Notes under the pieces: generated by a model
Database searches by the model: none
The model's input: only the letters and a program-made list of their open reading frames with translations
What the model was told of the DNA's origin: nothing
Position numbers and translations under genes: made by a program
In this document: positions 1 to 64,000 of the stretch, one piece after another
Position numbering within the stretch: position 1 is the first letter of the stretch
How the letters are laid out: every line of letters starts with the position of its first letter
From: Pararhodobacter oceanensis
GTDB taxonomy: Bacteria; Pseudomonadota; Alphaproteobacteria; Rhodobacterales; Rhodobacteraceae
NCBI RefSeq assembly: GCF_003076755.1
Contig: NZ_QDKM01000008.1
Location: 1 to 64,000 of the forward strand
Direction: 5' to 3'
DNA: 64,000 nucleotides

Positions 1-430
1 ACGGGAAGCCCGCTTGTATTGTCAGCGACAACCGTTGCCCGGCAGGCGATTTGCAAAGCAGATCTGCCGAGAGGGGGGGACCGAGTTCACCAGTCGGGCC
101 ATTCTGCGATGGGCCGACCAGAACGCCGTTCCATGGCATTACATCGATCCTGGCAAGCCGCAGCAGAACGCCTTCATCGAGTCGTTCAATGGTAGCCTGC
201 GCGATGAGCTGCTGAACGAGGAGATCTTCGACACTCTGGACGATGCGCGACGGAAGCTGGCCCTCTGGCGCTACGACTACAACACCATCAGGCCACACTC
301 ATCGCTCGGAAACCAAACGCCAAAGCAAGCGCGGCAGGCGCTTGAGCAATTTGAGGGCTCCGCGCCCACCGCGCTTGCCCAATCCGGAACCCCAAACTAT
401 CAAAACCAAACCTGCAAACTCTCGTTATGA
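1..430 (+). pseudogene. IS3-family transposase (OrfB), interrupted 3' fragment
   Basis: This is the integrase-core half of an IS3 OrfB transposase, a DDE enzyme that cuts and joins the IS ends. Two frames carry it. Bases 3-32 read [10 protein letters not shown], and the family sequence resumes in another frame at 77 with [10 protein letters not shown], then [15 protein letters not shown], the catalytic-Glu region, and RPHSSLG near the C-terminus. In relatives SDN and GTEF are contiguous around the second catalytic Asp. Here 44 extra bases (33-76) separate them, and 44 is not a multiple of three, so the frame is destroyed. The upstream part is outside the window. An ATG at 14 opens the second frame, but it would give a protein lacking the first catalytic Asp. 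I infer a dead copy. Confidence 0.85.
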
Positions 431-431
431 G

Positions 432-456
432 TGAGGGACCCATGGGGGGCAGGTCA
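432..456. repeat. Right terminal inverted repeat of the IS3 element
   Basis: The 25 bases begin 1 base after the transposase stop and read TGACCTGCCCCCCATGG on the minus strand from the outside in. Host sequence should start at 457. IS3 elements usually duplicate 3-4 bases, so GAA(A) at 457 is the candidate duplication. The matching left repeat is not in the window. Confidence 0.65.
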
Positions 457-462
457 GAAAAT

Positions 463-792
463 ATGACGCATCTTTCACCGCAAGACGCATTCGCAAGCCT
501 TCGTGTTCCGGCTCGGTCAGGGTGGGAATTTGTCGATCGAGGTCTGATGACGCCGACTGCGGTGAATTCCAGGTGTGGCAAGCATGTGTTTCACCGGTTC
601 CGTCGTGAAGATGTCGACGCGTTTCTGGCGGAGTTTACCAATGAGACCTTGATCGCGGATGCGTTGGGTATCGGCAAACGAGAGTTGAAATCACAGATGA
701 AAGCTGCCGGTGCAAAGCCTTATTTACTCGCAGGGGAGGTTGGCGTTCGGATCTTTCGCCGCAGCGAGCTTCCGTCGAAATTCCAAGTGTAG
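463..792 (+). CDS. Helix-turn-helix protein, probably 5'-truncated by the IS
   Basis: A small basic protein of about 110 residues with two consecutive segments that look like winged-helix or MerR/excisionase-type units. Residues 5-45 of the 463 form end in VFHRFRREDVDAFL, a typical wing plus following helix. The second half (ADALGIGKRELKSQMKAAG) is a plausible helix-turn-helix, followed by a short strand region. The arrangement resembles the C-terminal tail of TniQ-like or other recombination-associated proteins of Rhodobacteraceae, but I cannot assign a function. The frame is open back to an ATG at 427, which lies at the IS edge. Host sequence starts near 457 and no good ribosome site precedes 463, so I infer that the original 5' end was cut off by the insertion. 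A strong terminator follows at 821. Confidence 0.5.
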   Translation: MTHLSPQDAFASLRVPARSGWEFVDRGLMTPTAVNSRCGKHVFHRFRREDVDAFLAEFTNETLIADALGIGKRELKSQMKAAGAKPYLLAGEVGVRIFRRSELPSKFQV

Positions 793-820
793 AACAGTAC
801 TATTCTATCGTCGTCTTTAT

Positions 821-846
821 GGCCGCCCTTCGGGCGGCCTTTTTTT
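821..846 (+). terminator. Rho-independent terminator after the HTH gene
   Basis: Perfect 8-bp GC stem GGCCGCCC/GGGCGGCC with a 3-base loop, followed by seven T. It lies 29 bases past the stop of the helix-turn-helix gene. Confidence 0.92.
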
Positions 847-1084
847 ATTGCGCCGAGAAATCATGTGAGGGCTCCAATGGCCATCGTTAAGGTGTGAAAT
901 AGCCGTTTTGGCCGCCGAATGCGAAATGCGCCTAAATGAAAACAATGACTTACAGGTTTCCGATAGCCGTTCTTAGGTTGTCTTCACACCTCTACTTTCG
1001 CTGGTCTGTTTGGCACGGGGGCACCCCAGGCCGCGCCCGACCCTGAGAGGGCGCGGCCCTTTGCGCTGTAACCCCGCAGCCCCG
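847..1084. other. Intergenic stretch, no gene recognised
   Basis: About 240 bases between the terminator and the 3' end of the TRAP permease gene. No convincing ORF with a ribosome site is visible. It holds an 8-bp inverted repeat GGTGTGAA (891-898)/TTCACACC (983-990) and, at 1029-1058, a GC hairpin that may end the TRAP transcript. Base composition is lower in GC than the flanking genes, in keeping with an IS-disturbed border. Confidence 0.5.
1029..1058 (-). terminator. GC hairpin beyond the TRAP operon, possible terminator
   Basis: A 10-bp perfect stem GGCCGCGCCC/GGGCGCGGCC with a 10-base loop lies about 27 bases beyond the stop of the DctM gene on the minus strand. There is no clear T-run on that strand, so it may act with Rho or protect the RNA 3' end rather than be a classic intrinsic terminator. 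Confidence 0.5.
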
Positions 1085-2395
1085 CTAGATCAGGAACAGC
1101 GTGATCACTGGGAAGGCGACCAGAATCGCCACCCGCACGATGTCCGAGAGGACGAAAAAGATCACCGCTTTATAGGTCTCGATCATCGGCGTTTCGCGGT
1201 CCATCGCGTTGATGATGAACAGATTCATCCCTACCGGCGGGGTGATCAATCCGGTCTCGACCACGATCAGCACCAAGATCCCGAACCAGATCGCCACATG
1301 TTCGGCTGACATGCCGAAATCGAGCGCCATCATCATCGGGAAAAAGATCGGCACGGTGAGCAAGATCATCGACAGGCTGTCCATCACGCAGCCGAGCAGC
1401 ATGTAGATCACCAAGATCAGCACCAGCACCGCAATCGGCGACCAGCCCAGATTGGCGACCCAATCCGACAAGGTTTGCGGCACTTGGGTCAGCGCCAGAA
1501 AACTGTTGTAGAAGGCCGCGCCAAAGACGATGAAAAAGATCATCGCGGTGGCGCGGCCGGTCGAGGTAAAGGACTCTAGCATCGAGCGGAAATTCAGCCC
1601 GCCGTTGAACAGCGCGATCAAGCCGGTGCCCAGCGCGCCGACCGCCGAGCCTTCGGTCGGGGTGAAGATGCCGCCGTAGATGCCGCCGACCACGGCCAGA
1701 AACACCAGCATGACCGGCCAGATATTGACCACCAACCGCAGCCGCTCGCTCCACGGCACGCGGTCACCGACACCGGCGCGCTCGGGGTAGAGATGCACAT
1801 AGATAGACAGCGCGATCATATAGCCAATCGCCGCCAAAACGCCGGGCGCCACTGCCGCCAGAAAGAGTTTGGCGATGTTTTGCTCGGCCAGAATCGCATA
1901 GATCACCAAGACCACCGAAGGCGGGATCAGGATGCCCAAGGTGCCACCCGCCGCCAGCGCCGCGGTCGAGATGCCGCCGTGGTAGCCGAAACGCTTCATC
2001 TCCGGCAGCGCCACACGGCCCATGGTCGCGGCGGTTGCCAGTGACGAGCCGCAGATCGCGCCGAAACCTGCGCAGGAGGCAATCGCCGCAATGCCAACCC
2101 CGCCTTTGCGATGCCCGACGAAGGACTCAGCGGCTTTGAACAACGCCTTACTCATCCCGCCGAGGGTGGCGAAATAGCCCATCAGCAGGAACATCGGCAC
2201 CACCGCGAGGGATTCGCTGGCAAAAGTCGAATAGGCCGCGCTTTTTAGCCGCGCCATCGGCATGCGGGTGTCGCCGGTGACGATCCAGTAGCCGACGTAG
2301 CCGATGATAAACATCGCCAGACCGATCGGGACACGCAGGAAAATAAGCAGCAAGAGCGCCGGAAAGGACGCGATTCCGATTTCCAGATTGCTCAA
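1085..2395 (-). CDS. TRAP transporter large permease (DctM type)
   Basis: The 12-helix membrane subunit of a tripartite ATP-independent periplasmic transporter, which moves an organic acid with sodium ions after delivery by a DctP-type binding protein. The 436-residue sequence is almost wholly hydrophobic helices. It begins with the usual short N-terminal helix rich in L/F followed by RVPIGLAMFIIG, and contains the family's GILIPPSVVLVIYA segment and a MNLFIINAM-like C-terminal part. I place the start at a TTG overlapping the DctQ stop (TTGA). AAGGAG lies 7 bases upstream, and frame extensions upstream only read through DctQ. It is the last gene of the series binding protein-DctQ-DctM. Its position next to gentisate-pathway genes suggests an aromatic or hydroxy-acid substrate, which is inference. 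Confidence 0.93.
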   Translation of the reverse strand: MSNLEIGIASFPALLLLIFLRVPIGLAMFIIGYVGYWIVTGDTRMPMARLKSAAYSTFASESLAVVPMFLLMGYFATLGGMSKALFKAAESFVGHRKGGVGIAAIASCAGFGAICGSSLATAATMGRVALPEMKRFGYHGGISTAALAAGGTLGILIPPSVVLVIYAILAEQNIAKLFLAAVAPGVLAAIGYMIALSIYVHLYPERAGVGDRVPWSERLRLVVNIWPVMLVFLAVVGGIYGGIFTPTEGSAVGALGTGLIALFNGGLNFRSMLESFTSTGRATAMIFFIVFGAAFYNSFLALTQVPQTLSDWVANLGWSPIAVLVLILVIYMLLGCVMDSLSMILLTVPIFFPMMMALDFGMSAEHVAIWFGILVLIVVETGLITPPVGMNLFIINAMDRETPMIETYKAVIFFVLSDIVRVAILVAFPVITLFLI

Positions 2396-2985
2396 TGCTC
2401 CGCTCCTTCGGTCAAAACCAGCGAGCGGTTGGTCAGCGCCTCGATGCTGCGCACCAGCGCCATATAAACCCCGATCACCGCCGAGATCACCGCCGGAACC
2501 AAGGCAATCGCATAGTTCCACCAGACCGGATATTGCAACAGGAAGGTGGTCGAGCGGCGCCGCATCTGGGTCGACATCCCCTCATATAATTGCACCGCGA
2601 TCAGCACCAAAGCCGCTGCCAGCAGGATCTCGGTGACCATCATCAGATACCTTCGATTGCGGTCGCTCAGCCCCGAGGTAAAGATATCCACCGTCGCATG
2701 GCCGCCGGTGATCTGGCACCAGCCGAGAAAGGCAAAGATGATGAAGGCCATACCGGCGACCAGAAACTCATAATCGCCGAAAATCGGCCCGACGCCGGTG
2801 TTGATCATCCACTCCGCCACTCCGGGCATATTCGCCTGCATGAAATCGGAATGCAGGATCGAGGTGATTGTGCGTCCGACAATCGAGATGCAGAGCATGA
2901 AGACCATCGCCGTCAGGACAATCCCGCCGATGACCGCCATAATCCAGGCTACACCCTGAAAGAGCTTGTGTATCGCTTTGAACAT
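2392..2985 (-). CDS. TRAP transporter small permease (DctQ type)
   Basis: The four-helix small membrane subunit that pairs with DctM. From the ATG at 2985 it is 197 residues. Hydrophobic segments are visible at about 10-35 (VAWIMAVIGGIVLTAMVF), 75-105 (FLVAGMAFIIFAFLGW) and twice more towards the C-terminus, with the usual WCQITGGHATVDIF-type motif after the second helix. A longer reading from 3027 adds 14 charged residues without a better ribosome site, so I prefer 2985 (weak GGACAGG upstream). It is separated from the upstream binding-protein gene by a hairpin and translationally coupled to DctM by overlapping stop and start. Confidence 0.9.
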   Translation of the reverse strand: MFKAIHKLFQGVAWIMAVIGGIVLTAMVFMLCISIVGRTITSILHSDFMQANMPGVAEWMINTGVGPIFGDYEFLVAGMAFIIFAFLGWCQITGGHATVDIFTSGLSDRNRRYLMMVTEILLAAALVLIAVQLYEGMSTQMRRRSTTFLLQYPVWWNYAIALVPAVISAVIGVYMALVRSIEALTNRSLVLTEGAEH

Positions 2986-3030
2986 TGTCGCCTGTCCGGA
3001 TCGTCGGGTCCGGCCTCTTGTTATCATGGG

Positions 3031-3058
3031 TTTCGCGGCAGGTTGCCCCGCCGCGAAA
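3031..3058 (-). terminator. Stem-loop between binding-protein and permease genes
   Basis: A perfect 9-bp stem TTTCGCGGC/GCCGCGAAA with a 10-base loop lies between the DctP and DctQ genes. There is no U-run on the minus strand. Such intra-operon hairpins commonly stabilise the 3' end of the binding-protein message and lower permease expression. That role is inferred here. Confidence 0.55.
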
Positions 3059-3073
3059 TGCGTTTGGCGCGGA

Positions 3074-4114
3074 TTATTGCATCGCCTCGTATTCGGCCAT
3101 CAATTCGCGGGTGCGGTCAACCAGCGCCTGCGCGTCGATCCCCTGCCCTTCGAGATCCGCGATCCAGGCATCATAAATCGGCTCGACCGCCTCATGCCAA
3201 GGGCCAAGATCGGCCTCGGCCACGGTGATGATATTGTTGCCGCGATCCACCGCGATCTGCCGCGCCGGCCCATCGGCATCGGATTGTACACCGCCGGCGA
3301 AGACCGAGAAATCGAGCCCCGAGTTGCGGTCGATGATCGCCCGCAGATCCTCGGGCATATCGTCATAGACGTCTTGGTTCATCGCCAGCGTGAAGGTCAG
3401 CGTATAGAGCGCCGGCCCCTCGAATTCGGTGTGGTTCTCGACCAGCTCCGAAACCCGCAGCGCGGTGGTCACCTCCCAAGGAATGGTGGTGCCGTCGATC
3501 ACCCCGCGCGTCAGGGTTTCGGGGATCATCGTCACCGGCATGCCGACAGGCTCGGCGCCGAGACGGGTCAGGAGTTCATTCACCGTGCGCGAACCACCGC
3601 GGATTTTCATCCCCTGCAGGTCGGCGGGGGTGCTGACCGGTGAGCTGGAGTGGATCATCCCCGGCCCGTGCACCCATGCGCCCAAGAGATGCACATCGGC
3701 GAAATCGGTCTCGGCCATCTCTTCTTCGTAGAGGGTCCAATAGGCATAGGAGGCGGCGCGGGCGTCACTGACAAAGAACGGCAGTTCAAACACCTCGGTG
3801 CGCGGGAAACGCCCGGGCGTAAAGCCGTTCACTGTCCAGACGATATCGGCGATGCCGTCGAGCACCTGATCCATCAGTTCCGGCGGGGTGCCGCCCAACT
3901 GCATGGCGGGATAGCGCTCGATGTCGATGCGCCCCTCGGATTCGGCTTCGATCCGGTCGGCCCAGACATCGAGAACCTGCGCCGGAACATTGGCCTGCGC
4001 GGGCAGGAACTGATGCAAACGCAGGGTCACATCCTGCGCGGTTGCAGTTGTTGCCAGGGCGGTGCCGAACATGGCGGCCAAGGCAATCGTCATCGGAATG
4101 GGTCTGCGCAGCAT
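3074..4114 (-). CDS. TRAP substrate-binding protein, DctP family (copy 1)
   Basis: The periplasmic receptor of the adjacent TRAP permease. From the ATG at 4114 (AAAGGA just upstream) it is 346 residues with a signal peptide ending near ATATAQ. It continues with VTLRLHQFLPAQANVP and the DctP signatures TPADLQGMKIRGG and the Arg-containing substrate region around residues 165-185 (the family's carboxylate-binding Arg lies in KIRGGSR). It is about 70% identical by eye to the next gene upstream (4224-5261), so the pair arose by tandem duplication. A terminator (4151-4180) lies between them, implying that this copy may have its own promoter or depend on read-through. Reading from 4162 adds residues before the signal peptide and is unlikely. 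Confidence 0.93.
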   Translation of the reverse strand: MLRRPIPMTIALAAMFGTALATTATAQDVTLRLHQFLPAQANVPAQVLDVWADRIEAESEGRIDIERYPAMQLGGTPPELMDQVLDGIADIVWTVNGFTPGRFPRTEVFELPFFVSDARAASYAYWTLYEEEMAETDFADVHLLGAWVHGPGMIHSSSPVSTPADLQGMKIRGGSRTVNELLTRLGAEPVGMPVTMIPETLTRGVIDGTTIPWEVTTALRVSELVENHTEFEGPALYTLTFTLAMNQDVYDDMPEDLRAIIDRNSGLDFSVFAGGVQSDADGPARQIAVDRGNNIITVAEADLGPWHEAVEPIYDAWIADLEGQGIDAQALVDRTRELMAEYEAMQ

Positions 4115-4150
4115 AAAGGGGTCCTTTGGATTTGACAGGAAATCGGAGAC

Positions 4151-4180
4151 AAAAAAGGGCACGGTATGCCTACCGCGCCC
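4151..4180 (-). terminator. Rho-independent terminator between the two DctP genes
   Basis: On the minus strand a 10-bp stem (GGGCGCGGTA/TACCGTGCCC, one G-U pair) with a 4-base loop is followed by six T. It lies 44 bases past the stop of copy 2 and upstream of copy 1, so it should end or attenuate the copy-2 transcript. The plus strand is also followed by an AATTTTTATT tract, so it could act in both directions. Confidence 0.88.
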
Positions 4181-4223
4181 AATTTTTATTTACTGGTTAC
4201 ATTGGATCATTGTCCGTTTGGTA

Positions 4224-5261
4224 TCAGTGCGTTGACTCGTAGTCCGCCATAAGATCGCGGGCTTGATCAATCAGCGCCTGACCGTCGAGGCCGCGGCTGT
4301 CCATATCGGCGACCCAGCTTGCATAGATCGGCTGCACCACCTCGGCCCATTGCTCGGCGTCTTCATTGCTGACGGTGACGATGGTATTGCCACGCTCGAC
4401 CGCTGCTGCGCGGGCCGGGGCATCGGCGTCTGCCTGCGTGCCGCCTGCAAAGATCGAGAACTCGAGACCCGAGTTGTTGTCGATCACTTCCTGCAGATCG
4501 GCGGGCAGCCCGTCATAGACATCCTGATTCATCGCAAACGAGAAAGTCAGCGTGTAAAGGCCGGTGCCTTCCATTTCGGTGTGGTTCTCGACCAGCTCCT
4601 GCACCCGCAGCGAACCGGTCACTTCCCATGGAATGGTGGTGCCGTCGATCACACCACGCGACAGCGCCTCGGGAATGCCGGTCACCGGCAGGCCGACAGG
4701 CTCGGCGCCGACCAGCGTCAGCAGGTCGTTAACCATCCGCGAGCCGCCACGGATTTTCATCCCCTGCAGATCGGCGGGCACGCTGACCGGCGTGCTGGTG
4801 TGGAACATGCCCGGCCCATGGACCCATGCCCCGAGCATATGCACACCGGCAAAATCCTCGCGCATATGCTCGTCATACATCTGCCAGAGCGCGGACGAAG
4901 CGGCGCGGGCATCGGCGACAAAGAACGGCAGTTCAAAGACTTCGGTCTGCGGATAGCGGCCCGGCGTATAGCCGTTCACCGTCCAGATGATATCGGCAAT
5001 CCCGTCGAGCATCTGGTCCATCAATTCCGGCGGGGTGCCGCCCAGCGCCATCGCGTGATAGCGCTCGATCTCGATCCTGCCACCCGAATCGCGCTCGACA
5101 TTATCGGCCCAGACATCCAGCACCAGCCGCGGCACATTGGCCTGCGCGGGCAGGAACTGGTGCAGCCGCAGCGTCACCTCTTGCGCCGAGGCCGCCCCCG
5201 CGGTCAGCGCCACGGCGGCAGTCGCGCCCATAAATACGGTTTTCAAGGTGTTTCCAGTCAT
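4224..5261 (-). CDS. TRAP substrate-binding protein, DctP family (copy 2)
   Basis: A second periplasmic TRAP receptor, 345 residues from the ATG at 5261, which has an excellent GGGAGGAG ribosome site. The signal peptide ends near AASAQ, and the mature protein starts EVTLRLHQFLPAQANVP, exactly parallel to copy 1. The ligand-site segment MKIRGGSRMVND and IDGTTIPWEVT are conserved between the copies. Differences concentrate in the middle and the C-terminal helices, which could shift ligand choice. It sits 112 bases after the FAD hydroxylase gene with its own candidate promoter, and no second DctQM pair exists, so both receptors may share one permease. The longer frame to 5303 has no support. Confidence 0.93.
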   Translation of the reverse strand: MTGNTLKTVFMGATAAVALTAGAASAQEVTLRLHQFLPAQANVPRLVLDVWADNVERDSGGRIEIERYHAMALGGTPPELMDQMLDGIADIIWTVNGYTPGRYPQTEVFELPFFVADARAASSALWQMYDEHMREDFAGVHMLGAWVHGPGMFHTSTPVSVPADLQGMKIRGGSRMVNDLLTLVGAEPVGLPVTGIPEALSRGVIDGTTIPWEVTGSLRVQELVENHTEMEGTGLYTLTFSFAMNQDVYDGLPADLQEVIDNNSGLEFSIFAGGTQADADAPARAAAVERGNTIVTVSNEDAEQWAEVVQPIYASWVADMDSRGLDGQALIDQARDLMADYESTH

Positions 5262-5320
5262 GCTGTCTCCTCCCAAAGACTCATTGCAAGCACTATTGTG
5301 CAAACTCTTGCATAGGCCGC

Positions 5321-5357
5321 ACTATACTGCCAACATTTTATTCACGACCGATCGGTC
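5321..5357 (-). promoter_or_regulatory. Candidate promoter and 12-base palindromic operator
   Basis: A perfect palindrome GACCGATCGGTC (5346-5357) lies about 85-96 bases upstream of the copy-2 binding-protein ATG. Downstream on the minus strand, TATAGT (5326-5321) is a good -10. Seventeen bases further up, the -35 position falls on the edge of the palindrome. Palindromes of this kind are typical dimer sites for TetR-, MarR- or LacI-like regulators, and the location fits control of TRAP transcription. The cognate factor is not identified. Confidence 0.5.
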
Positions 5358-5372
5358 AATCTTTACCGGCGA

Positions 5373-6584
5373 TCAATGCAATTGCAAGGTTTCTGTTGAG
5401 ACAGCCCCGGCGATTCCTGTTGATCCATACAGCCATGCCACTTGGTCATACCATTGTTCGGCGCTGCGAGAAGACATGACTTTGTTGCGCAAGGCCGCAT
5501 GTGCGCCTGCGGGGTGATAAATATGTTCGCCGATGGCGCGCGACTGCAACTGGATGCGCGCCGCCCGCAGCACCCGTAAATCGTTGTAAGCAACCAGCGC
5601 CGCCGCCTTATCCGCCGCCCCGTCAAGGCAATGCGCCAGCGCCACCGCATCCTCCAGCGCCATACAGGCACCCTGCGCGAAATACTGAAGCTGCGGATGC
5701 GCCGCATCACCCAGCAAAGCCACCCGTCCATCCACCCAATCCATCACCGGATCACGGTCGCAAAGCACCCAGAGCTTCCAATCCTGCCCGCGCTCGATGA
5801 TCTGCCGCGCCCTTGGATGCACATGCTCGAACCCCTGCGCGACCTCGGCATGCGAGACCGGCAGTCCGGCCACCGGCGCGGCGGCATCATTGTGATAGGT
5901 CACCACCAGATTGAAACTCTGCCCGCCCGAGAGCGGATAATGGACAATATGGCATTTCGGACCGGCCCAGAGCGTCGCATCATTCCAGCGCAGATCCTCG
6001 GGCATATCCTCACGCGCGATCACGCTGCGATAAGTGGTGTGGCCGGAAACCCGCGGCGCACCGTCGCCAAGCATCTGCGCGCGCACCTTTGACCACAGCC
6101 CGTCCGCACCGATCAACAGGCTGCCCGCCACCCGCTCACCGTCTTGCAGCACCGCCTCGACGCCATTGCCACCCTGCGCATAGCCTGCCACTGCGGCATT
6201 GGTGCGCAGCTCAACCAAAGGATGCGCGATACAGGCCTTCAGAAGCACCCCGTGCAGCTCGCCGCGGTGCACCACCGCATAGGGATTGTTGAACCGCGCG
6301 CGAAAGGCCTCATCCAGCGGGATGCGGGTGACCTCTGCACCCGAGAGCGCATCCATCAGCCGCAGGTTGTCGATATAGACCGCCATCGCCCGCGCCTGAT
6401 CGCCGACGCCCAGATAGTCAAAGGCATGGAAGGCATTCGGGCCCAACTGGATGCCCGCGCCGATCTCGCCAAGCGTTGATGCCTTTTCCAGCACCAGAGA
6501 GGCGATGCCCTTTTGCGCCAACCCGATCGCTGTCGCCAGCCCTCCGATCCCGCCACCGGCAATGACCACGCGGTTTATGCTCAT
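5373..6584 (-). CDS. FAD-dependent hydroxylase, 3-hydroxybenzoate 6-hydroxylase type
   Basis: A 403-residue class A flavoprotein monooxygenase (PHBH fold). Visible motifs are the dinucleotide-binding GGGIGGLATAIGL at residues 10-22, the DG segment LIGADGLWSKVR near 156-167, and the second FAD motif GRVALLGDAAHPQLQYFAQG near 286-305. Family members hydroxylate 3-hydroxybenzoate or salicylate with NAD(P)H and oxygen to gentisate. The three genes upstream encode gentisate breakdown, which makes 3-hydroxybenzoate 6-hydroxylase (NagX/MhbM/XlnD-like) the best call, though salicylate 5-hydroxylation cannot be excluded. It starts 3 bases after the isomerase stop and is the last catabolic gene of the operon. 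Confidence 0.88.
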   Translation of the reverse strand: MSINRVVIAGGGIGGLATAIGLAQKGIASLVLEKASTLGEIGAGIQLGPNAFHAFDYLGVGDQARAMAVYIDNLRLMDALSGAEVTRIPLDEAFRARFNNPYAVVHRGELHGVLLKACIAHPLVELRTNAAVAGYAQGGNGVEAVLQDGERVAGSLLIGADGLWSKVRAQMLGDGAPRVSGHTTYRSVIAREDMPEDLRWNDATLWAGPKCHIVHYPLSGGQSFNLVVTYHNDAAAPVAGLPVSHAEVAQGFEHVHPRARQIIERGQDWKLWVLCDRDPVMDWVDGRVALLGDAAHPQLQYFAQGACMALEDAVALAHCLDGAADKAAALVAYNDLRVLRAARIQLQSRAIGEHIYHPAGAHAALRNKVMSSRSAEQWYDQVAWLYGSTGIAGAVSTETLQLH

Positions 6585-6587
6585 CCG

Positions 6588-7229
6588 CTATTCCGCATCG
6601 GGTTGCTGGGCGGGATGGGCCTGCGCGAAGGCGGGTAGCGCCTCGCAGGCGGCGACAATGGCGTTGAGCCGCGGCATCGCCGACATATCCACTTTGAAAC
6701 GCTGCGCCGAATAGACCTGCGGCATCAGATAGACCTCGGCCATGCCGGGTGCATCGCCAAAGGCAAAAGCGCTGGCCGGACGGTTGGCCAGAAGCGCTTC
6801 ACAGGCCGCCAATCCATCGCCGATCCAACGTTGGCACCATGCCTCCTTGCCGCTTTGCTCCTGCGCGAATTCGCCGCCAAGATATTGCAACACGCGCAGG
6901 TTTTGCAGCGGGTGGATCTCGCAGGCGATCACCGCGCAAAAGGCCCGCACCGCCGCGCGTTCCATCGGATCGCGGGGGAGCAACGCCGGTTCAGGATGCG
7001 CCTCTTCCAACCACTCAAGGATCGCAGGCGATTGGGTCAGCGCCTGCCCGCCGACCTCAAGTGTCGGCACCAGACCTTGCGGGTTTAATGCGCGGTAAGC
7101 CTCACTGCGTTGCTCGCCGCCACCGCGCACCAGATGGACCGGCACAAACTCATACTCCAGACCCTTGAGGTTAAAGGCAATCCGGCAGCGATAGGACGAA
7201 GACGAGCGGAAATAGCCGTGAAACCGCAT
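6588..7229 (-). CDS. nagL: Maleylpyruvate isomerase, zeta-class GST family
   Basis: A 213-residue glutathione-transferase-fold protein. It should convert maleylpyruvate to fumarylpyruvate using glutathione, the third step of the gentisate route. The N-terminal thioredoxin-like domain carries the zeta-class motif SSSSYRCRI (residues 9-17), where the Ser-Ser-Cys-like region binds glutathione, then NPQGLVPTLEVGG and TQSPAILEWLEE. The helical C-terminal domain has IHPLQNLRVL, typical of maleylacetoacetate/maleylpyruvate isomerases. The related maleylacetoacetate isomerase would be an alternative by sequence alone, but the flanking gentisate dioxygenase and fumarylpyruvate hydrolase decide the assignment. 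It is 2 bases from the hydrolase gene and so co-transcribed. Confidence 0.88.
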   Translation of the reverse strand: MRFHGYFRSSSSYRCRIAFNLKGLEYEFVPVHLVRGGGEQRSEAYRALNPQGLVPTLEVGGQALTQSPAILEWLEEAHPEPALLPRDPMERAAVRAFCAVIACEIHPLQNLRVLQYLGGEFAQEQSGKEAWCQRWIGDGLAACEALLANRPASAFAFGDAPGMAEVYLMPQVYSAQRFKVDMSAMPRLNAIVAACEALPAFAQAHPAQQPDAE

Positions 7230-7231
7230 AT

Positions 7232-7930
7232 TTATTCCGCCTCGCCGATATTCAGCGAGATCGGCGCCAAACCGTCAATCGCACCGGTGATCGCATCACC
7301 GGCCACCACCGCGCCGACCCCTTCGGGCGTGCCGGTCATGATCACATCGCCGGGGCGCAGATGGTAGTATTTCGACAGATCCATCACCACTTCCACGCAA
7401 CCATGGATCATATCCGCCAATGTCGCGTTCTGCTTGGTCTTGCCGTTCACCGCCAGAGTGATCGCCTGCGGACCAACCTCGCCGAAGGTCTCAGCCTTGG
7501 TCAACGGTGCGAAAACCGCCGAACCCTCGACATCCTTGCCAGTATCCCATGGCCGCTGCTTGACCCGCGCCGCCTGCTGCAAATCGCGGCGCGTCATATC
7601 CAAGGCGCAGCCATAAGCATAGATCGCCGCCGCCGCCGCGTCGCGGTCGGCGCGAAACACCTCGCGGCCAATGACCAGCGCCAGTTCCATTTCATAGTGA
7701 AAACTCTCGGTGCCCGGCGGATAGGGCAGAGTGGCCCCCGAGGGCAGCGCATGGGTCGGGGTCTTGGTGAAGTAGAACGGCGCGTCGCGATCCACCTCCA
7801 TCCCCATTTCGATGGCATGGGCGGCATAGTTCCGGCCGACGCAGAAGATGCGCACAACGGGATATTCCGCCGCCTCGCCCTGCACCGGAATGCTGGGGAA
7901 ATCAGGGGTGTCGAACAGGGTTGCGGTCAT
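7232..7930 (-). CDS. nagK: Fumarylpyruvate hydrolase, FAH family
   Basis: A 232-residue fumarylacetoacetate-hydrolase-fold enzyme that would split fumarylpyruvate into fumarate and pyruvate. Family marks are GRNYAAHAIEMG (residues 32-43), the metal-binding acidic pair in FHYEMELALVIG (about 77-88), the Asp in GCALDMTRRDLQ, and the C-terminal IMTGTPEGVGAV. Its ATG overlaps the gentisate dioxygenase stop by 4 bases (ATGA), so translation is coupled. Length fits the short single-domain hydrolases of aromatic catabolism rather than the longer fumarylacetoacetase. Confidence 0.9.
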   Translation of the reverse strand: MTATLFDTPDFPSIPVQGEAAEYPVVRIFCVGRNYAAHAIEMGMEVDRDAPFYFTKTPTHALPSGATLPYPPGTESFHYEMELALVIGREVFRADRDAAAAAIYAYGCALDMTRRDLQQAARVKQRPWDTGKDVEGSAVFAPLTKAETFGEVGPQAITLAVNGKTKQNATLADMIHGCVEVVMDLSKYYHLRPGDVIMTGTPEGVGAVVAGDAITGAIDGLAPISLNIGEAE

Positions 7931-8958
7931 CTTGTGCGTTCCTCGTAGTAACCTAGTTTCATCTGCAGCGGGCGGTCATGCGCGCGCACCAAAAAGCTTT
8001 CGTCATCGGCATGGTGGTCGATCGTCGCGAAGGGCGCAGCGGTAAACGTATCCTTCGGCCCCCATTCAATCACCTTGCCATCAATCGTGCTGCGACCGCG
8101 CCCCTTGATCACGTGGAACGCCGCCGAGCTTGAGCGTTGCGGCGGGCTCTCGCCCTGCCCCGCGGCCAGCATCATCGCGGTAAATCCCATCGTCGGCAAC
8201 ACGTCCTCACCGGTTTCGGGGTTCACGTAATCCACCTCGGCCAGCGCATCGCCGCCGTATTCGGCCAGCGCCCGCAAAGCCGATTCGGTTCGCTGCCAAG
8301 GGAAACGTACCATCGGGTAGCGCCGCGCTTGCTGGCGGCTGCGCGAGGGCACCAGCCCGGCGGATTGATACTCGACCTGCGCCGCATCGGGGCGATTGCG
8401 CGCCGCCTGCAAGGGGCCTTCAATGGCATAAGAGCCCTCAAGATAATAAAACAGCGGCAGGTCCAGCACATCGAGCCAGACCACCGGCGCCTCGCCATCA
8501 TGGCCATGATCATGCCAATCGCCACCGGGAGTCATTACCAGATCTCCCTCTTCCATCGGCAGCTTTTCACCATCGACCACGGTATAGCCGCCCGCGCCCT
8601 CGACCACGATGCGCACCGCTGAAGGTGTATGCTTATGCGCAGGCGCGGTCTCGCCGGGCAGCAGCAGTTGCATCCCCAGATAGAGGCTCGCGGTGGCCTG
8701 CATCGCCCCCGCCCCGCGCCCGGGATCCGAGAGCACCAGCACCCGCCGCTCGGCCTTCTCCACCGGGCTCAACTCACCGGCGCGCAACAACAGCGGCCGC
8801 AGCGCGTCATAGGCCCAATAACCCGGCTGGGTGATCGGCTTCGGCTGCCCATGCGGCAGGACATTGCGCATCATCGGCCAGAGCGGCGCGACACCGGCAG
8901 CGGTCATCGCCTCGCGGTAATCTTGTGGCAGATCCTCCAGCGTTCCCAGTTGCGTCAT
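7927..8958 (-). CDS. nagI: Gentisate 1,2-dioxygenase
   Basis: A 343-residue bicupin Fe(II) enzyme that opens the ring of gentisate to maleylpyruvate with oxygen. The first cupin holds the metal-ligand region HKHTPSAVRIVVEG (about residues 100-113) and the second histidine of GGDWHDHGHDG, followed by WLDVLDLPLFYYLE, a strong family signature. The second, degenerate cupin lies near 260-330 (HVIKGRGRSTIDG). It is the first gene of the minus-strand catabolic operon, with GGGGAGG upstream of the ATG, and faces the divergent MarR gene across 85 bases that hold an operator-like repeat. Confidence 0.93.
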   Translation of the reverse strand: MTQLGTLEDLPQDYREAMTAAGVAPLWPMMRNVLPHGQPKPITQPGYWAYDALRPLLLRAGELSPVEKAERRVLVLSDPGRGAGAMQATASLYLGMQLLLPGETAPAHKHTPSAVRIVVEGAGGYTVVDGEKLPMEEGDLVMTPGGDWHDHGHDGEAPVVWLDVLDLPLFYYLEGSYAIEGPLQAARNRPDAAQVEYQSAGLVPSRSRQQARRYPMVRFPWQRTESALRALAEYGGDALAEVDYVNPETGEDVLPTMGFTAMMLAAGQGESPPQRSSSAAFHVIKGRGRSTIDGKVIEWGPKDTFTAAPFATIDHHADDESFLVRAHDRPLQMKLGYYEERTR

Positions 8959-8994
8959 ACGAGTCGCCTCCCCTTGGGTATATAGGCAGCATGC

Positions 8995-9009
8995 GTATAA
9001 TAAGTATAC
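8995..9009. promoter_or_regulatory. Operator-like inverted repeat between gentisate operon and marR
   Basis: GTATA-N5-TATAC lies centrally in the 85-base divergent region, with an overlapping AGTATACT at 9003-9010 and a further GTATATA at 8979-8985. AT-rich inverted repeats of this size are usual MarR-dimer sites, so the divergent MarR protein probably represses both its own gene and the gentisate operon here. TTGACA occurs just outside it on the minus strand. Confidence 0.55.
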
Positions 9010-9037
9010 TTGTCAATTCCCCCGCACCGGCTATCCT
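9010..9037 (+). promoter_or_regulatory. Candidate promoter of marR, possibly giving a leaderless mRNA
   Basis: TTGTCA (9010-9015) and TATCCT (9032-9037) are separated by 16 bases. The predicted first transcribed base falls at or within a base of the marR ATG at 9044, and no purine-rich ribosome site precedes that ATG. The -35 box abuts the operator-like repeat. Confidence 0.45.
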
Positions 9038-9043
9038 ATTGCC

Positions 9044-9532
9044 ATGCCCGATAGCGACACCCACAGCCAAACCCAGTTCCACCAGATGCCCGGCTATCTG
9101 ATCCGGCGGCTGAACCAGATTTCCACCTCGATCTTTCAAGACCGGATGGCAGCACTGCAACTGGACCTGACTCCGGTGCAATTCGCCGCACTCTCTGCGC
9201 TGCAGGTCAACCCCGGCATTGATCAGGCAACGCTGGCGGGGTTGATCGCATATGACCGGGTGACCATTGGCGGGGTGATCGACCGGCTCAGCACCAAGGG
9301 GCTGGTGGCGCGCAGCATCAACGCTCGCGACAGGCGCGCGCGGCAAGTCTCGCTGACGCCCGAGGGCAATGCGCTGCTGCATCGCATCACGCCCGAGGTT
9401 GCGGCGCTGCAACCTTCGATCCTCGACGGGCTCACCGAGGCCGAGCGCGCGCTTTTCATCGCGCTGGCACAAAAGGCCGCCGCCGCCAGCAACGACCGCA
9501 GCCGCGCACCGCTGCGTCCGCGCAAACCCTGA
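9044..9532 (+). CDS. MarR-family regulator of the gentisate locus
   Basis: A 162-residue winged-helix regulator. The HTH lies at about residues 58-80 (IDQATLAGLIAYDRVTIGGVIDRL) and the wing is SINARDRRARQVSLTPEG (DxRxR motif, typical of MarR proteins). Relatives sense phenolic or aromatic acids and release DNA upon binding. It is divergent from the gentisate operon with an inverted repeat between, so local control of that operon is the simplest reading. The C-terminus has an extra Ala- and Arg-rich tail (KAAAASNDRSRAPLRPRK). There is no ribosome site before the ATG (see promoter entry). Confidence 0.92.
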   Translation: MPDSDTHSQTQFHQMPGYLIRRLNQISTSIFQDRMAALQLDLTPVQFAALSALQVNPGIDQATLAGLIAYDRVTIGGVIDRLSTKGLVARSINARDRRARQVSLTPEGNALLHRITPEVAALQPSILDGLTEAERALFIALAQKAAAASNDRSRAPLRPRKP

Positions 9533-9578
9533 TCCCTCAATCCCCACAGGCTTTCGCCGCCTCCTTCCGCCAAATTTC

Positions 9579-9584
9579 TTGACA
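9579..9584 (+). promoter_or_regulatory. Candidate -35 box of the ABC importer operon
   Basis: A consensus TTGACA lies 81 bases upstream of the binding-protein ATG and 30 bases upstream of the TetR operator. The matching -10 (CACGCT region, 9602-9607) is poor, so the exact promoter is uncertain. Confidence 0.3.
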
Positions 9585-9614
9585 CAGGCAATTTTCGAAG
9601 GCACGCTTCGCATG

Positions 9615-9638
9615 AAACATGACTCAGTGTTCATGTTT
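9615..9638. promoter_or_regulatory. TetR-type operator upstream of the ABC importer operon
   Basis: A perfect inverted repeat AAACATGA-N8-TCATGTTT lies 22 bases upstream of the binding-protein ATG. Its core ATGACTCAGTGTTCAT differs by a single base from the site in front of the tetR gene 8.5 kb away (18162-18177). A shared core plus dyad symmetry makes this a strong candidate binding site for that TetR protein. Confidence 0.72.
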
Positions 9639-9659
9639 GCACGAGCCTGGGAGGACCTC

Positions 9660-10838
9660 ATGAGATTATATCTGACCGCTGCCCTTGCGGCGCTGGCCAC
9701 CGCACCCGCGCTGGCCGACGAAATCCGCATCGCCCATATCTATGACCGCACCGGCGCGCTCGAAGCCTATGCGGCGCAAAGCCAGACCGGCCTGATGATG
9801 GGTCTGGAATATGCCACCGATGGCACGATGGAAATCGATGGAAACCAACTGGTTGTGATCGAAAAGGACAGCCAGTTGCGGCCCGATCTGGGGCGCGCCT
9901 TGCTTGCCGAAGCCTTCGGTGATGACGACGCCGCGATTGCCGTCGGACCGACCAGCTCGGGCGTCGCGCTGGCGATGTTGCCCGTGGCCGAGGAATACGA
10001 GCGTATTCTGCTGGTGGAACCCGCGGTGGCCGATTCGATCACCGGCAGCGGCTGGAACCGCTACATCTTCCGCACTGGCCGCAACTCCAGCCAGGATGCG
10101 ATCTCGAACGCGCTGGCACTGGGTCAAGAGGGCGTCGTGGTTGCCACGCTGGCGCAGGATTATGCCTTTGGCCGTGACGGCATCGCCGCCTTCCGCGAGG
10201 CGCTGGCCGACACGCCCGCGACATTGGTGCACGAAGAATATGTGCCCACCGACACCACCGATTTCACCGCCGCAGCCGAGCGTATCTTTAACGCGCTGCA
10301 AGAGCACGAGGGCGACCGCCGCCTGTTCGTAATCTGGGCCGGTGGTGGCAATCCGATGGGCCGCATTCAGGCAATGGATCCCAGCCGCTACGGCATCCAG
10401 ATGGCCACCGGTGGCAACATCCTGCCCGCGCTGGTCGGCTACCGCGACTACCCCGGCATGGAGGGCGCGACCTATTACTATTATGAGATCCCGCAAAATC
10501 CGGTTAACGACTGGCTGGTTGAGCAGCATATGGAGCGCTTTGGCACCCCGCCCGACTTCTTCACCGCAGGCGGCATGGCGGCTGGTATTGCCGTGGTCGA
10601 AGCCCTGCGCGCCACCGGCGGCTCAACCGACACCGAAGAGCTGATCGCGGCGATGGAAGGCATGCATTTCGAGACCCCGAAGGGCGAGATGTGGTTCCGC
10701 CCCGAGGACCATCAGGCGATGCAGTCGATGTATCACTTCCGCATCCGTGTCGAGGATGACGTCGAATGGGCGATCCCCGACCTTGTGCGCGAGATCACTC
10801 CGGATGAAATGACCATCCCGATCCGCAACAACGGCTGA
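9660..10838 (+). CDS. ABC transporter substrate-binding protein, branched-chain type
   Basis: The periplasmic receptor (type I fold, LivJ/HAAT family) of the importer encoded by the next four genes. The ATG at 9660 follows GGGAGGA, and the signal peptide is about 19 residues, ending TAPALA before DEIRIAH. The 392-residue protein has the family features of an early IAHIYDRTGALEAYA ligand loop, VGPTSSGVALAMLPVA, and a late TAGGMAAGIAVVEAL. The longer open frame from 9369 only reads through the end of marR. The ligand is unknown. Family members take amino acids, aromatic acids, amides or short acids, and the acyl-CoA ligase and hydratases at the other end of the module favour a carboxylic acid. 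Confidence 0.93.
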   Translation: MRLYLTAALAALATAPALADEIRIAHIYDRTGALEAYAAQSQTGLMMGLEYATDGTMEIDGNQLVVIEKDSQLRPDLGRALLAEAFGDDDAAIAVGPTSSGVALAMLPVAEEYERILLVEPAVADSITGSGWNRYIFRTGRNSSQDAISNALALGQEGVVVATLAQDYAFGRDGIAAFREALADTPATLVHEEYVPTDTTDFTAAAERIFNALQEHEGDRRLFVIWAGGGNPMGRIQAMDPSRYGIQMATGGNILPALVGYRDYPGMEGATYYYYEIPQNPVNDWLVEQHMERFGTPPDFFTAGGMAAGIAVVEALRATGGSTDTEELIAAMEGMHFETPKGEMWFRPEDHQAMQSMYHFRIRVEDDVEWAIPDLVREITPDEMTIPIRNNG

Positions 10839-10880
10839 TCCACCCAAGGCAGGGCGCCGGGCCCAACCCGCGCGCCCTGC

Positions 10881-10925
10881 CCCCTCATCTGTCCAAAAAT
10901 ATCCCCGCCGGAGGCTCCCGCCGCG
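10881..10925. repeat. Dispersed intergenic repeat, copy A
   Basis: It contains CTCATCTGTCCAAAAATATC, followed by a GC-rich segment with GGAGGCTCC. The same core recurs at 22433, 35068 and 38672, always outside genes. This copy lies inside the ABC operon, between the binding-protein and first ATPase genes, and may mark a processing or attenuation point. Confidence 0.65.
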
Positions 10926-10973
10926 CTACAACGCGCGACCGGCCCGCCGTTGCGCAAGCCCTCAGGAACCCGC

Positions 10974-11738
10974 ATGTCACAGCCCTCTTTGGTCACCAAG
11001 GATCTGACCATCCGTTTCGGCGGCCATGTCGCGGTCGACCGGGTCAGCTGCGCCTTCCGCCCCGGCGAATTGACCGCCATTGTCGGCCCCAACGGCGCCG
11101 GTAAAACCACCTATTTCAACCTGATCTCGGGCCAGCTCAGCCCCACCGCAGGACGGGTCGAGCTGCTAGGCCAAGATATCACCCGTTTCACCGTCTCGGC
11201 CCGCACCCATGCCGGACTTGGCCGCGCGTTCCAGCTGACCAATCTGTTTCCGCGCCTGACCGTGCTCGAGAACGTGCGGCTGGTGGTGCAGGCCCGCGCA
11301 CGGCGCGGTTTTAACCTGTTTACCATGGCGCAAAGCCACCGCGATCTGACCGAGCAGGCGGCGCAGGTGCTCGAACAGGTGCGGCTGACGCATCTGGCCG
11401 ATCAAACCGTCTCGGCGCTCAGCCACGGCGACCAGCGCAAGCTCGAGGTTGCCGCCCTGATCGCACTGAAACCCAAGGTGTTTATGTTTGACGAACCCAC
11501 CGCCGGCATGTCGGTCGAAGAGGCGCCGGTGATCCTTGATCTGATCGCCGGTATCAAAGCCGATCCCGAAGCCACCGTTCTGCTGGTCGAGCACAAGATG
11601 GATGTGATCCGCTCGCTCGCCGACCGCATTATGGTGCTGCACAACGGCGCTTTGGTGGCCGATGGCGCCCCCGCCGAAGTGATGGCCTCGGATATCGTGC
11701 AAGAGGCCTATCTGGGCAAGGAACTCACTGATGTCTGA
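10974..11738 (+). CDS. Branched-chain-type ABC transporter ATPase (LivG-like)
   Basis: The first of two cytoplasmic ATPases of the importer, 254 residues from the ATG at 10974 (AGGAA 7 bases upstream; an in-frame TTG at 10950 is less likely). The Walker A motif is GPNGAGKTT at about residues 34-42. The LivG-specific insert and the signature-like region LSHGDQRKLEVA precede Walker B VFMFDEPTAG and the switch His in LLVEHKMD. The signature reads LSHGD rather than LSGGQ, which is normal for LivG-type subunits. Its stop overlaps the next start by 8 bases. Confidence 0.93.
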   Translation: MSQPSLVTKDLTIRFGGHVAVDRVSCAFRPGELTAIVGPNGAGKTTYFNLISGQLSPTAGRVELLGQDITRFTVSARTHAGLGRAFQLTNLFPRLTVLENVRLVVQARARRGFNLFTMAQSHRDLTEQAAQVLEQVRLTHLADQTVSALSHGDQRKLEVAALIALKPKVFMFDEPTAGMSVEEAPVILDLIAGIKADPEATVLLVEHKMDVIRSLADRIMVLHNGALVADGAPAEVMASDIVQEAYLGKELTDV

Positions 11739-12453
11739 CCCGATCCTCACGCTCAAGGGCGTCAAAACCGACATCGCGCAATATCACATCCTGCACGGGA
11801 TCGACCTTGAGGTGCCGCGCGGCGGGGTCACCATGCTCTTGGGCCGCAACGGCGCGGGCAAGACCTCGACGATGCGCACGATCATGGGGCTCTGGACCCC
11901 GCGCGCCGGTGAAATTACGCTGGATGGCACGCGGATTGACGGGCTGACCCCCTCGCAGATTGCCCGCAAAGGCATCGGTTTTGTGCCCGAGGATATGGGG
12001 ATTTTCTCGGATCTCACAGTCGAGGAAAACCTGCATCTCGCCGCCCTCGCGGGCCGCCCGTCTCCTGAGCGGATGGATTGGGTGTTCGGCGCGTTTCCGG
12101 CGTTGAAAACCTTTCTGCACAGCACCGCAGGCAATCTTTCGGGCGGGCAGAAACAAATGCTCTCGATCGCCCGCGCCGTGGTCGAAGACCGCGCGCTTTA
12201 TTTGATCGACGAGCCCTCCAAAGGGCTGGCGCCAGCGATTGTCGCCACGCTGGCGCGGGCGCTCAAAGACCTGAAAGCGCGCGGCGCGTCGATCCTGATG
12301 GTCGAGCAGAATTTCTCACTGGCCCGCGCCTTGGGCGACACCGCTGCGGTGATGGATGACGGCAAGATCATCTGGACCGGCACAATGGCCGAATTGTCCT
12401 CGGACGCTGCCTTAATGGAGCGTCTGATGGGTTTGAAAATGGAAACGACATGA
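11731..12453 (+). CDS. Branched-chain-type ABC transporter ATPase (LivF-like)
   Basis: The second ATPase of the importer, 240 residues. Walker A is GRNGAGKTS near residues 37-45, the ABC signature is LSGGQKQMLSIAR, Walker B is LYLIDEPSKG, and the switch region is MVEQNFSLA with Gln before Asn in the LivF manner. It overlaps livG-like by 8 bases and the permease gene by 4 (ATGA), so the operon is translated as a tightly coupled block. Confidence 0.93.
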   Translation: MSDPILTLKGVKTDIAQYHILHGIDLEVPRGGVTMLLGRNGAGKTSTMRTIMGLWTPRAGEITLDGTRIDGLTPSQIARKGIGFVPEDMGIFSDLTVEENLHLAALAGRPSPERMDWVFGAFPALKTFLHSTAGNLSGGQKQMLSIARAVVEDRALYLIDEPSKGLAPAIVATLARALKDLKARGASILMVEQNFSLARALGDTAAVMDDGKIIWTGTMAELSSDAALMERLMGLKMETT

Positions 12454-13508
12454 GCCCCGCACCCCAACAGGCCCCGCAAAACGCGCCCCAACACGCCCCG
12501 ACTATCACCCATTTGCCGCTGTCCGAGCGGCTCAAGCCGTGGCTGCCGGTGCTCTTGGTGCCGGTGCTGATCGTCGCGGGTTATTTCGCGATTCCGCAAA
12601 CCTCGTCATGGCTGACACTGACCGTATCAGGGCTGGCGATGGGGATGATGATTTTCGTCATCGCCTCGGGGATGACCTTGGTTTTCGGGTTGATGGATGT
12701 GATCAACTTCGGCCACGGCGCGTTTATCTCCTTTGGCGCTTTTGTCGGCACCACGGTGCTGTTGATGCTGTCCTCGATGACCGGCGCTCCGTCGTTGTTC
12801 TTGAACCTGCTGGCGATTTCGGCAGCGGTGTTGGCGGCGATGGTGGTGACGGGCGCCATCGGCTGGGGGTTCGAGCGTGCGATTGTGCGACCGGTCTACG
12901 GCTCGCACCTCAAGCAAATACTCGTCACCATGGGCGGACTGATCGTCGCCGAGCAGATGATCTATGTGCTTTGGGGTGGTCAAGAGATCGTCATTCTGCG
13001 CCCTGAAACCCTGAAAGGCGCGATTACTTTCGCCGGTGCCACGCTGGAGAAGTACCGCCTGCTCGCTGTGGCTGTGGGTCTGGTGCTGTTTCTGGCGATG
13101 CGCGCGGTGCTGCGGCGCACCAAACTGGGGCTGATCGTGCGCGCCGGTGTCGACAACCCCGAGATGGTGCAGGCGCTGGGCTATAATATCACCCGCGTGT
13201 TTGTCGGTGTGTTCATCGCCGGTTCCGCGCTGGCGGGGCTCGGCGGGGTGATGTGGGCGCTCTACCAAGAGGTGATCACCGCGCATATGGGCAACGAGAT
13301 CATGATCCTTGTCTTCGTGGTGGTGATCATCGGCGGACTGGGCAGCGTCGAAGGCTGTTTCATCGGCGCGCTGACCGTTGGATTGATGCAGAACTACATC
13401 GCCTTTCTGGAGCCGAAACTGGCGCTGGTGTCGAATATCGCGCTGATGGTGGCGATCCTGATGTGGCGGCCGATGGGTATGGTGCCCGTCGTCAAGGCCA
13501 AAGGGTGA
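12450..13508 (+). CDS. Branched-chain-type ABC transporter permease (LivH-like)
   Basis: An inner-membrane permease of 352 residues. A polar, Gln/Pro/Ala-rich N-terminal leader of about 25 residues (with repeated AP and QQ/QN) precedes the first helix, longer than usual for LivH. The family core starts near 55 with SGLAMGMMIFVIASGMTLVFG and includes MDVINFGHGAFISFGAF and, late, ALAGLGGVMWALYQEV and IIGGLGSVEGCFIGAL. The ATG overlaps the ATPase stop (ATGA). Confidence 0.92.
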   Translation: MSPAPQQAPQNAPQHAPTITHLPLSERLKPWLPVLLVPVLIVAGYFAIPQTSSWLTLTVSGLAMGMMIFVIASGMTLVFGLMDVINFGHGAFISFGAFVGTTVLLMLSSMTGAPSLFLNLLAISAAVLAAMVVTGAIGWGFERAIVRPVYGSHLKQILVTMGGLIVAEQMIYVLWGGQEIVILRPETLKGAITFAGATLEKYRLLAVAVGLVLFLAMRAVLRRTKLGLIVRAGVDNPEMVQALGYNITRVFVGVFIAGSALAGLGGVMWALYQEVITAHMGNEIMILVFVVVIIGGLGSVEGCFIGALTVGLMQNYIAFLEPKLALVSNIALMVAILMWRPMGMVPVVKAKG

Positions 13509-13518
13509 GGGCAGGACA

Positions 13519-14577
13519 ATGATGAACCGTATCCTGTCGGGCGACGGCCCCAAAAGCTGGATCCTCGCCGTGGTCTTGCTGATTATCCTGATTTCGCTGG
13601 CCTTCGCGCCCTTCCTCTTCCCCGGTTCGCGGTCCTTGGAGACCGCCGCGCGGATCTGCGTGTTTATCGTGCTGGTCGCCAGTTATGACCTGTTGCTCGG
13701 CTATGGCGGCATCGTCAGCTTTGCACATACGATGTTCTTTGGCATGGGCGCTTACGGCGTGGCGATTGCCATGGACCGGATGGGCACCAGCTACAGCGCG
13801 CTGGCGCTCGGCATCCTCGCCGGAGCCGTGGCGGCGGGCCTGTTGGCGCTGCTGACCGCGCTACTGTCGCTTAGGGTGCGGGCGATCTTCTTTGCGATGA
13901 TCACGCTGGCGGTGGCCTCGGCCTTTGCAGTGCTGGTCAGCCAGCTTTCGGGCTTCACCGGCGGCGAGGACGGGATGAATATCCGCATCCCGCGCGAGCT
14001 GACCCCCGCCTTCCGCCCGCTTGACGAGCGTGTCTTGGGGCAGCGGATTTCCGGCAAGCTGATCAACTACTATGTGGTTTTCTTCGGCTGTCTGATCTTG
14101 TTCCTGCTGATGCTCAGGATCGTGAATTCGCCCTTCGGCCGCGTCTTGCTGGCGATCCGCGAGAACGCCTTTCGCGCCGAGGCCATCGGTTACCGCGTGG
14201 TCTATTACCGCGCCATGGCAACCTGCCTCTCGGCGGTGATCGCGGCGCTGGCGGGGTCGATCTTTGCGATCTGGCTGCGCTATGTCGGCCCCTCCACGAC
14301 GCTGGGCATGGAGATCATGCTGGATATCCTGTTGATCGTGGTCATTGGCGGCATGGGAACGATGTATGGCGCGGTGGTCGGCACGGCGATCTTTGTGCTG
14401 GCGCAGAACTACCTGAAATCGCTGATGGGCGGCATGTCCGAGGCGACCTCGGCGCTGCCCCTGGTCCCTGATCTCCTGAGCCCCGACCGCTGGCTGCTGT
14501 GGCTCGGTGTGCTGTTCATCCTGTCGGTGTATTTCTTCCCCACCGGCATTGTCGGACGCCTGCGGGGCACGCGTTAA
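13519..14577 (+). CDS. Branched-chain-type ABC transporter permease (LivM-like)
   Basis: The second permease of the importer, 352 residues with about ten hydrophobic helices. It contains ASYDLLLGYGGIVSFAH, the LivM equivalent of the LivH NFGHG loop, RAIFFAMITLAVASA, GRVLLAIRENAFRAEAIGY (the cytoplasmic coupling loop that meets the ATPase) and VIGGMGTMYGAVVG. GGGCAGGAC precedes the ATG, with a second in-frame ATG 3 bases later. The following hydrolase gene starts 2 bases after the stop. Confidence 0.92.
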   Translation: MMNRILSGDGPKSWILAVVLLIILISLAFAPFLFPGSRSLETAARICVFIVLVASYDLLLGYGGIVSFAHTMFFGMGAYGVAIAMDRMGTSYSALALGILAGAVAAGLLALLTALLSLRVRAIFFAMITLAVASAFAVLVSQLSGFTGGEDGMNIRIPRELTPAFRPLDERVLGQRISGKLINYYVVFFGCLILFLLMLRIVNSPFGRVLLAIRENAFRAEAIGYRVVYYRAMATCLSAVIAALAGSIFAIWLRYVGPSTTLGMEIMLDILLIVVIGGMGTMYGAVVGTAIFVLAQNYLKSLMGGMSEATSALPLVPDLLSPDRWLLWLGVLFILSVYFFPTGIVGRLRGTR

Positions 14578-14579
14578 CT

Positions 14580-15341
14580 ATGCCGGTTTTCCTGCATCGC
14601 TGGGGCGATGGTCCGCCGGTGATCCTGTTGCACGGCTGGACGATGAGCGGCGATATCTGGCAGCCGGTGGCGGCGCGGCTGGAGGCCTGCAGCCTCGCGC
14701 CCGACCTGCCCGCGCATGGGCAAACCAGTGGCTATGCGCCTAGCGTGGCGGGCGGGGTGCAGATGCTCGGCGATCTGATCCGCGACGAAGGGCTGCGGGA
14801 TGCCACGCTGGTCGGCTGGTCCTTGGGCGCGCTGATCGGCTGGCGCTATCTGGCGACGGGCGGCGCGGGCGTGGCGCGGATGGTATCGGTTGATATGTCG
14901 CCCTGCCCGCTGCCGCAGCCGGATTGGCCCTATGCGATGCTGGGGCAAGACAGCGACCGCCCCGCGCTGGCCGCCGAGCGGTTCAAGCACCATTGGCCCG
15001 CCGCCTCACAGGCCATCGCGCAGGGGATGTTTGCCGCCCCAGATCCGGCATTAAGGCCCGAGATCGAGGCCCGTATTCGCGACAATGACGCCGAGGCGAT
15101 GGCCTGTTTCTGGCATGATCTGACCCAAGCCGACCTGCGCGCCGATATCGCCCGTCTCCCGGTGCCCTTGCTGGCGCTGCACGGCGCCAAAAGCCGAGTG
15201 TATCCCCCCGAGACCGGCGCTTGGCTGGCGCAGACCGCGCCTCAGGGGCAAAGCCGGATTATCGCAGGAACGGGCCATTCGCCGATCTTGGAGGCGCCCG
15301 ACGCAGTCGCCGCGGCAATCACCGCGTTTATGCGGGGCTAG
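14580..15341 (+). CDS. Alpha/beta-fold hydrolase
   Basis: A 253-residue cytoplasmic hydrolase. The oxyanion motif is LLHGWTMSG near residues 17-25. The nucleophile elbow GWSLG (about 79-83) carries the catalytic Ser, and GTGHSPILEAP near the end supplies the His. The acid residue is probably the Asp/Glu before LLALHGAKSRVYPPE. The fold resembles BioH-type carboxylesterases and ring-fission hydrolases, so an ester or thioester of the imported substrate is a reasonable guess. The start at 14580 is 2 bases past the permease stop. An upstream extension to 14499 lies in the permease gene. It ends overlapping the convergent MaoC gene by 14 bases. Confidence 0.85.
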   Translation: MPVFLHRWGDGPPVILLHGWTMSGDIWQPVAARLEACSLAPDLPAHGQTSGYAPSVAGGVQMLGDLIRDEGLRDATLVGWSLGALIGWRYLATGGAGVARMVSVDMSPCPLPQPDWPYAMLGQDSDRPALAAERFKHHWPAASQAIAQGMFAAPDPALRPEIEARIRDNDAEAMACFWHDLTQADLRADIARLPVPLLALHGAKSRVYPPETGAWLAQTAPQGQSRIIAGTGHSPILEAPDAVAAAITAFMRG

Positions 15342-15690
15342 AGACGTCCAGCACCCGCACCAAAGCGCGCCCCTCGCAGATCAGCGTGCCATCGGGTAGG
15401 CGGCACGTGGTGGCTAGATCGGCCAGATGTTTCTCAGGCCGCAAGCGGGTGATCTCGACCCGCGCGGTCAGCGGCGTATCCAAGGGCGCGGGATGATGGA
15501 AATTCAGACTTTGCTTGAGGTAATTGGTCCCATATCCGGGTAGTTCCACGCCCAAAAGATAGGAAAACAGCGCCCCGATCAGCGGCTCGGGCACCTGTTC
15601 CAGCCGCCCGCCCGACGCCAAAGCAGCAAAACTTGCGATATCGGCAGCGGAGTAGATCCGCGTGCAACTGGCGAAATCTCCGATCTTCAT
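15328..15690 (-). CDS. MaoC/hot-dog-fold protein lacking the catalytic motif
   Basis: A 120-residue single hot-dog domain. The second half, YLKQSLNFHHPAPLDTPLTARVEI, matches MaoC/FAS-type dehydratases. The first half, where the hydratase-2 motif GDxNPxH should lie, reads ALASGGRLEQVPEPLIG, without the Asp and His. The gene directly upstream encodes an intact MaoC partner and overlaps it by 4 bases. In known heteromeric MaoC hydratases (for example mycobacterial ChsH1/ChsH2) one subunit carries the active site and the other shapes the substrate pocket. I infer the same here. It could alternatively be a thioesterase-like domain. Confidence 0.75.
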   Translation of the reverse strand: MKIGDFASCTRIYSAADIASFAALASGGRLEQVPEPLIGALFSYLLGVELPGYGTNYLKQSLNFHHPAPLDTPLTARVEITRLRPEKHLADLATTCRLPDGTLICEGRALVRVLDVSSPA

Positions 15691-16043
15691 GCCGCATCCT
15701 CCGCCAAGACCGCGCGACCGGTGAAACAGACCGCGCCATCACTGCGGCGGGCGGCGGTCATAGTGATGCCGCTATCCTCCTCGGCCAGCGTCAGGATCAG
15801 CGGCTCACCGGCAAAGGCGGGGTTGGGAAACATCATCTCCTGACCAGTATGCGCGCGCGCGGGATAGGCCTCGCACAGCATCGCCCAGAGTTTGGCGTAG
15901 ATCAGCATGCCGTGGCTGACCGTGCGCCCGAAAGCCGAGGTTGCGCTGAAGGCGGGGTCGACATGGATCGGATTGTCATCGCCCGAAATCCGCGCGAAAG
16001 CGTCGAACTCCGCCTGTGTCGGGCACCACTCGCGCTGCGTCAT
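15687..16043 (-). CDS. MaoC-type enoyl-CoA hydratase
   Basis: A 118-residue hot-dog-fold hydratase, which adds water to an enoyl-CoA to give an (R)-3-hydroxyacyl-CoA. The full hydratase-2 motif is present near residues 18-40: FARISGDDNPIHVDPAF with catalytic Asp and His, then RTVSHGML. Length equals single-domain PhaJ-like enzymes. It overlaps both neighbours by 4 bases (acyl-CoA ligase upstream, degenerate MaoC downstream), so the three proteins should be made in step, and a hetero-oligomer with the degenerate copy is plausible. Confidence 0.88.
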   Translation of the reverse strand: MTQREWCPTQAEFDAFARISGDDNPIHVDPAFSATSAFGRTVSHGMLIYAKLWAMLCEAYPARAHTGQEMMFPNPAFAGEPLILTLAEEDSGITMTAARRSDGAVCFTGRAVLAEDAA

Positions 16044-17503
16044 GGCACGAGCTTGCGCAGTTCGGGCTTGCGCACCTTGCCAGCCGGGGTGCGCGGGAAG
16101 GCCTCGACAATGCGAAACTCGCGCGGGATTTTATAGGCGGCGATCCGGGCGCGCAGCCAGTCGCAAAGCGCGGCTTGGTCCAGCGCCTCACCGCTTTTCG
16201 GGACCAAGAACCCGATGCCGGATTCGCCCCATTTCGCGTCAGGCACGCCGATCACGGCGGCCTCGGCGATCTGCGGATGGGTGATCAACACGCGCTCGAC
16301 CTCGGCGGGAAACACATTCTCGCCGCCCGAAATATACATATCCTTGATCCGGTCGACGATGCGGTAATATCCATCCTCATCGCGCGTCGCGACATCGCCC
16401 GAGCGCAGCCATCCGTCCTCGGTAAAGGCCGCCTCAGTCGCCAGCGGGTTGTCCAGATAGCCGGGCGTGACCGTCGGCCCGCGCAGCAGTAATTCGCCGG
16501 TGCCGGACATGCCATCCTCTACGCCTTGCAGGCGCGCTTCGGTCATCATCTGCGGCTTGCCGACCGAGCCGATCCTGGTCAGCGCCGCGGCCGCGTCGAT
16601 CAGGAAACCAGTGGGGCCGGTCTCGGTCATCCCGAAGCCGTTGCAGATCACCGCGCCCTTGGCAGCAAAATGCGCGATCAGCGCCTCGGGCAGCGCCGCG
16701 CCCCCGCAGGCCCAGCCGCGCAACTCATCCAGATGCGCCCCCTCCAGCGGCAATTTCGCCAGTTCCTGATAGATCGCCGGCACGCCGAAAAACTGGGTGA
16801 TCGCACGGTCCTTGATCAGCGCCAGCAGGGTCTCGGCATCAAAACTGCGCAGCACCAGTGACGCGCCGCCCCATAGAAACAGCGGCATGGTGAACAGATT
16901 GATCCCCGCGGTGTGGAACAAGGGCAGGAAATTCACCGTCCGGTCCTGCGCCAGAAGCCCCATGTTTTGCGCGATATTCATCGCATTGGCCGTCACCATC
17001 CGCGCGGTCTGGATCACCGCTTTGGGCGTGCCGGTGGTGCCCGAGGTAAACAGCACATACCAGACCGCCTCGGCGTCAATTGCGCGGATCGGCAGCGGCA
17101 CCGCCGACGCGGCCTGCGCGCTCAGGTCATTGAGGCTAAGACTGGGCAGGCCCAGCGCAGCGGCCTCGGCGCTGAAGCTATCGTCATGCAGAACCAGCGA
17201 ACAATTGATGCTGGCGACCACGGGTTGCAACTCGGCGGCGGGCTGGCGCCAATTCAGCGGTGCAAGGATCAAACCAGCCTTTTGACAGGCGAAAAGAATG
17301 ACGAAGAACTCGGGCCGGTTCTGGCACAGGATCGCCACCCGCGCGCCCGCATCCACATGTTGCAACAGGGTGGCGGCGATCCGGCTGGCCTCGGCGTTGA
17401 CCCGCGCAAAATCCCATGTCTCGCCGCTCTCATAGTCGGTAAAGGCCAGCGCGTCGGGGCTCAGCTGGGCTCGCTGCGCCGCAAGATCGGGAACCAAGCC
17501 CAT
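16040..17503 (-). CDS. Acyl-CoA synthetase (AMP-forming)
   Basis: A 487-residue member of the ANL superfamily that would activate a carboxylic acid with ATP and CoA. Motifs are the P-loop-like FTSGTTGTPKA (about residues 152-162), GMTETGPTG (A5), WLRSGDVATRDEDGYYRIVDRIKD (A7-A8), and the C-terminal catalytic Lys in RTPAGKVRK near 478. It is at the short end for long-chain ligases, nearer to medium-chain or aryl-CoA ligases, but the substrate cannot be read from sequence. It starts 31 bases after the tetR stop in the same operon. Confidence 0.9.
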   Translation of the reverse strand: MGLVPDLAAQRAQLSPDALAFTDYESGETWDFARVNAEASRIAATLLQHVDAGARVAILCQNRPEFFVILFACQKAGLILAPLNWRQPAAELQPVVASINCSLVLHDDSFSAEAAALGLPSLSLNDLSAQAASAVPLPIRAIDAEAVWYVLFTSGTTGTPKAVIQTARMVTANAMNIAQNMGLLAQDRTVNFLPLFHTAGINLFTMPLFLWGGASLVLRSFDAETLLALIKDRAITQFFGVPAIYQELAKLPLEGAHLDELRGWACGGAALPEALIAHFAAKGAVICNGFGMTETGPTGFLIDAAAALTRIGSVGKPQMMTEARLQGVEDGMSGTGELLLRGPTVTPGYLDNPLATEAAFTEDGWLRSGDVATRDEDGYYRIVDRIKDMYISGGENVFPAEVERVLITHPQIAEAAVIGVPDAKWGESGIGFLVPKSGEALDQAALCDWLRARIAAYKIPREFRIVEAFPRTPAGKVRKPELRKLVP

Positions 17504-17534
17504 GGTCAGGCCTCGCAGCCAAGGATCGCGGTGT

Positions 17535-18146
17535 TCATGGTCTCAATCCACGTTCAAGCATATCGAAGACTTCATCGACAACCATATCGAGGTCAATCCC
17601 CGTTTCCCAGATCGCAAAACGCTCGCCCAGCGTGATCGCCATGCCCATCAGCGCCCAGGCCCGCACCTCGGCGCTGCCACTGCGGATTTCGCCTTCTTTG
17701 GCGGCGGCCGAGAGGTTCTGCGCATAGCCCCGCGCGAAGACCGTGTAATAGTCGCGGTAGGCATCGGGGGCGACAAACCGCGCCTCGGTGACGATGTTGT
17801 AAAGCGTCGGGCGCTCGGCCACGAAGGCGAGAAACGCGCGCAAACCGCGCCGCTCGGCGGTCAGACGGTCGGGCGCATCGGCAACGGCTTCGGTCAGGAA
17901 CCCACGGGTCAACCGGCCCATTTCGACGACCAATTCGCGAAACACCTCGTCTTTGCTTTGGAAATAGATATAAAAGGTGCCCTGCGCGATGCCGGCCTTG
18001 CGGGTGATATCGGCGATCGACGAGGCCGCATAGCCGATCTCGCCGATCACCGCTTCGGCGGCGCGCAATAGGCCTGCGCGGGTATCCTTGCCGCGTCGGG
18101 TGCGCGGATGCGGGGGCGAGCGCCGGTTGGGCGGGACGTCGGCCAT
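17535..18146 (-). CDS. TetR-family regulator of the importer/acyl-CoA module
   Basis: A 203-residue regulator. The N-terminal HTH spans about residues 40-62 (SSIADITRKAGIAQGTFYIYF), the classical TetR motif with GTFY. The C-terminal ligand-binding helices are less conserved. It is the first gene of the operon tetR-acyl-CoA ligase-maoC-maoC. The site ATGATTCAGTGTTCAT lies 15 bases upstream of its ATG and overlaps its promoter, so it probably represses itself. The same site guards the convergent ABC operon. The natural inducer may be the acyl-CoA made by the next gene, as in many TetR proteins of fatty and aryl acid catabolism; this is inference. Confidence 0.92.
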   Translation of the reverse strand: MADVPPNRRSPPHPRTRRGKDTRAGLLRAAEAVIGEIGYAASSIADITRKAGIAQGTFYIYFQSKDEVFRELVVEMGRLTRGFLTEAVADAPDRLTAERRGLRAFLAFVAERPTLYNIVTEARFVAPDAYRDYYTVFARGYAQNLSAAAKEGEIRSGSAEVRAWALMGMAITLGERFAIWETGIDLDMVVDEVFDMLERGLRP

Positions 18147-18160
18147 GGGTCTTCCTGACT

Positions 18161-18178
18161 TATGATTCAGTGTTCATA
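18161..18178. promoter_or_regulatory. TetR-type operator upstream of tetR
   Basis: TATGA-N8-TCATA inverted repeat with core ATGATTCAGTGTTCAT, 15/16 identical to the site at 9619-9634. It overlaps the -10 of the tetR promoter on the minus strand, as expected for an autorepressor. Confidence 0.75.
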
Positions 18179-18203
18179 TTGAAGCCTCCTCACCACCTGT
18201 CAA
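18176..18203 (-). promoter_or_regulatory. tetR operon promoter
   Basis: On the minus strand TTGACA (18203-18198) and CAATAT (18181-18176) are spaced by 16 bases. The -10 overlaps the operator, which explains repression. Confidence 0.6.
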
Positions 18204-18311
18204 GATTTATCCCCGCGCGACATCCCTCCGGCGATGACAGGCTGCAAGAAAATACATCCTGCAGACAGGTTTTCATGGTAAGTTTGTCTCTCCATCACAG
18301 AGGGCGGGCCG

Positions 18312-19481
18312 ATGTCAGAGCGGATTTCAGTGCTGATTGGAACCACCAAGGGCGTGTTTATCCTGCGCTCGGACGCGGCGCGGCGCGATTGGGCGCTCAG
18401 CGGTCCGCTTTGTGAGGGCTGGCCCTGCAACCATGTCATCGGCGACCCTGCCACCGGCGATATCTGGGCCGCCGCGGGCGGAGAATGGAACGGCTCGGGG
18501 GTCTGGCGCTCGACCGATGGGGGCGCGACATGGGAGCTGTCGCTGCTGGCCAATGGCGAGATCGACGCATTCCTCGCCCAAGACGCGGAATTCGCCAAGA
18601 TGCTGGGCCATGGGCCATCGCCGGATGCGCCCTATAAGGGGCAGATCACCGGCGTCTGGAGCCTCGGGTTCGAGCATGACACGCTCTATCTCGGCACCAA
18701 ACCGGCGGCGCTACTGGCCAGCACGGATCGCGGCCAGACTTGGGCCAAGGTGCAGGGGCTCAGCGACCATCCTTCGGCGGATGGCTGGCAACCCGGCGGG
18801 GCGGGGCTGGTGCTGCATTCGATTGTCGGCGTGCCCGATGATCCGCAAAAACTCTGGGTCGGGATATCGGCGGCGGGGGTCTTTGCCACCGAGGACGGCG
18901 GCGCCACATGGGACCGCCGCAACCGCCGCTCGAACGCTGCCAGCGCCGCGCAGGCGCAGGACGCCCCGACCCTTGGCGAATGCGGCCATGAAGTCGGCCA
19001 TTGCGTGCATAATATCGTGCGCGCGGATCAGGCGGCGGGCGATCTATTGTATCAGCAGAACCACGAGGGCGTGTTTCGGTCCAAGGATGGCGGGCGCTCT
19101 TGGGATGACATCGCGCAGGGGCTGCCCTCGAAGTTCGGCTTTCCGATTGCCGTGCATCCGCATGATCCGCAGACACTTTGGGTGCTGCCCCTGAACGGGG
19201 ATATGCAGGGCCGCTTTCCCCCCGATGCCAGCGCCGCGGTCTGGCGCTCGCGCGATGGCGGGCAGACATGGCAGGATCTGCGCCAAGGCCTGCCCGGTGA
19301 GAACTGCTTTTTCACCGTCTTGCGGCAGGCGATGGCCACCGATCAGGCGGCGCAGGCGGGGGTGTATTTTGGCACCAACACCGGCTCGCTCTTTGCCTCA
19401 AGGGATGAGGGCGACACATGGACCGAGATCGCCCGCCATCTGCCCACCATTCTGGGCGTCGAGGTCATGCACCAACGATAG
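18312..19481 (+). CDS. BNR/Asp-box beta-propeller protein
   Basis: A 389-residue protein built of sialidase-like repeats. Six Asp-boxes of the form S-x-D-G-G-x-T-W are visible: STDGGATW, STDRGQTW, TEDGGATW, SKDGGRSW, SRDGGQTW and SRDEGDTW. They fit a six- or seven-bladed propeller. There is no signal peptide, so it is cytoplasmic, and the sialidase catalytic residues (Arg triad, RIP motif) are not seen, so the usual database name exo-alpha-sialidase is probably misleading. AGAGGG precedes the ATG. It is divergent from tetR, with the tetR operator 134 bases away, so co-regulation is possible but unproven. Function unknown. Confidence 0.8.
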   Translation: MSERISVLIGTTKGVFILRSDAARRDWALSGPLCEGWPCNHVIGDPATGDIWAAAGGEWNGSGVWRSTDGGATWELSLLANGEIDAFLAQDAEFAKMLGHGPSPDAPYKGQITGVWSLGFEHDTLYLGTKPAALLASTDRGQTWAKVQGLSDHPSADGWQPGGAGLVLHSIVGVPDDPQKLWVGISAAGVFATEDGGATWDRRNRRSNAASAAQAQDAPTLGECGHEVGHCVHNIVRADQAAGDLLYQQNHEGVFRSKDGGRSWDDIAQGLPSKFGFPIAVHPHDPQTLWVLPLNGDMQGRFPPDASAAVWRSRDGGQTWQDLRQGLPGENCFFTVLRQAMATDQAAQAGVYFGTNTGSLFASRDEGDTWTEIARHLPTILGVEVMHQR

Positions 19482-19493
19482 GGCAGCGCCGCA

Positions 19494-20402
19494 TCACTTG
19501 CGCAGGGTTGCCGCCACGCTGCGCGCCCGCCGCGTCGGCGTGATCAGGATCGCCCCGACCACCAAGGCCAGCGCCAGCGCATGCACCGGTTGCAGGGCCT
19601 CGCCGTAAAAGAACCAGCCGATGGCGAACATCACCGGCAGTTCGATACTGCCGGCCATCGCCGTGCGCGCGGTGCCGACAATCGGCGAGCTGATCGTATA
19701 GATCAGCTGCGGGATCAGCGCCGAGACAAAGCCGATGCCCAGCACCATCAACCAGCCCGCGCCATCCGCCGGAAACAACGCCGCGGGTTCCGTCGTCAGG
19801 ATCAGCGGCAATAACCCCAGCACCGAGCCGCTCGACACCGTGCCGATACGCACAAAGGGCGGCACGCGGACCATCCGGTGCACCAGAACCGCAATCCCGA
19901 CGCCAAAACCTGCGGGCGCGCCCAGCGACATCAGCAGCGCCGGAATATGCTCGGGGTCCACCGCGCTCGGGGTGGTGACCAGCGCCGCCGCGCCGACAAT
20001 GACCAGCGCCGCAAGGATGCTGCGGGGTTTGGGCACCTCGCGAAACAGCAGCCATGAGAACAGCAGGGTAAACACCGGATAGGTCATATAGATCACGCCT
20101 GCGGTCGACACCGGCACCACCTCGACGGCGCGCACAAAGCTGACCCAGCCGACGCCCATCATCGCGCCCGCACCTGCGCCCCAGATCAGCACGCGCCACT
20201 GCGCTCGCCAGCGCCAGACCAAGGGCAACATCACCGAGACCGCCAGCACGTACCGGTAGAAGGCCACCGCATGCGGCGCCATTCCCGCGTCGGTCAGGGT
20301 GCGCGCAAACACCGGTACAAAGCCAAAACAGGCCGAGGCAAAGACCACACCAATGGTCGCCAAGCCCATCCGGGTCCCGCTGTGATCCGAAACCTGCTCC
20401 AA
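19494..20402 (-). CDS. EamA/DMT-family transporter
   Basis: A 302-residue inner-membrane protein with ten hydrophobic helices in two EamA repeats. The first ends near residue 145 (VIVGAAALVTTPSAV). The second carries IPQLIYTISSPIVGTA and the typical FFYGEALQPVHALALALVVGAILI. Such proteins usually export metabolites or amino acids. I see nothing that names the substrate. The frame begins at a TTG with GGGGGACGG upstream, and an ATG at 20369 (Met12) is an alternative start. It follows the MFS gene by 38 bases on the same strand. Confidence 0.85.
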   Translation of the reverse strand: MEQVSDHSGTRMGLATIGVVFASACFGFVPVFARTLTDAGMAPHAVAFYRYVLAVSVMLPLVWRWRAQWRVLIWGAGAGAMMGVGWVSFVRAVEVVPVSTAGVIYMTYPVFTLLFSWLLFREVPKPRSILAALVIVGAAALVTTPSAVDPEHIPALLMSLGAPAGFGVGIAVLVHRMVRVPPFVRIGTVSSGSVLGLLPLILTTEPAALFPADGAGWLMVLGIGFVSALIPQLIYTISSPIVGTARTAMAGSIELPVMFAIGWFFYGEALQPVHALALALVVGAILITPTRRARSVAATLRK

Positions 20403-20440
20403 TCCGTCCCCCGTTCTTGCCCGCTAACGCGGGCTGCGGC

Positions 20441-21661
20441 TCAAGCCTGCGCCGCCGCGCCGCGCCCGCGCTTGGGGCGTCCGGCCAGCAGCAACACCAG
20501 CATGATCGCGATATTACCCCCATTCCAGATGATGCCATTGACCAGCGCCAGTTGATACGAGCCGGTCATGTCATAGATCACCCCGCTCAACCAACCGCCC
20601 AGCGCCATGCCAAGGATCGTCGCCATCAGCACGAAACCGACCCGCGCACCGGCCTCTTTGGCGGGCATATACTCGCGCACAATGATCGTATAGGCGGGCA
20701 CGATCCCGCCTTGGGTCAGGCCGAAGATCAGGCTGACCAGATAGAGCGTCGCCGCCCCCTCTGATGGCAAATACAGCGCCAGTGCGATCATCTGCCCGAC
20801 CGATCCCAACAACAGCGTCGGAATACCGCCCAACTTGTCGGCGATCATCCCCGAGATCAGCCGTGAGGCGACGCCGCCCAGCAGCATCACCGAGAGCATC
20901 TCGGCACCGACCGCTGGCCCATAGCCAAGGTCGACACAAAACGCGACGATATGCACCTGCGGCATCGACATCGCCACGCAGCAGGCGACTCCCGCCGCGG
21001 CGAGTATCCACATCAGCGCGCGCGGCGAGAAGGGCAGCACGCGCGGCGCCGAAAATGTCGATTGCGCCGCGGCGGTCAGGCTGCTGGCGGGCAGGCGGCG
21101 ACGCAACAGCACCGTCGCGGGCACCACCAACGCGCTGACCAGCACCGCGAGCGTCAGATAGACTGCGCGCCAGCCCTGATCGGCCAGCACTCCGGCCAGC
21201 AAAAACGGCCAGATGGCGCCCGCCAGATAGTTCCCGCTGGCCGCCACCGCCACCGCGATGCCGCGTTTGCGCCGGAACCAGAGCGAGATATCGGCCATCA
21301 GCGGCCCAAAGAACGCCGCCGTGCCCAGCCCGACGATCCCCTGCGCCAGTGACAGCATCAGGATCGAGCCGCTCAGCGACGCCAGCACATAGCCCAGCGA
21401 GGACAGCAGCGCCGCCGCCGCCAGCGCCCGCGCCACGCCGAAACGGTCCACCGCACTGCCGATCACCAGATTGCCCAGCGCAAAGCAGATCATCGTCACC
21501 GTATAGGGCAAGGAGGCATCGCCGCGGCCAACGCCGAACTCGCTTTGCACCTCGGGCATGATCACAATGATCGACCACATGCCGGCGTTGCCAACGGTGG
21601 CAATGCCCAGCGTCAGCGCCAGTCGCGTCCATGAATACCGGCTGTCGAGAATATCGCTCAT
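20441..21661 (-). CDS. Major facilitator superfamily transporter
   Basis: A 406-residue 12-helix carrier. The helix 2-3 loop motif is present as GSAVDRFGVARAL (near 74-86). LWFRRKRGIAVAVAASGNYLAGAIWP, the linker/helix 5 region, resembles monocarboxylate/oxalate-formate-type MFS proteins. The C-terminal half repeats with GMIADKLGGIPTLL. Substrate unknown, but its neighbours are a HAD hydrolase and an FAD dehydrogenase. It probably belongs to the minus-strand run FAD dehydrogenase-HAD-MFS-EamA. Confidence 0.87.
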   Translation of the reverse strand: MSDILDSRYSWTRLALTLGIATVGNAGMWSIIVIMPEVQSEFGVGRGDASLPYTVTMICFALGNLVIGSAVDRFGVARALAAAALLSSLGYVLASLSGSILMLSLAQGIVGLGTAAFFGPLMADISLWFRRKRGIAVAVAASGNYLAGAIWPFLLAGVLADQGWRAVYLTLAVLVSALVVPATVLLRRRLPASSLTAAAQSTFSAPRVLPFSPRALMWILAAAGVACCVAMSMPQVHIVAFCVDLGYGPAVGAEMLSVMLLGGVASRLISGMIADKLGGIPTLLLGSVGQMIALALYLPSEGAATLYLVSLIFGLTQGGIVPAYTIIVREYMPAKEAGARVGFVLMATILGMALGGWLSGVIYDMTGSYQLALVNGIIWNGGNIAIMLVLLLAGRPKRGRGAAAQA

Positions 21662-21712
21662 TCCGGCACTCTAGGCGCGAAAGTGCGATGCATCCAGCGC
21701 AAATTTTACAGG

Positions 21713-22423
21713 TTAAGCACTGCCGTCCGATAGCCCCGCCAGCAGCGCCGGCAGCCCCGTGAGATCGGACAGGATCTGCGCCGGTCTGCCGTGTAGCCGG
21801 TCAACCGGCGCGGTGTCGCGGTTCACCCAGGCGGTGGCGAACCCATAGGCCGCCGCCGAGCACACATCCCAGCCGTTTGACGAAACGAAGAGCACCTCGC
21901 GCGGCGCCAGACCCATTTGCTGCCCGACCAGCCCGTAAACCGACGCGTGCGGCTTGAACACGCCGACATCCTCAACCGACAACAGTGCTTCGAACACTCC
22001 TTGCAGAGCTGCCGACCCCACCGCCCCTTCCAACATGCCCGGCGAGCCATTCGACAGGATTGCCAGCCGCTGCCCCTGCGCCTGCAGCGCGCCCAGCATC
22101 TGCGGCACCTCGGGAAACGCGGGCAACTCCCAGTAAAGCGCCAAGAGCCGCGCGCGTAGGGCCGCATCCTCCAGCCCCGCCGCCTCCAGCGCCCAATCGA
22201 GCCCGTCCTGCGTCACCTGCCAGAAATCCACATGCGCGCCGGTCACCGCCCGCAGCCATGTGTATTCCAACTGCTTCTTGCGCCAATCCGCCGCCAGTTG
22301 CGGCCAGAGCGCCGCCCAGCCTTCCGCCCCCGGTTCGCCTGCGGCAATCCGTGCCGCCGCGCCCACATCAAACAGGGTGCCGTAAGCGTCAAACACGCAG
22401 GCTTTGATCGGTCCGTCTGGCAT
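21713..22423 (-). CDS. HAD-superfamily hydrolase, haloacid dehalogenase type II-like
   Basis: A 236-residue HAD phosphatase/dehalogenase. The nucleophile motif is ACVFDAYGTLFD (Asp near residue 11; AYGTLFD is typical of (S)-2-haloacid dehalogenases). Motif II is LAILSNGSPGML, motif III Lys is in VGVFKPHASVYG, and SSNGWDVCSAAAYG supplies the final acid, as in L-2-haloacid dehalogenases. The start at 22423 is chosen for GAGGAG 7 bases upstream. A long upstream reading to 22678 runs through a repeat and the neighbouring gene. Dehalogenase activity would need testing. Confidence 0.88.
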   Translation of the reverse strand: MPDGPIKACVFDAYGTLFDVGAAARIAAGEPGAEGWAALWPQLAADWRKKQLEYTWLRAVTGAHVDFWQVTQDGLDWALEAAGLEDAALRARLLALYWELPAFPEVPQMLGALQAQGQRLAILSNGSPGMLEGAVGSAALQGVFEALLSVEDVGVFKPHASVYGLVGQQMGLAPREVLFVSSNGWDVCSAAAYGFATAWVNRDTAPVDRLHGRPAQILSDLTGLPALLAGLSDGSA

Positions 22424-22432
22424 ATCCGTGCT

Positions 22433-22500
22433 CCTCATCTGTCGGTAAATATCCTCAGGGGGTGAATTGCGCCGCGCGCAAGAGGGGGCAGAATGCCCCA
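22433..22500. repeat. Dispersed intergenic repeat, copy B
   Basis: CTCATCTGTCGGTAAATATC, followed by a CAGGGGG tract and a GGGGGCAGAATGCCCC hairpin. It fills the 85-base gap between the FAD dehydrogenase and HAD genes, and its edge coincides with the HAD ribosome site on the minus strand. Confidence 0.65.
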
Positions 22501-22508
22501 TTCTTCCC

Positions 22509-24173
22509 TTATCCCGCCGCCGCCCGTCCGGCATTGCGCCCCGAGAAGATGCAGCCACCCAAAAACGTGCCTTCCAGCGCATTATACCCGTGATAACCGC
22601 CGCCACCAAATCCGGCACATTCGCCCGCCGCGAACAACCCCTCGATCGGATAGCCCTCGGCATCAAGCACCGCGCCACCCAGATCGGTATGCAGCCCGCC
22701 CAGCGTTTTGCGGGTCAGGATCGACAGGCGCACGGCGACTAGCGGTCCGGCCTTCGGGTCAAGTATGCGGTGCGGTTTGGCGGTGCGGATCAGCCGGTCG
22801 CCGCGATACTGCCGCGCCCCGCGAATGGCGGCGATCTGCGCATCCTTGGCAAACGGGTTGTCGAGCTGCCGGTCGCGCGCCTCGATCTGAAGGCGCAGCC
22901 GCTCAAGATCCAAGGGCATCTCGCCCAGCGCATTCATCCCCGCGACCAGCTCCTCCAAGGTCTCTGCCACGACGAAATCCGCGCCATGCTCCTTGAACGC
23001 TTCAACCGGCGCCGCCGCCTTGCCGCCCGCACCGAGCCGCGCCTTGAGCACTTCGCGCCAACTGCCCGAGGTCAAATCGGGATTCTGCTCGCTGCCCGAG
23101 AGAGCGAATTCCTTTTTGATGATCGCCTGCGTCAGGATAAACCACGAATAGTCATACCCTGTCGCCAGAATGCGTTTGAGCGTGCCCAGCGTGTCAAAAC
23201 CGGGCAGATAGGGCGCCTCCAGCCGGTTGCCCAAAGCGTCGAACCACAGTGACGAGGGTCCGGGCAGGATGCGAATACCATGTGCGGGCCAGATCGGCGC
23301 CCAGTTGCGGATGCCTTCGGTGTAATGCCACATGCGGTCGGTGTTGATCGTTGCTGCGCCCGCCGCGCAGGCGACATCAATCATATCGCCGTCGACATGC
23401 GCCGGGACGCCCGAGATCATCCGCGCAGGCGGCGGGCCGAGACGTTCCTTCGGCCAGGCACGGCGCACCTTCTCCAGATCGCCGCCGATCCCGCCCGAGG
23501 TGACAATCACCGCCGATGCCGTGGCGCTGAAGTCGCCCGTCACCACGCGGCTCGAGGCTTCACCGCGCGCCACCTTTGTCGGCTCCAATACCTCGCCCGT
23601 CACGCCGGCCACTCGCCCGCCCTCAACGGAAAGCGTGGTGGCACGGTGGCGGAAGGCGAATTGCAGCAAGCCATTGGCCTCATGCTGCCGCGCCAGCCGC
23701 AAAAAGGGCGCCAAGACGCCGGGGCCGGTGCCCCAAGTGATATGAAACCGTGGCACCGAATTGCCGTGCCGATGCGCCATCTCGCCACCACGCTCGGCCC
23801 AGCCGACCACCGGAAACCAGCGCATGCCCAGCCCCGCCAGCCACGCCCGCATCTCGCCCGAGGCGAAATCGACATAGGCTTCAGCCACCCGCGCCGGCCA
23901 TTTGTCCTGCGGCCCGTCAAATTGCGCCGAGCCGAGCCAGTCACCCAGTGCCAGCGCTTGGCTGTCGCGGATTTTCATCCGGCGTTGCTCGGGCGTGTCG
24001 ACCATGAACAAACCGCCCAGCGACCAGCACGCCTGCCCGCCAAGGCTCTGCGCGCCCTCTTGATCCAGCATCAGCACCTTGAGGCCCCTTGCGCAGGCCT
24101 CATTGGCCGCGACCAGCCCCGCCAGTCCGGCCCCGACGACAATCACATCTGCGGCGTATCGCTGTCCCATCAT
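22509..24173 (-). CDS. FAD-binding dehydrogenase (KstD/fumarate-reductase-like flavoprotein)
   Basis: A 554-residue flavoprotein. The ADP-binding motif is VIVVGAGLAGLVAANEA at residues 10-26, with Glu/Asp of LMLDQE closing the Rossmann unit. GGLHTDLGGAVLD and LFAAGECAGFGGGGYHGYNALEGTFLGGCIFSGR at the C-terminus place it in the predicted FAD-binding dehydrogenase family (COG3573 type), related to 3-ketosteroid dehydrogenases and soluble fumarate reductases. There is no signal peptide. Substrate unknown. It begins a possible four-gene unit with the HAD, MFS and EamA genes. A second in-frame ATG lies 3 bases downstream of the chosen one. Confidence 0.86.
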   Translation of the reverse strand: MMGQRYAADVIVVGAGLAGLVAANEACARGLKVLMLDQEGAQSLGGQACWSLGGLFMVDTPEQRRMKIRDSQALALGDWLGSAQFDGPQDKWPARVAEAYVDFASGEMRAWLAGLGMRWFPVVGWAERGGEMAHRHGNSVPRFHITWGTGPGVLAPFLRLARQHEANGLLQFAFRHRATTLSVEGGRVAGVTGEVLEPTKVARGEASSRVVTGDFSATASAVIVTSGGIGGDLEKVRRAWPKERLGPPPARMISGVPAHVDGDMIDVACAAGAATINTDRMWHYTEGIRNWAPIWPAHGIRILPGPSSLWFDALGNRLEAPYLPGFDTLGTLKRILATGYDYSWFILTQAIIKKEFALSGSEQNPDLTSGSWREVLKARLGAGGKAAAPVEAFKEHGADFVVAETLEELVAGMNALGEMPLDLERLRLQIEARDRQLDNPFAKDAQIAAIRGARQYRGDRLIRTAKPHRILDPKAGPLVAVRLSILTRKTLGGLHTDLGGAVLDAEGYPIEGLFAAGECAGFGGGGYHGYNALEGTFLGGCIFSGRNAGRAAAG

Positions 24174-24401
24174 CCCTCGCTGTTCCTTGGCAGGCTAGAG
24201 GGCAGCAGGCGCCTTGCATAGCCCCCTCGCCATGGGCGCATTTTTCCTGTCCGCAGCGCTGTTTGCCGGTTGTTAACTGCTGCCCCCTAGGCTGCAAACT
24301 AAACCTATGCGGGAGGCTTGCCGGTGTCCATGAAGCGCTATAGTCTCCGCCGCTGATGAAACGCGACCCGAGCCTGAACCGCATAAGAAGGAGGCGCAAA
24401 A

Positions 24402-25574
24402 TTGATCCAAATGCGCCACGCTTTTGTGACGGCCACCGGGCTGACAGCTCCGCGATTGCCGCAGCTCCCCGAGATGCGTGCCGGCCTGCGCGCGATGCTG
24501 ATGGCGCTGCTTTTGCCGCTGGTGATCGCCGGTTGCACGATGCCACGCGGGGCCGCCCTGCAAAGCGAAGTCTTGCGCGGCACCGATGCGCCGGATTCCG
24601 AGGTGCAGGTGGTTGAGGTCACTCGCGATACGCTCTCCGAGATCGCGCTCTGGCCCGCCGCCAACGCCGAGCCGCGCCAGCGCTGGATCACCACCGGCGC
24701 CGCGCCCAGCGCACGGATCATCCGCGCCGGTGATCTGGTGTCGCTCTCGGTTTGGGACAGCCAACCTGATTCGCTACTGACCACCGAAGCCCAGCGCTCG
24801 GTGGATATGTCGCGCATTCCCGTTTCTGCCTCGGGAAAGGTGTTTATTCCCTATGTCGGCGAGCTGCGCATCTCCGGCCTGACCGCCGAACAGGCGCGTC
24901 GCGAGATCCAGAGCCTGATGGCGCCGATTGTGCCCGACGGGCAGGTCCAGCTCAGCGTTGTGCCGGGCGCGCGCAATACCATCGATGTGGTCACCGGCGT
25001 CGCCCGCCCCGGCCGCGTTGAACTGCCCGAGATCAGCCCGACGATCCTCAGCGTGCTGGCCGAATCCGGCGGTATCAGCACCGCGCTGCGCAATCCTTTG
25101 GTGCGGCTGAACCGCGCCGGTCAGGCCTATGCGATCCCTGCCCGCAAACTGTTCTCCGATCCCGCGCATGACATCCAGCTGCGTGGCGGCGACCGGATCT
25201 TGGTCGAGGAAGACCGCCGCAGCTATATCGCGCTGGGCGCCACGGGCCGCGAACAAGTGGTGTTTTTCGAGCGCGAAGAGATCACCGCGCTGGATGCGCT
25301 CTCGTCGATGGGCGGGCTGAACGATTCGCGCGCTGATCTGCAGGGGGTGTTGATCCTGCGCGATTATCCCGAATCGCTGGTGCGTGAGACCGGCCCCGCG
25401 CCGCGCAAAGCGCAGGTTGTGTTCACCTTTGATCTGACCAGCGCCAACGGCCTCTTTGCCGCGCGGCGGTTTCATATCCAGCCCGATGATGTGGTGCTGG
25501 CCACGGAATCACCGGTGCCGCTGTTCCTGCAAGCGGTGCGCCTGTTCCGCGGCGTCGAGCATTCGGTGAACTGA
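24402..25574 (+). CDS. Polysaccharide export outer-membrane lipoprotein (Wza/GumB-like)
   Basis: A 390-residue lipoprotein of the OPX family, which forms the outer-membrane exit for capsule or exopolysaccharide. The start is a TTG at 24402, chosen because GAAGGAGG ends 8 bases before it; the ATG at 24411 would be 17 bases away. A long N-terminal region precedes the lipobox VIAGC (Cys45). The poly-export domain follows (IRAGDLVSLSVW at about 110 and SGKVFIPYVGELRISGLT at about 143), then SLBB-like repeats (IDVVTGVARPGRVEL and YIALGATGREQVVFF). No Wzc, Wzx or glycosyltransferase gene adjoins it, so its partners must lie elsewhere. Confidence 0.88.
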   Translation: MIQMRHAFVTATGLTAPRLPQLPEMRAGLRAMLMALLLPLVIAGCTMPRGAALQSEVLRGTDAPDSEVQVVEVTRDTLSEIALWPAANAEPRQRWITTGAAPSARIIRAGDLVSLSVWDSQPDSLLTTEAQRSVDMSRIPVSASGKVFIPYVGELRISGLTAEQARREIQSLMAPIVPDGQVQLSVVPGARNTIDVVTGVARPGRVELPEISPTILSVLAESGGISTALRNPLVRLNRAGQAYAIPARKLFSDPAHDIQLRGGDRILVEEDRRSYIALGATGREQVVFFEREEITALDALSSMGGLNDSRADLQGVLILRDYPESLVRETGPAPRKAQVVFTFDLTSANGLFAARRFHIQPDDVVLATESPVPLFLQAVRLFRGVEHSVN

Positions 25575-25608
25575 CCGGGCCAGCGCAAAGCGCCCAAGGT
25601 CCGGCGCC

Positions 25609-28239
25609 CTATGGCAAAATCTCCACATATCCGGCATCGCCGTTGATCCGCAGCCGGTCGCCGGTTTTGATCAATGCGGTGGCCTCGGGCACGCCGACCA
25701 CTGCCGGAATCCCGTATTCGCGCGCCACCACCGAGCCATGGGTCATCAGCCCACCGACCTCGGTGACCAGCGCGCTGGCGTTGACAAACAGCGGCGTCCA
25801 GCCCGGATCGGTGAAGGGCGCCACCAATATCTCGCCCGGCGCAAGCGTTTCGCGGCCCGGATCGCGCACCACGCGGGCGATCCCCTCATAGATGCCTGAT
25901 GACACCGCGCTGCCGATCATAGCACCGTCGGGCGCGCCCTCAACCACCAGATTGGGGCGTGGATGCTCGCCTTCGCTGGTGATCACCCGTGGCGGGGCTT
26001 TGCGGGCGTAATGCGCGAAATCCGCGCGGCGCTGCGAAACCAATGCGCGCAGATCGGCGGTCGGCCCCGCAAGTGCATCGCGCAGATCACCGGCCTGCAG
26101 GAACCAGATATCCTCGGGCTGCGCCAGAACCCCGCGCTGGCTCAGATCGGCGGCGATCTCCAGAAGGACGGTTTTGACCTCATCCAGCACCATGATCATC
26201 ATGAATTTATGATGCTCGCGCAGGGGCATCAGATCGCGCGAATTACCGGTCAGCCGCCGCACCAGTGCCCGTTTATACCACGGCACCCGCGCGGGCAGTG
26301 CCTGTGCGGCGCGAAGTCCGGCCTCGGTCAGCGCGTCATAATGCCTGCGGTGCGCCCCCGCCTCGCTGTGCTGCGTCATGCCCAGCACCATCTGCAACAG
26401 CGAGCCGCTGTCCTCATGCCAACGCGGGCGGCTGATGTCGATCTCGGAGGGGCCACGCGCACCATATCTCTGCAAGAACGCCTGCCATTTGGCCAAAAAC
26501 TCCGGCCCGCCCGCGACCTGCGCCACCCCGTCGAGAGACACGCCCTCGGGCACCCGCGACAGATGCGCGAACACCTCCTCAGAACCGCGCGCGGCATCGG
26601 CCAGATCGCCGATGGCAAGGTTCATATCGGTCACCACATTGCCGACCACGCCGCGCTCGATATCGGCGACCAGATCGGCATTCTGCGCCCCCGCAAGCCG
26701 GTGCAGCCAGCGTTGCGACAGGATCCCCGCAACCATCTGCGGCGCCCAAGCGCCAAAGGCCGGCGGCAACCCGCGCAGCGCCGCCAAGGCGCGCTCGAAC
26801 CGCTGCGCCGGATCGAGGTCGGGCGCGCGCAGATCCAAGGCCACCTGATCAACATAGTCGCGCATCAACCCGTCGACCTTGGCCACTTCGCCCGCGGTTT
26901 TGCCAAAGAAAATGAACCACGGAATCCGCCGCGCGTAATGCCGGAGCAGAAACACCAGCCGCAGCGGATTATAGCGCTCGCCCTGCGCCAGAAACTCGGG
27001 CCGCTGCACCTGCTCTTTCAGCGCCGCCTGCGCCAGTTGATCGGCGACGCCCATAAAGGTGGTCAGGATCCGCCGCCCCAAAGGATGCCGCAGAATCGGG
27101 CTAAGATCGGCATAGACCCGCCCGCCGATATCCTGCGCATAGCGGCTCTCGCCCTGCGCATTCAACCCGATCGACGGGAAATACCGCCAGAGCGAAATCG
27201 CCATCGGTGGCATCGCATCGGTCATCACCTGCAGATGCGAGAGGCTCAGAAACACATGCAGACTGTCATCATCGAGCGCAATCTGCGGCATTGGATAGAG
27301 CGAGGTGATCGGGCGCGACTGGGTGATGAAAATCTCGCCCCCCGCAATCGCCCATTCGATATCCTGCGGCTGGCCGTAGTGCCCCTCGATCTGCGCGCCG
27401 AGCGCCGAGAGCGCGGTGATCTGCGTGTCACTCAACGCGGCAGCTGTCTGTTGCGCCTCGGGCAGATCAACTTGTTCGGTCCCGCCCTCTGCCAGCGGCA
27501 GTATCGCCAGTTTCTTGCGCGCTATCTCGCGGCTGACAATCGCGCCGCTGCGCTTGTCGACCTTGTAAAGATCGGCGCTCACCAGCCCCGAGACCAGTGC
27601 TTCGCCAAGCCCGAAACTCGCGTCAATCGAGGTGACATGCCGGTTCTCGCTGATCGGATCGGCGGTGAACAGAATACCCGAGAGTTCCGGCAGCACCATC
27701 TGTTGCACCACCACAGAGAGCGCCACCTGCGCATGGGCAAAACCGTTTTGCATGCGGTAGAGAACCGCGCGGTCGGTGAACAGCGAGATGAAACACTGGC
27801 GGGTTTGTTCGGTCAGCGCCTGCAACCCGATAACATTGAGATAGGTGTCCTGCTGCCCGGCGAATGAGGCGGTCGGCAGATCCTCGGCGGTGGCCGAAGA
27901 GCGCACGGCAAAGGCCTGATCCGGTGGCCAGTCCTGCCACGCCTCGGTCAGCGCCTGCACCACCTCCTCGGGCAGGGGCTGCTGCGCCAACAGATCGCGC
28001 ACCTGTTGCCCCGCCCTGCGCAGCGCTGACAGATCGGCCGGATCAAGCCCTTCCAGCATCGCATAAACCTGCGCCTCCACCGGTGCGACATAGGCGCGGT
28101 AGGCCCGCGTGGTGACGCAAAACCCGTCCGGCACCGGAAAACCGGCGCGCGCCATTTCGCCCAGATTGGCGCCCTTGCCGCCGACCTCGGCCAGCGCGCT
28201 ATGGTCGATACGGGCGAAGGGCAGAACATAGTCCGACAT
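25609..28239 (-). CDS. PEP-utilising phosphotransferase, rifampin phosphotransferase (Rph)-like
   Basis: An 876-residue dikinase-type enzyme. Residues 1-320 are the PPDK/PEP-synthase ATP-binding domain (GGKGANLGEMARAGFPVPDGF, then VRSSATAEDLPTASFAGQQDT and FGLGEALVSGLVSADLY). A long middle domain of about 430 residues has no PEP-synthase TIM barrel. The swivelling His domain is at the extreme C-terminus (GGLMTHGSVVAREYGIPAVVGV, His at about 834). That order and length match rifampin phosphotransferase, which phosphorylates the antibiotic with ATP, rather than PpsA, where the His domain is central. The middle domain may bind another small molecule. GGAGG precedes the ATG at 28239. A longer frame to 28341 has no support. 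Confidence 0.85.
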   Translation of the reverse strand: MSDYVLPFARIDHSALAEVGGKGANLGEMARAGFPVPDGFCVTTRAYRAYVAPVEAQVYAMLEGLDPADLSALRRAGQQVRDLLAQQPLPEEVVQALTEAWQDWPPDQAFAVRSSATAEDLPTASFAGQQDTYLNVIGLQALTEQTRQCFISLFTDRAVLYRMQNGFAHAQVALSVVVQQMVLPELSGILFTADPISENRHVTSIDASFGLGEALVSGLVSADLYKVDKRSGAIVSREIARKKLAILPLAEGGTEQVDLPEAQQTAAALSDTQITALSALGAQIEGHYGQPQDIEWAIAGGEIFITQSRPITSLYPMPQIALDDDSLHVFLSLSHLQVMTDAMPPMAISLWRYFPSIGLNAQGESRYAQDIGGRVYADLSPILRHPLGRRILTTFMGVADQLAQAALKEQVQRPEFLAQGERYNPLRLVFLLRHYARRIPWFIFFGKTAGEVAKVDGLMRDYVDQVALDLRAPDLDPAQRFERALAALRGLPPAFGAWAPQMVAGILSQRWLHRLAGAQNADLVADIERGVVGNVVTDMNLAIGDLADAARGSEEVFAHLSRVPEGVSLDGVAQVAGGPEFLAKWQAFLQRYGARGPSEIDISRPRWHEDSGSLLQMVLGMTQHSEAGAHRRHYDALTEAGLRAAQALPARVPWYKRALVRRLTGNSRDLMPLREHHKFMMIMVLDEVKTVLLEIAADLSQRGVLAQPEDIWFLQAGDLRDALAGPTADLRALVSQRRADFAHYARKAPPRVITSEGEHPRPNLVVEGAPDGAMIGSAVSSGIYEGIARVVRDPGRETLAPGEILVAPFTDPGWTPLFVNASALVTEVGGLMTHGSVVAREYGIPAVVGVPEATALIKTGDRLRINGDAGYVEILP

Positions 28240-28406
28240 CACAGCCTCCGGCAAATTGCCACATGTGCCTGCATCACAGGTTACGCCGATCCGAATCCGC
28301 GTCAAAGGGAATTCCAGCCGGTGCTGCCGTTGCGGAGTCACTTGCCGCAGGGCAAATTCAGTGGTCTAACTGGCGCGCAGAGACAAAAACTGGGAGGCTT
28401 TTTGCG

Positions 28407-29366
28407 ATGAAACATACACCCCTTTTGGCCGCCGCGCTGGCCCTGACCGCCGCGCCGGTTCTGGCACAGTCACAGCTATCGATCGCCACCGGCGGCACCG
28501 GCGGCGTCTACTACCCGATGGGCGGCGGATTGGCCGAGATCATCAACAACCATGTCGAGGGCTATTCGGCGACCGCCGAAGTCACCGGCGCTTCGGTTGA
28601 GAACATGGGCCTGATCGCCACTGGCGACGCCGATCTGGCGCTGGGCCTGGCCGACACCGTGCAGCAGGCACAGACCGGCACCGGCCGTTTCGAGGGCCAG
28701 CAGCTGGAAATGATCCGCGGTCTGGCGTCGATGTATGCCAATATGATCCAGATCGTGACGCTGGAAGACAGCGGCATCACCTCGCTGGCTGATCTGGCGG
28801 GCCACCGCGTGTCGGTCGGCGCACCGGGCTCGGGCACCGAGATCAACGCCAATGCGATCCTCGAAGCCAATGGCATCAGCTATGACGATATCGACGAGCA
28901 GCGGCTGAACTTCAACGAAACCGCGGACGCGCTGGCCAATGGCGATATCGACGTCGGTTTCTGGAGCGTCGGCGCGCCGACCTCCTCGATCCTCAACCTC
29001 GCCACCACCCAGTCGATCCGCCTGATCCAGCTCAGCGACGCCGAGATCGAAGCCGCGATGGCCGCGAACCCGATCTTTGCCCGCACCTCGCTGGCCGGTG
29101 GCACCTATGACGGGGTCGACGCCGATACCACGGTTCTGGGCGTGCCCAACGTTCTGGCCGTCTCCTCCGAGATGTCCGACGATCTGGCCTATGAGATCGC
29201 CAACGCGATGTTCACCAATATCGCCGATCTTCAGGCGGTGCATCCGGCGGCGAACCAGACCACCGTCGAGTTCACCCTCTCGGCCACGCCGATCCCGCTG
29301 CACCCCGGCGCGATCCGCTACTTTGAAGAAGTCGGCGCCACTGTGCCCGATCGCCTGCGCCCGTAA
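28407..29366 (+). CDS. TAXI-family TRAP substrate-binding protein
   Basis: A periplasmic receptor of the TAXI subclass (TRAP-associated extracytoplasmic immunogenic protein), 319 residues from the ATG at 28407 with GGGAGG upstream. The signal peptide ends APVLAQ. The mature protein opens with LSIATGGTGGVYYPMGG, the clear TAXI signature, followed by GLADTVQQAQTG and VSVGAPGSGTEINA. It is followed by DUF1850 and a fused permease, a standard TAXI operon. Ligands of TAXI systems are often glutamate, 2-oxoglutarate or other organic acids. This one is not assigned. Confidence 0.93.
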   Translation: MKHTPLLAAALALTAAPVLAQSQLSIATGGTGGVYYPMGGGLAEIINNHVEGYSATAEVTGASVENMGLIATGDADLALGLADTVQQAQTGTGRFEGQQLEMIRGLASMYANMIQIVTLEDSGITSLADLAGHRVSVGAPGSGTEINANAILEANGISYDDIDEQRLNFNETADALANGDIDVGFWSVGAPTSSILNLATTQSIRLIQLSDAEIEAAMAANPIFARTSLAGGTYDGVDADTTVLGVPNVLAVSSEMSDDLAYEIANAMFTNIADLQAVHPAANQTTVEFTLSATPIPLHPGAIRYFEEVGATVPDRLRP

Positions 29367-29372
29367 CGCGGC

Positions 29373-29870
29373 ATGGGTGACCACAGATTTTTCAGGGGGC
29401 GGTGCGCCGCCCTCTGGCTGTTTTTTAGTCTGAATTTGGCATCTGCCAGCACTGGCTTTGCCGGCCAGTTGACGATCAGCGACGCCAGCAACGGCGCGGC
29501 TCTGGCCAGCACCGAGGTGGCGCAGGGCGCCGGATGGTGCATCCTGTGGAATCATTCCGTGCAGGGTTTCGAAGTCGAGGATTGCTATGAAAACCGCGAC
29601 GGTGTGATGGTGCTGGTGCGCTCGCATCTGCCGGATTTCGCCGCCGGTCTGGACCATATTCCAGGCCGCGGGCGGCAGGTCTCGGACGGGATGGGCGGCT
29701 ATTGGATCGAAGATCTTGATGAGCCCGTGCCCGGCAACGCCTATATCTTGCGGCCCGGAGGTCCGGCGGTGAACCACCGCCTGCGCACCGAGGCCATTGA
29801 AATTTCATTGACCCAGCTTGCCGAACGCGCTCGTGTTCGCATCGCGCTGCAACCGGATATCGCCCCATGA
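29373..29870 (+). CDS. DUF1850 protein of the TAXI-TRAP operon
   Basis: A 165-residue protein with an N-terminal hydrophobic, signal-like segment (WLFFSLNLASASTGFAG, about residues 15-31) and the DUF1850 core: CILWNHSVQGFEVEDC and LPDFAAGLDHIPGRGRQ, ending with a short C-terminal domain. DUF1850 proteins recur between TAXI receptor and permease genes, so a periplasmic helper role in transport is likely, but no activity is known to me. It lies 6 bases after the receptor stop and overlaps the permease start by 4 bases. Confidence 0.85.
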   Translation: MGDHRFFRGRCAALWLFFSLNLASASTGFAGQLTISDASNGAALASTEVAQGAGWCILWNHSVQGFEVEDCYENRDGVMVLVRSHLPDFAAGLDHIPGRGRQVSDGMGGYWIEDLDEPVPGNAYILRPGGPAVNHRLRTEAIEISLTQLAERARVRIALQPDIAP

Positions 29871-31846
29871 CCCCAGAAGACGCGCCCAAAGCCCCGCAAC
29901 ACTGGCTGATCATGATGGCGATCAGCGTCGTCGGCATTCTGTTATCCGCCTATCAAATGGGCGTCGCCGGCGGGCTGCAGATCCCCGGCTTCTCGCCCGC
30001 ACTGTTTGACCTGCGCCCGCGTCACCTCGGGTTTATTCTGGTGCTATGCTTCCTGATCTATCCGGTCACCGGCCAGAGCAAACCGCGCGGGGTGATCGGC
30101 TGGTTGATCGACGCGCCGCTGATCATCGGCGGCATGCTGGTGTTCTACTGGGTGCCGAGCAATATCGACGTGATCGCCAATTCGATCTTTCCGCGCGATA
30201 TCGACATCGCGGTGGGGATCATCACCACGCTGTTGGTGCTTGAGGCCGCGCGCCGCGCCGTCGGCCTGTCGATGACCATCATCGCGGGGCTGTTCATCGC
30301 CTATGCCTTCTCTGGCCGTCGCGGCGAACTACCGTTTCTGGCGGATTTCATGCCCGGCATCATGAACCACCGCGGCTATTCCCTCGACCGTGTGGCCAGC
30401 CAGTTGACGCTGGGCGCCGAGGGGATTTTCGGCATCCCTCTGGGCGTCGCCGCCACGTTTATCTTTGTCTTCGTGCTGTTCGGCGCGGTGCTGGAAGTGA
30501 CCGGCGCGGGCAAGTTCTTTATCGATTTGGCTTATGCCACCACCGGCCGCCAGCGCGGTGGACCGGCGAAAGCAGCGGTGATCGCCTCGGCGGGGATGGG
30601 CAGTATCTCGGGCTCGGCCATCGCCAACGTCGTCACCACCGGCGCCTTTACCATCCCCCTGATGAAGAAACTCGGCTACCGCCCCGCACAGGCGGGCGGG
30701 ATCGAGGCCGCGGCTTCGACCGGCGGGCAGATCATGCCGCCCTTGATGGGCGCGGGCGCCTTCCTGATGTCCGAATTCACCCAGATGCCCTATATCGATA
30801 TCGTGCTGATCTCGATCTTTCCGGCGGTGCTGTATTTCGGCGCGGTCTACCTACTGGTCCACATCGCGGCGGTGAAACAGGGCATGACCGGCATGGACGC
30901 CGCTGATCTGCCGCGCACCCGCAAGGTGCTGGCCGAGGGTTGGCATTACCTGCTGCCGCTCTTTGCGCTGGTGTTCCTGCTGGTCGCCGGTTTCTCGCCA
31001 ATGCGGGTGGGGTTCTATGCGGTGCTCTCGATTGCCGGTGCTGCGGTTGCGCGGGCGTTGTGGATCTGGGCCACCTCCGGCCCCTCGCTGGACGCGCTGA
31101 AAACCCTATGCGTCTCGGGGCTGATCAAAACCCTGCAGGCGTTGGAACTGGGCGCGCGCAATGCGGTGGCGGTGACCGTGGCCTGTGCGGTGGCCGGGAT
31201 CATTGTCGGCGTCGTCGGCCTCACCGGCTTGGGGCTGAAGTTCAGCGCAATGATGCTGGCCTTCTCGAACGGCAACCTGCTCTTGGCGCTGGTGCTGGTG
31301 CTGCTGGCGTCTTTGGTGCTGGGCATGGGGCTGCCGGTGACGGCGTCATATATCGTGCTGATCATTCTGGTCGGCCCCGCCCTGACCAATGAGTTCGGCC
31401 TGCCGATCCTCGTCGCGCATCTGGTGGTGTTCTGGTATTCGCAGGACAGCAACGTCACCCCGCCGGTGGCTTTGGCGGGGTTTGCGGGGGCGGCGATTGC
31501 CGGATCGAAACCAATGGAGACCAGTGTGCAAGCGTGGAAATACGCCAAGGGCCTGTATCTGATCCCGCTGTTCATGGTCTATAACGACGCGATCATTCTC
31601 GGCGGCCCGCTGCCCGAGGTGATCTGGGCCGGGTTCATCGCCATTGTCGCGCTGATCGGCTTTGCGGCGCTGCTCGAAGGCTTCCTGTTTGCGCCGATGG
31701 CTCTGTGGCAACGCGCGCTCTTGCTGCCCGGCGTGGTCGCGGTGTTCTGGCCGAACCTGTGGTATGAGATCGCCGGTGTCGCCATGATCCTTGTGATCCT
31801 CGCGCTCAACCGCATGGCGGTGCAACCCGAGGCGGGTGCGGCCTGA
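29867..31846 (+). CDS. TRAP transporter fused permease (TAXI type)
   Basis: A 659-residue inner-membrane protein in which the small (4-helix) and large (12-helix) TRAP subunits are one chain, as is usual for TAXI systems. Residues 15-150 correspond to the DctQ-like part, and the DctM-like part begins near 170. It contains KAAVIASAGMGSISGSAIANVVTTGAFTIPLM and QIMPPLMGAGAFLMSE in the first half and LGMGLPVTASYIVLIIL plus SNVTPPVALAGFAGAAIA in the second, all strongly conserved. The ATG overlaps the DUF1850 stop (ATGA). The end is followed by a hairpin shared with the convergent gntR gene. Confidence 0.93.
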   Translation: MTPEDAPKAPQHWLIMMAISVVGILLSAYQMGVAGGLQIPGFSPALFDLRPRHLGFILVLCFLIYPVTGQSKPRGVIGWLIDAPLIIGGMLVFYWVPSNIDVIANSIFPRDIDIAVGIITTLLVLEAARRAVGLSMTIIAGLFIAYAFSGRRGELPFLADFMPGIMNHRGYSLDRVASQLTLGAEGIFGIPLGVAATFIFVFVLFGAVLEVTGAGKFFIDLAYATTGRQRGGPAKAAVIASAGMGSISGSAIANVVTTGAFTIPLMKKLGYRPAQAGGIEAAASTGGQIMPPLMGAGAFLMSEFTQMPYIDIVLISIFPAVLYFGAVYLLVHIAAVKQGMTGMDAADLPRTRKVLAEGWHYLLPLFALVFLLVAGFSPMRVGFYAVLSIAGAAVARALWIWATSGPSLDALKTLCVSGLIKTLQALELGARNAVAVTVACAVAGIIVGVVGLTGLGLKFSAMMLAFSNGNLLLALVLVLLASLVLGMGLPVTASYIVLIILVGPALTNEFGLPILVAHLVVFWYSQDSNVTPPVALAGFAGAAIAGSKPMETSVQAWKYAKGLYLIPLFMVYNDAIILGGPLPEVIWAGFIAIVALIGFAALLEGFLFAPMALWQRALLLPGVVAVFWPNLWYEIAGVAMILVILALNRMAVQPEAGAA

Positions 31847-31852
31847 GACTAG

Positions 31853-31879
31853 GGCGGGCTGCTCTACCAGCGGCCCGCC
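31853..31879. terminator. Hairpin between convergent TRAP and gntR genes
   Basis: GGCGGGC/GCCCGCC stem extended inwards by GCT/AGC past one mismatch, with a 5-base loop, in the 42-base gap between two convergent stops. It could serve both directions. There is no long T-run on either side. Confidence 0.55.
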
Positions 31880-31888
31880 GCACCAAAT

Positions 31889-32566
31889 CTACGGCACAGG
31901 CGCCAGCAAACTGTCGCGCACACGGTCCAGCCCCTGCCTGATATCCGCGTCAATCGCCGCGCGCAGATCCACCGCATCGCCGCGCCGCATCGCATCCAGC
32001 GCGCCCTTGTGCAGATCAGGGCCCACCGAGCCGCCCTCTTCCACCACCACCCGCAGCGACGGACCAGAGCGCAGCCAGAGCGAATGCGTCACCGACAGCA
32101 GGATCTCGGCCTGCGCGGCCTCATAGATGGTGAAATGGAACAGATGGTTGCCGGCCAGATAGCCCTGCACATCACCGGCAGCGATGGCGCGGTCGATGCC
32201 CGCGTCGATCATCGCCAGCCGGTCAATCGCACCCGCATCCAGTCGCGCCAAAGCCCGCTCGGCCAGATCAGGTTCCAGCATCAGCCGCGCAAAGGCCAGT
32301 TCGTCCACCTGCGCGGCGGTCAGCACCGGCACCGAGATACGGCGGTTTTCATGTAGGGTCAGCGCGCCCTCGGCGGTCAACCGGCGGATCGCCTCGCGCA
32401 CCGGAGTCATCCCCGCACCCAGCGCCTGCGTCACCCCCTGCAGTGTCACCTTCTGCCCCGGCGCCAACTCGCCAAACAGCATCATGTCGCGCAACCGGCG
32501 ATAGGTCGCCTCATGCACGGGCAGGCGGCTGGAGGCGATCAAAGGGGCGGGGTTGGGCGGGGTCAT
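31889..32566 (-). CDS. GntR-family regulator, FCD (FadR-like) subfamily
   Basis: A 225-residue regulator from the ATG at 32566. The N-terminal winged helix covers about residues 15-75 (ATYRRLRDMMLFGELAPGQ, TPVREAIRRLTAEGAL). The C-terminal all-helical FCD domain has the metal-ligand pattern in NHLFHFTIYEAA with downstream His. FCD proteins bind organic acids or sugars acids. It is convergent with the TAXI-TRAP operon, so control of that uptake system is a reasonable guess. No operator was recognised near 28400. The open frame continues upstream to 32854 without a ribosome site. Confidence 0.87.
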   Translation of the reverse strand: MTPPNPAPLIASSRLPVHEATYRRLRDMMLFGELAPGQKVTLQGVTQALGAGMTPVREAIRRLTAEGALTLHENRRISVPVLTAAQVDELAFARLMLEPDLAERALARLDAGAIDRLAMIDAGIDRAIAAGDVQGYLAGNHLFHFTIYEAAQAEILLSVTHSLWLRSGPSLRVVVEEGGSVGPDLHKGALDAMRRGDAVDLRAAIDADIRQGLDRVRDSLLAPVP

Positions 32567-32681
32567 GCCATCCGGCTTATGGGTTTCGATATCCGGTGTT
32601 AGCGCATTGCAGCGCGCCTGCCTAGCACCCTCTGCGCAGGGCTTTTCCGGCGCGCGCAGCTTTGTGCCGCAGGTGGTCCCG

Positions 32682-33068
32682 TCACTCCGCCGGATAGGTC
32701 GCGCGGCAGGTGGCAGCGGCTTGCGCAACGCGCCCGTCCTCGCGGGCCAACTGCCGCTCCAAGAGGGCGATACGCTCGGCTTCCAACTCGGGGTTGATCC
32801 GGTGATGGGTCTCGCGCGTCTCATGCTCCCAGCGCATACAGGGCTCGAGAACACCCTCGGCGTTGACGCAAAACCCGCTCTCCATCACCGGCGTCAGCAC
32901 CCGCTCGATGCGGAAACCGCGCTGCAGATTGCCGCGGCGCTCATCAAGCTCGCGGCTGATCTCGCGCTGGTCCCGCTCGGCGGCGTAAAGACATTGCTCC
33001 AACGGCGTCGCACAGCCCGCCAGAACCGCCAATCCGGCCAACATCATCGACACTCTCAGCAACGACAT
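32682..33068 (-). CDS. Small lipoprotein of unknown function
   Basis: A 128-residue protein with a lipoprotein signal peptide (VSMMLAGLAVLAGC, lipid-modified Cys at 19). The mature part is charged and helical (ERDQREISRELDERRGNLQRGF and ELEAERIALLERQLA, probably coiled coil), with four further Cys that could form disulfides in the periplasm. I do not recognise the family. It follows the Trm112 gene by about 20 bases on the same strand and may be its co-transcribed tail gene. Confidence 0.72.
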   Translation of the reverse strand: MSLLRVSMMLAGLAVLAGCATPLEQCLYAAERDQREISRELDERRGNLQRGFRIERVLTPVMESGFCVNAEGVLEPCMRWEHETRETHHRINPELEAERIALLERQLAREDGRVAQAAATCRATYPAE

Positions 33069-33089
33069 CTCCGCACCTCACCCTTGCCT

Positions 33090-33290
33090 TCAGTCCAATT
33101 CGCGCGCCTCGGAGGCCAGCATGATCGGTATACCGCCACGGATCGGAAACGCCAGATGCGCCACGCGTGAGATCAATTCCTGCGCCTCGGCATCATAGCG
33201 CAACTGGCCCTGCGTCACCGGACAGACCAGCCGCTCGAGCATATGGCGCTGCGCTTTCACCGGATCGGGATTGCCTGTCGTGTCAGTCAT
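33090..33290 (-). CDS. Trm112/UPF0434 family protein
   Basis: A 66-residue protein with the short bacterial Trm112 fold. [16 protein letters not shown] near the N-terminus has one of the usual Cys positions, and the C-terminal [20 protein letters not shown] is the family hallmark. In eukaryotes and archaea Trm112 activates methyltransferases. In bacteria the role is not settled. It overlaps the LON-domain gene by 4 bases (ATGA), an arrangement I recall as widespread in alphaproteobacteria. Confidence 0.88.
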
Positions 33291-33940
33291 TGCATGGTCT
33301 CCCCCAGCGATCCACCCGAACCACAGAGCGCGAATTCCATCAGCGCCACAAGCGTCTCGCGGCGGGTGGTCAACGATGGTGCTTCCAACAGAGCCTGCCG
33401 CTCCTCAGGGCTGAACGGGCAAAGCATCGATAGCGCGTTGATCAACAATTCATCCTCGGCTTCCTTCAGATCGCTCCATTCCGTCGACAGTGACGAGGCT
33501 TCGAAATAGCGCCTTAGCAGTTCCAGAAACTCGGGGCGGTCCATCTGCGGATCGCTTTCCGGCAACCGCAGGTCGCGTTGGAAACCTGCCCAGTCAACCT
33601 GTCCGACGCGGTAGGGCTGTTCGCCGTGGCGCAGCGCGCCGATCAGACGAAATCGCGACACGCCGGTCAAGGTGATCATATAGCGCCCGTCCTCGGTTTC
33701 GGAAAACGAGGTCACCCGCCCCGCGCAACCGATACTGTGCAACCGCTGCGCCTCACCTGCGGGCACGGCGCGCGGCTGGATCATCCCGATCATCCGCGCG
33801 CCGGTTTTCAAACAGTCCTCGAGCATCGTCAGATAGCGCGGCTCGAAAATATGCAGCGGCAGTTTCGAGCGCGGCAGCAACAGCGCCCCCGGCAAGGGGA
33901 ACAGCGCAAGCGTCTCGGGCAGGTCTTTGGTGTTCAACAT
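33287..33940 (-). CDS. LON-substrate-binding-domain protein
   Basis: A 217-residue protein consisting of the Lon N-terminal (substrate-binding) domain only; the AAA and protease domains are absent. The motif [27 protein letters not shown] at residues 10-36 is diagnostic, followed by [24 protein letters not shown]. Its role is probably in protein quality control, given the thioredoxin-like gene immediately upstream and Trm112 downstream, but it has not been defined. Confidence 0.9.
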
Positions 33941-33982
33941 GATGCTGACATAGGTCGTCCGAGGGGCCAGTCAAAGCCCGGC

Positions 33983-34897
33983 TTAGGCAAAGATCATCGA
34001 CGACAGACGGCGACGGCCTTTCTGGGCCAGCGGGTCGGTGGGCTGCAGCGCGTCGAAGATGGTGAACAACTGCGCCTTGGCGGCGGCGTCGTTCCACTCA
34101 CGGTCGCGGCGGAACAGGTCCAGCAGCAGATCAATCGCGCCCTCAACGTCGCCGCTGGCATGCAGTGCATTGGCCAGATCAAAGCGCAATTGATGGCTGT
34201 CGGGCTCGGCCTCGAGCGCTGTGCGCAGCTCCTCCACCGGACCGGCCTCGGAGGCCTGACGCGCCAGTTCTAGCTGCGCGCGCGCGGCGTCCAACTCGGG
34301 GGCCTTGGCGATTGCAGCGGGGGCATTGGCCAAGAGCGCCTCGGCCTGATCCAGCGTGCCGATGGCGATATGCGCCCGCGCCAGACCGCCAAGCGCGGCG
34401 GCATTCTCGGGCTCTTCGCCAAGGATCGCGGCAAACACTTCGGCGGCATCGGTCGCGGCCCCTTCCGCGAGCATCGCGTCGGCCTCTTCCAGCGCCGCCT
34501 CCAGCCCGCCGTCATCGGCCTGCGCTGCCAGCTTGTCGACGAAGGCCTTGATCTCGGACGGGGCCAGCGCGCCCTGAAAGGCGTCAACCGGACGCCCCTC
34601 ATGGAAGGCATAGACCGTGGGGATCGACTGCACCCGCATCTGCCCGGCCAGTGCCTGGTTCTCGTCAACGTTGATCTTGACCATCCGCACCTTGCCTTTC
34701 GCCGCCGTCACCGCCGCCTCCAGCGCCGGACCCAGCGTCTTGCAAGGCCCACACCAGGGCGCCCAGAAATCGACAATCACCGGCACCTGCTGGCTTGCTT
34801 CGACCACATCGGCCATGAAGCTCGCTTCATTGGTGTCCTTGATCCACTCGGCAGCATTGGCGGTCGGGGTGGCGGTTTGGTCAAAATTACCCAGCAT
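33983..34897 (-). CDS. Thioredoxin-TPR fusion (YbbN/CnoX-like)
   Basis: A 304-residue cytoplasmic protein. The N-terminal thioredoxin domain has an intact active site, WAPWCGPCK (Cys pair near 49/52), and the cis-Pro loop SIPTVYAF. Residues 120-304 form TPR-like helices (ALGGLARAHIAIGTLDQAEALLA and LRFDLANALHASGDVEGAIDLLL). This matches YbbN/CnoX, a redox chaperone linking to GroEL; many YbbN proteins lack one Cys, whereas this one keeps both. The ATG at 34897 is chosen for AGAGGA upstream, and an ATG at 34918 is possible. Confidence 0.9.
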   Translation of the reverse strand: MLGNFDQTATPTANAAEWIKDTNEASFMADVVEASQQVPVIVDFWAPWCGPCKTLGPALEAAVTAAKGKVRMVKINVDENQALAGQMRVQSIPTVYAFHEGRPVDAFQGALAPSEIKAFVDKLAAQADDGGLEAALEEADAMLAEGAATDAAEVFAAILGEEPENAAALGGLARAHIAIGTLDQAEALLANAPAAIAKAPELDAARAQLELARQASEAGPVEELRTALEAEPDSHQLRFDLANALHASGDVEGAIDLLLDLFRRDREWNDAAAKAQLFTIFDALQPTDPLAQKGRRRLSSMIFA

Positions 34898-35067
34898 GGC
34901 GGTCCTCTTGCAATTCATATGTCGCAGCGTGTTGCCCGTTATATGAGGGCACAAAGCCCTGACGCCAAGGGGCAAGCGTCGCTGCGCTCTGGTTTGCCCG
35001 CGTATTCGGCGCAAGGAGCGCGGTTTTCACCCCGCGCCAGTTCCGCCATGGCGCAAAACCCCCGACG

Positions 35068-35126
35068 TCATCTGTCGATAAATATCCCGGGGGAGCCGCC
35101 GCAGGCGGTGGGGGCAGCGCCCCCTC
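35068..35126. repeat. Dispersed intergenic repeat, copy C
   Basis: TCATCTGTCGATAAATATCC, followed by a G-run, a GCCGCCGCAGGCGG hairpin and a GGGGGCAGCGCCCCC hairpin. It lies 5 bases from the xthA stop. On the minus strand the two stems could act as the xthA terminator. Confidence 0.7.
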
Positions 35127-35131
35127 TTCGC

Positions 35132-35920
35132 TTACAGATCAAACCGCGCGAACACCGGCGCATGGTCGCTCGGCTTCTCCCAGCCCCGCGCCGCACGCAG
35201 AATCCGCGAGCTATGCCCCGCAGCCGCGATATCGCCACTCGCCCAGATATGATCCAACCGGCGCCCCTTATCGGCCCCGTCCCAATCTTTGGCACGGTAG
35301 GACCACCAGCTATAAAGCTGCCCCTCGGGGATATCCTGACGGGTGATATCCACCCATTTCCCCGCCTCCTGCGCCTCGTGATAGGCCTCGACCTCGATCG
35401 GCGTATGCGAGACCACTTTCAGCAGCTTCTTATGGCTCCAGACGTCATCCTCGCGCGGCGCGATGTTCAGATCGCCGACCAGAATCGATTTCTCCGGCAG
35501 GCTCTCGCGGAACCGGTCGCGCATCTCGGCGACAAAATCCAGCTTATGGCCGAATTTCTCGTTCACCTCACGATCGGCCACATCGCCGCCCGCTGGCACA
35601 TACATATTGTGGATCACCACGCCGTTTTCCAACTCGCCGGCGACATGGCGCGCGTCGCCCTTGGCGCACCAGTCAATATGGCCCGCGTCACGCATCGGCA
35701 GCCGCGAGATGATCGCCACGCCGTTATAGCCCTTTTGCCCGCGCGCAACGAAATGCGTATAGCCCAAAGCCGCGAAGGCCTCGGCGGGCATCAGCTCCAC
35801 CGGACTTTTGCACTCTTGCAGACAAAGCACATCCGGCGCCTCTTCGGTGAGCAATTTCTCCACCAGCCCCGCGCGCAGCCTGACCGAATTGATGTTCCAT
35901 GTGACCAGCGTGAACGCCAT
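35132..35920 (-). CDS. xthA: Exodeoxyribonuclease III
   Basis: A 262-residue AP endonuclease/3'-5' exonuclease of base-excision repair. Family motifs in order are VTWNINSVRLR (res 5-15), LCLQECKS with the metal-binding Glu (about 33-40), YNGVAIISR, GDLNIAPREDDVW (catalytic Asp/Asn), SWWSYRAKDWDGADKGRRLDHIWAS and the final SDHAPVFA with catalytic Asp-His. AGGAGC precedes the ATG at 35920. The open frame to 36028 extends into the leader. Length is normal. Confidence 0.95.
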   Translation of the reverse strand: MAFTLVTWNINSVRLRAGLVEKLLTEEAPDVLCLQECKSPVELMPAEAFAALGYTHFVARGQKGYNGVAIISRLPMRDAGHIDWCAKGDARHVAGELENGVVIHNMYVPAGGDVADREVNEKFGHKLDFVAEMRDRFRESLPEKSILVGDLNIAPREDDVWSHKKLLKVVSHTPIEVEAYHEAQEAGKWVDITRQDIPEGQLYSWWSYRAKDWDGADKGRRLDHIWASGDIAAAGHSSRILRAARGWEKPSDHAPVFARFDL

Positions 35921-36242
35921 GATTGCTCCTGTAAATTTCTGCGCCGACGCGTCAGTTCTGCGCGGCACTGCCCTCACATAACAGATCACGGCGGCGGCCA
36001 AAAGAAAGCCCCGGCGGCAAAATGCCATCGGGGCGAAGTCTTACAAGGAGTGGCCGGTGACTAACCATCCCGACCACCGACGAGTAAGCCAAATTAAATT
36101 CACCTGTGCAACAAAAAAGAACCTCAGGTTGCAAAACCCGGAGTAATTAGGCGGATATATGCCATTTCACCAACATCTAGTGGGGCGCACGCCTCAACAC
36201 GCAAAACCTTGCCTGCAGGCAAACGCCGCGCCCCCTGTGATG
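35921..36242. other. Intergenic region xthA-response regulator
   Basis: About 320 bases without a gene. It holds the xthA leader, a minus-strand terminator hairpin (36008-36034) and, directly behind the response-regulator stop, a structured segment: a 14-base perfect palindrome TTGCCTGCAGGCAA (36209-36222) flanked by GGGGCGC (36182-36188) and GCGCCCC (36228-36234) arms. No ORF with a ribosome site was found. Confidence 0.6.
36008..36034 (-). terminator. Minus-strand terminator upstream of xthA
   Basis: On the minus strand GCCCCG...CGGGGC with inner GGCA/TGCC stem is followed by TTTCTTTT. It would end transcripts coming from the response-regulator gene before xthA. Confidence 0.7.
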
Positions 36243-36929
36243 TTACGGCACCAACCGGTAACCGCCCGGTTCGGTTACCAAAAGCCGCGCGCTCGACGGG
36301 TCGGGCTCGATCTTCTGGCGCAGCCGGTAGATATGGGTTTCCAGCGTATGGGTGGTGACACCGGCGTTATAGCCCCAGACCTCATGCAGCAGCACCTCGC
36401 GCGGGGCCAGACCCTCCGGCGCGCGATAGAGGAACTTGAGGATATTAGTCTCTTTCTCGGTCAGGCGGATCTTACGGTCATTGCCGTCGATCAGCATTTT
36501 TTGCGCCGGTTTGAACTGATAGTCGCCCAGCTGGAAAATCGCGTTCTCGGATTGCTCGTGCTGGCGCAACTGCGCGCGAATACGGGCCAGCAGCACCGGG
36601 AATTTGAACGGTTTGGTGACATAATCATTGGCACCCGATTCCAGCCCAAGGATCGTATCGGCATCCGAATCGTGGCCGGTCAGCATCAGCACCGGGCATT
36701 TCACCCCTGCTTTACGCATCCGCTTACACAGCTCGCGGCCATCGGTGTCGGGCAGGCCGACATCCAGAATCACCAGATCATATTGCTCGTCGCGCACCCG
36801 CTCCATCGCCGAGGCGCCGCTATCGGCCTCGAAAGTGTCGAACTCCTCGGTCGAGACCAGCTGCTCGGCCAGCGCGTCGCGCAGGTCGTCGTCATCGTCG
36901 ACCAACAGAATCTTGTTCAGTTTCGACAT
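36243..36929 (-). CDS. OmpR-family response regulator, orphan
   Basis: A 228-residue two-component regulator. The receiver domain (1-120) has the acidic cluster VDDDDDL near residue 11, the phospho-accepting Asp in LVILDVGLPD (about 56), Thr/Ser in MLTGHD and Lys in VTKPFK. The winged-helix OmpR domain covers 130-228 (LTEKETNILKFLYRA, VWGYNAGVTTHTLETHIYRLRQKI). No histidine kinase gene adjoins it, so the partner is elsewhere. It is transcribed away from the ribA gene. The C-terminal HTLETHIYRLRQKIE is the DNA-recognition helix. Confidence 0.93.
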   Translation of the reverse strand: MSKLNKILLVDDDDDLRDALAEQLVSTEEFDTFEADSGASAMERVRDEQYDLVILDVGLPDTDGRELCKRMRKAGVKCPVLMLTGHDSDADTILGLESGANDYVTKPFKFPVLLARIRAQLRQHEQSENAIFQLGDYQFKPAQKMLIDGNDRKIRLTEKETNILKFLYRAPEGLAPREVLLHEVWGYNAGVTTHTLETHIYRLRQKIEPDPSSARLLVTEPGGYRLVP

Positions 36930-37047
36930 CTTATCGCTCCTCGATTAGCCGTGTTCTTCCTCTCATAGGTGACGCTTCGGGCATGATCCTTCAAGAACAG
37001 GCGGGTTTTCTCACGCGGACGTGTCAAAACGCGGTGCTATGTTTCAA

Positions 37048-37081
37048 TTTGCCCCCAGCTATCTTACATCCAAGGGGCAAA
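37048..37081 (+). promoter_or_regulatory. Hairpin in the ribA leader
   Basis: TTTGCCCC/GGGGCAAA, an 8-bp perfect stem with an 18-base loop, directly upstream of the ribA ribosome site. The FMN-riboswitch core was looked for and not seen, so any effect would be through RNA stability or translation. Confidence 0.4.
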
Positions 37082-37103
37082 TGTTTCAGCCAAGGACGTG
37101 ATC

Positions 37104-38171
37104 TTGCTCTCGCCCAGCCCCCTCGAACGCCTCAATCGCGCCCGCGCCGACCTGCGCATGGGCCTGCCGGTGGTCCTGACCGACGGTACGGATGCCGCTT
37201 TGGTCGCCGCCAGCGAAACCCTCGATGAGGCGCGGCTCGCAGCGATGCGCGGCTTCGGCACGGTGGTGGTGGTGCTGACCGCACATCGCGCGCAGACGCT
37301 CAAAGCGCGGGTCTATGACGGCGATCTGTCCCGCGTGGTCCTGCCCGCCGAGGCCGGTGTCGGCTGGATCGAAGCACTCGCCGATCCCGCCGAAGACCTG
37401 ACCCATCCGATGAAAGGCCCGCTGACCTCGCAGCGTGAGGGCGATGCGGGCCTGCACCGCGCCGCGATCCGGCTGGTGAAATCCGCGCAACTCCTGCCCG
37501 CGGCGGTGCTGGTGCCCCTGCCTGCGGCGCACGGCTTGGACGGCCTCACAAGCCTCACTGCCGGTGAGACCGAGGCCCCCGAGACCCGCCTTGATCCGGT
37601 TGTCGCCGCGCGCCTGCCGATGCAACTGGCCGGTGTCGGGCGCCTGCATGTGTTTCGTCCGCAAGACGGCGGCATCGAGCATTACGCCATCGAGATCGGC
37701 CGCCCGATGCGCGATTCGCCGGTGCTGGCACGCCTGCATTCGGCTTGTTTCACCGGCGATGTGCTGGGCTCGTTGAAATGCGACTGCGGCCCGCAACTCC
37801 ACGCCGCGCTCTCGGCGATGCAGACCGAGGGGGCGGGCGTTTTGCTCTACCTCAACCAAGAGGGGCGCGGCATAGGGCTGGCCAATAAAATGCGCGCCTA
37901 TTCGCTGCAAGACCAAGGCTTTGACACCGTCGAGGCCAACCATCGACTGGGGTTTGAGGATGACGAGCGCGACTTCCGACTCGGTGCGGAACTGCTGCGG
38001 CGGCTTGGCTTTGAACAGGTGCGGCTCTTGACCAACAACCCGAAGAAACAGGCGATGCTGGAGAGCGGCGGCATCAAAGTCACCGAGCGGGTGCCGCTGA
38101 AAGTCGGGCTGACGGAAGAAAACGCCGCCTATCTGGCCACCAAAGCGGCGAAATCCGGGCATCTGCTGTGA
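37104..38171 (+). CDS. ribA: GTP cyclohydrolase II (RibA), with N-terminal extension
   Basis: An enzyme of riboflavin synthesis that opens the imidazole ring of GTP. About 355 residues. The catalytic C-terminal domain (from about 150) carries the zinc ligands in [17 protein letters not shown], the [11 protein letters not shown] motif, and LLTNNPKK. The N-terminal 150 residues look like a shortened, degenerate DHBP-synthase domain ([40 protein letters not shown]), so only the cyclohydrolase activity is expected. I prefer the TTG at 37104, which is 7 bases after AAGGA. A GTG at 37098 is almost on top of that site, and an ATG at 37158 would shorten the protein. Confidence 0.9.
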
Positions 38172-38668
38172 CCCGCGATGACCTGCTGCTGACCCCCACC
38201 GGTGTGCTGTTTCAAAAACGGCGCCTGCCCTGCACCGTGGGGCGCGGCGGGATCATCCACGATAAACGCGAGGGCGATGGCGCCACCCCTACCGGCACCC
38301 ATCGGATCACCGGCCTCTGGTTTCGCCCCGACCGTATCCCCGCGCATCTGCTGCCGCGTCATGCCCGCCCGATCACCCCGCGGGATCTATGGTGCGACGC
38401 GCCCAATGATCCGGCCTATAACCAGCACGTCCGCGCGCCATTCAAAGCCAGCCACGAGGTGCTGCGCCGCGCCGATCCGCAATATGATCTGATCCTGACC
38501 ACCGATTGGAACACGCCGGCAGAGCCGCACAAAGGCTCGGCGATCTTTCTCCACACATGGCGGCGCCCCGGCCATCCCACCGCCGGTTGCATCGCATTCT
38601 CACGCGCCGATCTTCTGTGGATCATCGCGCGCCTGACCGCCCGCAGCCGCGTGATCGTGCGCGGCTGA
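38168..38668 (+). CDS. L,D-transpeptidase catalytic-domain (YkuD) protein
   Basis: A 166-residue protein with the L,D-transpeptidase active-site region [26 protein letters not shown], in which His and the Gly-Cys nucleophile fit the H-x(n)-S/T-x-GC signature. [15 protein letters not shown] and DGATPTGTH are the family's N-terminal strands. It has no obvious signal peptide, unusual for a peptidoglycan cross-linker, so it could act on cytosolic substrates or be exported by another route. Its GTG start overlaps the ribA stop by 4 bases (GTGA), giving translational coupling. Confidence 0.85.
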
Positions 38669-38671
38669 CCC

Positions 38672-38730
38672 GCTCATCTGTCCAAAAATATCCTGGGGGT
38701 GAGGCCGCAGGCCGAGGGGGCAACGCCCCC
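38672..38730. repeat. Dispersed intergenic repeat, copy D
   Basis: CTCATCTGTCCAAAAATATC, then CCTGGGGG, a GGCCGCAGGCC hairpin and AGGGGGCAACGCCCCCT. It separates the convergent L,D-transpeptidase and yggS genes and may terminate both. Confidence 0.7.
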
Positions 38731-38739
38731 TAACCCGCC

Positions 38740-39390
38740 TCAGCCCTCGCGCGCGCCGAATATCGCCGAACCCACCCGTACATGGGTCGCGCCCAGCGCC
38801 ACGGCGGTCTCGAAGTCATCCGACATGCCCATCGAGAGACCGGTTAGGCCGTTGCGCTCGGCAATCTGCGCCAGCATCTGAAAATGCGGCGCCGAGTCCT
38901 CACCGGCGGGGGGGATGCACATGGCGCCGATCACCGGCAGATCCATCCCGCGCATCTGCGCGATCATCGCATCGGCATCCTCGGGCAGCACACCGGCTTT
39001 TTGAGGCTCGGCACCAGTGTTGACCTGCACAAAGAGATCAGGACAGGCGCCGCGCTCCTGTGCCAGCCGCGCAAGGGTATTGGCCAGACGCGGGCGGTCT
39101 ACCGAATGGATCGCGTCAAACATCTCGACCGCAGCGCGGGCTTTGTTGGTTTGCAACGGGCCGATCAGATGCAGCGAGATATCTTCGAATTCCTGCTGGA
39201 ACTCCGGCCAACGGGTCTGCGCCTCTTGCACACGGTTCTCGCCAAAAATCCGCTGCCCTTGCTGCAACACGGCGCGCACGCGGTCCTCGGATTGCACCTT
39301 GGATACGGCGATCAGGGTGACCGAGTCGGGCGCGCGTCCGGCCTCAGCCTCGGCGGCGCGCAGGCGTTCGGTGATAGTGGCAAGCGTCAT
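38740..39390 (-). CDS. YggS/PROSC-family PLP homeostasis protein
   Basis: A 216-residue single-domain alanine-racemase-fold protein that binds pyridoxal phosphate and buffers its level. The PLP Lys is in LIAVSKVQS (about residue 31). Other signatures are FGENRVQEAQTRW, LHLIGPLQTNKA and GLSMGMSDDFETAVALGATHVRVGSAIFG at the end. AAAGGAGG precedes the ATG at 39390. The five extra codons to 39405 lack support. Function as a PLP carrier is known from the family. Confidence 0.93.
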   Translation of the reverse strand: MTLATITERLRAAEAEAGRAPDSVTLIAVSKVQSEDRVRAVLQQGQRIFGENRVQEAQTRWPEFQQEFEDISLHLIGPLQTNKARAAVEMFDAIHSVDRPRLANTLARLAQERGACPDLFVQVNTGAEPQKAGVLPEDADAMIAQMRGMDLPVIGAMCIPPAGEDSAPHFQMLAQIAERNGLTGLSMGMSDDFETAVALGATHVRVGSAIFGAREG

Positions 39391-39468
39391 GGCCCCTCCT
39401 TTCAAATCTGCCGCAGAAAGCCACAGACCGCGCGAAAAGGGAAGGGATCAGCCAGGATGCAGGCGGGT

Positions 39469-39756
39469 TCAGTCGAACTGCACCCCAATGGAGGCATTCG
39501 GCGCCAGCGCGGTGGGGCGGCGCGGCTCGAAATTGCCGACCTCAACGCCCAATTCAAAGCGGAACTGCAGGCCGTTGTCGGCGCGGTGCGTATAGGTCGA
39601 GGTATAGCGCCCCTGATAGAGCGTCTGGACGCGGCCATTCGGGGAGTTTGGATCGGACTGATAGGCAACGCCAAACCGCGCGTCGATGGAATGCGTAACA
39701 TCGGCCAGTGCAGGGCTCGCCAGCGTCACGGAAAGGGCCATCAGTAAACTGCGCAT
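39469..39756 (-). CDS. Small secreted porin-like outer-membrane protein
   Basis: A 95-residue protein with a signal peptide (cleavage after ASPALA). The mature part has alternating polar/hydrophobic strands (RYTSTYTHRADNGLQFRFELGVEVG) that resemble the second and third strands of the Rhodobacter-type porin encoded 170 bases upstream, including the turn ADNGLQF. It ends with SIGVQFD rather than a terminal aromatic, and is far too short for a 16-strand barrel. It could be a one-domain barrel unit that oligomerises, or a remnant of a duplicated porin. Confidence 0.65.
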   Translation of the reverse strand: MRSLLMALSVTLASPALADVTHSIDARFGVAYQSDPNSPNGRVQTLYQGRYTSTYTHRADNGLQFRFELGVEVGNFEPRRPTALAPNASIGVQFD

Positions 39757-39880
39757 ACATCATCCAACCTGAGTCTGTGGACGATTTACCATGGGGTGTG
39801 GTGGCGAGGAATGAAAATGCGCGTGACTGCGCGATCTCTCGCCGAAGCCTTCAGGGAATTGCACAGTCCAGAAATGCAAA

Positions 39881-39902
39881 AGAGCGGGCCTAAGCCCGCT
39901 CT
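39881..39902 (-). terminator. Porin terminator
   Basis: A perfect 9-bp stem AGAGCGGGC/GCCCGCTCT with a 4-base loop, followed on the minus strand by TTTGCATTTC, 24 bases beyond the porin stop. Confidence 0.85.
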
Positions 39903-39925
39903 CCGCAAATTAACCAGTGGGCTAA

Positions 39926-40804
39926 TTAGAAGCCGAATGCGACGCCAATGGTGGCGGAGCGATCGGTGCCAACTGCTTCGTAGCCAGCGGTCAAGACGGC
40001 GCCGCCACCCAAGCCGTAGCCGTAGCTCAGGCCATATGCACGGGTGTTGCCGGGAGCTGCAGCAACGCGACCGACATATGCATAGAGGTCACCACCGCCG
40101 AGAGCAACCGAGCCGCTGAGCTGCCAGTTGGTTGCAGTGCTGTCGTGTGCAACCAAAGCGCCAACGCCCCATGCGCCACCATTGTAGTGGCCCGAAACGG
40201 TCCAGATGCCGGTGCCCGAGGTGGTGTAGCCTGCTGCAACAGTGAAGGCGTCAAAGGAAGTGCGTGCACCAACTTCGGTCGCACCGACACGGTCATGCGA
40301 AATTGCAACGCGAGTATCGCCCATCGAATAGTCGATGCGAGTACGTGTGGTTGCAAGATTGCCGGTCGAATTCTGACCCTGAGTCACGCCCGGATAGGTA
40401 ACCAAACCAGCGGTGTCTCCGCAGAGGTTGCCACCGACATAACCAACAGAACAGCCGCCAGCGTAACCGAATGCAGTGCCCGCACCACGGATAGCACCGT
40501 CAACGTTACCGAAGGTCAGGCGCAGGCCGTTCGACTCAACCCAAACGCGCGATTCAGAAAACACACCCGTCGACATGGTGTTGATGCGTGCGCGCGACCA
40601 TGCGCCGAACGTCAGGCCGTGGTCGGATTCTACAGCAACGTTAAAGTTGAACTGCAGACGGTTTTCCTGCGACCAAGTCCAGCCGCCGCCAGTGTTCATA
40701 CCAACGATACCCATGCGGCCTTCGCCGCTGATGGTCACTGCTTGTGCATTTGCCAGACCTGCCGACAGAGCCAGAGCGGTCGTTGCAAGGAGAATTTTTT
40801 TCAT
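39926..40804 (-). CDS. Outer-membrane porin (Rhodobacter type)
   Basis: A 292-residue trimeric-porin-family protein with signal peptide MKKILLATTALALSAGLANA. The mature sequence is Gly/Thr/Ser/Tyr-rich with regular amphipathic strands, contains NRLQFNFNVAVESDHGLTFG near residues 48-67 and ends in a terminal Phe (GVAFGF), the signal for BAM-dependent insertion. Two Cys (GGCSVGYVGGNLCGD) could bridge within loop 3, the constriction loop. Codon use differs from the neighbours (more A/T-ending codons, for example GTT and GCA), as expected of a very highly expressed gene. GAGGG precedes the ATG, a hairpin lies in the leader, and a terminator follows. Confidence 0.92.
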   Translation of the reverse strand: MKKILLATTALALSAGLANAQAVTISGEGRMGIVGMNTGGGWTWSQENRLQFNFNVAVESDHGLTFGAWSRARINTMSTGVFSESRVWVESNGLRLTFGNVDGAIRGAGTAFGYAGGCSVGYVGGNLCGDTAGLVTYPGVTQGQNSTGNLATTRTRIDYSMGDTRVAISHDRVGATEVGARTSFDAFTVAAGYTTSGTGIWTVSGHYNGGAWGVGALVAHDSTATNWQLSGSVALGGGDLYAYVGRVAAAPGNTRAYGLSYGYGLGGGAVLTAGYEAVGTDRSATIGVAFGF

Positions 40805-41173
40805 GGTTTCCCTCGTAGACTAAAAAATCGAAGCCCAGCTCGTCAGTAAGTTGGGTTGACCCTATTTCTCGTTTTTGCAGGGGCTTTGCAACAACGAGAC
40901 CACGGCCCCCTGAACTCTGGCTGTTTGTGGTGCAGATTTGCCACGCAACCACCCCGCCCCTGCCGCAACCGCCCGAACTCCCCGCTTTGCCGCCGTTTTC
41001 GCCTCAGCCAGTGCCAATGCGCGGGTGTTTGCGCGCGGCCCGCATGACCCATGTGCAAACCGCTTGTTCGATCCCCGCCCCTCGTTTAGATACGGCATCT
41101 ATACATGCGCATAGGGCAAATCCCTTATACATTATTTATGCGTGGCATTTTTCGGCTTGGACGGGAGCAGCAA
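40805..41173. other. Intergenic region with porin leader
   Basis: About 370 bases between two divergent genes (porin and DUF3576 lipoprotein). It should hold both promoters, but I cannot place either with confidence. It contains the hairpin at 40867-40899. Short ORFs seen here lack ribosome sites and are not called. Confidence 0.5.
40867..40899 (-). promoter_or_regulatory. Long hairpin upstream of the porin gene
   Basis: TCTCGTT-T-TTGCA pairs with TGCAA-C-AACGAGA: 12 paired bases with one mismatch around a 7-base loop, 63-95 bases before the porin ATG. It may be a 5' stem-loop stabilising the mRNA, as known for ompA, or a DNA operator. Confidence 0.5.
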
Positions 41174-41677
41174 ATGGCGGCAAAACCGGCGACGGCAATC
41201 ATCGTGGCGCTGAGCGCGACATTGGTTCTTTCTGGATGTGGCGGGAGAAGTTTCTTTGGTGGCGACCGCGCCGCCTCGCAGGAGGCATCGAACGCCTATG
41301 CGCTGGAACAGCAGCAGGCCGAGTCAGGGATCACCGGTTCGGTGCTGAGCCTGTTTGCCAATCGCGAGGATCCCTCGACGGTGCTGACCGTCAACCGCTA
41401 TATCTGGACCGCCTCGCTGGAGGTTTTGGACTTCCTGCCGGTGGAAACGGTCGACCCCTTCTCGGGCGTGATCACCACCGGCTTCGGCACCCCGCCGGGC
41501 GGCGGACGCCCCTACCGCGCCACGATTGCGGTGAGCGATGCCGCCCTTGATGCGCGCTCACTCAATGTTGCGCTGGTCACGCGCGGCGGTCCGGCCAGCG
41601 CCGAGACGGTGCGCGCGGTCGAGAATGCGATCCTGACCCGCGCGCGGCAAATCCGTATCCGCGAGTTGGGGCTGTAA
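41174..41677 (+). CDS. DUF3576 lipoprotein
   Basis: A 167-residue outer-membrane-type lipoprotein, signal peptide ALSATLVLSGC (Cys near 21). The DUF3576 domain follows: LTVNRYIWTASLEVLDFLPVETVDPFSGVITTGFG, then YRATIAVSDAALDARSLNV. In alphaproteobacteria this gene usually precedes leuS and lptE, hinting at an envelope role, but no function is established to my knowledge. The start at 41174 has GGGAG upstream. An in-frame ATG at 41105 would put 23 residues before the signal peptide. Confidence 0.88.
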   Translation: MAAKPATAIIVALSATLVLSGCGGRSFFGGDRAASQEASNAYALEQQQAESGITGSVLSLFANREDPSTVLTVNRYIWTASLEVLDFLPVETVDPFSGVITTGFGTPPGGGRPYRATIAVSDAALDARSLNVALVTRGGPASAETVRAVENAILTRARQIRIRELGL

Positions 41678-41786
41678 CAGCTCACGGCGCGCGCCATGCG
41701 AATCGCCCTGCGTGCCGCCCGCAGAATCGCCCTGCAACTCGTTTGCGGCGGGCTGGACCCCTCGGCGCTGCAATAGTAAGACATTG

Positions 41787-41810
41787 CCGGGCCCCGTGGC
41801 CCGGTTTTTT
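41787..41810 (+). terminator. Rho-independent terminator before leuS
   Basis: Stem CCGGGCC/GGCCCGG, loop CCGT, then six T. It separates the DUF3576 transcript from leuS. Confidence 0.92.
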
Positions 41811-41839
41811 CATATCCAATTCAATTCAGGATACATCCC

Positions 41840-44392
41840 ATGCCAGGCCCATCCGACGCCCGCTACCAGCCGCAGACCATCGAACCCCGCTGGCAGACAG
41901 CTTGGGACACCGCCGGATGCTTTCTGGCCAAGGTCGATCCCTCGCGGCCCAAGTATTACGTGCTCGAGATGTTCCCCTATCCCTCGGGGCGCATCCATAT
42001 GGGCCATGTGCGCAACTACACCATGGGCGATGTCGTCGCGCGCTATAAAAAAGCGCAGGGTTTCAGCGTCTTGCACCCGATGGGCTGGGACGCCTTCGGC
42101 ATGCCCGCCGAGAACGCGGCGATGCAGGAGGGCGGTCATCCGGCGACCTGGACCTATAACAATATCGAAGTGATGAAGGGCCAGATGAAGCCCCTCGGCC
42201 TGTCGATTGACTGGAGCCGCGAATTCGCCACCTGCGACCCCGAGTATTACGGCCAGCAGCAGGCGATGTTCCTCGATATGCTGAAATCCGGTCTGGTCTA
42301 CCGCAAGAACGCGGTGGTGAACTGGGATCCGGTCGATATGACCGTGCTGGCCAACGAGCAGGTGATCGACGGCAAGGGCTGGCGCTCGGGCGCTGAGGTC
42401 GAAAAGCGCGAGCTGACCCAATGGTTCTTTAAGATCTCCGAGTACTCCGAGGAACTGCTGGCAGCGCTCGATACGCTGGAGCATTGGCCCGCCAAAGTGC
42501 GCCTGATGCAGGAAAACTGGATCGGCAAATCACGCGGCATCGACATTCCGTTCCGCCGCACCGATGGCGAAGCGCCGATCATCTGCTATTCGACCCGCCC
42601 CGACACCATGCACGGCGCCAGCTTCGTGGCGATCTCGCCCGAACATCCGGTCTCGCGCGCTCTGGCCGAGGATAACGCCGAACTCGCCGCCTTTATCGCC
42701 GCCGCCCGCAAGATGGACACCACCGAAGCGGCGATGGAGAAGGCCGAGAAAAAAGGCATCGACACCGGCATCACCGTGCGCCACCCGATCCATCCTGATC
42801 AGGAGCTGCCGGTCTGGGTCGCCAACTTTGTGTTGATGGATTACGGCACCGGCGCGGTCTTTGGCGTCCCCGCCCATGACCAGCGCGACCTTGATTTCGC
42901 CCGCAAATACGGGCTGCCGGTGCGCAACGCCTTCTATCTGCCCGGCCAAGAGGTCGAGGTGGAAAACGAGGCCTTGGTGCCGCCGAAATCCGAGACCGTC
43001 GATTTCATCGACCATTTCGCCGGCGTCACCAAAGCGACCAGCCAAGAGGCGATCGACGCCACGATTGACTATTTCGAGGCGCATGATCTCGGCGTCGGGC
43101 AAGAGAAATACCGCCTGCGCGACTGGGGCCTAAGCCGTCAGCGCTATTGGGGCTGCCCGATTCCGGTTGTGCATTGCGACGCTTGCGGAGTGGTGCCCGA
43201 GAAAAAGGAAAACCTGCCGATCCGCCTGCCCGAGGATGTCAGCTTTGACAAACCCGGCAACCCGCTGGACCGGCACCCGACCTGGCGCAACTGCGCCTGC
43301 CCCGCCTGCGGCAAGGAGGCGCGGCGCGAGACCGACACGATGGATACTTTCGTCGATTCCTCGTGGTATTACGCCCGTTTCACCGCCCCCCATGCCGCGA
43401 CCCCCACCGATCCCGCCGAGGCTGAATACTGGATGAACGTCGATCAATATATCGGCGGTATCGAGCATGCGATTCTGCACCTTCTCTATTCGCGGTTCTT
43501 TGCCCGCGCGATGCATAAAACCGGCCATCTGCCCGCCAGCGCCGTCGAGCCCTTTGACGCGCTGTTTACCCAAGGCATGGTCACGCATGAGATCTACAAA
43601 ACCAAGGATGAGCGCGGGCGGCCGATCTATCATCTGCCCGAGGATGTCGAGGACGGCAAACTCATCGCCACCGGCGAGGCGGTCGAGACCACCTCTTCGG
43701 TGAAAATGTCGAAATCGAAGAAAAACGTCGTCGATCCGGTCAATATCATCGAGCAGTTCGGCGCCGATACCGCGCGCTGGTTCGTGATGTCCGACAGCCC
43801 GCCCGAGCGCGATGTCGAATGGACCAGCTCGGGCGCCGAGGCGACCTTCAAGCATCTGTCCCGTGTCTGGGCGATGGGCGAGCGGATCGCGGCGATGCCT
43901 GCCGATGCGCCGGGCGATGACGCCGACCTGACCCGCGCCATGCACCGCGCCGTCGATGAGGTCACCACGATGATCGAGGGATTCGCCTTCAACAAGGCGA
44001 TTGCGAAACTCTATGAGTTCTCGAACACCCTGTCGAAATCCAAAGCCTCGGCACGAATGCAGAAAGAGGCGGCGCGGGTGTTGGCGCAATTGATGGCGCC
44101 GATGGTGCCGCATCTGGCCGAAGACCTCTGGCATCAGTTGGGCGGCGACGGGTTGGTGACCGAGGCCGCATGGCCCAAGGCCGACCCTGCGTTTCTGGTC
44201 GATGACACTGTCACCTTGCCGGTGCAGATCAACGGCAAGCGCAAGGCCGAGATCGCCGTCGCACTGGATGCCAGCAAGGAAGAGGTTGAAAAAATCGCGC
44301 TCTCCGACGAAGCTGTGACGCGGGCGCTTGCGGGGGCCACGCCGAAAAAGATCATCGTGGTGCCGGGGCGGATCGTGAATGTGGTTATCTGA
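41840..44392 (+). CDS. leuS: Leucyl-tRNA synthetase
   Basis: An 850-residue class I aminoacyl-tRNA synthetase that charges tRNA-Leu. The HIGH motif appears as HMGHVR (in [17 protein letters not shown], near residue 50). The editing domain (CP1) spans about 225-415 and includes the conserved [17 protein letters not shown] with its Asp and Thr-rich partner [14 protein letters not shown] ([14 protein letters not shown]) lies near 620. The anticodon-binding and C-terminal domains complete a normal length. The start at 41840 has AGGA 9 bases upstream. The stop overlaps lptE by 14 bases. Confidence 0.97.
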
Positions 44393-44894
44393 GCGACGGG
44401 GATTGACGAATAGGCGGGGATTCTTGGCCGGGTTGGGCGTTCTGGCGCTCACCGCAGGCTGCGGGTTCCGGCCCGTCTATGGCCCGCAGGGACAAGGCCG
44501 CGCCCTGCGCGGCGCGATCCGTCTGGAAGATCCGGTCACGCGCAATGATTTCCAGTTTGTCACCGCCTTTGAGGATATTCTCGGCCGCCCGACCGCCACG
44601 CGCTATGCGCTTTCCTATAGCATCACCACCGAAGAAATCGGCGGTGGCGCGGTGCAAAACCTTGGCGACACGCGGATACAAGTCTTTGGCACGCTTGAGT
44701 TTTCCGTCACCGCTCTGGACAGCGGCGCCGAAGTGGCCTCGGGCGACATCCGCAACAACACCACCTATTCGACGACCAGCACGCAATTGGCGACGCTCAC
44801 CGCCAAAGAGGACGCCGAATTGCGCCTGATGCGTCTGCTCGCCGAGGCGCTGGCGACGCGGCTTTATACCGAACCGGGCCTCAGCCCGACATGA
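44379..44894 (+). CDS. lptE: LPS assembly lipoprotein LptE
   Basis: A 171-residue lipoprotein. The signal peptide ends with the lipobox LALTAGC (Cys near 28) followed by GFRPVYGP, the LptE hallmark. The rest has the alternating-strand pattern of the family ([32 protein letters not shown]). LptE plugs and guides the LptD barrel that inserts lipopolysaccharide. The start lies inside leuS (14-base overlap) and could be a downstream initiation. Position between leuS and holA is the common Gram-negative arrangement. Confidence 0.9.
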
Positions 44895-44907
44895 AACCGA
44901 TACCGGC

Positions 44908-45933
44908 ATGAAACTCTCGCCCCGCGATGCCGTCGGGTTCCTCAGCAAACCCGATCCCAAGGTGCCCGCGATCCTGATTTACGGCGCCGATGCCATGCGT
45001 GTGGCCGAGCGCCGCGCGAAACTGGTGGCGGCGCATGTCGGGCCGCAAGCCGAATCGGAAATGCGCCTGACCCGCATGCCGGGCAGTGATCTGCGCAAAG
45101 ATCCGGCGGCGGCGCTGGATGCGGCGCGCGCGCAAGGGTTCTTCCCCGGCCCCCGCGCAGTGGTCATCGACGAGGCCAATGAACACGCGTTTGACGCGCT
45201 GAAAACCGCGCTCGAGGATTGGGCCGAGGGCGACGCGATGATCGTCGCCACCGCTGGCGCGCTTAAAAAAACTTCGAAACTGCGCAAACTTTTTGAAGCC
45301 GACCGCCGCGCGCTGGTGCTGGCGGTCTATGACGATCCGCCGGGCCGGGCCGAGATCGAACAGATGCTCACCGCCGAGGGATTAACCAACCTGTCACAAG
45401 ACGCGATGCGCGATCTCGGCGCTTTGGCGATGACACTGGAACCCGGTGATTTTCGCCAGACCCTGACCCGTATTGCGCTCTATAAGATCGGCGATGACAC
45501 GCCGCTGAGCCCGGACGAGATCGCCATGCTGGCGCCACAAAGCGCCGAGGCCGAGATCGACGATATCCTCAACGCCATGGCCGAGGGGCGGATGGGCGAT
45601 CTGGCGCCGATCCTTGGACGGCTGGCCGCGCAGGGCGTGCAGCCGGTCGCGGTCTGCATCGGTGCGGCGCGGCATTTCAAACTGCTGCACGCGCTGGTCA
45701 GCGATCCGCGCGGCCCGCAACAGGCCATCGGCGCGCTGCGTCCGCCGGTGTTTGGCCAGCGCCGCGACCGGCTGTTGCGGCAGGCGCAGAACTGGTCGCT
45801 GCCACGGGTCGAGGATGCTTTGCGCGATCTGACCGCCACCGATCTGGCGCTGCGCTCTTCCACCCGCGCGCCAACCCGCGCTTTGGCCGAACGCGCGCTG
45901 ATCCGCCTGTCGCGGATGGCCGGACGCCGCTGA
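44908..45933 (+). CDS. holA: DNA polymerase III delta subunit
   Basis: A 341-residue clamp-loader subunit that opens the beta sliding clamp. The N-terminal RecA-like region starts IPAILIYGADAMRVAERRAKLV and lacks a working P-loop, as is normal for delta. The middle contains LSQDAMRDLGALAMTLEPGDFRQTLTRIALY, and the C-terminal collar domain (AVCIGAARHFKLLHALV) follows. It is 13 bases after lptE, with only a weak ribosome site, consistent with coupling. Confidence 0.9.
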   Translation: MKLSPRDAVGFLSKPDPKVPAILIYGADAMRVAERRAKLVAAHVGPQAESEMRLTRMPGSDLRKDPAAALDAARAQGFFPGPRAVVIDEANEHAFDALKTALEDWAEGDAMIVATAGALKKTSKLRKLFEADRRALVLAVYDDPPGRAEIEQMLTAEGLTNLSQDAMRDLGALAMTLEPGDFRQTLTRIALYKIGDDTPLSPDEIAMLAPQSAEAEIDDILNAMAEGRMGDLAPILGRLAAQGVQPVAVCIGAARHFKLLHALVSDPRGPQQAIGALRPPVFGQRRDRLLRQAQNWSLPRVEDALRDLTATDLALRSSTRAPTRALAERALIRLSRMAGRR

Positions 45934-45950
45934 GCCACACCCGCCCCCTG

Positions 45951-46010
45951 CCTGTCATCACCGCTTGCACCGCTGCGCTCTGCGTGGCTTGATGCGGTGA
46001 TAAAGACAGG
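45951..46010 (+). promoter_or_regulatory. Long hairpin overlapping the GST ribosome site
   Basis: Arms CCTGTCATCACCGC (45951-45964) and GCGGTGAT-AAA-GACAGG (45994-46010) pair over 14 bp with a 3-base bulge and a 29-base loop. The 3' arm covers the first bases of the ACAGGGAG ribosome site of the GST gene, so folding should reduce translation. Confidence 0.5.
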
Positions 46011-46019
46011 GAGACGATG

Positions 46020-46628
46020 ATGACCGAACCGAATTATACGCTGATCGGTGCCGCCCAGACCCGCGCCGCGCGTCCGCTTTGGATGCTGGAAGAGCTGGGC
46101 CTGAGCTACACCCATGTGCCGGTGAAACCGCATGCGCCGGATGTGACCGAGCATTACCCCAGCGGCAAGGTTCCGGTGCTGCTGGTGGATGGTGAGCCGA
46201 TCAGCGATTCCACCGCGATCATCCAGTATCTCGCCGATGCGCACGGGCGTTTCACCGCCCCCGCCGGCACCATCGAGCGCGCGCGGCAGGATTCGCTGCT
46301 GCATTGCCTGCTCGATGAATTCGACGCGGTGCTCTGGACCGGCGCGCGGCATAGTTTCATCCTGCCCGAAGACAAGCGCGTCGGCGCGGTCAAGGATTCG
46401 CTGAGATGGGAATTCTCGCGCAATCAGGCGCGGCTGGTGGCGCGGATGGGGGATGCCGAGTTTGTCGCCGGAGATGAGTTCACCATCGCCGATATCGTGC
46501 TCACCCATTGTCTGATCTGGGCGAAAGCGGCGAAGTTCGAAATCACCGAGCCGCAGCTTCTGGCCTATTTCGACCGGCTCAAACAGCGGCCCGCGCTGCG
46601 CCGCGCTCTGAGCAAACCGAACGCGTAA
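46020..46628 (+). CDS. Glutathione S-transferase family protein
   Basis: A 202-residue GST-fold protein. The N-terminal thioredoxin-like domain has TRAARPLWMLEELGLSY near residues 12-28 (first helix with a Ser/Thr-type site rather than Tyr) and GKVPVLLVDGEPISDSTAIIQYLAD, the glutathione Glu/Ser loop. The helical domain ends with FTIADIVLTHCLIWA, containing the N-capping Asp motif of GSTs. Substrate unknown. Two ATGs occur (46017 and 46020); the second has the better 6-base spacing to AGGGAG. A long hairpin overlaps the leader. Confidence 0.88.
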   Translation: MTEPNYTLIGAAQTRAARPLWMLEELGLSYTHVPVKPHAPDVTEHYPSGKVPVLLVDGEPISDSTAIIQYLADAHGRFTAPAGTIERARQDSLLHCLLDEFDAVLWTGARHSFILPEDKRVGAVKDSLRWEFSRNQARLVARMGDAEFVAGDEFTIADIVLTHCLIWAKAAKFEITEPQLLAYFDRLKQRPALRRALSKPNA

Positions 46629-46636
46629 CCGGCGCT

Positions 46637-49600
46637 TTAATAGTCCCGCTCGAAGAAGATACCGACGCCCGAGCGGCCGTCGGTATCAACCCGCCCGCGC
46701 AGGGTGACATTCGGCGTCAGGTCCAGATTGATCGTCACTTCGCTGCGTCCGGTGCTGTCAACGCTGAGATCGGTATAGACCTCTTCGCCGATATAGCGAC
46801 CGGCGCGCACCGCGGTATTGCCCTCGTCATCAACGGTGAAATCCAGATCATCCAGCCCCATCGCCTGCCGTGTGCGGTCAAGGATCGAGTTCTCGGCGCG
46901 TCCGGTCAGCGTCGCCACCGAGAGCGCCAGTTGCGCGGCCTGAAACGGCGACAAAGTGGTCAGCGAGCGGCGGAACACCAGCCGCGCCAGCACTTCATCC
47001 TGCGGCAGTTCAGGCACCGAATTGAAGCTGATTTCAGGCTCGTTGGCGGGGCCCGAGAGCATCACGCTGGTGGTCACCCCGTCGGATTCCGTGGTCGCCA
47101 CCAGACTGACGATGGGCATGAAATCCCCGATCATACTGGCCGAACCATCGGTCAGGTTAAAGCGGTTGCCCAGCAGGTCCAGCCGCCCGCGGATCAGCCC
47201 GAAACTGCCCGAGGGCACGACATCACTCAGGGTGCCGCCCAGCCGCAGTGTGCCGCCCATTTCCGCATCCAGCCCGCGCCCGCGCACAAACACCCGCCCC
47301 GGCGCACGCATCGTCAGATCCAGCCGCAGCGGGATCGGCGCACGCCCGTTTCGCGTGCCCGAGGCAATACCTGCGGCGGTGCGGGTCTGGCGGCTGGCCG
47401 CGCTCTCGCCGATGTGGCGCAACCCCTGCAGGCCGAAACCGGCGCGGGCCAGCGGTGAGTTGGGGATGCGGATTTCCGCCTCTTCGACCAGCACATCACC
47501 GCGCACCAAGGCGCCATTGGACAGCGGCCCGACCACCGAGACGCTGCCCGAGACCAGCGCATCAAAGAGGCTCGGCTGGCGCACGGTGAAATCCTCGACA
47601 CTGACCGTCAGATCCGCCTGCTGATCGCCGCGCAGCGAGATCGCGCCCGCAATCGTGCCGCGCCCGCCCTGCCGCGACAGGCCGGAGAGATTGACCTGTG
47701 CGTCCAGCCCGTTGATCTGCGCCTCGCCGTTGATCCCCTCAAATGCGATCGCCGCATTGGGCTGCAAAAACCGCCCGTCCTCCAGCGCCACCGACAGGCG
47801 CAGCGCCTCGATCGAGGGCGGCCCTTCAACAGCACCGGTCAGCCGGATCAGCCCCTGCACATTCGACGGCTCGATCAGCGGGTTGATCAGCGCGCCCTGC
47901 AATTGCCCCTGCAGGACCAGCGCCAGCGCGAGGTCATCGCCGATGCGGCCACGGGTGCGCAAAGCCAGCGCCGAGGGGCCGGTGAGATCGGCCTGAACCT
48001 CATAGCCATCATCCCCGACCTGCCGCTCGACATCGGCGTTCAGCACCACCGCGCCGCTCATCCCCGCGACCACGCGGCCCAGATTGTCGAGCCGCCCTTC
48101 AATCGCCAGCCGCGTCGCGCCATCCGCCGATTGCAGGCCGGTCGCATCGACCTGCAGACCGGTCGCCGCAAGCCCCGCGCTGTCGATCCGCACCGCGCCA
48201 TCGGCGGCAATCGTGGCATCCGCGCTCAGGTCCATCCCCTCGGTGAGCAGCCCGTCGATCTGGGCATTGCCGGTGCGCAACCGCCCCTCACCGCCAAGCC
48301 CGAGCACCACCCGCCGCGCGCCGCCGTCCGCGCCGGTCAGCCGCAATTCACCCGACAGCGCGCCCGATCCCGCCTCGCCCAGCGCCGCCAGATCCAGCCG
48401 CTGCAGGTCCACGGTCAGATCGGGATCGGTCTCGGACCAGCGGCCTGCGCCGGTCAGTTCCACACGTGGCCCCGCCACCGTGAACGCGGTGATATCCGCC
48501 TGATCGCCGTGCAACAGAAGATCGCCGTGCAACCGTGTCGCGCCGCTGAAGATGCCGCTGATGATGTCACCGGCGGGCAGATCGGCCAGTTGCAGGTCCA
48601 CCGCCGACCCGTCGAACCGCAGCCGTTGCCCCAGATTTTCGCTTTGCGCTGGCTGCGCTTGCGGCTCGGAATCTGGCACCACCTCGGTTTGCAGCGCCAC
48701 ATCCAGCGCCAGCCGCCCGCCATAGCCCGCGCCCATCTGCGCCAGATCCAGCGCCGCCAGCCGCGCCTGCAGATCGACGGCACCGGGGCGCAACTCACCC
48801 TGCGCGCTGGCCTCGACAGTCCCCGCGCGCAGCGTGAAGGCGCGCAAAGCGGTGCCCTCGGTGTCACGGCGCAGCGACAGCGACATCCGCGACTCCCCCG
48901 CCAACATCGAATCCGCTTCATCGATATCCAGCGTCAGATTGTTGGTGGTCAGATCGGCCTCAAGGTCCAGCGCGCCGGTCAAAGGGTTCACCTGCCCCTG
49001 TGCGGTGACCAGAGCCGCGCCGCCCAGCGCGCGCCCCGCCAGACCCGAGAACCGCGCCAGATCGGGGGCGGAAAACTCAACGAAACCGTCAAAATCCAGC
49101 CCGTCGATAGCCCCGTATGCGGTCAGCGACAGGCTCTGCCCTTCCAGCGCGAGACCGGTCAGTTCGATCGGCTCCTCGGGGCCGGGCCAAGCGATGCTGG
49201 CAAGGCCAAAAAGCTCGGAGCCGATGGCGCTTTGCACCCCCGCATCCTGCGCGGTGATCTCGCGCGCGGCGAATTCGAACACGCCCTCGAACACCGGCAG
49301 CGGGCTGTAATCGGCATCCGGCGGCTCGGTGCTGGTGGCGTTCAGACGCCCGCGTGCATCCATCAGCGCGCTGCCCACCAGCAGTTCCGGCAGCGCCAAT
49401 TCGTCGATCTCGCCGCGCAGCCGCCAATCGCGCGAGCGCTCGGCATCATGGTCAATGCGCAGCGTCGCGCGGGTGATATAGCCCACGCCCGAAGTGCCCG
49501 GCAGCAGCACCGGCTCGCCATCGGGGGTCTCGATGGCGGCGGTCAGCCGGACCAGTTGCGGTAGCCCGCTGGCAGCAAAGGAGGCGGCGCCGTTCAGGCT

Positions 49601-50647
49601 CATGGATTCGGTGCTGATGCTGAGTTCGGGCAGCGAGACCTCACCGGAGTCGCTGCGCTGGCCACTGGCGCGCAACTGGCTGTTATTGCCAAAGAACGGA
49701 TGCAATTCCCGCGACAACAGCGGCCGCAGATCACCCGAGAGATCCAGCGCGAACCCCGCCCCGTCGATCGGGGAGTCGTCAGCCGCCGCGTCGATGGCCG
49801 CGAATTCTCCGGTCACCCGTGGCACGCCATCGGTGGCCAGTTCGATATCCGCCGAAAAGGTGGTCAGCGGCCCCGCGCCCTGCACCGAAAGCCCCAGCGC
49901 GGGCTGTTCGGGGATGCCCAGAATGGTGGCCGCGATGCCGCCCTGCCCCTCGCTCAACTCAAGGTTCAAATCCAGAAACCGCGTCGCATTGTCGAAATCG
50001 CCCTCGAAGGCAAAGACGCCCTCTTGCCCGTCGACACGGCGCGCCTCGAAGCGCGCGTCGCCCTGCCCGCCGGCCAAAAGCGCCTCGCCCTGCAACGAGA
50101 TTTCCGCCGCCTGCCCCATCACCGCCGCGTCGATCCGCACCCGTTCCGCGCCGACTTCGCCGATGCGCACCGAGACCGGCAGTTCCGGCAGCGAAAACGG
50201 CTCACGCGCGGTCGCACTGGGCAGGTTGCTGGCGCTGCTGGTGCTGGGCAGACGAAACAGGTCGATGGTCGCGGCGCTGAGTTCATTGACCGAGACGCGC
50301 CCTTCGAACAGCGCGGCGCGGTTCCAGTCGATCACCACATCCGAGAGGGTGATCCAGACCCCGTCATCATCGGCAATCGAAAGCTCGCGCATCGTCGCCC
50401 GCGACGACAGCGCGCCCTCAAACCCGCGGATGATCACCTCGCGTCCGGCGTCCGACAGAAGGTTCTGCAGGGTCCGCGCCAGCAGCCCCTCGTCTTCTTC
50501 GTTCGAGAGCGCAGGACCGCCAAGCAGCAGCGCCGCAATCAGCACCAATGGCACCCAGAAACGCCAAAGCGACCACTCCGGCCTGCGGGATCGGCGGGCA
50601 ACCTCGGCCCCGGTCCGCATCAGCGGAGACGGTCTTGGCATGCGCAT
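46637..50647 (-). CDS. tamB: Translocation and assembly module protein TamB
   Basis: A 1336-residue inner-membrane-anchored protein of the AsmA-like/bridge family. One N-terminal helix (FWVPLVLIAALLLGGPAL, about residues 30-47) anchors it; the body is a long repetitive beta-taco spanning the periplasm, and the C-terminal DUF490 domain (from about 1000) has GRLDLLGNRFNLTDGSASMIGDFMP and DDEGNTAVRAGRYIGEEVYTDLSVD. It works with TamA in outer-membrane protein insertion or lipid transport. The ATG shares one base with the tamA stop (TGATG). Gene order tamA-tamB on the minus strand is standard. Confidence 0.94.
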   Translation of the reverse strand: MRMPRPSPLMRTGAEVARRSRRPEWSLWRFWVPLVLIAALLLGGPALSNEEDEGLLARTLQNLLSDAGREVIIRGFEGALSSRATMRELSIADDDGVWITLSDVVIDWNRAALFEGRVSVNELSAATIDLFRLPSTSSASNLPSATAREPFSLPELPVSVRIGEVGAERVRIDAAVMGQAAEISLQGEALLAGGQGDARFEARRVDGQEGVFAFEGDFDNATRFLDLNLELSEGQGGIAATILGIPEQPALGLSVQGAGPLTTFSADIELATDGVPRVTGEFAAIDAAADDSPIDGAGFALDLSGDLRPLLSRELHPFFGNNSQLRASGQRSDSGEVSLPELSISTESMSLNGAASFAASGLPQLVRLTAAIETPDGEPVLLPGTSGVGYITRATLRIDHDAERSRDWRLRGEIDELALPELLVGSALMDARGRLNATSTEPPDADYSPLPVFEGVFEFAAREITAQDAGVQSAIGSELFGLASIAWPGPEEPIELTGLALEGQSLSLTAYGAIDGLDFDGFVEFSAPDLARFSGLAGRALGGAALVTAQGQVNPLTGALDLEADLTTNNLTLDIDEADSMLAGESRMSLSLRRDTEGTALRAFTLRAGTVEASAQGELRPGAVDLQARLAALDLAQMGAGYGGRLALDVALQTEVVPDSEPQAQPAQSENLGQRLRFDGSAVDLQLADLPAGDIISGIFSGATRLHGDLLLHGDQADITAFTVAGPRVELTGAGRWSETDPDLTVDLQRLDLAALGEAGSGALSGELRLTGADGGARRVVLGLGGEGRLRTGNAQIDGLLTEGMDLSADATIAADGAVRIDSAGLAATGLQVDATGLQSADGATRLAIEGRLDNLGRVVAGMSGAVVLNADVERQVGDDGYEVQADLTGPSALALRTRGRIGDDLALALVLQGQLQGALINPLIEPSNVQGLIRLTGAVEGPPSIEALRLSVALEDGRFLQPNAAIAFEGINGEAQINGLDAQVNLSGLSRQGGRGTIAGAISLRGDQQADLTVSVEDFTVRQPSLFDALVSGSVSVVGPLSNGALVRGDVLVEEAEIRIPNSPLARAGFGLQGLRHIGESAASRQTRTAAGIASGTRNGRAPIPLRLDLTMRAPGRVFVRGRGLDAEMGGTLRLGGTLSDVVPSGSFGLIRGRLDLLGNRFNLTDGSASMIGDFMPIVSLVATTESDGVTTSVMLSGPANEPEISFNSVPELPQDEVLARLVFRRSLTTLSPFQAAQLALSVATLTGRAENSILDRTRQAMGLDDLDFTVDDEGNTAVRAGRYIGEEVYTDLSVDSTGRSEVTINLDLTPNVTLRGRVDTDGRSGVGIFFERDY

Positions 50648-52533
50648 CAAAATGCCTGACCGATTCCAAGATAGATTTGATAGGAACTGCTACCCAAAGC
50701 GCTGGCATTGCGGCGCAGGGGCGTCGCCAGATCCAGCCGCAGAGGCCCGATCGGCGTGTCATAGCGCAGCCCGACGCCGCCGCCCGCCTGCCAGTCCGAG
50801 GCGCCCCGCAACGGCCCCGCCGAGACCCAGCCCGCATCGGCAAATGTCGCCAGCGTCAGGCTGTCATTGACCCGCACACGCAATTCGCCCGAGGCGGTCA
50901 CCAAGCCGCGCCCGCCCGAGGCTGGTGGCCCGGCCACGCCCAGCGACTGGAACGGCAGGCCGCGCACGGTGCCGCCGCCGCCCGAGTAAAACAGGAAGCC
51001 GCGCGGCGTGGCATCCAGCGCACTGCCGACAATCGCCCCGACCTGCGCGCGACCGGCCAGCACCACGCGGCCTTCGCTGCCGAAATCGGCATAGCTGCGC
51101 GCATCAAACCGCAGCCGCGCGCCATGCTCGGTCTGGCCAAAGCCGAAATAGGGCATGATCGTCGCCGACAGGTAATGCCCCTCGGTGGCGTTCAGCGGCG
51201 TGTCGCGGCTGTCATAGGTCAGCGAGAGCGGCAGCCCCAGCGTGCCGAAGTTCGAACTTGTCCCGCCATACTCGGCGCGTTCATAGCGCAGCTGCACCCC
51301 GCCGCTGGCCAGAAGATTGTCACCAAAGCGGCGCACCAAAGCGGCGTCGGCCTCGAACGCATCGGCCATATAGTCGCGCTCATCCAGCCGCATGACGCGG
51401 GTGCCCAACTCAAGATCGGTGTCGCGGTTGATCGTCGCTGGGCGGGTATAGCGCGCATCCAGCGTCACGCCCAAACCACCAGTGCGCGCGGCGATCCCGT
51501 CGATCGAGGCCTCAAGCCGCAGACGCTCGGCGCCGCCAAGGAAATTGCGGTGCAGCCAGAAGCCGGTCAGCTGCACGCCGGATTCGCTGTCATATTCGAC
51601 GCCAAAGCCCAGCCGCCGCGGCGGCGCTTCAACCACCTGCGCCTCAATGTCGATGCTGCCATCGGGATTGGCGCGTTCGGCGGTGCGCAGCACCACGCTC
51701 GAAAAGGCGCCGGTGTCACGCAGCCGCGTTTGCCCCTCGTCCATCGCCTCGGGGTCATGGGTCTCGCCGCGCGGCAGCCCGGCAATGGCGATGATCCGGT
51801 TGCTGCGGGTGCGCTCATTGCCCTGCGGCACCACCGCGCCAAAGCGCAGCCTCGGCCCCGGCGCCAGTGCCAGCCGCACGTTCAGCTCGGCGGTGTTGTG
51901 ATTGGCGACGACATCCTGCACCTGCACATCGGCCTGCGCATGGCCCAGCCCGCGCCAGGCATCCAGCGCCTCGGCCAGCGCCGCGCGGACCATGGTGCTG
52001 CGCGCAGGTTGACCGCTGGCAAACCCCTCGGGCAACACGGTATCCGGGGCCAGCGGATCAATCTCGACACGGCCAAAGGTGAACAGCGGGCCGGTGGTGA
52101 CAATCACCTCAACACGGTCAATCTGCGCAGGCGTCGAGAGTGGCGAGATTTCCGAGGCTTCGCGCCCGTCGATCAGCACCGAGATCGTCGGCGCGTAATA
52201 GCCGTGATCGTAAAGCAGCGGGATCAACCGCCCGTATTCCGCCCGCGCGGTGGCCATCAGGCTGCCGGAATCGACATGCCCTTCATCGCGCGAGACCAAC
52301 AGCAGCGAACTCAGACGCAGCGTTTCGATCAGATCCTCGGGCGCGCCCGGCGCGGTCAGAGTCATCCGCTCCAGCGCCGTGGCGGGGGAGGGAATACTGG
52401 CAACAGAGGTGGCGACAAGTGTTCCCGCGACGACAGCCAGCATCATCCGGCGCGCGGCATCTGTGCTGCGCCCCGCCCATTGCTGCCCGGTCGCTCCCGC
52501 AAGCGCCCACCATCCGGTTTTCGCGCGTTTCAA
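50647..52533 (-). CDS. tamA: Translocation and assembly module protein TamA (Omp85 family)
   Basis: A 628-residue outer-membrane protein with N-terminal POTRA domains (about 70-270; VIVTTGPLFTFGRVEI and LPRGETHDPEAMDEGQTRLRDTGAFSSV) and a C-terminal 16-strand Omp85 barrel (from about 290, GFGVEYDSESGVQLTGFWLHRNFLGGAERLRLE; terminal Phe of IGQAF). The VRGLPFQ segment is the lid/loop-6 motif (VRGY/F in relatives). The frame begins at a TTG with AGGA 7 bases upstream. An internal ATG (52446) before MLAVVAGTLVATSVAS would place the signal peptide at the very N-terminus and is a good alternative start. Confidence 0.93.
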   Translation of the reverse strand: MKRAKTGWWALAGATGQQWAGRSTDAARRMMLAVVAGTLVATSVASIPSPATALERMTLTAPGAPEDLIETLRLSSLLLVSRDEGHVDSGSLMATARAEYGRLIPLLYDHGYYAPTISVLIDGREASEISPLSTPAQIDRVEVIVTTGPLFTFGRVEIDPLAPDTVLPEGFASGQPARSTMVRAALAEALDAWRGLGHAQADVQVQDVVANHNTAELNVRLALAPGPRLRFGAVVPQGNERTRSNRIIAIAGLPRGETHDPEAMDEGQTRLRDTGAFSSVVLRTAERANPDGSIDIEAQVVEAPPRRLGFGVEYDSESGVQLTGFWLHRNFLGGAERLRLEASIDGIAARTGGLGVTLDARYTRPATINRDTDLELGTRVMRLDERDYMADAFEADAALVRRFGDNLLASGGVQLRYERAEYGGTSSNFGTLGLPLSLTYDSRDTPLNATEGHYLSATIMPYFGFGQTEHGARLRFDARSYADFGSEGRVVLAGRAQVGAIVGSALDATPRGFLFYSGGGGTVRGLPFQSLGVAGPPASGGRGLVTASGELRVRVNDSLTLATFADAGWVSAGPLRGASDWQAGGGVGLRYDTPIGPLRLDLATPLRRNASALGSSSYQIYLGIGQAF

Positions 52534-52756
52534 CGGGTCATCCTCATATTACCGCCCTTTTAGAATATGTCGCACACTCGCCCTAACGGCTCAACCATAT
52601 ATCGCGGTTTTCCGGCCCCGCCACCGCGCCGTGGGCGAATAAACGCTGCAATTTTGTCGCGTCTCGCAGCCTGCGGGGAATGATTGCCAGTGCACCCGCT
52701 TGACAGTTTCGGTAAGCTTGAGGCAATCAGCCGCTGAACATGTGAAAGATCGCCCG

Positions 52757-53986
52757 ATGACCGTGCAATCCACGCCCACCCCTGACGCAGCATTTGCCGC
52801 AGCACCCAATGCCGGCGCCGCCAACCCGCTGCGCACCCATTATACCGTCATTCTGGCGATCGCGCTGTGTCATTTCATCAATGATGTGATGCAATCGGTG
52901 CTGTCGGCCAGCTATCCGGTGATGCGCGATGAGTTCGGGCTGAGCTTCACCCAGATCGGGCTGATGTCGTTGGCCTTTATGGGCACCGCCTCGGTGTTGC
53001 AGCCACTGGTCGGCGTGATCACCGACAAACGCCCGTTTCCGCAGTCGCTGACCCTCGGCATGGGCAGCACGATGCTGGGTCTGTTGCTGCTGGCGAAAGC
53101 GCCGAACTATCCGCTGCTCTTGGCCGGCGCGGCGCTGATCGGCATCGGCTCGGCGGTGTTCCACCCCGAGGCCAGCCGCGTGGCGCGCGCCGCTGCCGGG
53201 CGGCGGTTCGGCACCGCGCAATCACTGTTTCAGGTCGGCGGCAATGCTGGTCATGCGGCGGGGCCATTGCTCGCGGCCTTTATCGTGGTGCCTCTGGGCC
53301 GCCCCTCGGTCGCGTGGTTTGCGGTGCTGGCGATGATCGGCATGACGATCCTGTCGCAGGTTGGCCGCTGGTATGCCAATCAAGAGCGCAACAAACGCAA
53401 GGCTGCCCCCGTTACCGGCAATGGATTGCCGCGGCGGCGGATTGTCATCACCATCTCGCTGCTGGCAATTCTGGTGTTCACCAAGAACGCCTATCTCGCC
53501 AGCATCAGCGCCTATTACACGTTTTTCCTGATCGAGCGCTTTGAGTTGGGCACCCAAGCCGCGCAGCTCATGCTGTTCCTGTTCCTCGCCTCCTCGGCGG
53601 CGGGGGTGATCATCGGCGGGCTTGTCGGCGACCGTATCGGCACCCGCGCGGTGATCTGGGTGTCGATCCTCGGGGTGCTGCCCTTCTCGCTGGCACTGCC
53701 GCATGTTGATCTGTTCTGGACCGGCGTGATGACCGTGTTCATCGGCGTGATTCTCTCCTCGGCCTTCCCCGCGATCATCGTCTTCGCGCAAGAGCTGGTG
53801 CCGGGGCGCGTCGGGCTGATCGCCGGTGTGTTCTTTGGCATGGCCTTTGGCATTGGCGGCATGGCGGCGGCGGGGCTGGGGGTGCTGGGCGATATCTACG
53901 GGATTGATTTCGTCTATCAGCTCTGCGCTTTCCTGCCCGCGCTGGGGATCTTTGCGATCTTTCTGCCGCGCTTGAGCCACGACTAG
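52757..53986 (+). CDS. MFS transporter, fosmidomycin-resistance (Fsr) type
   Basis: A 409-residue 12-helix carrier. HFINDVMQSVLSASYPVMRDEFGLSFTQIGLM near residues 37-68 is the Fsr hallmark, followed by GIGSAVFHPEASRVARAAAGRRFGTAQSLFQVGGNAGHAAGPLLAA. It should export small molecules; fosmidomycin-like phosphonates are the family's known substrate. The ATG at 52757 is preferred over frame extension to 52700. A TTGACA at 52700-52705 is a possible -35. It is convergent with lysR and divergent from tamA. Confidence 0.9.
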   Translation: MTVQSTPTPDAAFAAAPNAGAANPLRTHYTVILAIALCHFINDVMQSVLSASYPVMRDEFGLSFTQIGLMSLAFMGTASVLQPLVGVITDKRPFPQSLTLGMGSTMLGLLLLAKAPNYPLLLAGAALIGIGSAVFHPEASRVARAAAGRRFGTAQSLFQVGGNAGHAAGPLLAAFIVVPLGRPSVAWFAVLAMIGMTILSQVGRWYANQERNKRKAAPVTGNGLPRRRIVITISLLAILVFTKNAYLASISAYYTFFLIERFELGTQAAQLMLFLFLASSAAGVIIGGLVGDRIGTRAVIWVSILGVLPFSLALPHVDLFWTGVMTVFIGVILSSAFPAIIVFAQELVPGRVGLIAGVFFGMAFGIGGMAAAGLGVLGDIYGIDFVYQLCAFLPALGIFAIFLPRLSHD

Positions 53987-54010
53987 AACCCGCCCGAGGC
54001 CAAAGGCAAC

Positions 54011-54886
54011 TCAGGCCTTCGCCAGCCGCCGCAGCCAACGCACGAACAGCCGCGCGGAATGCGACAGCCCGTCGGGACGGGTGACAAGGTAATAGCCCAG
54101 CCCCTCGGGATCGCCCTCATGTAGTGAGATCAGCTGCCCCGAGGCCAGATCCGGCGCGACCAGCGTTTTCGCCTGCAAAGACACGCCCAATCCGGCGCGC
54201 ACCGCGCTGGCGACCAGCCCGTTATTGGCCATCTCGCGCGCGCCAATGGCTTTGAAATCAACCCCGATTGCCTTGCCCCAGATTTGCTGTTCCGAGGAAG
54301 CGCCCGAGAAAAACCAATCCTGTCCGGTCAGTTTCAATAACCCCTTGAGGTCTCGCGCCTTGGTGAAATGCGGCGCCGCGACCACGACAAACGCGCTCAG
54401 GGCCAAGGGTTCGGCCTGCAGCCCCGGCCAGTCACCGCCACCAAAGCGGATCGCCACGTCAATGCCGTCGCGGCGGAAATCGGTCAAAGTGACACCGGGA
54501 ACAAGCCGCACTTCGATCTCGGGATGCGCGGCCCAGAACCCGCCCATCCGCGGCATCAACCAGGCCTCGGCAAAGGACGGGGTCAGCGCCACCACCACCG
54601 GTCGCACCGCGTTGCGGTCGCGCAGCGCGCTCACCCCATCGGCGATACGCGCAAAGCCTTCGCCCAGCGCAATCGCCAGTTCATGCCCCGCCTCGGTCAG
54701 CTGCATCCCCTGCCCCTCGCGCCGCGCCAGCACCTCGCCAAAGTCAGCCTCAAGGGCGCGCAGATGCTGCGAGACGGCGGCATGGGTGACATTCAGCTCG
54801 CGCGCCGCCGCCGACAGGCTGCCATGGCGCGCCAAAGCATCGAAAGCACGCAGCGCCGCAAGTGAGGGGATAGAGCGCCAATCCAT
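54011..54886 (-). CDS. LysR-family regulator (GcvA-like)
   Basis: A 291-residue regulator. The N-terminal HTH is SLAALRAFDALARHGSLSAAARELNVTHAAVSQHLRALE (about residues 7-46), with VTHAAVSQ characteristic of the GcvA/AmpR branch. The effector domain follows (VRLVPGVTLTDFRRDGIDVAIRFG and GLVASAVRAGLGVSL). LysR proteins commonly control the divergent gene, here a 51-codon ORF with a strong ribosome site starting 102 bases away. The start is Met6 of the longer frame (54901), as the family begins a few residues before IPSL. Confidence 0.9.
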   Translation of the reverse strand: MDWRSIPSLAALRAFDALARHGSLSAAARELNVTHAAVSQHLRALEADFGEVLARREGQGMQLTEAGHELAIALGEGFARIADGVSALRDRNAVRPVVVALTPSFAEAWLMPRMGGFWAAHPEIEVRLVPGVTLTDFRRDGIDVAIRFGGGDWPGLQAEPLALSAFVVVAAPHFTKARDLKGLLKLTGQDWFFSGASSEQQIWGKAIGVDFKAIGAREMANNGLVASAVRAGLGVSLQAKTLVAPDLASGQLISLHEGDPEGLGYYLVTRPDGLSHSARLFVRWLRRLAKA

Positions 54887-54988
54887 GGTGAATGTTAGCA
54901 CCGCTTACAGCGCAAAAACAATACAGACTCGCGAATATGGCCGGGTTGCGCGATAGAGAGCGCATCAACTCAACACTGGAGGACGGCT

Positions 54989-55144
54989 ATGTTTGGAATT
55001 CTCAGCTCAACGATCCGCGTTGCAACCCTGACCCATTCGCGCACAAAGGCCGACCATGTGGCCCTGAAGGCCCCGCGCGACGCTCACGCCGAGCGCAGCG
55101 AGAGCCTGACCGAGGCCCACAAGCCAGTAGCGGCGCAGGGCTGA
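54989..55144 (+). CDS. Predicted 51-residue protein divergent from lysR
   Basis: A short ORF starting MFGILSSTIRVATLTHS and ending in a polar, Ala/Glu/Lys-rich tail (SESLTEAHKPVAAQG). The first 15 residues are hydrophobic and could form an amphipathic or membrane-associated helix; the rest is probably disordered. A GGAGGA ribosome site is 6 bases before the ATG, and a Rho-independent terminator begins 51 bases after the stop. It lies divergently from lysR. No known family recognised; function unknown. Confidence 0.6.
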   Translation: MFGILSSTIRVATLTHSRTKADHVALKAPRDAHAERSESLTEAHKPVAAQG

Positions 55145-55194
55145 AAGCTCAGTTAACGAACCTGTTTGGCAACTTGCAGGGATATATCGACGGG

Positions 55195-55228
55195 TGGCGG
55201 CGGGCTTAGGGTCCGACCGCCATTTTTT
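55195..55228 (+). terminator. Rho-independent terminator after the 51-codon ORF
   Basis: TGGCGG-CGG pairs with CCG-A-CCGCCA (9 bp, one bulged A), followed by six T. It separates the small ORF from the ahcY leader. Confidence 0.85.
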
Positions 55229-55291
55229 CGTGCCGTATCACCGACCTTGCGGCACGCCCGTAGCGCTCTATTGCCGCAAAGGGGTGGCAAT
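55229..55291 (+). promoter_or_regulatory. ahcY leader with two hairpins
   Basis: Between the terminator and ahcY are a 7-bp hairpin CGTGCCG/CGGCACG (55229-55256, 14-base loop) and a 6-bp hairpin ATTGCC/GGCAAT (55270-55291). Genes for S-adenosylhomocysteinase are often under SAH riboswitches, but I do not see the conserved SAH-riboswitch segments I know. The structure is reported as seen; some of it may belong to the promoter rather than the mRNA. Confidence 0.4.
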
Positions 55292-55332
55292 GGTATCCCA
55301 CGGTCAAATATTTGTATCAACAGGAGCCCGCG

Positions 55333-56739
55333 ATGTCGGCGGATTATGTAGTTAAAGATATCTCCCTTGCCGATTTTGGCCGCAAGGAATTGGATATCGC
55401 GGAAACCGAAATGCCCGGCCTGATGGCCTGCCGCGAGGAATTCGGCACCTCGAAGCCGCTGAAAGGCGCGCGGATCGTCGGCTCTCTGCATATGACCATC
55501 CAAACCGCGGTGCTGATTGAGACGCTGGTCTCTCTGGGCGCGGATGTCCGCTGGGCCTCGTGCAATATCTTCTCGACCCAAGACCACGCCGCCGCCGCGA
55601 TTGCCGCCGGTGGCACGCCGGTCTTCGCGATCAAGGGCCAGTCGCTGGTCGAACATTGGGACTACCTCGACCGCTCGTTCCAGTTTGCCGAGAATGCAGA
55701 CGGCATCGGCGCCAATATGATCCTCGATGATGGCGGCGACGCGACGCTCTATGTCCTTCTCGGTGCTCGGGTTGAGGCCGGTGAGGATGATCTGATCGCG
55801 GTGCCCACCTCGGAAGAGGAAGAGGCGATCTTCGCGCAGATCAGAAAGCGCATGGCGCAAAGCCCCGGCTGGTTCACCAAGACCCGCGACGCGATCATCG
55901 GTGTCTCCGAGGAAACCACCACCGGCGTGCACCGGCTCTATGAGCTGCACAAAAACGGCCAGCTGCCCTTCCCCGCGATCAACGTCAACGATTCCGTCAC
56001 CAAGTCGAAATTCGACAATAAATACGGCTGTAAGGAATCGCTGGTCGACGGTATCCGCCGCGCCACCGACACGATGATGGCCGGTAAGGTCGCCGTTGTC
56101 TGCGGTTACGGCGATGTCGGCAAAGGCTCGGCGGCGTCTTTGGCCGGGGCCGGTGCCCGTGTGAAAGTCACCGAGATCGACCCGATCTGCGCCCTGCAAG
56201 CCGCAATGGACGGATTCGAAGTGGTGCGGCTTGAGGATGTCGCCGGTGAGGCGGATATCTTCATCACCACCACCGGCAATAAGGACGTGATCCGCATCGA
56301 GCATATGCGCCAGATGAAGGATATGGCGATCGTCGGCAACATCGGCCATTTCGACAATGAAATTCAGGTCGCGGCGCTGAAGAACCACAAATGGACCAAC
56401 GTCAAGGATCAGGTGGATATGATCGAGATGCCCTCGGGCAATCGCATGATCCTCTTGTCGCAAGGCCGCCTGTTGAACCTCGGCAACGCCACCGGCCACC
56501 CCAGCTTTGTGATGTCGGCGAGCTTCACCAATCAGGTGCTGGCGCAGATCGAGCTGTTCACCAAGCCGGACGACTATGCGCCCGGTGTCTATATCTTGCC
56601 CAAGCATCTGGATGAAAAGGTCGCGCGGCTGCATCTGGCGAAGGTTGGCGCCAAGCTGACCGAACTCGCGCCCGAACAGGCCGCCTATATCGGGGTCACG
56701 CCCGAGGGTCCGTTCAAGCCCGAGCATTACCGCTACTGA
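55333..56739 (+). CDS. ahcY: Adenosylhomocysteinase
   Basis: A 468-residue NAD-dependent enzyme that splits S-adenosylhomocysteine into adenosine and homocysteine, clearing the product of methylation reactions. Signatures are [30 protein letters not shown] (substrate loop), [17 protein letters not shown], the NAD motif [22 protein letters not shown] (about 257-278) and [15 protein letters not shown]. The bacterial insert of about 40 residues is present, and the C-terminal FKPEHYRY is invariant in the family. CAGGAGC precedes the ATG at 55333. Terminated at 56747. Confidence 0.97.
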
Positions 56740-56746
56740 GTTCAAG

Positions 56747-56768
56747 GGGAGGCTTCGGCCTCCCTTTT
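56747..56768 (+). terminator. ahcY terminator
   Basis: GGGAGGC/GCCTCCC stem with a TTCG loop, then TTTTCTT, 8 bases beyond the ahcY stop. Confidence 0.93.
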
Positions 56769-56826
56769 CTTATTGGGCGAGCCGCACATCGCCATTGCTC
56801 CTGACCTAGCCATGTCGCGCAACAGA

Positions 56827-57213
56827 GCACATCGCCAGACCGCGGGATGGCGACCGGACGTGGAAGCGGTGCACTTTATGGTGCGTTCCACTTCCAACTT
56901 CCAAGCGGAGCGCCAACCCTAGCCATATCGCCAGCCCCGTGGGCGGTCTGGCGATGTGCGGCGGCTAACGCCTTGATTCCGCACAGGGCAAATATCCAAC
57001 GATGACAAAGCCATACCGCGGGATGGCGACCCGACGCTAAAGCGGCGCGTTTTTTGGTGCGCTCCACTCCCAACATTCAAGCGGAGCACCAACCCCAGCC
57101 AAATCGCCAGCCCCGGGGGCGGTCCCCGCTCTCGGCGATTTTCCACAGAAAATCACCTGCCGCGTAAATGGGACGATGCGCGGCGGCTGCGCCTTGACTC
57201 CGCGCGGGGCAAA
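56827..57213. repeat. Intergenic repeat block: two diverged copies with a 17-bp inverted repeat
   Basis: This gene-free stretch holds two related units, 56839-56992 and 57015-57213, both starting ACCGCGGGATGGCGACC. They share AAGCGGAGC-CCAACC, AGCCA-ATCGCCAGCCCC, GGGCGGT, GCGGCGGCT and GGGCAAA in the same order. Unit 2 carries about 50 extra bases including GATTTT-N6-AAAATC. Unit 1 overlaps a perfect 17-bp inverted repeat, 56827-56843 and 56943-56959 (GCACATCGCCAGACCGC and complement), so about 130 bases can fold into one long hairpin. Minus-strand frames across the units look like genes but follow the repeat and are not called. Confidence 0.75.
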
Positions 57214-57291
57214 ACTCCGCCATCCGATTGCCCCCACGTCCGCGCTTGGCTAACCTGCCCCGAACCGGCAACCCACAGGCGGACCCCAGAC

Positions 57292-58032
57292 ATGCGCAGC
57301 TACGCGATCGGCGATATCCACGGACATCTCGACCTGCTCCACCTCGCCCACAAGCGGATCGAGGCCGACCGCGCCCGCACCGGCGACGCCGAAGCGCCGG
57401 TGCTGCATCTCGGGGATCTCGTCGACCGCGGCCCGAACTCGCGCGGGGTGATCGAGACGCTCCTCGCCGGGCAGATCGCCGGCAAGCCCTGGATCGTGCT
57501 GCGCGGCAATCACGACACGATGTTTGCGCGCTTCCCCGATGGCTACCGCGATCCGGTGCTGCGTGAGGGGCTGGACTACCTGCACCAGAACATCGGGGGC
57601 AGCACGACGCTGGCAGAATACGGGATCGACCTCTCCGAGGGCCGCCCGATTGCCGATATCCAGACCGAAGCGCGCGAGAAAATCCCCAATGAACACCGCA
57701 GCTTCCTGCTTGACGCGCCGCTCTATCACCGCCGCGGGCCGGTGCTCTATGTCCATGCCGGCATCCGCCCCGAGCGCGCGCTGCAAGACCAGACCGAAGC
57801 CGACCTCTGCTGGATCCGCAAACCCTTCCACGACTATACCGACCCGCATCCCTGGCTGGTCATTCACGGCCATACGCCGGTGCCCGAGCCGCGCCACTAC
57901 GGCAACCGCGTCAATATCGACAGCGGCGCGGCCTTTGGCGGGCCACTGACCGCGATTGTGGTGGAAAGCACCACGCATGGCACCGAAGTCTACCTTTTGA
58001 CCAACACTGGCCGCACCCTCCTGACCCCGTAA
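57292..58032 (+). CDS. PPP-family metallophosphatase
   Basis: A 246-residue calcineurin-like phosphatase. All metal-site motifs are present: GDIHGH (residues 7-12), GDLVDRGPNSRGV (about 41-53), RGNHD (about 72-76), the His of VHAG, and the final HGHT. Closest in layout to bacterial serine/threonine protein phosphatases and symmetrical diadenosine tetraphosphatases of about 240-280 residues; which activity it has is unclear. The ATG at 57292 starts the conserved MRSYAIGDIHG, so longer upstream frames are rejected. It precedes motB on the same strand. Confidence 0.9.
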   Translation: MRSYAIGDIHGHLDLLHLAHKRIEADRARTGDAEAPVLHLGDLVDRGPNSRGVIETLLAGQIAGKPWIVLRGNHDTMFARFPDGYRDPVLREGLDYLHQNIGGSTTLAEYGIDLSEGRPIADIQTEAREKIPNEHRSFLLDAPLYHRRGPVLYVHAGIRPERALQDQTEADLCWIRKPFHDYTDPHPWLVIHGHTPVPEPRHYGNRVNIDSGAAFGGPLTAIVVESTTHGTEVYLLTNTGRTLLTP

Positions 58033-58037
58033 AGCGC

Positions 58038-58052
58038 TTAACGTCGGATTCA
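58038..58052 (+). promoter_or_regulatory. CtrA-like box upstream of motB
   Basis: TTAA-N7-TTCA, one mismatch from the CtrA half-site pair TTAA-N7-TTAA, 48 bases before the motB ATG. CtrA controls flagellar genes in many alphaproteobacteria including Rhodobacteraceae. Confidence 0.45.
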
Positions 58053-58099
58053 CTTCTCGCTGCTAGACCGGCAGTCGGGTGAACCGAAAGGGTGAGGGA

Positions 58100-58894
58100 A
58101 TGAGCCGACAACCGAATGTCGCGCCAGTGATCATCAAGCGCAAAAAGATCGTCAAAAGCAGCGGCCACCACGGTGGCGCATGGAAGGTTGCATACGCAGA
58201 CTTCGTCACCGCGATGATGGCGTTTTTCCTGATGATGTGGCTGCTGGGCGCAACAACCGAATCGCAACGCCGCGGGCTGGCGGATTACTTCAATCCGTCG
58301 ATACCGGTGCACCGGATTTCTTCGGGCGGGGACGGGATGTTCGGCGGCACCGACATTGAACGGCGCGATCAATTGGGCCCCGAATCGCCCCCGACCACCG
58401 ATGCCGACGCGGACAGCGACATGCAGGCCGAGGCGGAATCATTTGAAAATGTCACCCAGCAGCTCAGCGGTTTGGGCGGTGAAAGCCCGGTGCTTGATCA
58501 GGCGCTGCGCCACATCATCACCCGCCAGACCGACGAGGGGCTGGTGCTGGAACTCTTCGACCTGCCGGGCATGCCGCTATTCGACGGTGACAGCGATGAG
58601 CCGACAGCGGTCATGCGCCAGATCAGCTCGATCCTCACGCAGGTTTTCTCGATTGTTGTCAATGATCTGGCGATTGAGGGCCATACCCGCAGCTATACCG
58701 TCGTGCAGGCCAGCGATCCGCGTTGGGCGCTATCCTCAGCGCGCGCAGATCAGGTGCGGCGGATGCTCGGCGAGTCGGGGTTTGATCCGGCCCGCGTCGC
58801 CCGTGTCACCGGCCATGCCGACCGGCGTCCGGCGGTGTCAAACCCGATGGCGGTGCGCAACAACCGTCTGGAACTGATCCTGCTCAGGAACTGA
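58100..58894 (+). CDS. motB: Flagellar motor protein MotB
   Basis: A 264-residue stator subunit. The N-terminal segment GGAWKVAYADFVTAMMAFFLMMWLLGA (about 26-52) is the single membrane helix, with Asp in YADF as the proton-binding residue. An acidic linker (DADADSDMQAEAE) follows, then the OmpA-like peptidoglycan-binding domain (DLAIEGHTRSYTV, RADQVRRMLGESGFDPARV, NNRLELILL). MotA is not adjacent. The ATG at 58100 has GGGTGAGGG upstream, while 58079 adds seven unsupported residues. First gene of the motB-flgEKLI run. Confidence 0.94.
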   Translation: MSRQPNVAPVIIKRKKIVKSSGHHGGAWKVAYADFVTAMMAFFLMMWLLGATTESQRRGLADYFNPSIPVHRISSGGDGMFGGTDIERRDQLGPESPPTTDADADSDMQAEAESFENVTQQLSGLGGESPVLDQALRHIITRQTDEGLVLELFDLPGMPLFDGDSDEPTAVMRQISSILTQVFSIVVNDLAIEGHTRSYTVVQASDPRWALSSARADQVRRMLGESGFDPARVARVTGHADRRPAVSNPMAVRNNRLELILLRN

Positions 58895-58915
58895 ATGCGG
58901 GTAAATCGAGCGCCG

Positions 58916-58931
58916 TTAGTCAGCCATTAAC
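58916..58931 (+). promoter_or_regulatory. CtrA-like box upstream of flgE
   Basis: TTAG-N7-TTAAC (58916-58931), one mismatch from the CtrA consensus with the correct 7-base spacing, 55 bases before the flgE ATG. Confidence 0.55.
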
Positions 58932-58986
58932 GCCCTTCGGTCAAACTCGCCCCAATCGTTTCGCATCAGCACGAAAGGCTAACGCC

Positions 58987-60309
58987 ATGTCCACACTTTA
59001 TTCCTCGTTCAATGCCGGTATTTCGGGGCTGAACGCGAACGCCACGCGTTTGTCGGCGATCTCTGACAATATCGCGAATACCGGCACCATCGGCTATAAA
59101 CGGGTCGTCGCCTCATTTGATTCGATGGTCGTCTCGGGCTCGCATTACGGCCCCTATATTGCCGGTGGCGTGCGCGCGTCGACGACACGACTGGTGGATG
59201 AACGCGGCGCGGTGACCGGCAGCTCCAACGCCACGGATCTCGCGGTCAGCGGGCGCGGCTTTTTGCCGGTAACCACCAGCACGGCGCTGAACTCGGGCGA
59301 CACCAATCTTCCGTTGATGCTGATGTCGACCGGCTCGTTCCGCCCCGATGCCGACGGCATGCTGCGCAATCCCGCAGGCATGGTGCTCTTGGGCTGGCCG
59401 GCGAATTCCGATGGCACCATCGGCACTTTCGCCCGCGATACTATCGGCGGGTTGGAGCCGATCCGGATCAATTCCAACCAATTCGCCTCGGACCCGACCA
59501 CGCGGGTCACCGTGCGAGCCAACCTGCCCTCAACCAGCACCCATCTCGGTGCCAATGCCTCTCCGCAAAACGTTTCGATGGAGTATTACACCCCGATGGG
59601 CACCACAGAAACGCTCAACATGGAGTTTAAGCCGGTCGAGCCGGTGCCTCCGTTGACCGGCGCTTCGAATGAATGGGAGGCTACGGTCACTGATCCGAAA
59701 ACCGGCATGCCTTTGGGTGAATACATCGTAACCTTCGACGATACGCCACCGAATGCCGGACGGATCTCGTCGGTCACCCCGTCGGGCACCAACCCCGGAG
59801 GCCCCTATGATCCGGCCACCGGCGAATTCACCGTGACCATCGACGGGCAGGATATCGCGATGAATATCGGCATGCCCAATGACGCCGACGGCATCACCCA
59901 GATGGCGGATAACTTCGTGCCGGTCTCGATCGACCGTGACGGCTCCCCCGTGCAATCGCTGGCCGGTGTGCAGGTCGATCCCAATGGCTACGTCAACGCC
60001 TATTACGATTCCGGCCTGATCCGCACCATCGCGCAGATCCCGCTGGTCGATGTGCCCAACCCGAACGGCCTGCAGGCGCTCGACAATCAGGCGTATCGCG
60101 TCTCGCCCGATAGCGGCTCGATGTTCCTTTGGGATGCGGGCGACGGGCCGACCGGCGAGATTGCCGGCTTTGCCCGTGAGGAATCGACCACCGACGTCGC
60201 GGCAGAGCTGACCAATATGATCCAGACCCAACGCGCCTATTCATCGAACGCCAAGGTGATCCAGACGGTCGACGAGATGCTGCAAGAAACCACCAATATC
60301 AAACGCTAA
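58987..60309 (+). CDS. flgE: Flagellar hook protein FlgE
   Basis: A 440-residue subunit of the curved hook that joins basal body and filament. The N-terminal rod-family motif LYSSFNAGISGLNANATRLSAISDNIANTGTIGYK (residues 3-37) and the C-terminal VAAELTNMIQTQRAYSSNAKVIQTVDEMLQETTNIKR form the coiled-coil D0 domain. The central part is the FlgE D1/D2 region. No signal peptide, as expected for a type III flagellar export substrate. A CtrA-like box is upstream, and flgK follows after 18 bases. Confidence 0.95.
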   Translation: MSTLYSSFNAGISGLNANATRLSAISDNIANTGTIGYKRVVASFDSMVVSGSHYGPYIAGGVRASTTRLVDERGAVTGSSNATDLAVSGRGFLPVTTSTALNSGDTNLPLMLMSTGSFRPDADGMLRNPAGMVLLGWPANSDGTIGTFARDTIGGLEPIRINSNQFASDPTTRVTVRANLPSTSTHLGANASPQNVSMEYYTPMGTTETLNMEFKPVEPVPPLTGASNEWEATVTDPKTGMPLGEYIVTFDDTPPNAGRISSVTPSGTNPGGPYDPATGEFTVTIDGQDIAMNIGMPNDADGITQMADNFVPVSIDRDGSPVQSLAGVQVDPNGYVNAYYDSGLIRTIAQIPLVDVPNPNGLQALDNQAYRVSPDSGSMFLWDAGDGPTGEIAGFAREESTTDVAAELTNMIQTQRAYSSNAKVIQTVDEMLQETTNIKR

Positions 60310-60327
60310 CCCTGAACGGAGGCTGCG

Positions 60328-61767
60328 ATGAGTATCTCCAGCGCCCTATATAATGCCGCATCCGGCCTGACCGCATCGGCCCGCGCGGTGCAGGTCGTCT
60401 CGTCAAATGTGGCCAATGCGATGACCGAAGGCTACGCCGCGCGGCAACTTGAGCTGAGCGCCTCCTCGCTGGGCGGCGTCGGCCAAGGGGTGCGGATTGC
60501 CGGTGTCACGCGGCGGGTCGATCCCATTCTTCTGGACCTGACCCGCGCCGCACAGGCCGGATCGCAGGCCAGTTCCGCCCGCGCCGGTTTCTGGCAGAGC
60601 TTTGAGGCGCAGATCGGCCAGCCGGGCGCGGGGCTGTCGCAAGCGCTGGCGGGGTTTGACAGCGCCCTGGTCGAGGCCAGCGACCGCCCCGATCTCGACA
60701 GCCGCCTGTCCGCCGTCGTCACCAGCGCCAGCCAGCTTGCCGCCAAACTCAATGGGATCAGCGCCTCGGTGCAGGTACAGCGCGGCAATGCCGATGCTGC
60801 CATCGCCCGTGATGTCGAGACGCTGAATGCCGGTCTGGCGCAGATCGACACGCTGAACGCCTCGATTGTCAAAACCCGCGCCGCCGGGCAATCGACGCTG
60901 GGGCTCGAGGATGAGCGTCAGGCGATAATTTCAACCCTGTCCGAAATCGTGCCGATCCGCGAATACCCGCGCGATAACGGGCGTGTCACCCTCTACACCG
61001 CGGGCGGGCAATTGCTGCTTGATCTCGAACCGCAGAAACTGGGTTTTTCCGCCGCCTCGACGATGAGCGCCGGACAAACGGTCGCCACCGGTCTTTCGGG
61101 GCTGACGGTGAACGGGCATCCCGTCGACACCGGACCGAACGGCGCCTTCAAGGGTGGCCGTCTGGCCGCGAATTTCGCCATCCGCGATGAGGACGGGGTG
61201 CGCGCCCAGAATGATCTCGATTTGCTGGCCGGCGATCTGATCTCGCGCTTTGATGACCCTGCCACCGATCCGACCCTCACCGCCGGAGCGCCCGGCTTGT
61301 TCACCGATGCCGGTGCCGCGCTGACCACCCCGGCCCCTGTCGGCCTCGCCGCACGGGTTTCGGTGAACGATCTGGTTCTGCCCGACGGACATAACGAGCT
61401 ATGGCGTGTGCGTGACGGGCTTGGCGCCGCAGCGACGCCCGGCGCGGTCGGCGACGCCAGCCAGATCCACAATCTGATCGACGCGCTCGAGCGCTCGATC
61501 GCGCCCGCCCCCGGTTCGGCGCAGCAGAATTTTGCCAATACTTTGGGCAGTTTTTCGGCAGAAACCTCACAGCACCGCCACCAATTCGAAGTTACCGCCA
61601 CCCATAGCGCCACCCATGCCAGCGAATTGACCGAGCAAATGTTGGCCCAAGGCGTTGATACGGATGCGGAAATGCAGCGCTTGCTGCAGATCGAACAGGC
61701 CTATGCGGCCAATGCACAAGTGATCAGCACCGCCGACGCCATGCTGCGCCGCTTGTTGGAGATTTAA
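60328..61767 (+). CDS. flgK: Flagellar hook-associated protein FlgK
   Basis: A 479-residue junction protein (HAP1) between hook and filament. The N-terminus SSALYNAASGLTASARAVQVVSSNVANAMTEGYAAR and the C-terminus LLQIEQAYAANAQVISTADAMLRRLLEI are the family-conserved coiled-coil ends. The centre is variable. Slightly short but within the range of Rhodobacteraceae proteins. GGAGGC precedes the ATG, and flgL starts 2 bases after the stop. Confidence 0.94.
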   Translation: MSISSALYNAASGLTASARAVQVVSSNVANAMTEGYAARQLELSASSLGGVGQGVRIAGVTRRVDPILLDLTRAAQAGSQASSARAGFWQSFEAQIGQPGAGLSQALAGFDSALVEASDRPDLDSRLSAVVTSASQLAAKLNGISASVQVQRGNADAAIARDVETLNAGLAQIDTLNASIVKTRAAGQSTLGLEDERQAIISTLSEIVPIREYPRDNGRVTLYTAGGQLLLDLEPQKLGFSAASTMSAGQTVATGLSGLTVNGHPVDTGPNGAFKGGRLAANFAIRDEDGVRAQNDLDLLAGDLISRFDDPATDPTLTAGAPGLFTDAGAALTTPAPVGLAARVSVNDLVLPDGHNELWRVRDGLGAAATPGAVGDASQIHNLIDALERSIAPAPGSAQQNFANTLGSFSAETSQHRHQFEVTATHSATHASELTEQMLAQGVDTDAEMQRLLQIEQAYAANAQVISTADAMLRRLLEI

Positions 61768-61769
61768 CT

Positions 61770-62783
61770 ATGTCCTGGTTTTCCCTCGGCTCCCTAACCC
61801 TCCCCTATCAATTGCAACGCCAAGGCGTGGCGCTGCGCAGCGATATGGCACGCCTCGGGCAAGAGTTGACCACCGGTCAAACCGCCAACCCGCAGCGCCA
61901 TTTGCAAGGCGATATCGCTCCGCTCGCCGCGATAGAGACCCGGCTGGCTCGTATCGAGTCCTTCACCCAAAGCAGCAAATCCACGGCGCTGCGGGTGGAT
62001 GCGATGCAAAATGCTATGGGCCAATTGGAGGCTGCGCGCAGCGATATTTCCAGCAAATTACTGCTCTCGCCGAACTCCGGCGCGCCAGAGGATATGCTGC
62101 GCAGTCTGGGCACCAGCGCGAGCCATGCGCTTGGCAGTGCGGTCTCGGCGCTGTCGCTGAGTGTTGCCGGCCAGACGGCCTTTTCCGGCACCGCCACCGA
62201 CCGCGCGCCCTTGGTGCCCGCGGCGCAAATCATGAGCGAAATCTCTGCGCGCGTCGGCGCCCTGACCACCGCCGATGCAATTGTCGCCGAGGTGAACAAA
62301 GCGTTCCATGATGCCGGAGAGCTGTTCGACACCAGTTTCTACCAAGGCAGCGAGGCGGGCCCGGGCGCCAAAACCAGCGCGGATTCCGGCGATGCCGCAC
62401 GTCTGCCCACCGCCGCCGACACGCCGATCCGCGCGGCGCTCTCTGGCTTGGTGATCGCGGCGCTGCTTGCTGATGATACGCTCGCCATCGACCAAGACGC
62501 GCGTCAGGATCTGGCCAGACAGGGCGCGCTCGCCCTGATCGATGCTGGCCCCGCCCTCACCGGCATGCAGGCCGGGCTCGGCGATGAACAGGCGCGGCTC
62601 GATGCGCAGGCCGTGCAATTCACCACCGAGCGCGACGCGCTGACCAGCGCGCGGCAGGGGATGATCGGCGTCGATCCCTATGAGGCCGCAATGCAGCTGG
62701 AACAAACGCGGGTGCAGTTGGAAACGCTCTATACGGTGACCGCGCGCACCTCGCGCCTGTCGCTGACGGAGTATCTGCGATGA
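61770..62783 (+). CDS. flgL: Flagellar hook-associated protein FlgL
   Basis: A 337-residue HAP3-type protein with flagellin-like ends. The N-terminal helix (RQGVALRSDMARLGQELTTGQTANPQRHLQG, about 13-43) and the C-terminal YEAAMQLEQTRVQLETLYTVTARTSRLSLTEYL match FlgL. It joins FlgK to the flagellin filament. The intervening region is Ala-rich and divergent, so the call rests partly on the position between flgK and flgI. It overlaps flgI by 4 bases (ATGA). Confidence 0.9.
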   Translation: MSWFSLGSLTLPYQLQRQGVALRSDMARLGQELTTGQTANPQRHLQGDIAPLAAIETRLARIESFTQSSKSTALRVDAMQNAMGQLEAARSDISSKLLLSPNSGAPEDMLRSLGTSASHALGSAVSALSLSVAGQTAFSGTATDRAPLVPAAQIMSEISARVGALTTADAIVAEVNKAFHDAGELFDTSFYQGSEAGPGAKTSADSGDAARLPTAADTPIRAALSGLVIAALLADDTLAIDQDARQDLARQGALALIDAGPALTGMQAGLGDEQARLDAQAVQFTTERDALTSARQGMIGVDPYEAAMQLEQTRVQLETLYTVTARTSRLSLTEYLR

Positions 62784-63880
62784 TCCTGCGCCTGTTTTTG
62801 ACCTGCGCTCTGGTGCTGGTCACCTCGCTGGCGCAGGCGCAGGTCCGGCTTAAGGATCTGGTCGAATTTGACGGCGTGCGCGGCAATGACCTGATCGGCT
62901 ACGGGCTGGTGGTCGGGCTGGACGGCACCGGCGACGGGATCCGCAATGCGCCCTTCACCGAGGATATTATGGCCAATATCCTCGAGCGTTTGGGCGTCAA
63001 TGTCACCGGCGAACAGTTCCGCCCGCGCAATGTCGCCGCGGTGCTGGTCACCGGCACCTTGCCGCCCTTCGCGCGCACAGGCTCAAGGGTGGATGTGACG
63101 GTCTCGGCCATCGGCGACGCCGACAGCCTGTTTGGCGGCACTTTGGTGATGACCCCGCTGAACGGCGCCGACGGGCAGATTTACGCGGTCGCACAGGGTT
63201 CGGTGATCGCGGGCGGCGTGGCCGCACGTGGCGAGGCCGCCGAGGTGGTGCACGGCGTGCCGACCTCAGGCTCGATCCCCGGCGGCGCAAGGGTCGAGCG
63301 CGAGGTCGAATTCACCCTCGCCAGCCTGTCGCAGGTCAGACTGGCGCTCAGACAGGCCGATTTCACCACCGCCTTGCGCATTGAGCAGGCGGTCAACGGG
63401 CATTTCGGCCGCGCCGTCGCCGCCATGCAGGATTCGGGCACCGTGGTCGTGGATATCGCCGCCACCCGCACCGCCAGCGCCGCCCATGCGCTCAGCCGCA
63501 TCGAAAACCTTGTCGTCGCCCCCGGTTCCCGCGCGCGGGTGGTGATTGACCAACGCTCAGGCACGATTGTCATGGGCGAAGAGGTGCGCATCAGCCGCGT
63601 CGCGGTGGCGCAGGGCGGGCTCACCCTGCGGGTCGAGGAAACACCGCTTGCAGTGCAGCCCAATCCGTTCAGTGCGGGTGAAACCATTGTGGTGCCGCGC
63701 ACCGATGCGGCGATCGACAATGATCCCGGCATCAGCCTGGCCGAAGTGCGCGGCGGCACCACGCTCGCCGAAGTCGTCGCCGGCCTGAACGCGCTTGGCG
63801 TCGGGCCGCGCGATATGATCGACATTCTCAACACGATCAACGCCGCCGGCGCGCTTCATGCCGATCTACTGGTGCGGTGA
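62780..63880 (+). CDS. flgI: Flagellar P-ring protein FlgI
   Basis: A 366-residue periplasmic protein forming the P-ring around the rod in the peptidoglycan layer. A Sec signal peptide (LFLTCALVLVTSLAQAQ) precedes VRLKDLVEFDGVRGNDLIGYGLVVGLDGTGD, an unmistakable family start. NVAAVLVTGTLPPFARTGSRVDVTVSAIGDADSL and a C-terminal LNALGVGPRDMIDILNTINAAGALHADL follow. Length is normal. It ends 18 bases before the convergent partial gene at the window edge. Confidence 0.96.
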   Translation: MILRLFLTCALVLVTSLAQAQVRLKDLVEFDGVRGNDLIGYGLVVGLDGTGDGIRNAPFTEDIMANILERLGVNVTGEQFRPRNVAAVLVTGTLPPFARTGSRVDVTVSAIGDADSLFGGTLVMTPLNGADGQIYAVAQGSVIAGGVAARGEAAEVVHGVPTSGSIPGGARVEREVEFTLASLSQVRLALRQADFTTALRIEQAVNGHFGRAVAAMQDSGTVVVDIAATRTASAAHALSRIENLVVAPGSRARVVIDQRSGTIVMGEEVRISRVAVAQGGLTLRVEETPLAVQPNPFSAGETIVVPRTDAAIDNDPGISLAEVRGGTTLAEVVAGLNALGVGPRDMIDILNTINAAGALHADLLVR

Positions 63881-63898
63881 TTGCCTTAAGTGGCGCGC

Positions 63899-64000
63899 CT
63901 AAAGCCGCCCTTCGACAAAGGCAATTAGCCGCGGCAAGCAGATGTTCTGCAGGTCGTAATTTTCGATGATATGCGCCCGTGCCTCTTGCCGGAGCGCCTC
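63899..64000 (-). CDS. C-terminus of a probable glycosyltransferase (partial)
   Basis: On the minus strand the last 102 bases read an open frame ending with TAG at 63899, whose final 33 residues include EARAHIIENYDLQNICLP and FVEGRL. The pattern (A-R-x-x-I-x-E-x-Y-D-L, C-L-P) resembles the C-terminal helix of GT4-type glycosyltransferases of this family, but only this fragment is present, so the call is tentative. Convergent with flgI. Confidence 0.55.
   Translation of the reverse strand, partial: EALRQEARAHIIENYDLQNICLPRLIAFVEGRL

What the first reader, a model, noticed from the sequence alone, without database searches (positions are those of the whole stretch)
9615..18178. Matching TetR operators bracket two convergent operons
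The sequence ATGAnTCAGTGTTCAT occurs with dyad symmetry at 9619-9634 (before the ABC importer operon) and at 18162-18177 (overlapping the tetR promoter), 15 of 16 bases identical. The two operons converge at 15341/15328, so everything between the sites - importer, alpha/beta hydrolase, two MaoC proteins, acyl-CoA ligase and tetR - would form one regulatory cassette. The operator sequence is not one I recognise from described TetR members.
Basis: partly seen in the sequence, partly recalled or inferred. Interest (0 to 1): 0.7.

Follow-up and report, generated by a model that had tools for sequence, protein, structure and literature searches.

The report
TetR operator shared by two operons
Two matching DNA sites flanking a set of uptake and coenzyme-A activation genes are very probably the binding sites of the repressor encoded there, because the same kind of site recurs in related bacteria that keep this repressor, even where the genes have been rearranged, and was not found beside the importer in the relatives examined that lack it.

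Summary
ATGAnTCAGTGTTCAT lies at 9619-9634 and 18162-18177 and, with up to 2 mismatches, nowhere else in the 4.08 Mb genome. It is the core of a longer palindrome, about TGAAACATGAATCAnnATTCATGTTTCA. Comparison ties it to this TetR. Among 295 family genomes a site profile hits 18 of 18 with the TetR and 0 of 277 without at E<=0.01 (only 2 of the 18 were held out of the profile). Twenty of 32 TetR-less genomes that keep the importer were examined; 0 of 20 have the site before it. Sites follow promoters through rearrangement: both promoters in 16 of 17 convergent loci and 5 of 5 with a distant importer, only the importer's in 5 of 5 collinear ones. The convergent bracket is one layout, not the principle. 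The TetR's nearest solved relative is the acyl-CoA-responsive SaFadR by sequence and fold; two of its CoA-contact arginines are kept in 29 of 29. Best reading: a repressor of uptake and CoA activation of an organic, probably aromatic, acid, released by the CoA thioester. A weaker third site precedes a TRAP transporter elsewhere. No binding was tested.

The parts
9613..9638 (+). Operator 1, palindrome TGAAACATGACTCAGTGTTCATGTTT, 21 bases before the importer SBP start codon
   Evidence: equivalent site before SBP in 17 of 17 convergent loci
9579..9584 (+). TTGACA, possible -35 of the importer promoter; no convincing -10 seen
   Evidence: sequence; the promoter scan did not report it
18157..18181 (+). 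Operator 2, degenerate palindrome around ATGATTCAGTGTTCAT, before tetR
18198..18203 (-). TTGACA, possible -35 of tetR; with a 17-nt spacer the -10 AATATG (18175-18180) lies inside operator 2
   Evidence: same TTGACA-17-AATATG in 5 of 27 tetR promoters examined (W, L023, L024, L025, L027); not reported
17535..18146 (-). tetR: TetR-family repressor nearest to SaFadR
16040..17503 (-). acyl-CoA ligase (AMP-binding); best solved relative a feruloyl-CoA synthetase
15687..16043 (-). MaoC-like hydratase 1
   Evidence: PF01575
15328..15690 (-). MaoC-like hydratase 2 (inferred; no Pfam hit)
   Evidence: part of PRK08190, below its cut-off; none
9660..10838 (+). importer substrate-binding protein (Peripla_BP_6)
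10974..11738 (+). importer ATPase 1
11731..12453 (+). importer ATPase 2
12450..13508 (+). importer permease 1 (BPD_transp_2)
13519..14577 (+). importer permease 2 (BPD_transp_2)
14580..15341 (+). alpha/beta hydrolase, last gene of the importer operon

Best explanation
The two sites are operators of the TetR encoded at 17535-18146. The TetR dimer (or a pair of dimers) binds the palindrome at both promoters and blocks RNA polymerase: in the window's tetR promoter the site covers the likely -10, and in 11 of 27 importer promoters examined its left arm overlaps a TTGACA -35. This represses an ABC importer operon with a hydrolase, and the operon of its own gene with an acyl-CoA ligase and two MaoC-like proteins. 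When the substrate enters and the ligase converts it to its CoA thioester, the thioester (inferred from the SaFadR relationship) binds the TetR, which lets go and induces uptake, activation and its own synthesis. Shown by sequence comparison: the operator, its link to this TetR, its position at tetR, its conservation. Inferred: binding, repression, the ligand. The substrate is most likely an organic acid with an aromatic ring.
For: Only 2 sites in the genome at up to 2 mismatches. Out-of-genus profile and matrix rank the two sites first and second in the window. Presence/absence: 18 of 18 TetR+ against 0 of 277 TetR- family genomes at E<=0.01 (profile sites come from 16 of the 18). Twenty of 32 TetR-less genomes with the importer were examined: 0 of 20 have a site of 15 or more within 300 bp before SBP, best 6.1. 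Sites track promoters over layouts: convergent 17 loci, SBP site 17 of 17, tetR site 16 of 17; importer distant or on another contig 5 of 5 both; collinear 5 loci, SBP site 5 of 5, tetR site 0 of 5; divergent 8 of 8 at least one site in the shared gap. Conserved in 12 of 13 loci of other families that gave no site to the matrix (relatives of a few are in it). Sequence (107 bits against 39 for the next) and fold (ranks 1-7 of 923 matches) point to SaFadR; its Gly48, Tyr51, Tyr53, Arg73, Arg86 are kept in 29 of 29 orthologues, both Arg in 1 of 10 other TetR-like ORFs. SaFadR is released from DNA by acyl-CoA, and Arg73 and Arg86 matter for that (PMC6449355: passages; section 8).
Against: No binding, expression or ligand data. 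The tetR-side operator is weak in this genome and is not in the genome-wide profile list. One convergent locus (L055) lacks the tetR site; L131, the least similar homologue, has none. Three TetR- genomes have profile hits between E 0.01 and 0.1, and one TetR-less importer stretch has a 17.9 site far from the importer. SaFadR Met101, Lys77 and Arg132 are not kept, and the hydrophobic pocket residues only partly. The window lacks the enoyl-CoA hydratase gene found after tetR in 27 of 42 loci. No sigma-70-like promoter was reported at either site by the consensus scan.
Confidence: 0.88

Rival explanations
1. The sites are bound by another regulator, for example the MarR protein at 9044-9532 or a global regulator, and the TetR next door is coincidental.
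For: A MarR gene lies just upstream of operator 1.
Against: Sites go with the TetR across 295 genomes. Homologues of this MarR were seen only in W, L023 and L044, while the sites are far more widely kept. TetR-less importers often carry a different upstream element.
Confidence: 0.05
2. The TetR does bind, but the ligand is the free acid or an unrelated small molecule, not a CoA thioester.
For: Several SaFadR pocket residues differ; no ligand is known.
Against: Two CoA-contact arginines are kept in 29 of 29, tetR is followed by a CoA ligase gene in the same direction in most loci, and the nearest solved relative is an acyl-CoA sensor.
Confidence: 0.25
3. The likeness of the two sites is chance or a remnant of a recent duplication without function.
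For: Short motif; a loose pattern search (3 mismatches) finds two or more in 15 of 100 shuffles.
Against: Both hits are exact; conservation across families and layouts; the out-of-genus profile finds both.
Confidence: 0.01

Closest known systems
SaFadR (FadRSa) of Sulfolobus acidocaldarius, PDB 6EL2/6EN8, PMC6449355
   Same: TetR fold, nearest by sequence and by predicted fold; recognition-helix Gly and Tyr and two CoA-contact Arg kept; dyad operator, few genomic sites, controls acyl-CoA metabolism genes including its own
   Different: about 31% identity; bacterial; controls an importer plus ligase rather than a 23-gene lipase and beta-oxidation cluster; Met101, Lys77, Arg132 not kept. The letters of the SaFadR operator were not found in the main text, so operators were not compared.
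Bacterial TetR-type FadR (Bacillus, Thermus)
   Same: TetR fold, acyl-CoA-responsive repressors of fatty-acid degradation (recalled and from passages of PMC6449355)
   Different: weaker sequence and fold match; the SaFadR paper reports a different ligand entry in them
CouR-type control of hydroxycinnamate uptake and CoA activation (recalled, no call)
   Same: ligand is the CoA thioester made by the regulated ligase
   Different: CouR is a MarR protein

Membership tests
TetR family | N-terminal TetR_N helix-turn-helix domain | tested here: met
   PF00440, 53.9 bits against cut-off 24
TetR family | all-helical two-domain fold | tested here: met
   model with nine helices, mean pLDDT 77.8; top PDB matches are TetRs
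TetR family | dyad-symmetric operator near its own gene | tested here: met
   by sequence only: operator 2 and its equivalents
SaFadR-like acyl-CoA-responsive TetR | nearest solved relative by sequence and fold | tested here: met
SaFadR-like acyl-CoA-responsive TetR | DNA-contact Gly48, Tyr51, Tyr53 | tested here: met
   29 of 29
SaFadR-like acyl-CoA-responsive TetR | CoA-contact and allosteric residues Arg73, Lys77, Arg86, Met101, Arg132 | tested here: inconclusive
   Arg73 and Arg86 in 29 of 29; Lys77, Met101, Arg132 not kept
SaFadR-like acyl-CoA-responsive TetR | release from DNA by acyl-CoA | not testable with these tools
   needs a gel shift
QacR-type pair of dimers on one operator | two dimers on overlapping inverted repeats | not testable with these tools
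   the long, about 28 bp palindrome leaves it open
HAAT/Liv-type ABC importer | periplasmic binding protein plus two ATPases and two permeases | tested here: met

The most novel reading that the evidence does not exclude
A bacterial clade of the archaeal-type FadR has been turned into an aryl-CoA sensor that couples uptake (ABC importer, and in some species a TRAP transporter in trans) with CoA activation of an aryl side-chain acid, which is shortened to 3-hydroxybenzoate and burnt through the gentisate genes next door.
Probability: 0.25. Interest if true: 0.6.

Novelty: new member of a known kind. Interest (0 to 1): 0.45.

Why it matters
It gives a ready regulator-operator pair, with 51 aligned natural sites, for a gene cluster of unknown substrate found in several families of Alphaproteobacteria, and a set of natural rearrangements in which the sites follow the promoters. 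A TetR that senses a CoA thioester of an imported acid would also be a usable biosensor, and the clade gives bacterial relatives of an archaeal regulator whose paper stresses how unlike the known bacterial FadRs it is.

Tried and rejected
Rejected: that the bracket itself matters (collinear, divergent and distant loci). Rejected: the 16-mer as the full site. Left open: the third site in the own genome (12.1 bits, E 1.06). It lies before a TRAP operon (DctQ, DctM) whose relative in G234 has a strong site, but only 2 of 4 TetR+ genomes with that DctQ reach 15 (G288 14.7, G208 6.8), against 0 of 13 TetR- genomes (highest 14.1).

Led nowhere: text searches for the operator letters (70 papers hold a term; in the 20 listed the four long terms do not occur and no title concerns a TetR operator; 50 were not seen); searches for the regulator or pathway; PDB codes of the importer's relative. 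ORF picking by length in GC-rich loci gave mostly antisense frames and was replaced by a codon-position filter. One search translated the wrong frame and was not used. One search stopped on an error and was repeated. The threshold of 15 was chosen after seeing the scores.

Twelve of the 32 TetR-less genomes with SBP were not fetched.
Full report
Observation. With up to 2 mismatches they are the only two in the 4.08 Mb genome; the reversed control gives none. The genes are as described: an ABC importer with an alpha/beta hydrolase on the + strand (9660-15341), and tetR, an acyl-CoA ligase and two MaoC-like proteins on the - strand (15328-18146), the reading frames overlapping by 14 bases. The second MaoC-like protein (15328-15690) has no Pfam match and is named from a partial NCBIfam match below its cut-off.

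The true operator. TetR orthologues were found in 18 of 295 genomes of the family at E<=1e-25, in 16 of 385 of the class at E<=1e-30 (own genome included), and in named genomes (23 loci, of which L021-L033 were used here). The nearest named relatives are Pararhodobacter. Aligning 51 sites gives TGAAACATGAATCA, a variable middle, then TTCATGT; seven positions are invariant in all 51 and the arms are well kept. The sites were picked by likeness to a consensus and by place, so this alignment describes the motif and is not itself a test. The window's importer site is a good example; its tetR site is degenerate outside the core.

Out-of-sample test. A profile of 34 sites without any Pararhodobacter-type site puts 9613-9638 and 18157-18181 first and second in the window. 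The matching weight matrix gives 37.1 and 20.9 against a mean background maximum of 11.3 (sd 3.0) per 64 kb; 1 background hit of 20 or more was seen in 6.4 Mb and 11 of 15 or more. The weight of the tetR site therefore comes from its place and conservation, not its score alone.

Presence and absence. In the same 295 genomes the profile has a hit at E<=0.01 in 18 of 18 TetR+ and 0 of 277 TetR- genomes; at E<=0.1 three TetR- genomes appear (this search used stricter filters that lose some weak matches). The profile was built with sites from 16 of those 18, so only G000 and G222 are independent on the positive side; the negative side is independent. The importer's binding protein occurs in 49 of 295: 17 TetR+ and 32 TetR-. 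Of the 32, 20 were fetched. All 20 keep the five importer genes, none shows tetR, ligase, MaoC or hydrolase homologues in the stretch at tblastn E<=1e-6, and none has a site of 15 or more within 300 bp before SBP (best 6.1); one has a 17.9 site more than 8 kb away.

Layout test (leave-one-locus-out matrix, threshold 15 set after seeing the scores). Of 42 loci: convergent 17, SBP site 17 of 17 and tetR site 16 of 17 (L055 has none). Importer not adjacent 5, both sites 5 of 5: on the same contig in three (about 132, 34 and 34 kb apart by the profile hits) and on another contig in two, one of them a 690-contig assembly. Collinear importer-then-tetR 5, SBP site 5 of 5, tetR site 0 of 5. Divergent 8, at least one site in the gap in 8 of 8, two sites of 15 or more in 2 and a weaker second one (12.7-13.6) in 4. 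One locus (L125) with tetR first and the importer downstream, a site at tetR only. Four with tetR but no importer in the stretch, one site each. L048, where a transposase-like gene stands where most of the cassette would be, two sites, one without an importer behind it. L131, none. Sites lie where a promoter is expected; the bracket is one of several layouts.

Mechanism. In 11 of 27 importer promoters examined TTGACA overlaps the left arm of the operator; in the window's tetR promoter TTGACA at 18198-18203 and a 17-nt spacer put the -10 inside the operator. In the window's importer promoter TTGACA lies 37 bases before the 22-mer and no good -10 is seen; the consensus scan reports no promoter at either place. 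Steric repression and autoregulation follow by inference. The TetR is nearest to SaFadR by sequence (107 bits, next 39) and by fold of a model with mean pLDDT 77.8 (ranks 1-7 of 923). Of the residues named in the SaFadR paper (passages and section 8 read), Gly48, Tyr51, Tyr53, Arg73 and Arg86 are kept in 29 of 29 orthologues; Lys77, Met101 and Arg132 are not. Among 10 other TetR-like ORFs in hand 1, the weakest match, has both arginines. A CoA thioester as inducer is thus likely, not shown.

Substrate. The ligase's best solved relative is a feruloyl-CoA synthetase. The importer's TetR-less relative in L165, the one such locus annotated by family search, sits in a homoprotocatechuate cluster (HpaR, HpaE and HpaD above the NCBIfam cut-offs); the window's cassette adjoins a 3-hydroxybenzoate 6-monooxygenase and a maleylacetoacetate-type isomerase (both above cut-off), and a hydrolase and a gentisate-dioxygenase-like protein (both below). 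This points to an aromatic acid. Against it: beside the tetR cassette the dioxygenase homologue was seen only in the window and in L044 (a TetR-less importer, L163, also has one), and no operator was found before these genes.

Regulon. A third candidate lies at C1:262670-262690 of the own genome, centred 145 bp before a TRAP transporter gene (DctQ, followed by DctM). Alone it is at chance level (E 1.06), but the related operon in G234 (78% DNA identity; DctQ, DctM, DctP) has a strong site in the same role (31.6). Of 17 genomes with this DctQ, sites of 15 or more occur in 2 of 4 TetR+ and 0 of 13 TetR-.

Novelty. In the searches made (listings, and of one paper passages and one section) I found no description of this regulator or operator. 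The kind is known: a TetR repressor of acyl-CoA metabolism. New are the member, its operator and the comparative support.

Noticed in passing
L162-L181, upstream of SBP: TetR-less orthologous importers share another element, about TnCGTATTTnCnCnnAATTGACC: 15 or more of 18 letters in 13 of 20 loci, 12 of them just before SBP, against 0 of 27 TetR+ loci. Possibly an HpaR site; a swap of regulator.
   Followed up: partly
own genome C1:262670-262690 (L161 about 3167) and G234 C19 (L160 3830): Candidate operator before a TRAP transporter operon, far from the cassette.
   Followed up: partly
window 5373-8958: Gentisate-type gene set (3-hydroxybenzoate 6-monooxygenase, isomerase, hydrolase, gentisate-dioxygenase-like) with a divergent MarR gene at 9044-9532 beside the cassette.
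   Followed up: partly
L048 3523-5400: A transposase-like gene (named by eye) stands where most of the cassette would be; both operators remain, one with no importer gene behind it.
   Followed up: partly
27 of 42 loci, after tetR: An enoyl-CoA hydratase gene, before the ligase where the ligase is in the stretch, missing in the window.
   Followed up: partly
L129, L130: More distant TetR homologues (44% and 42%) without the cassette in the stretch still have a site centred 81 and 62 bp before tetR; their targets are unknown.
   Followed up: no
window 18312-19481: BNR/sortilin-like repeat protein divergent from tetR; homologues were seen beside tetR only in L021-L025, L027 and L044.
   Followed up: no
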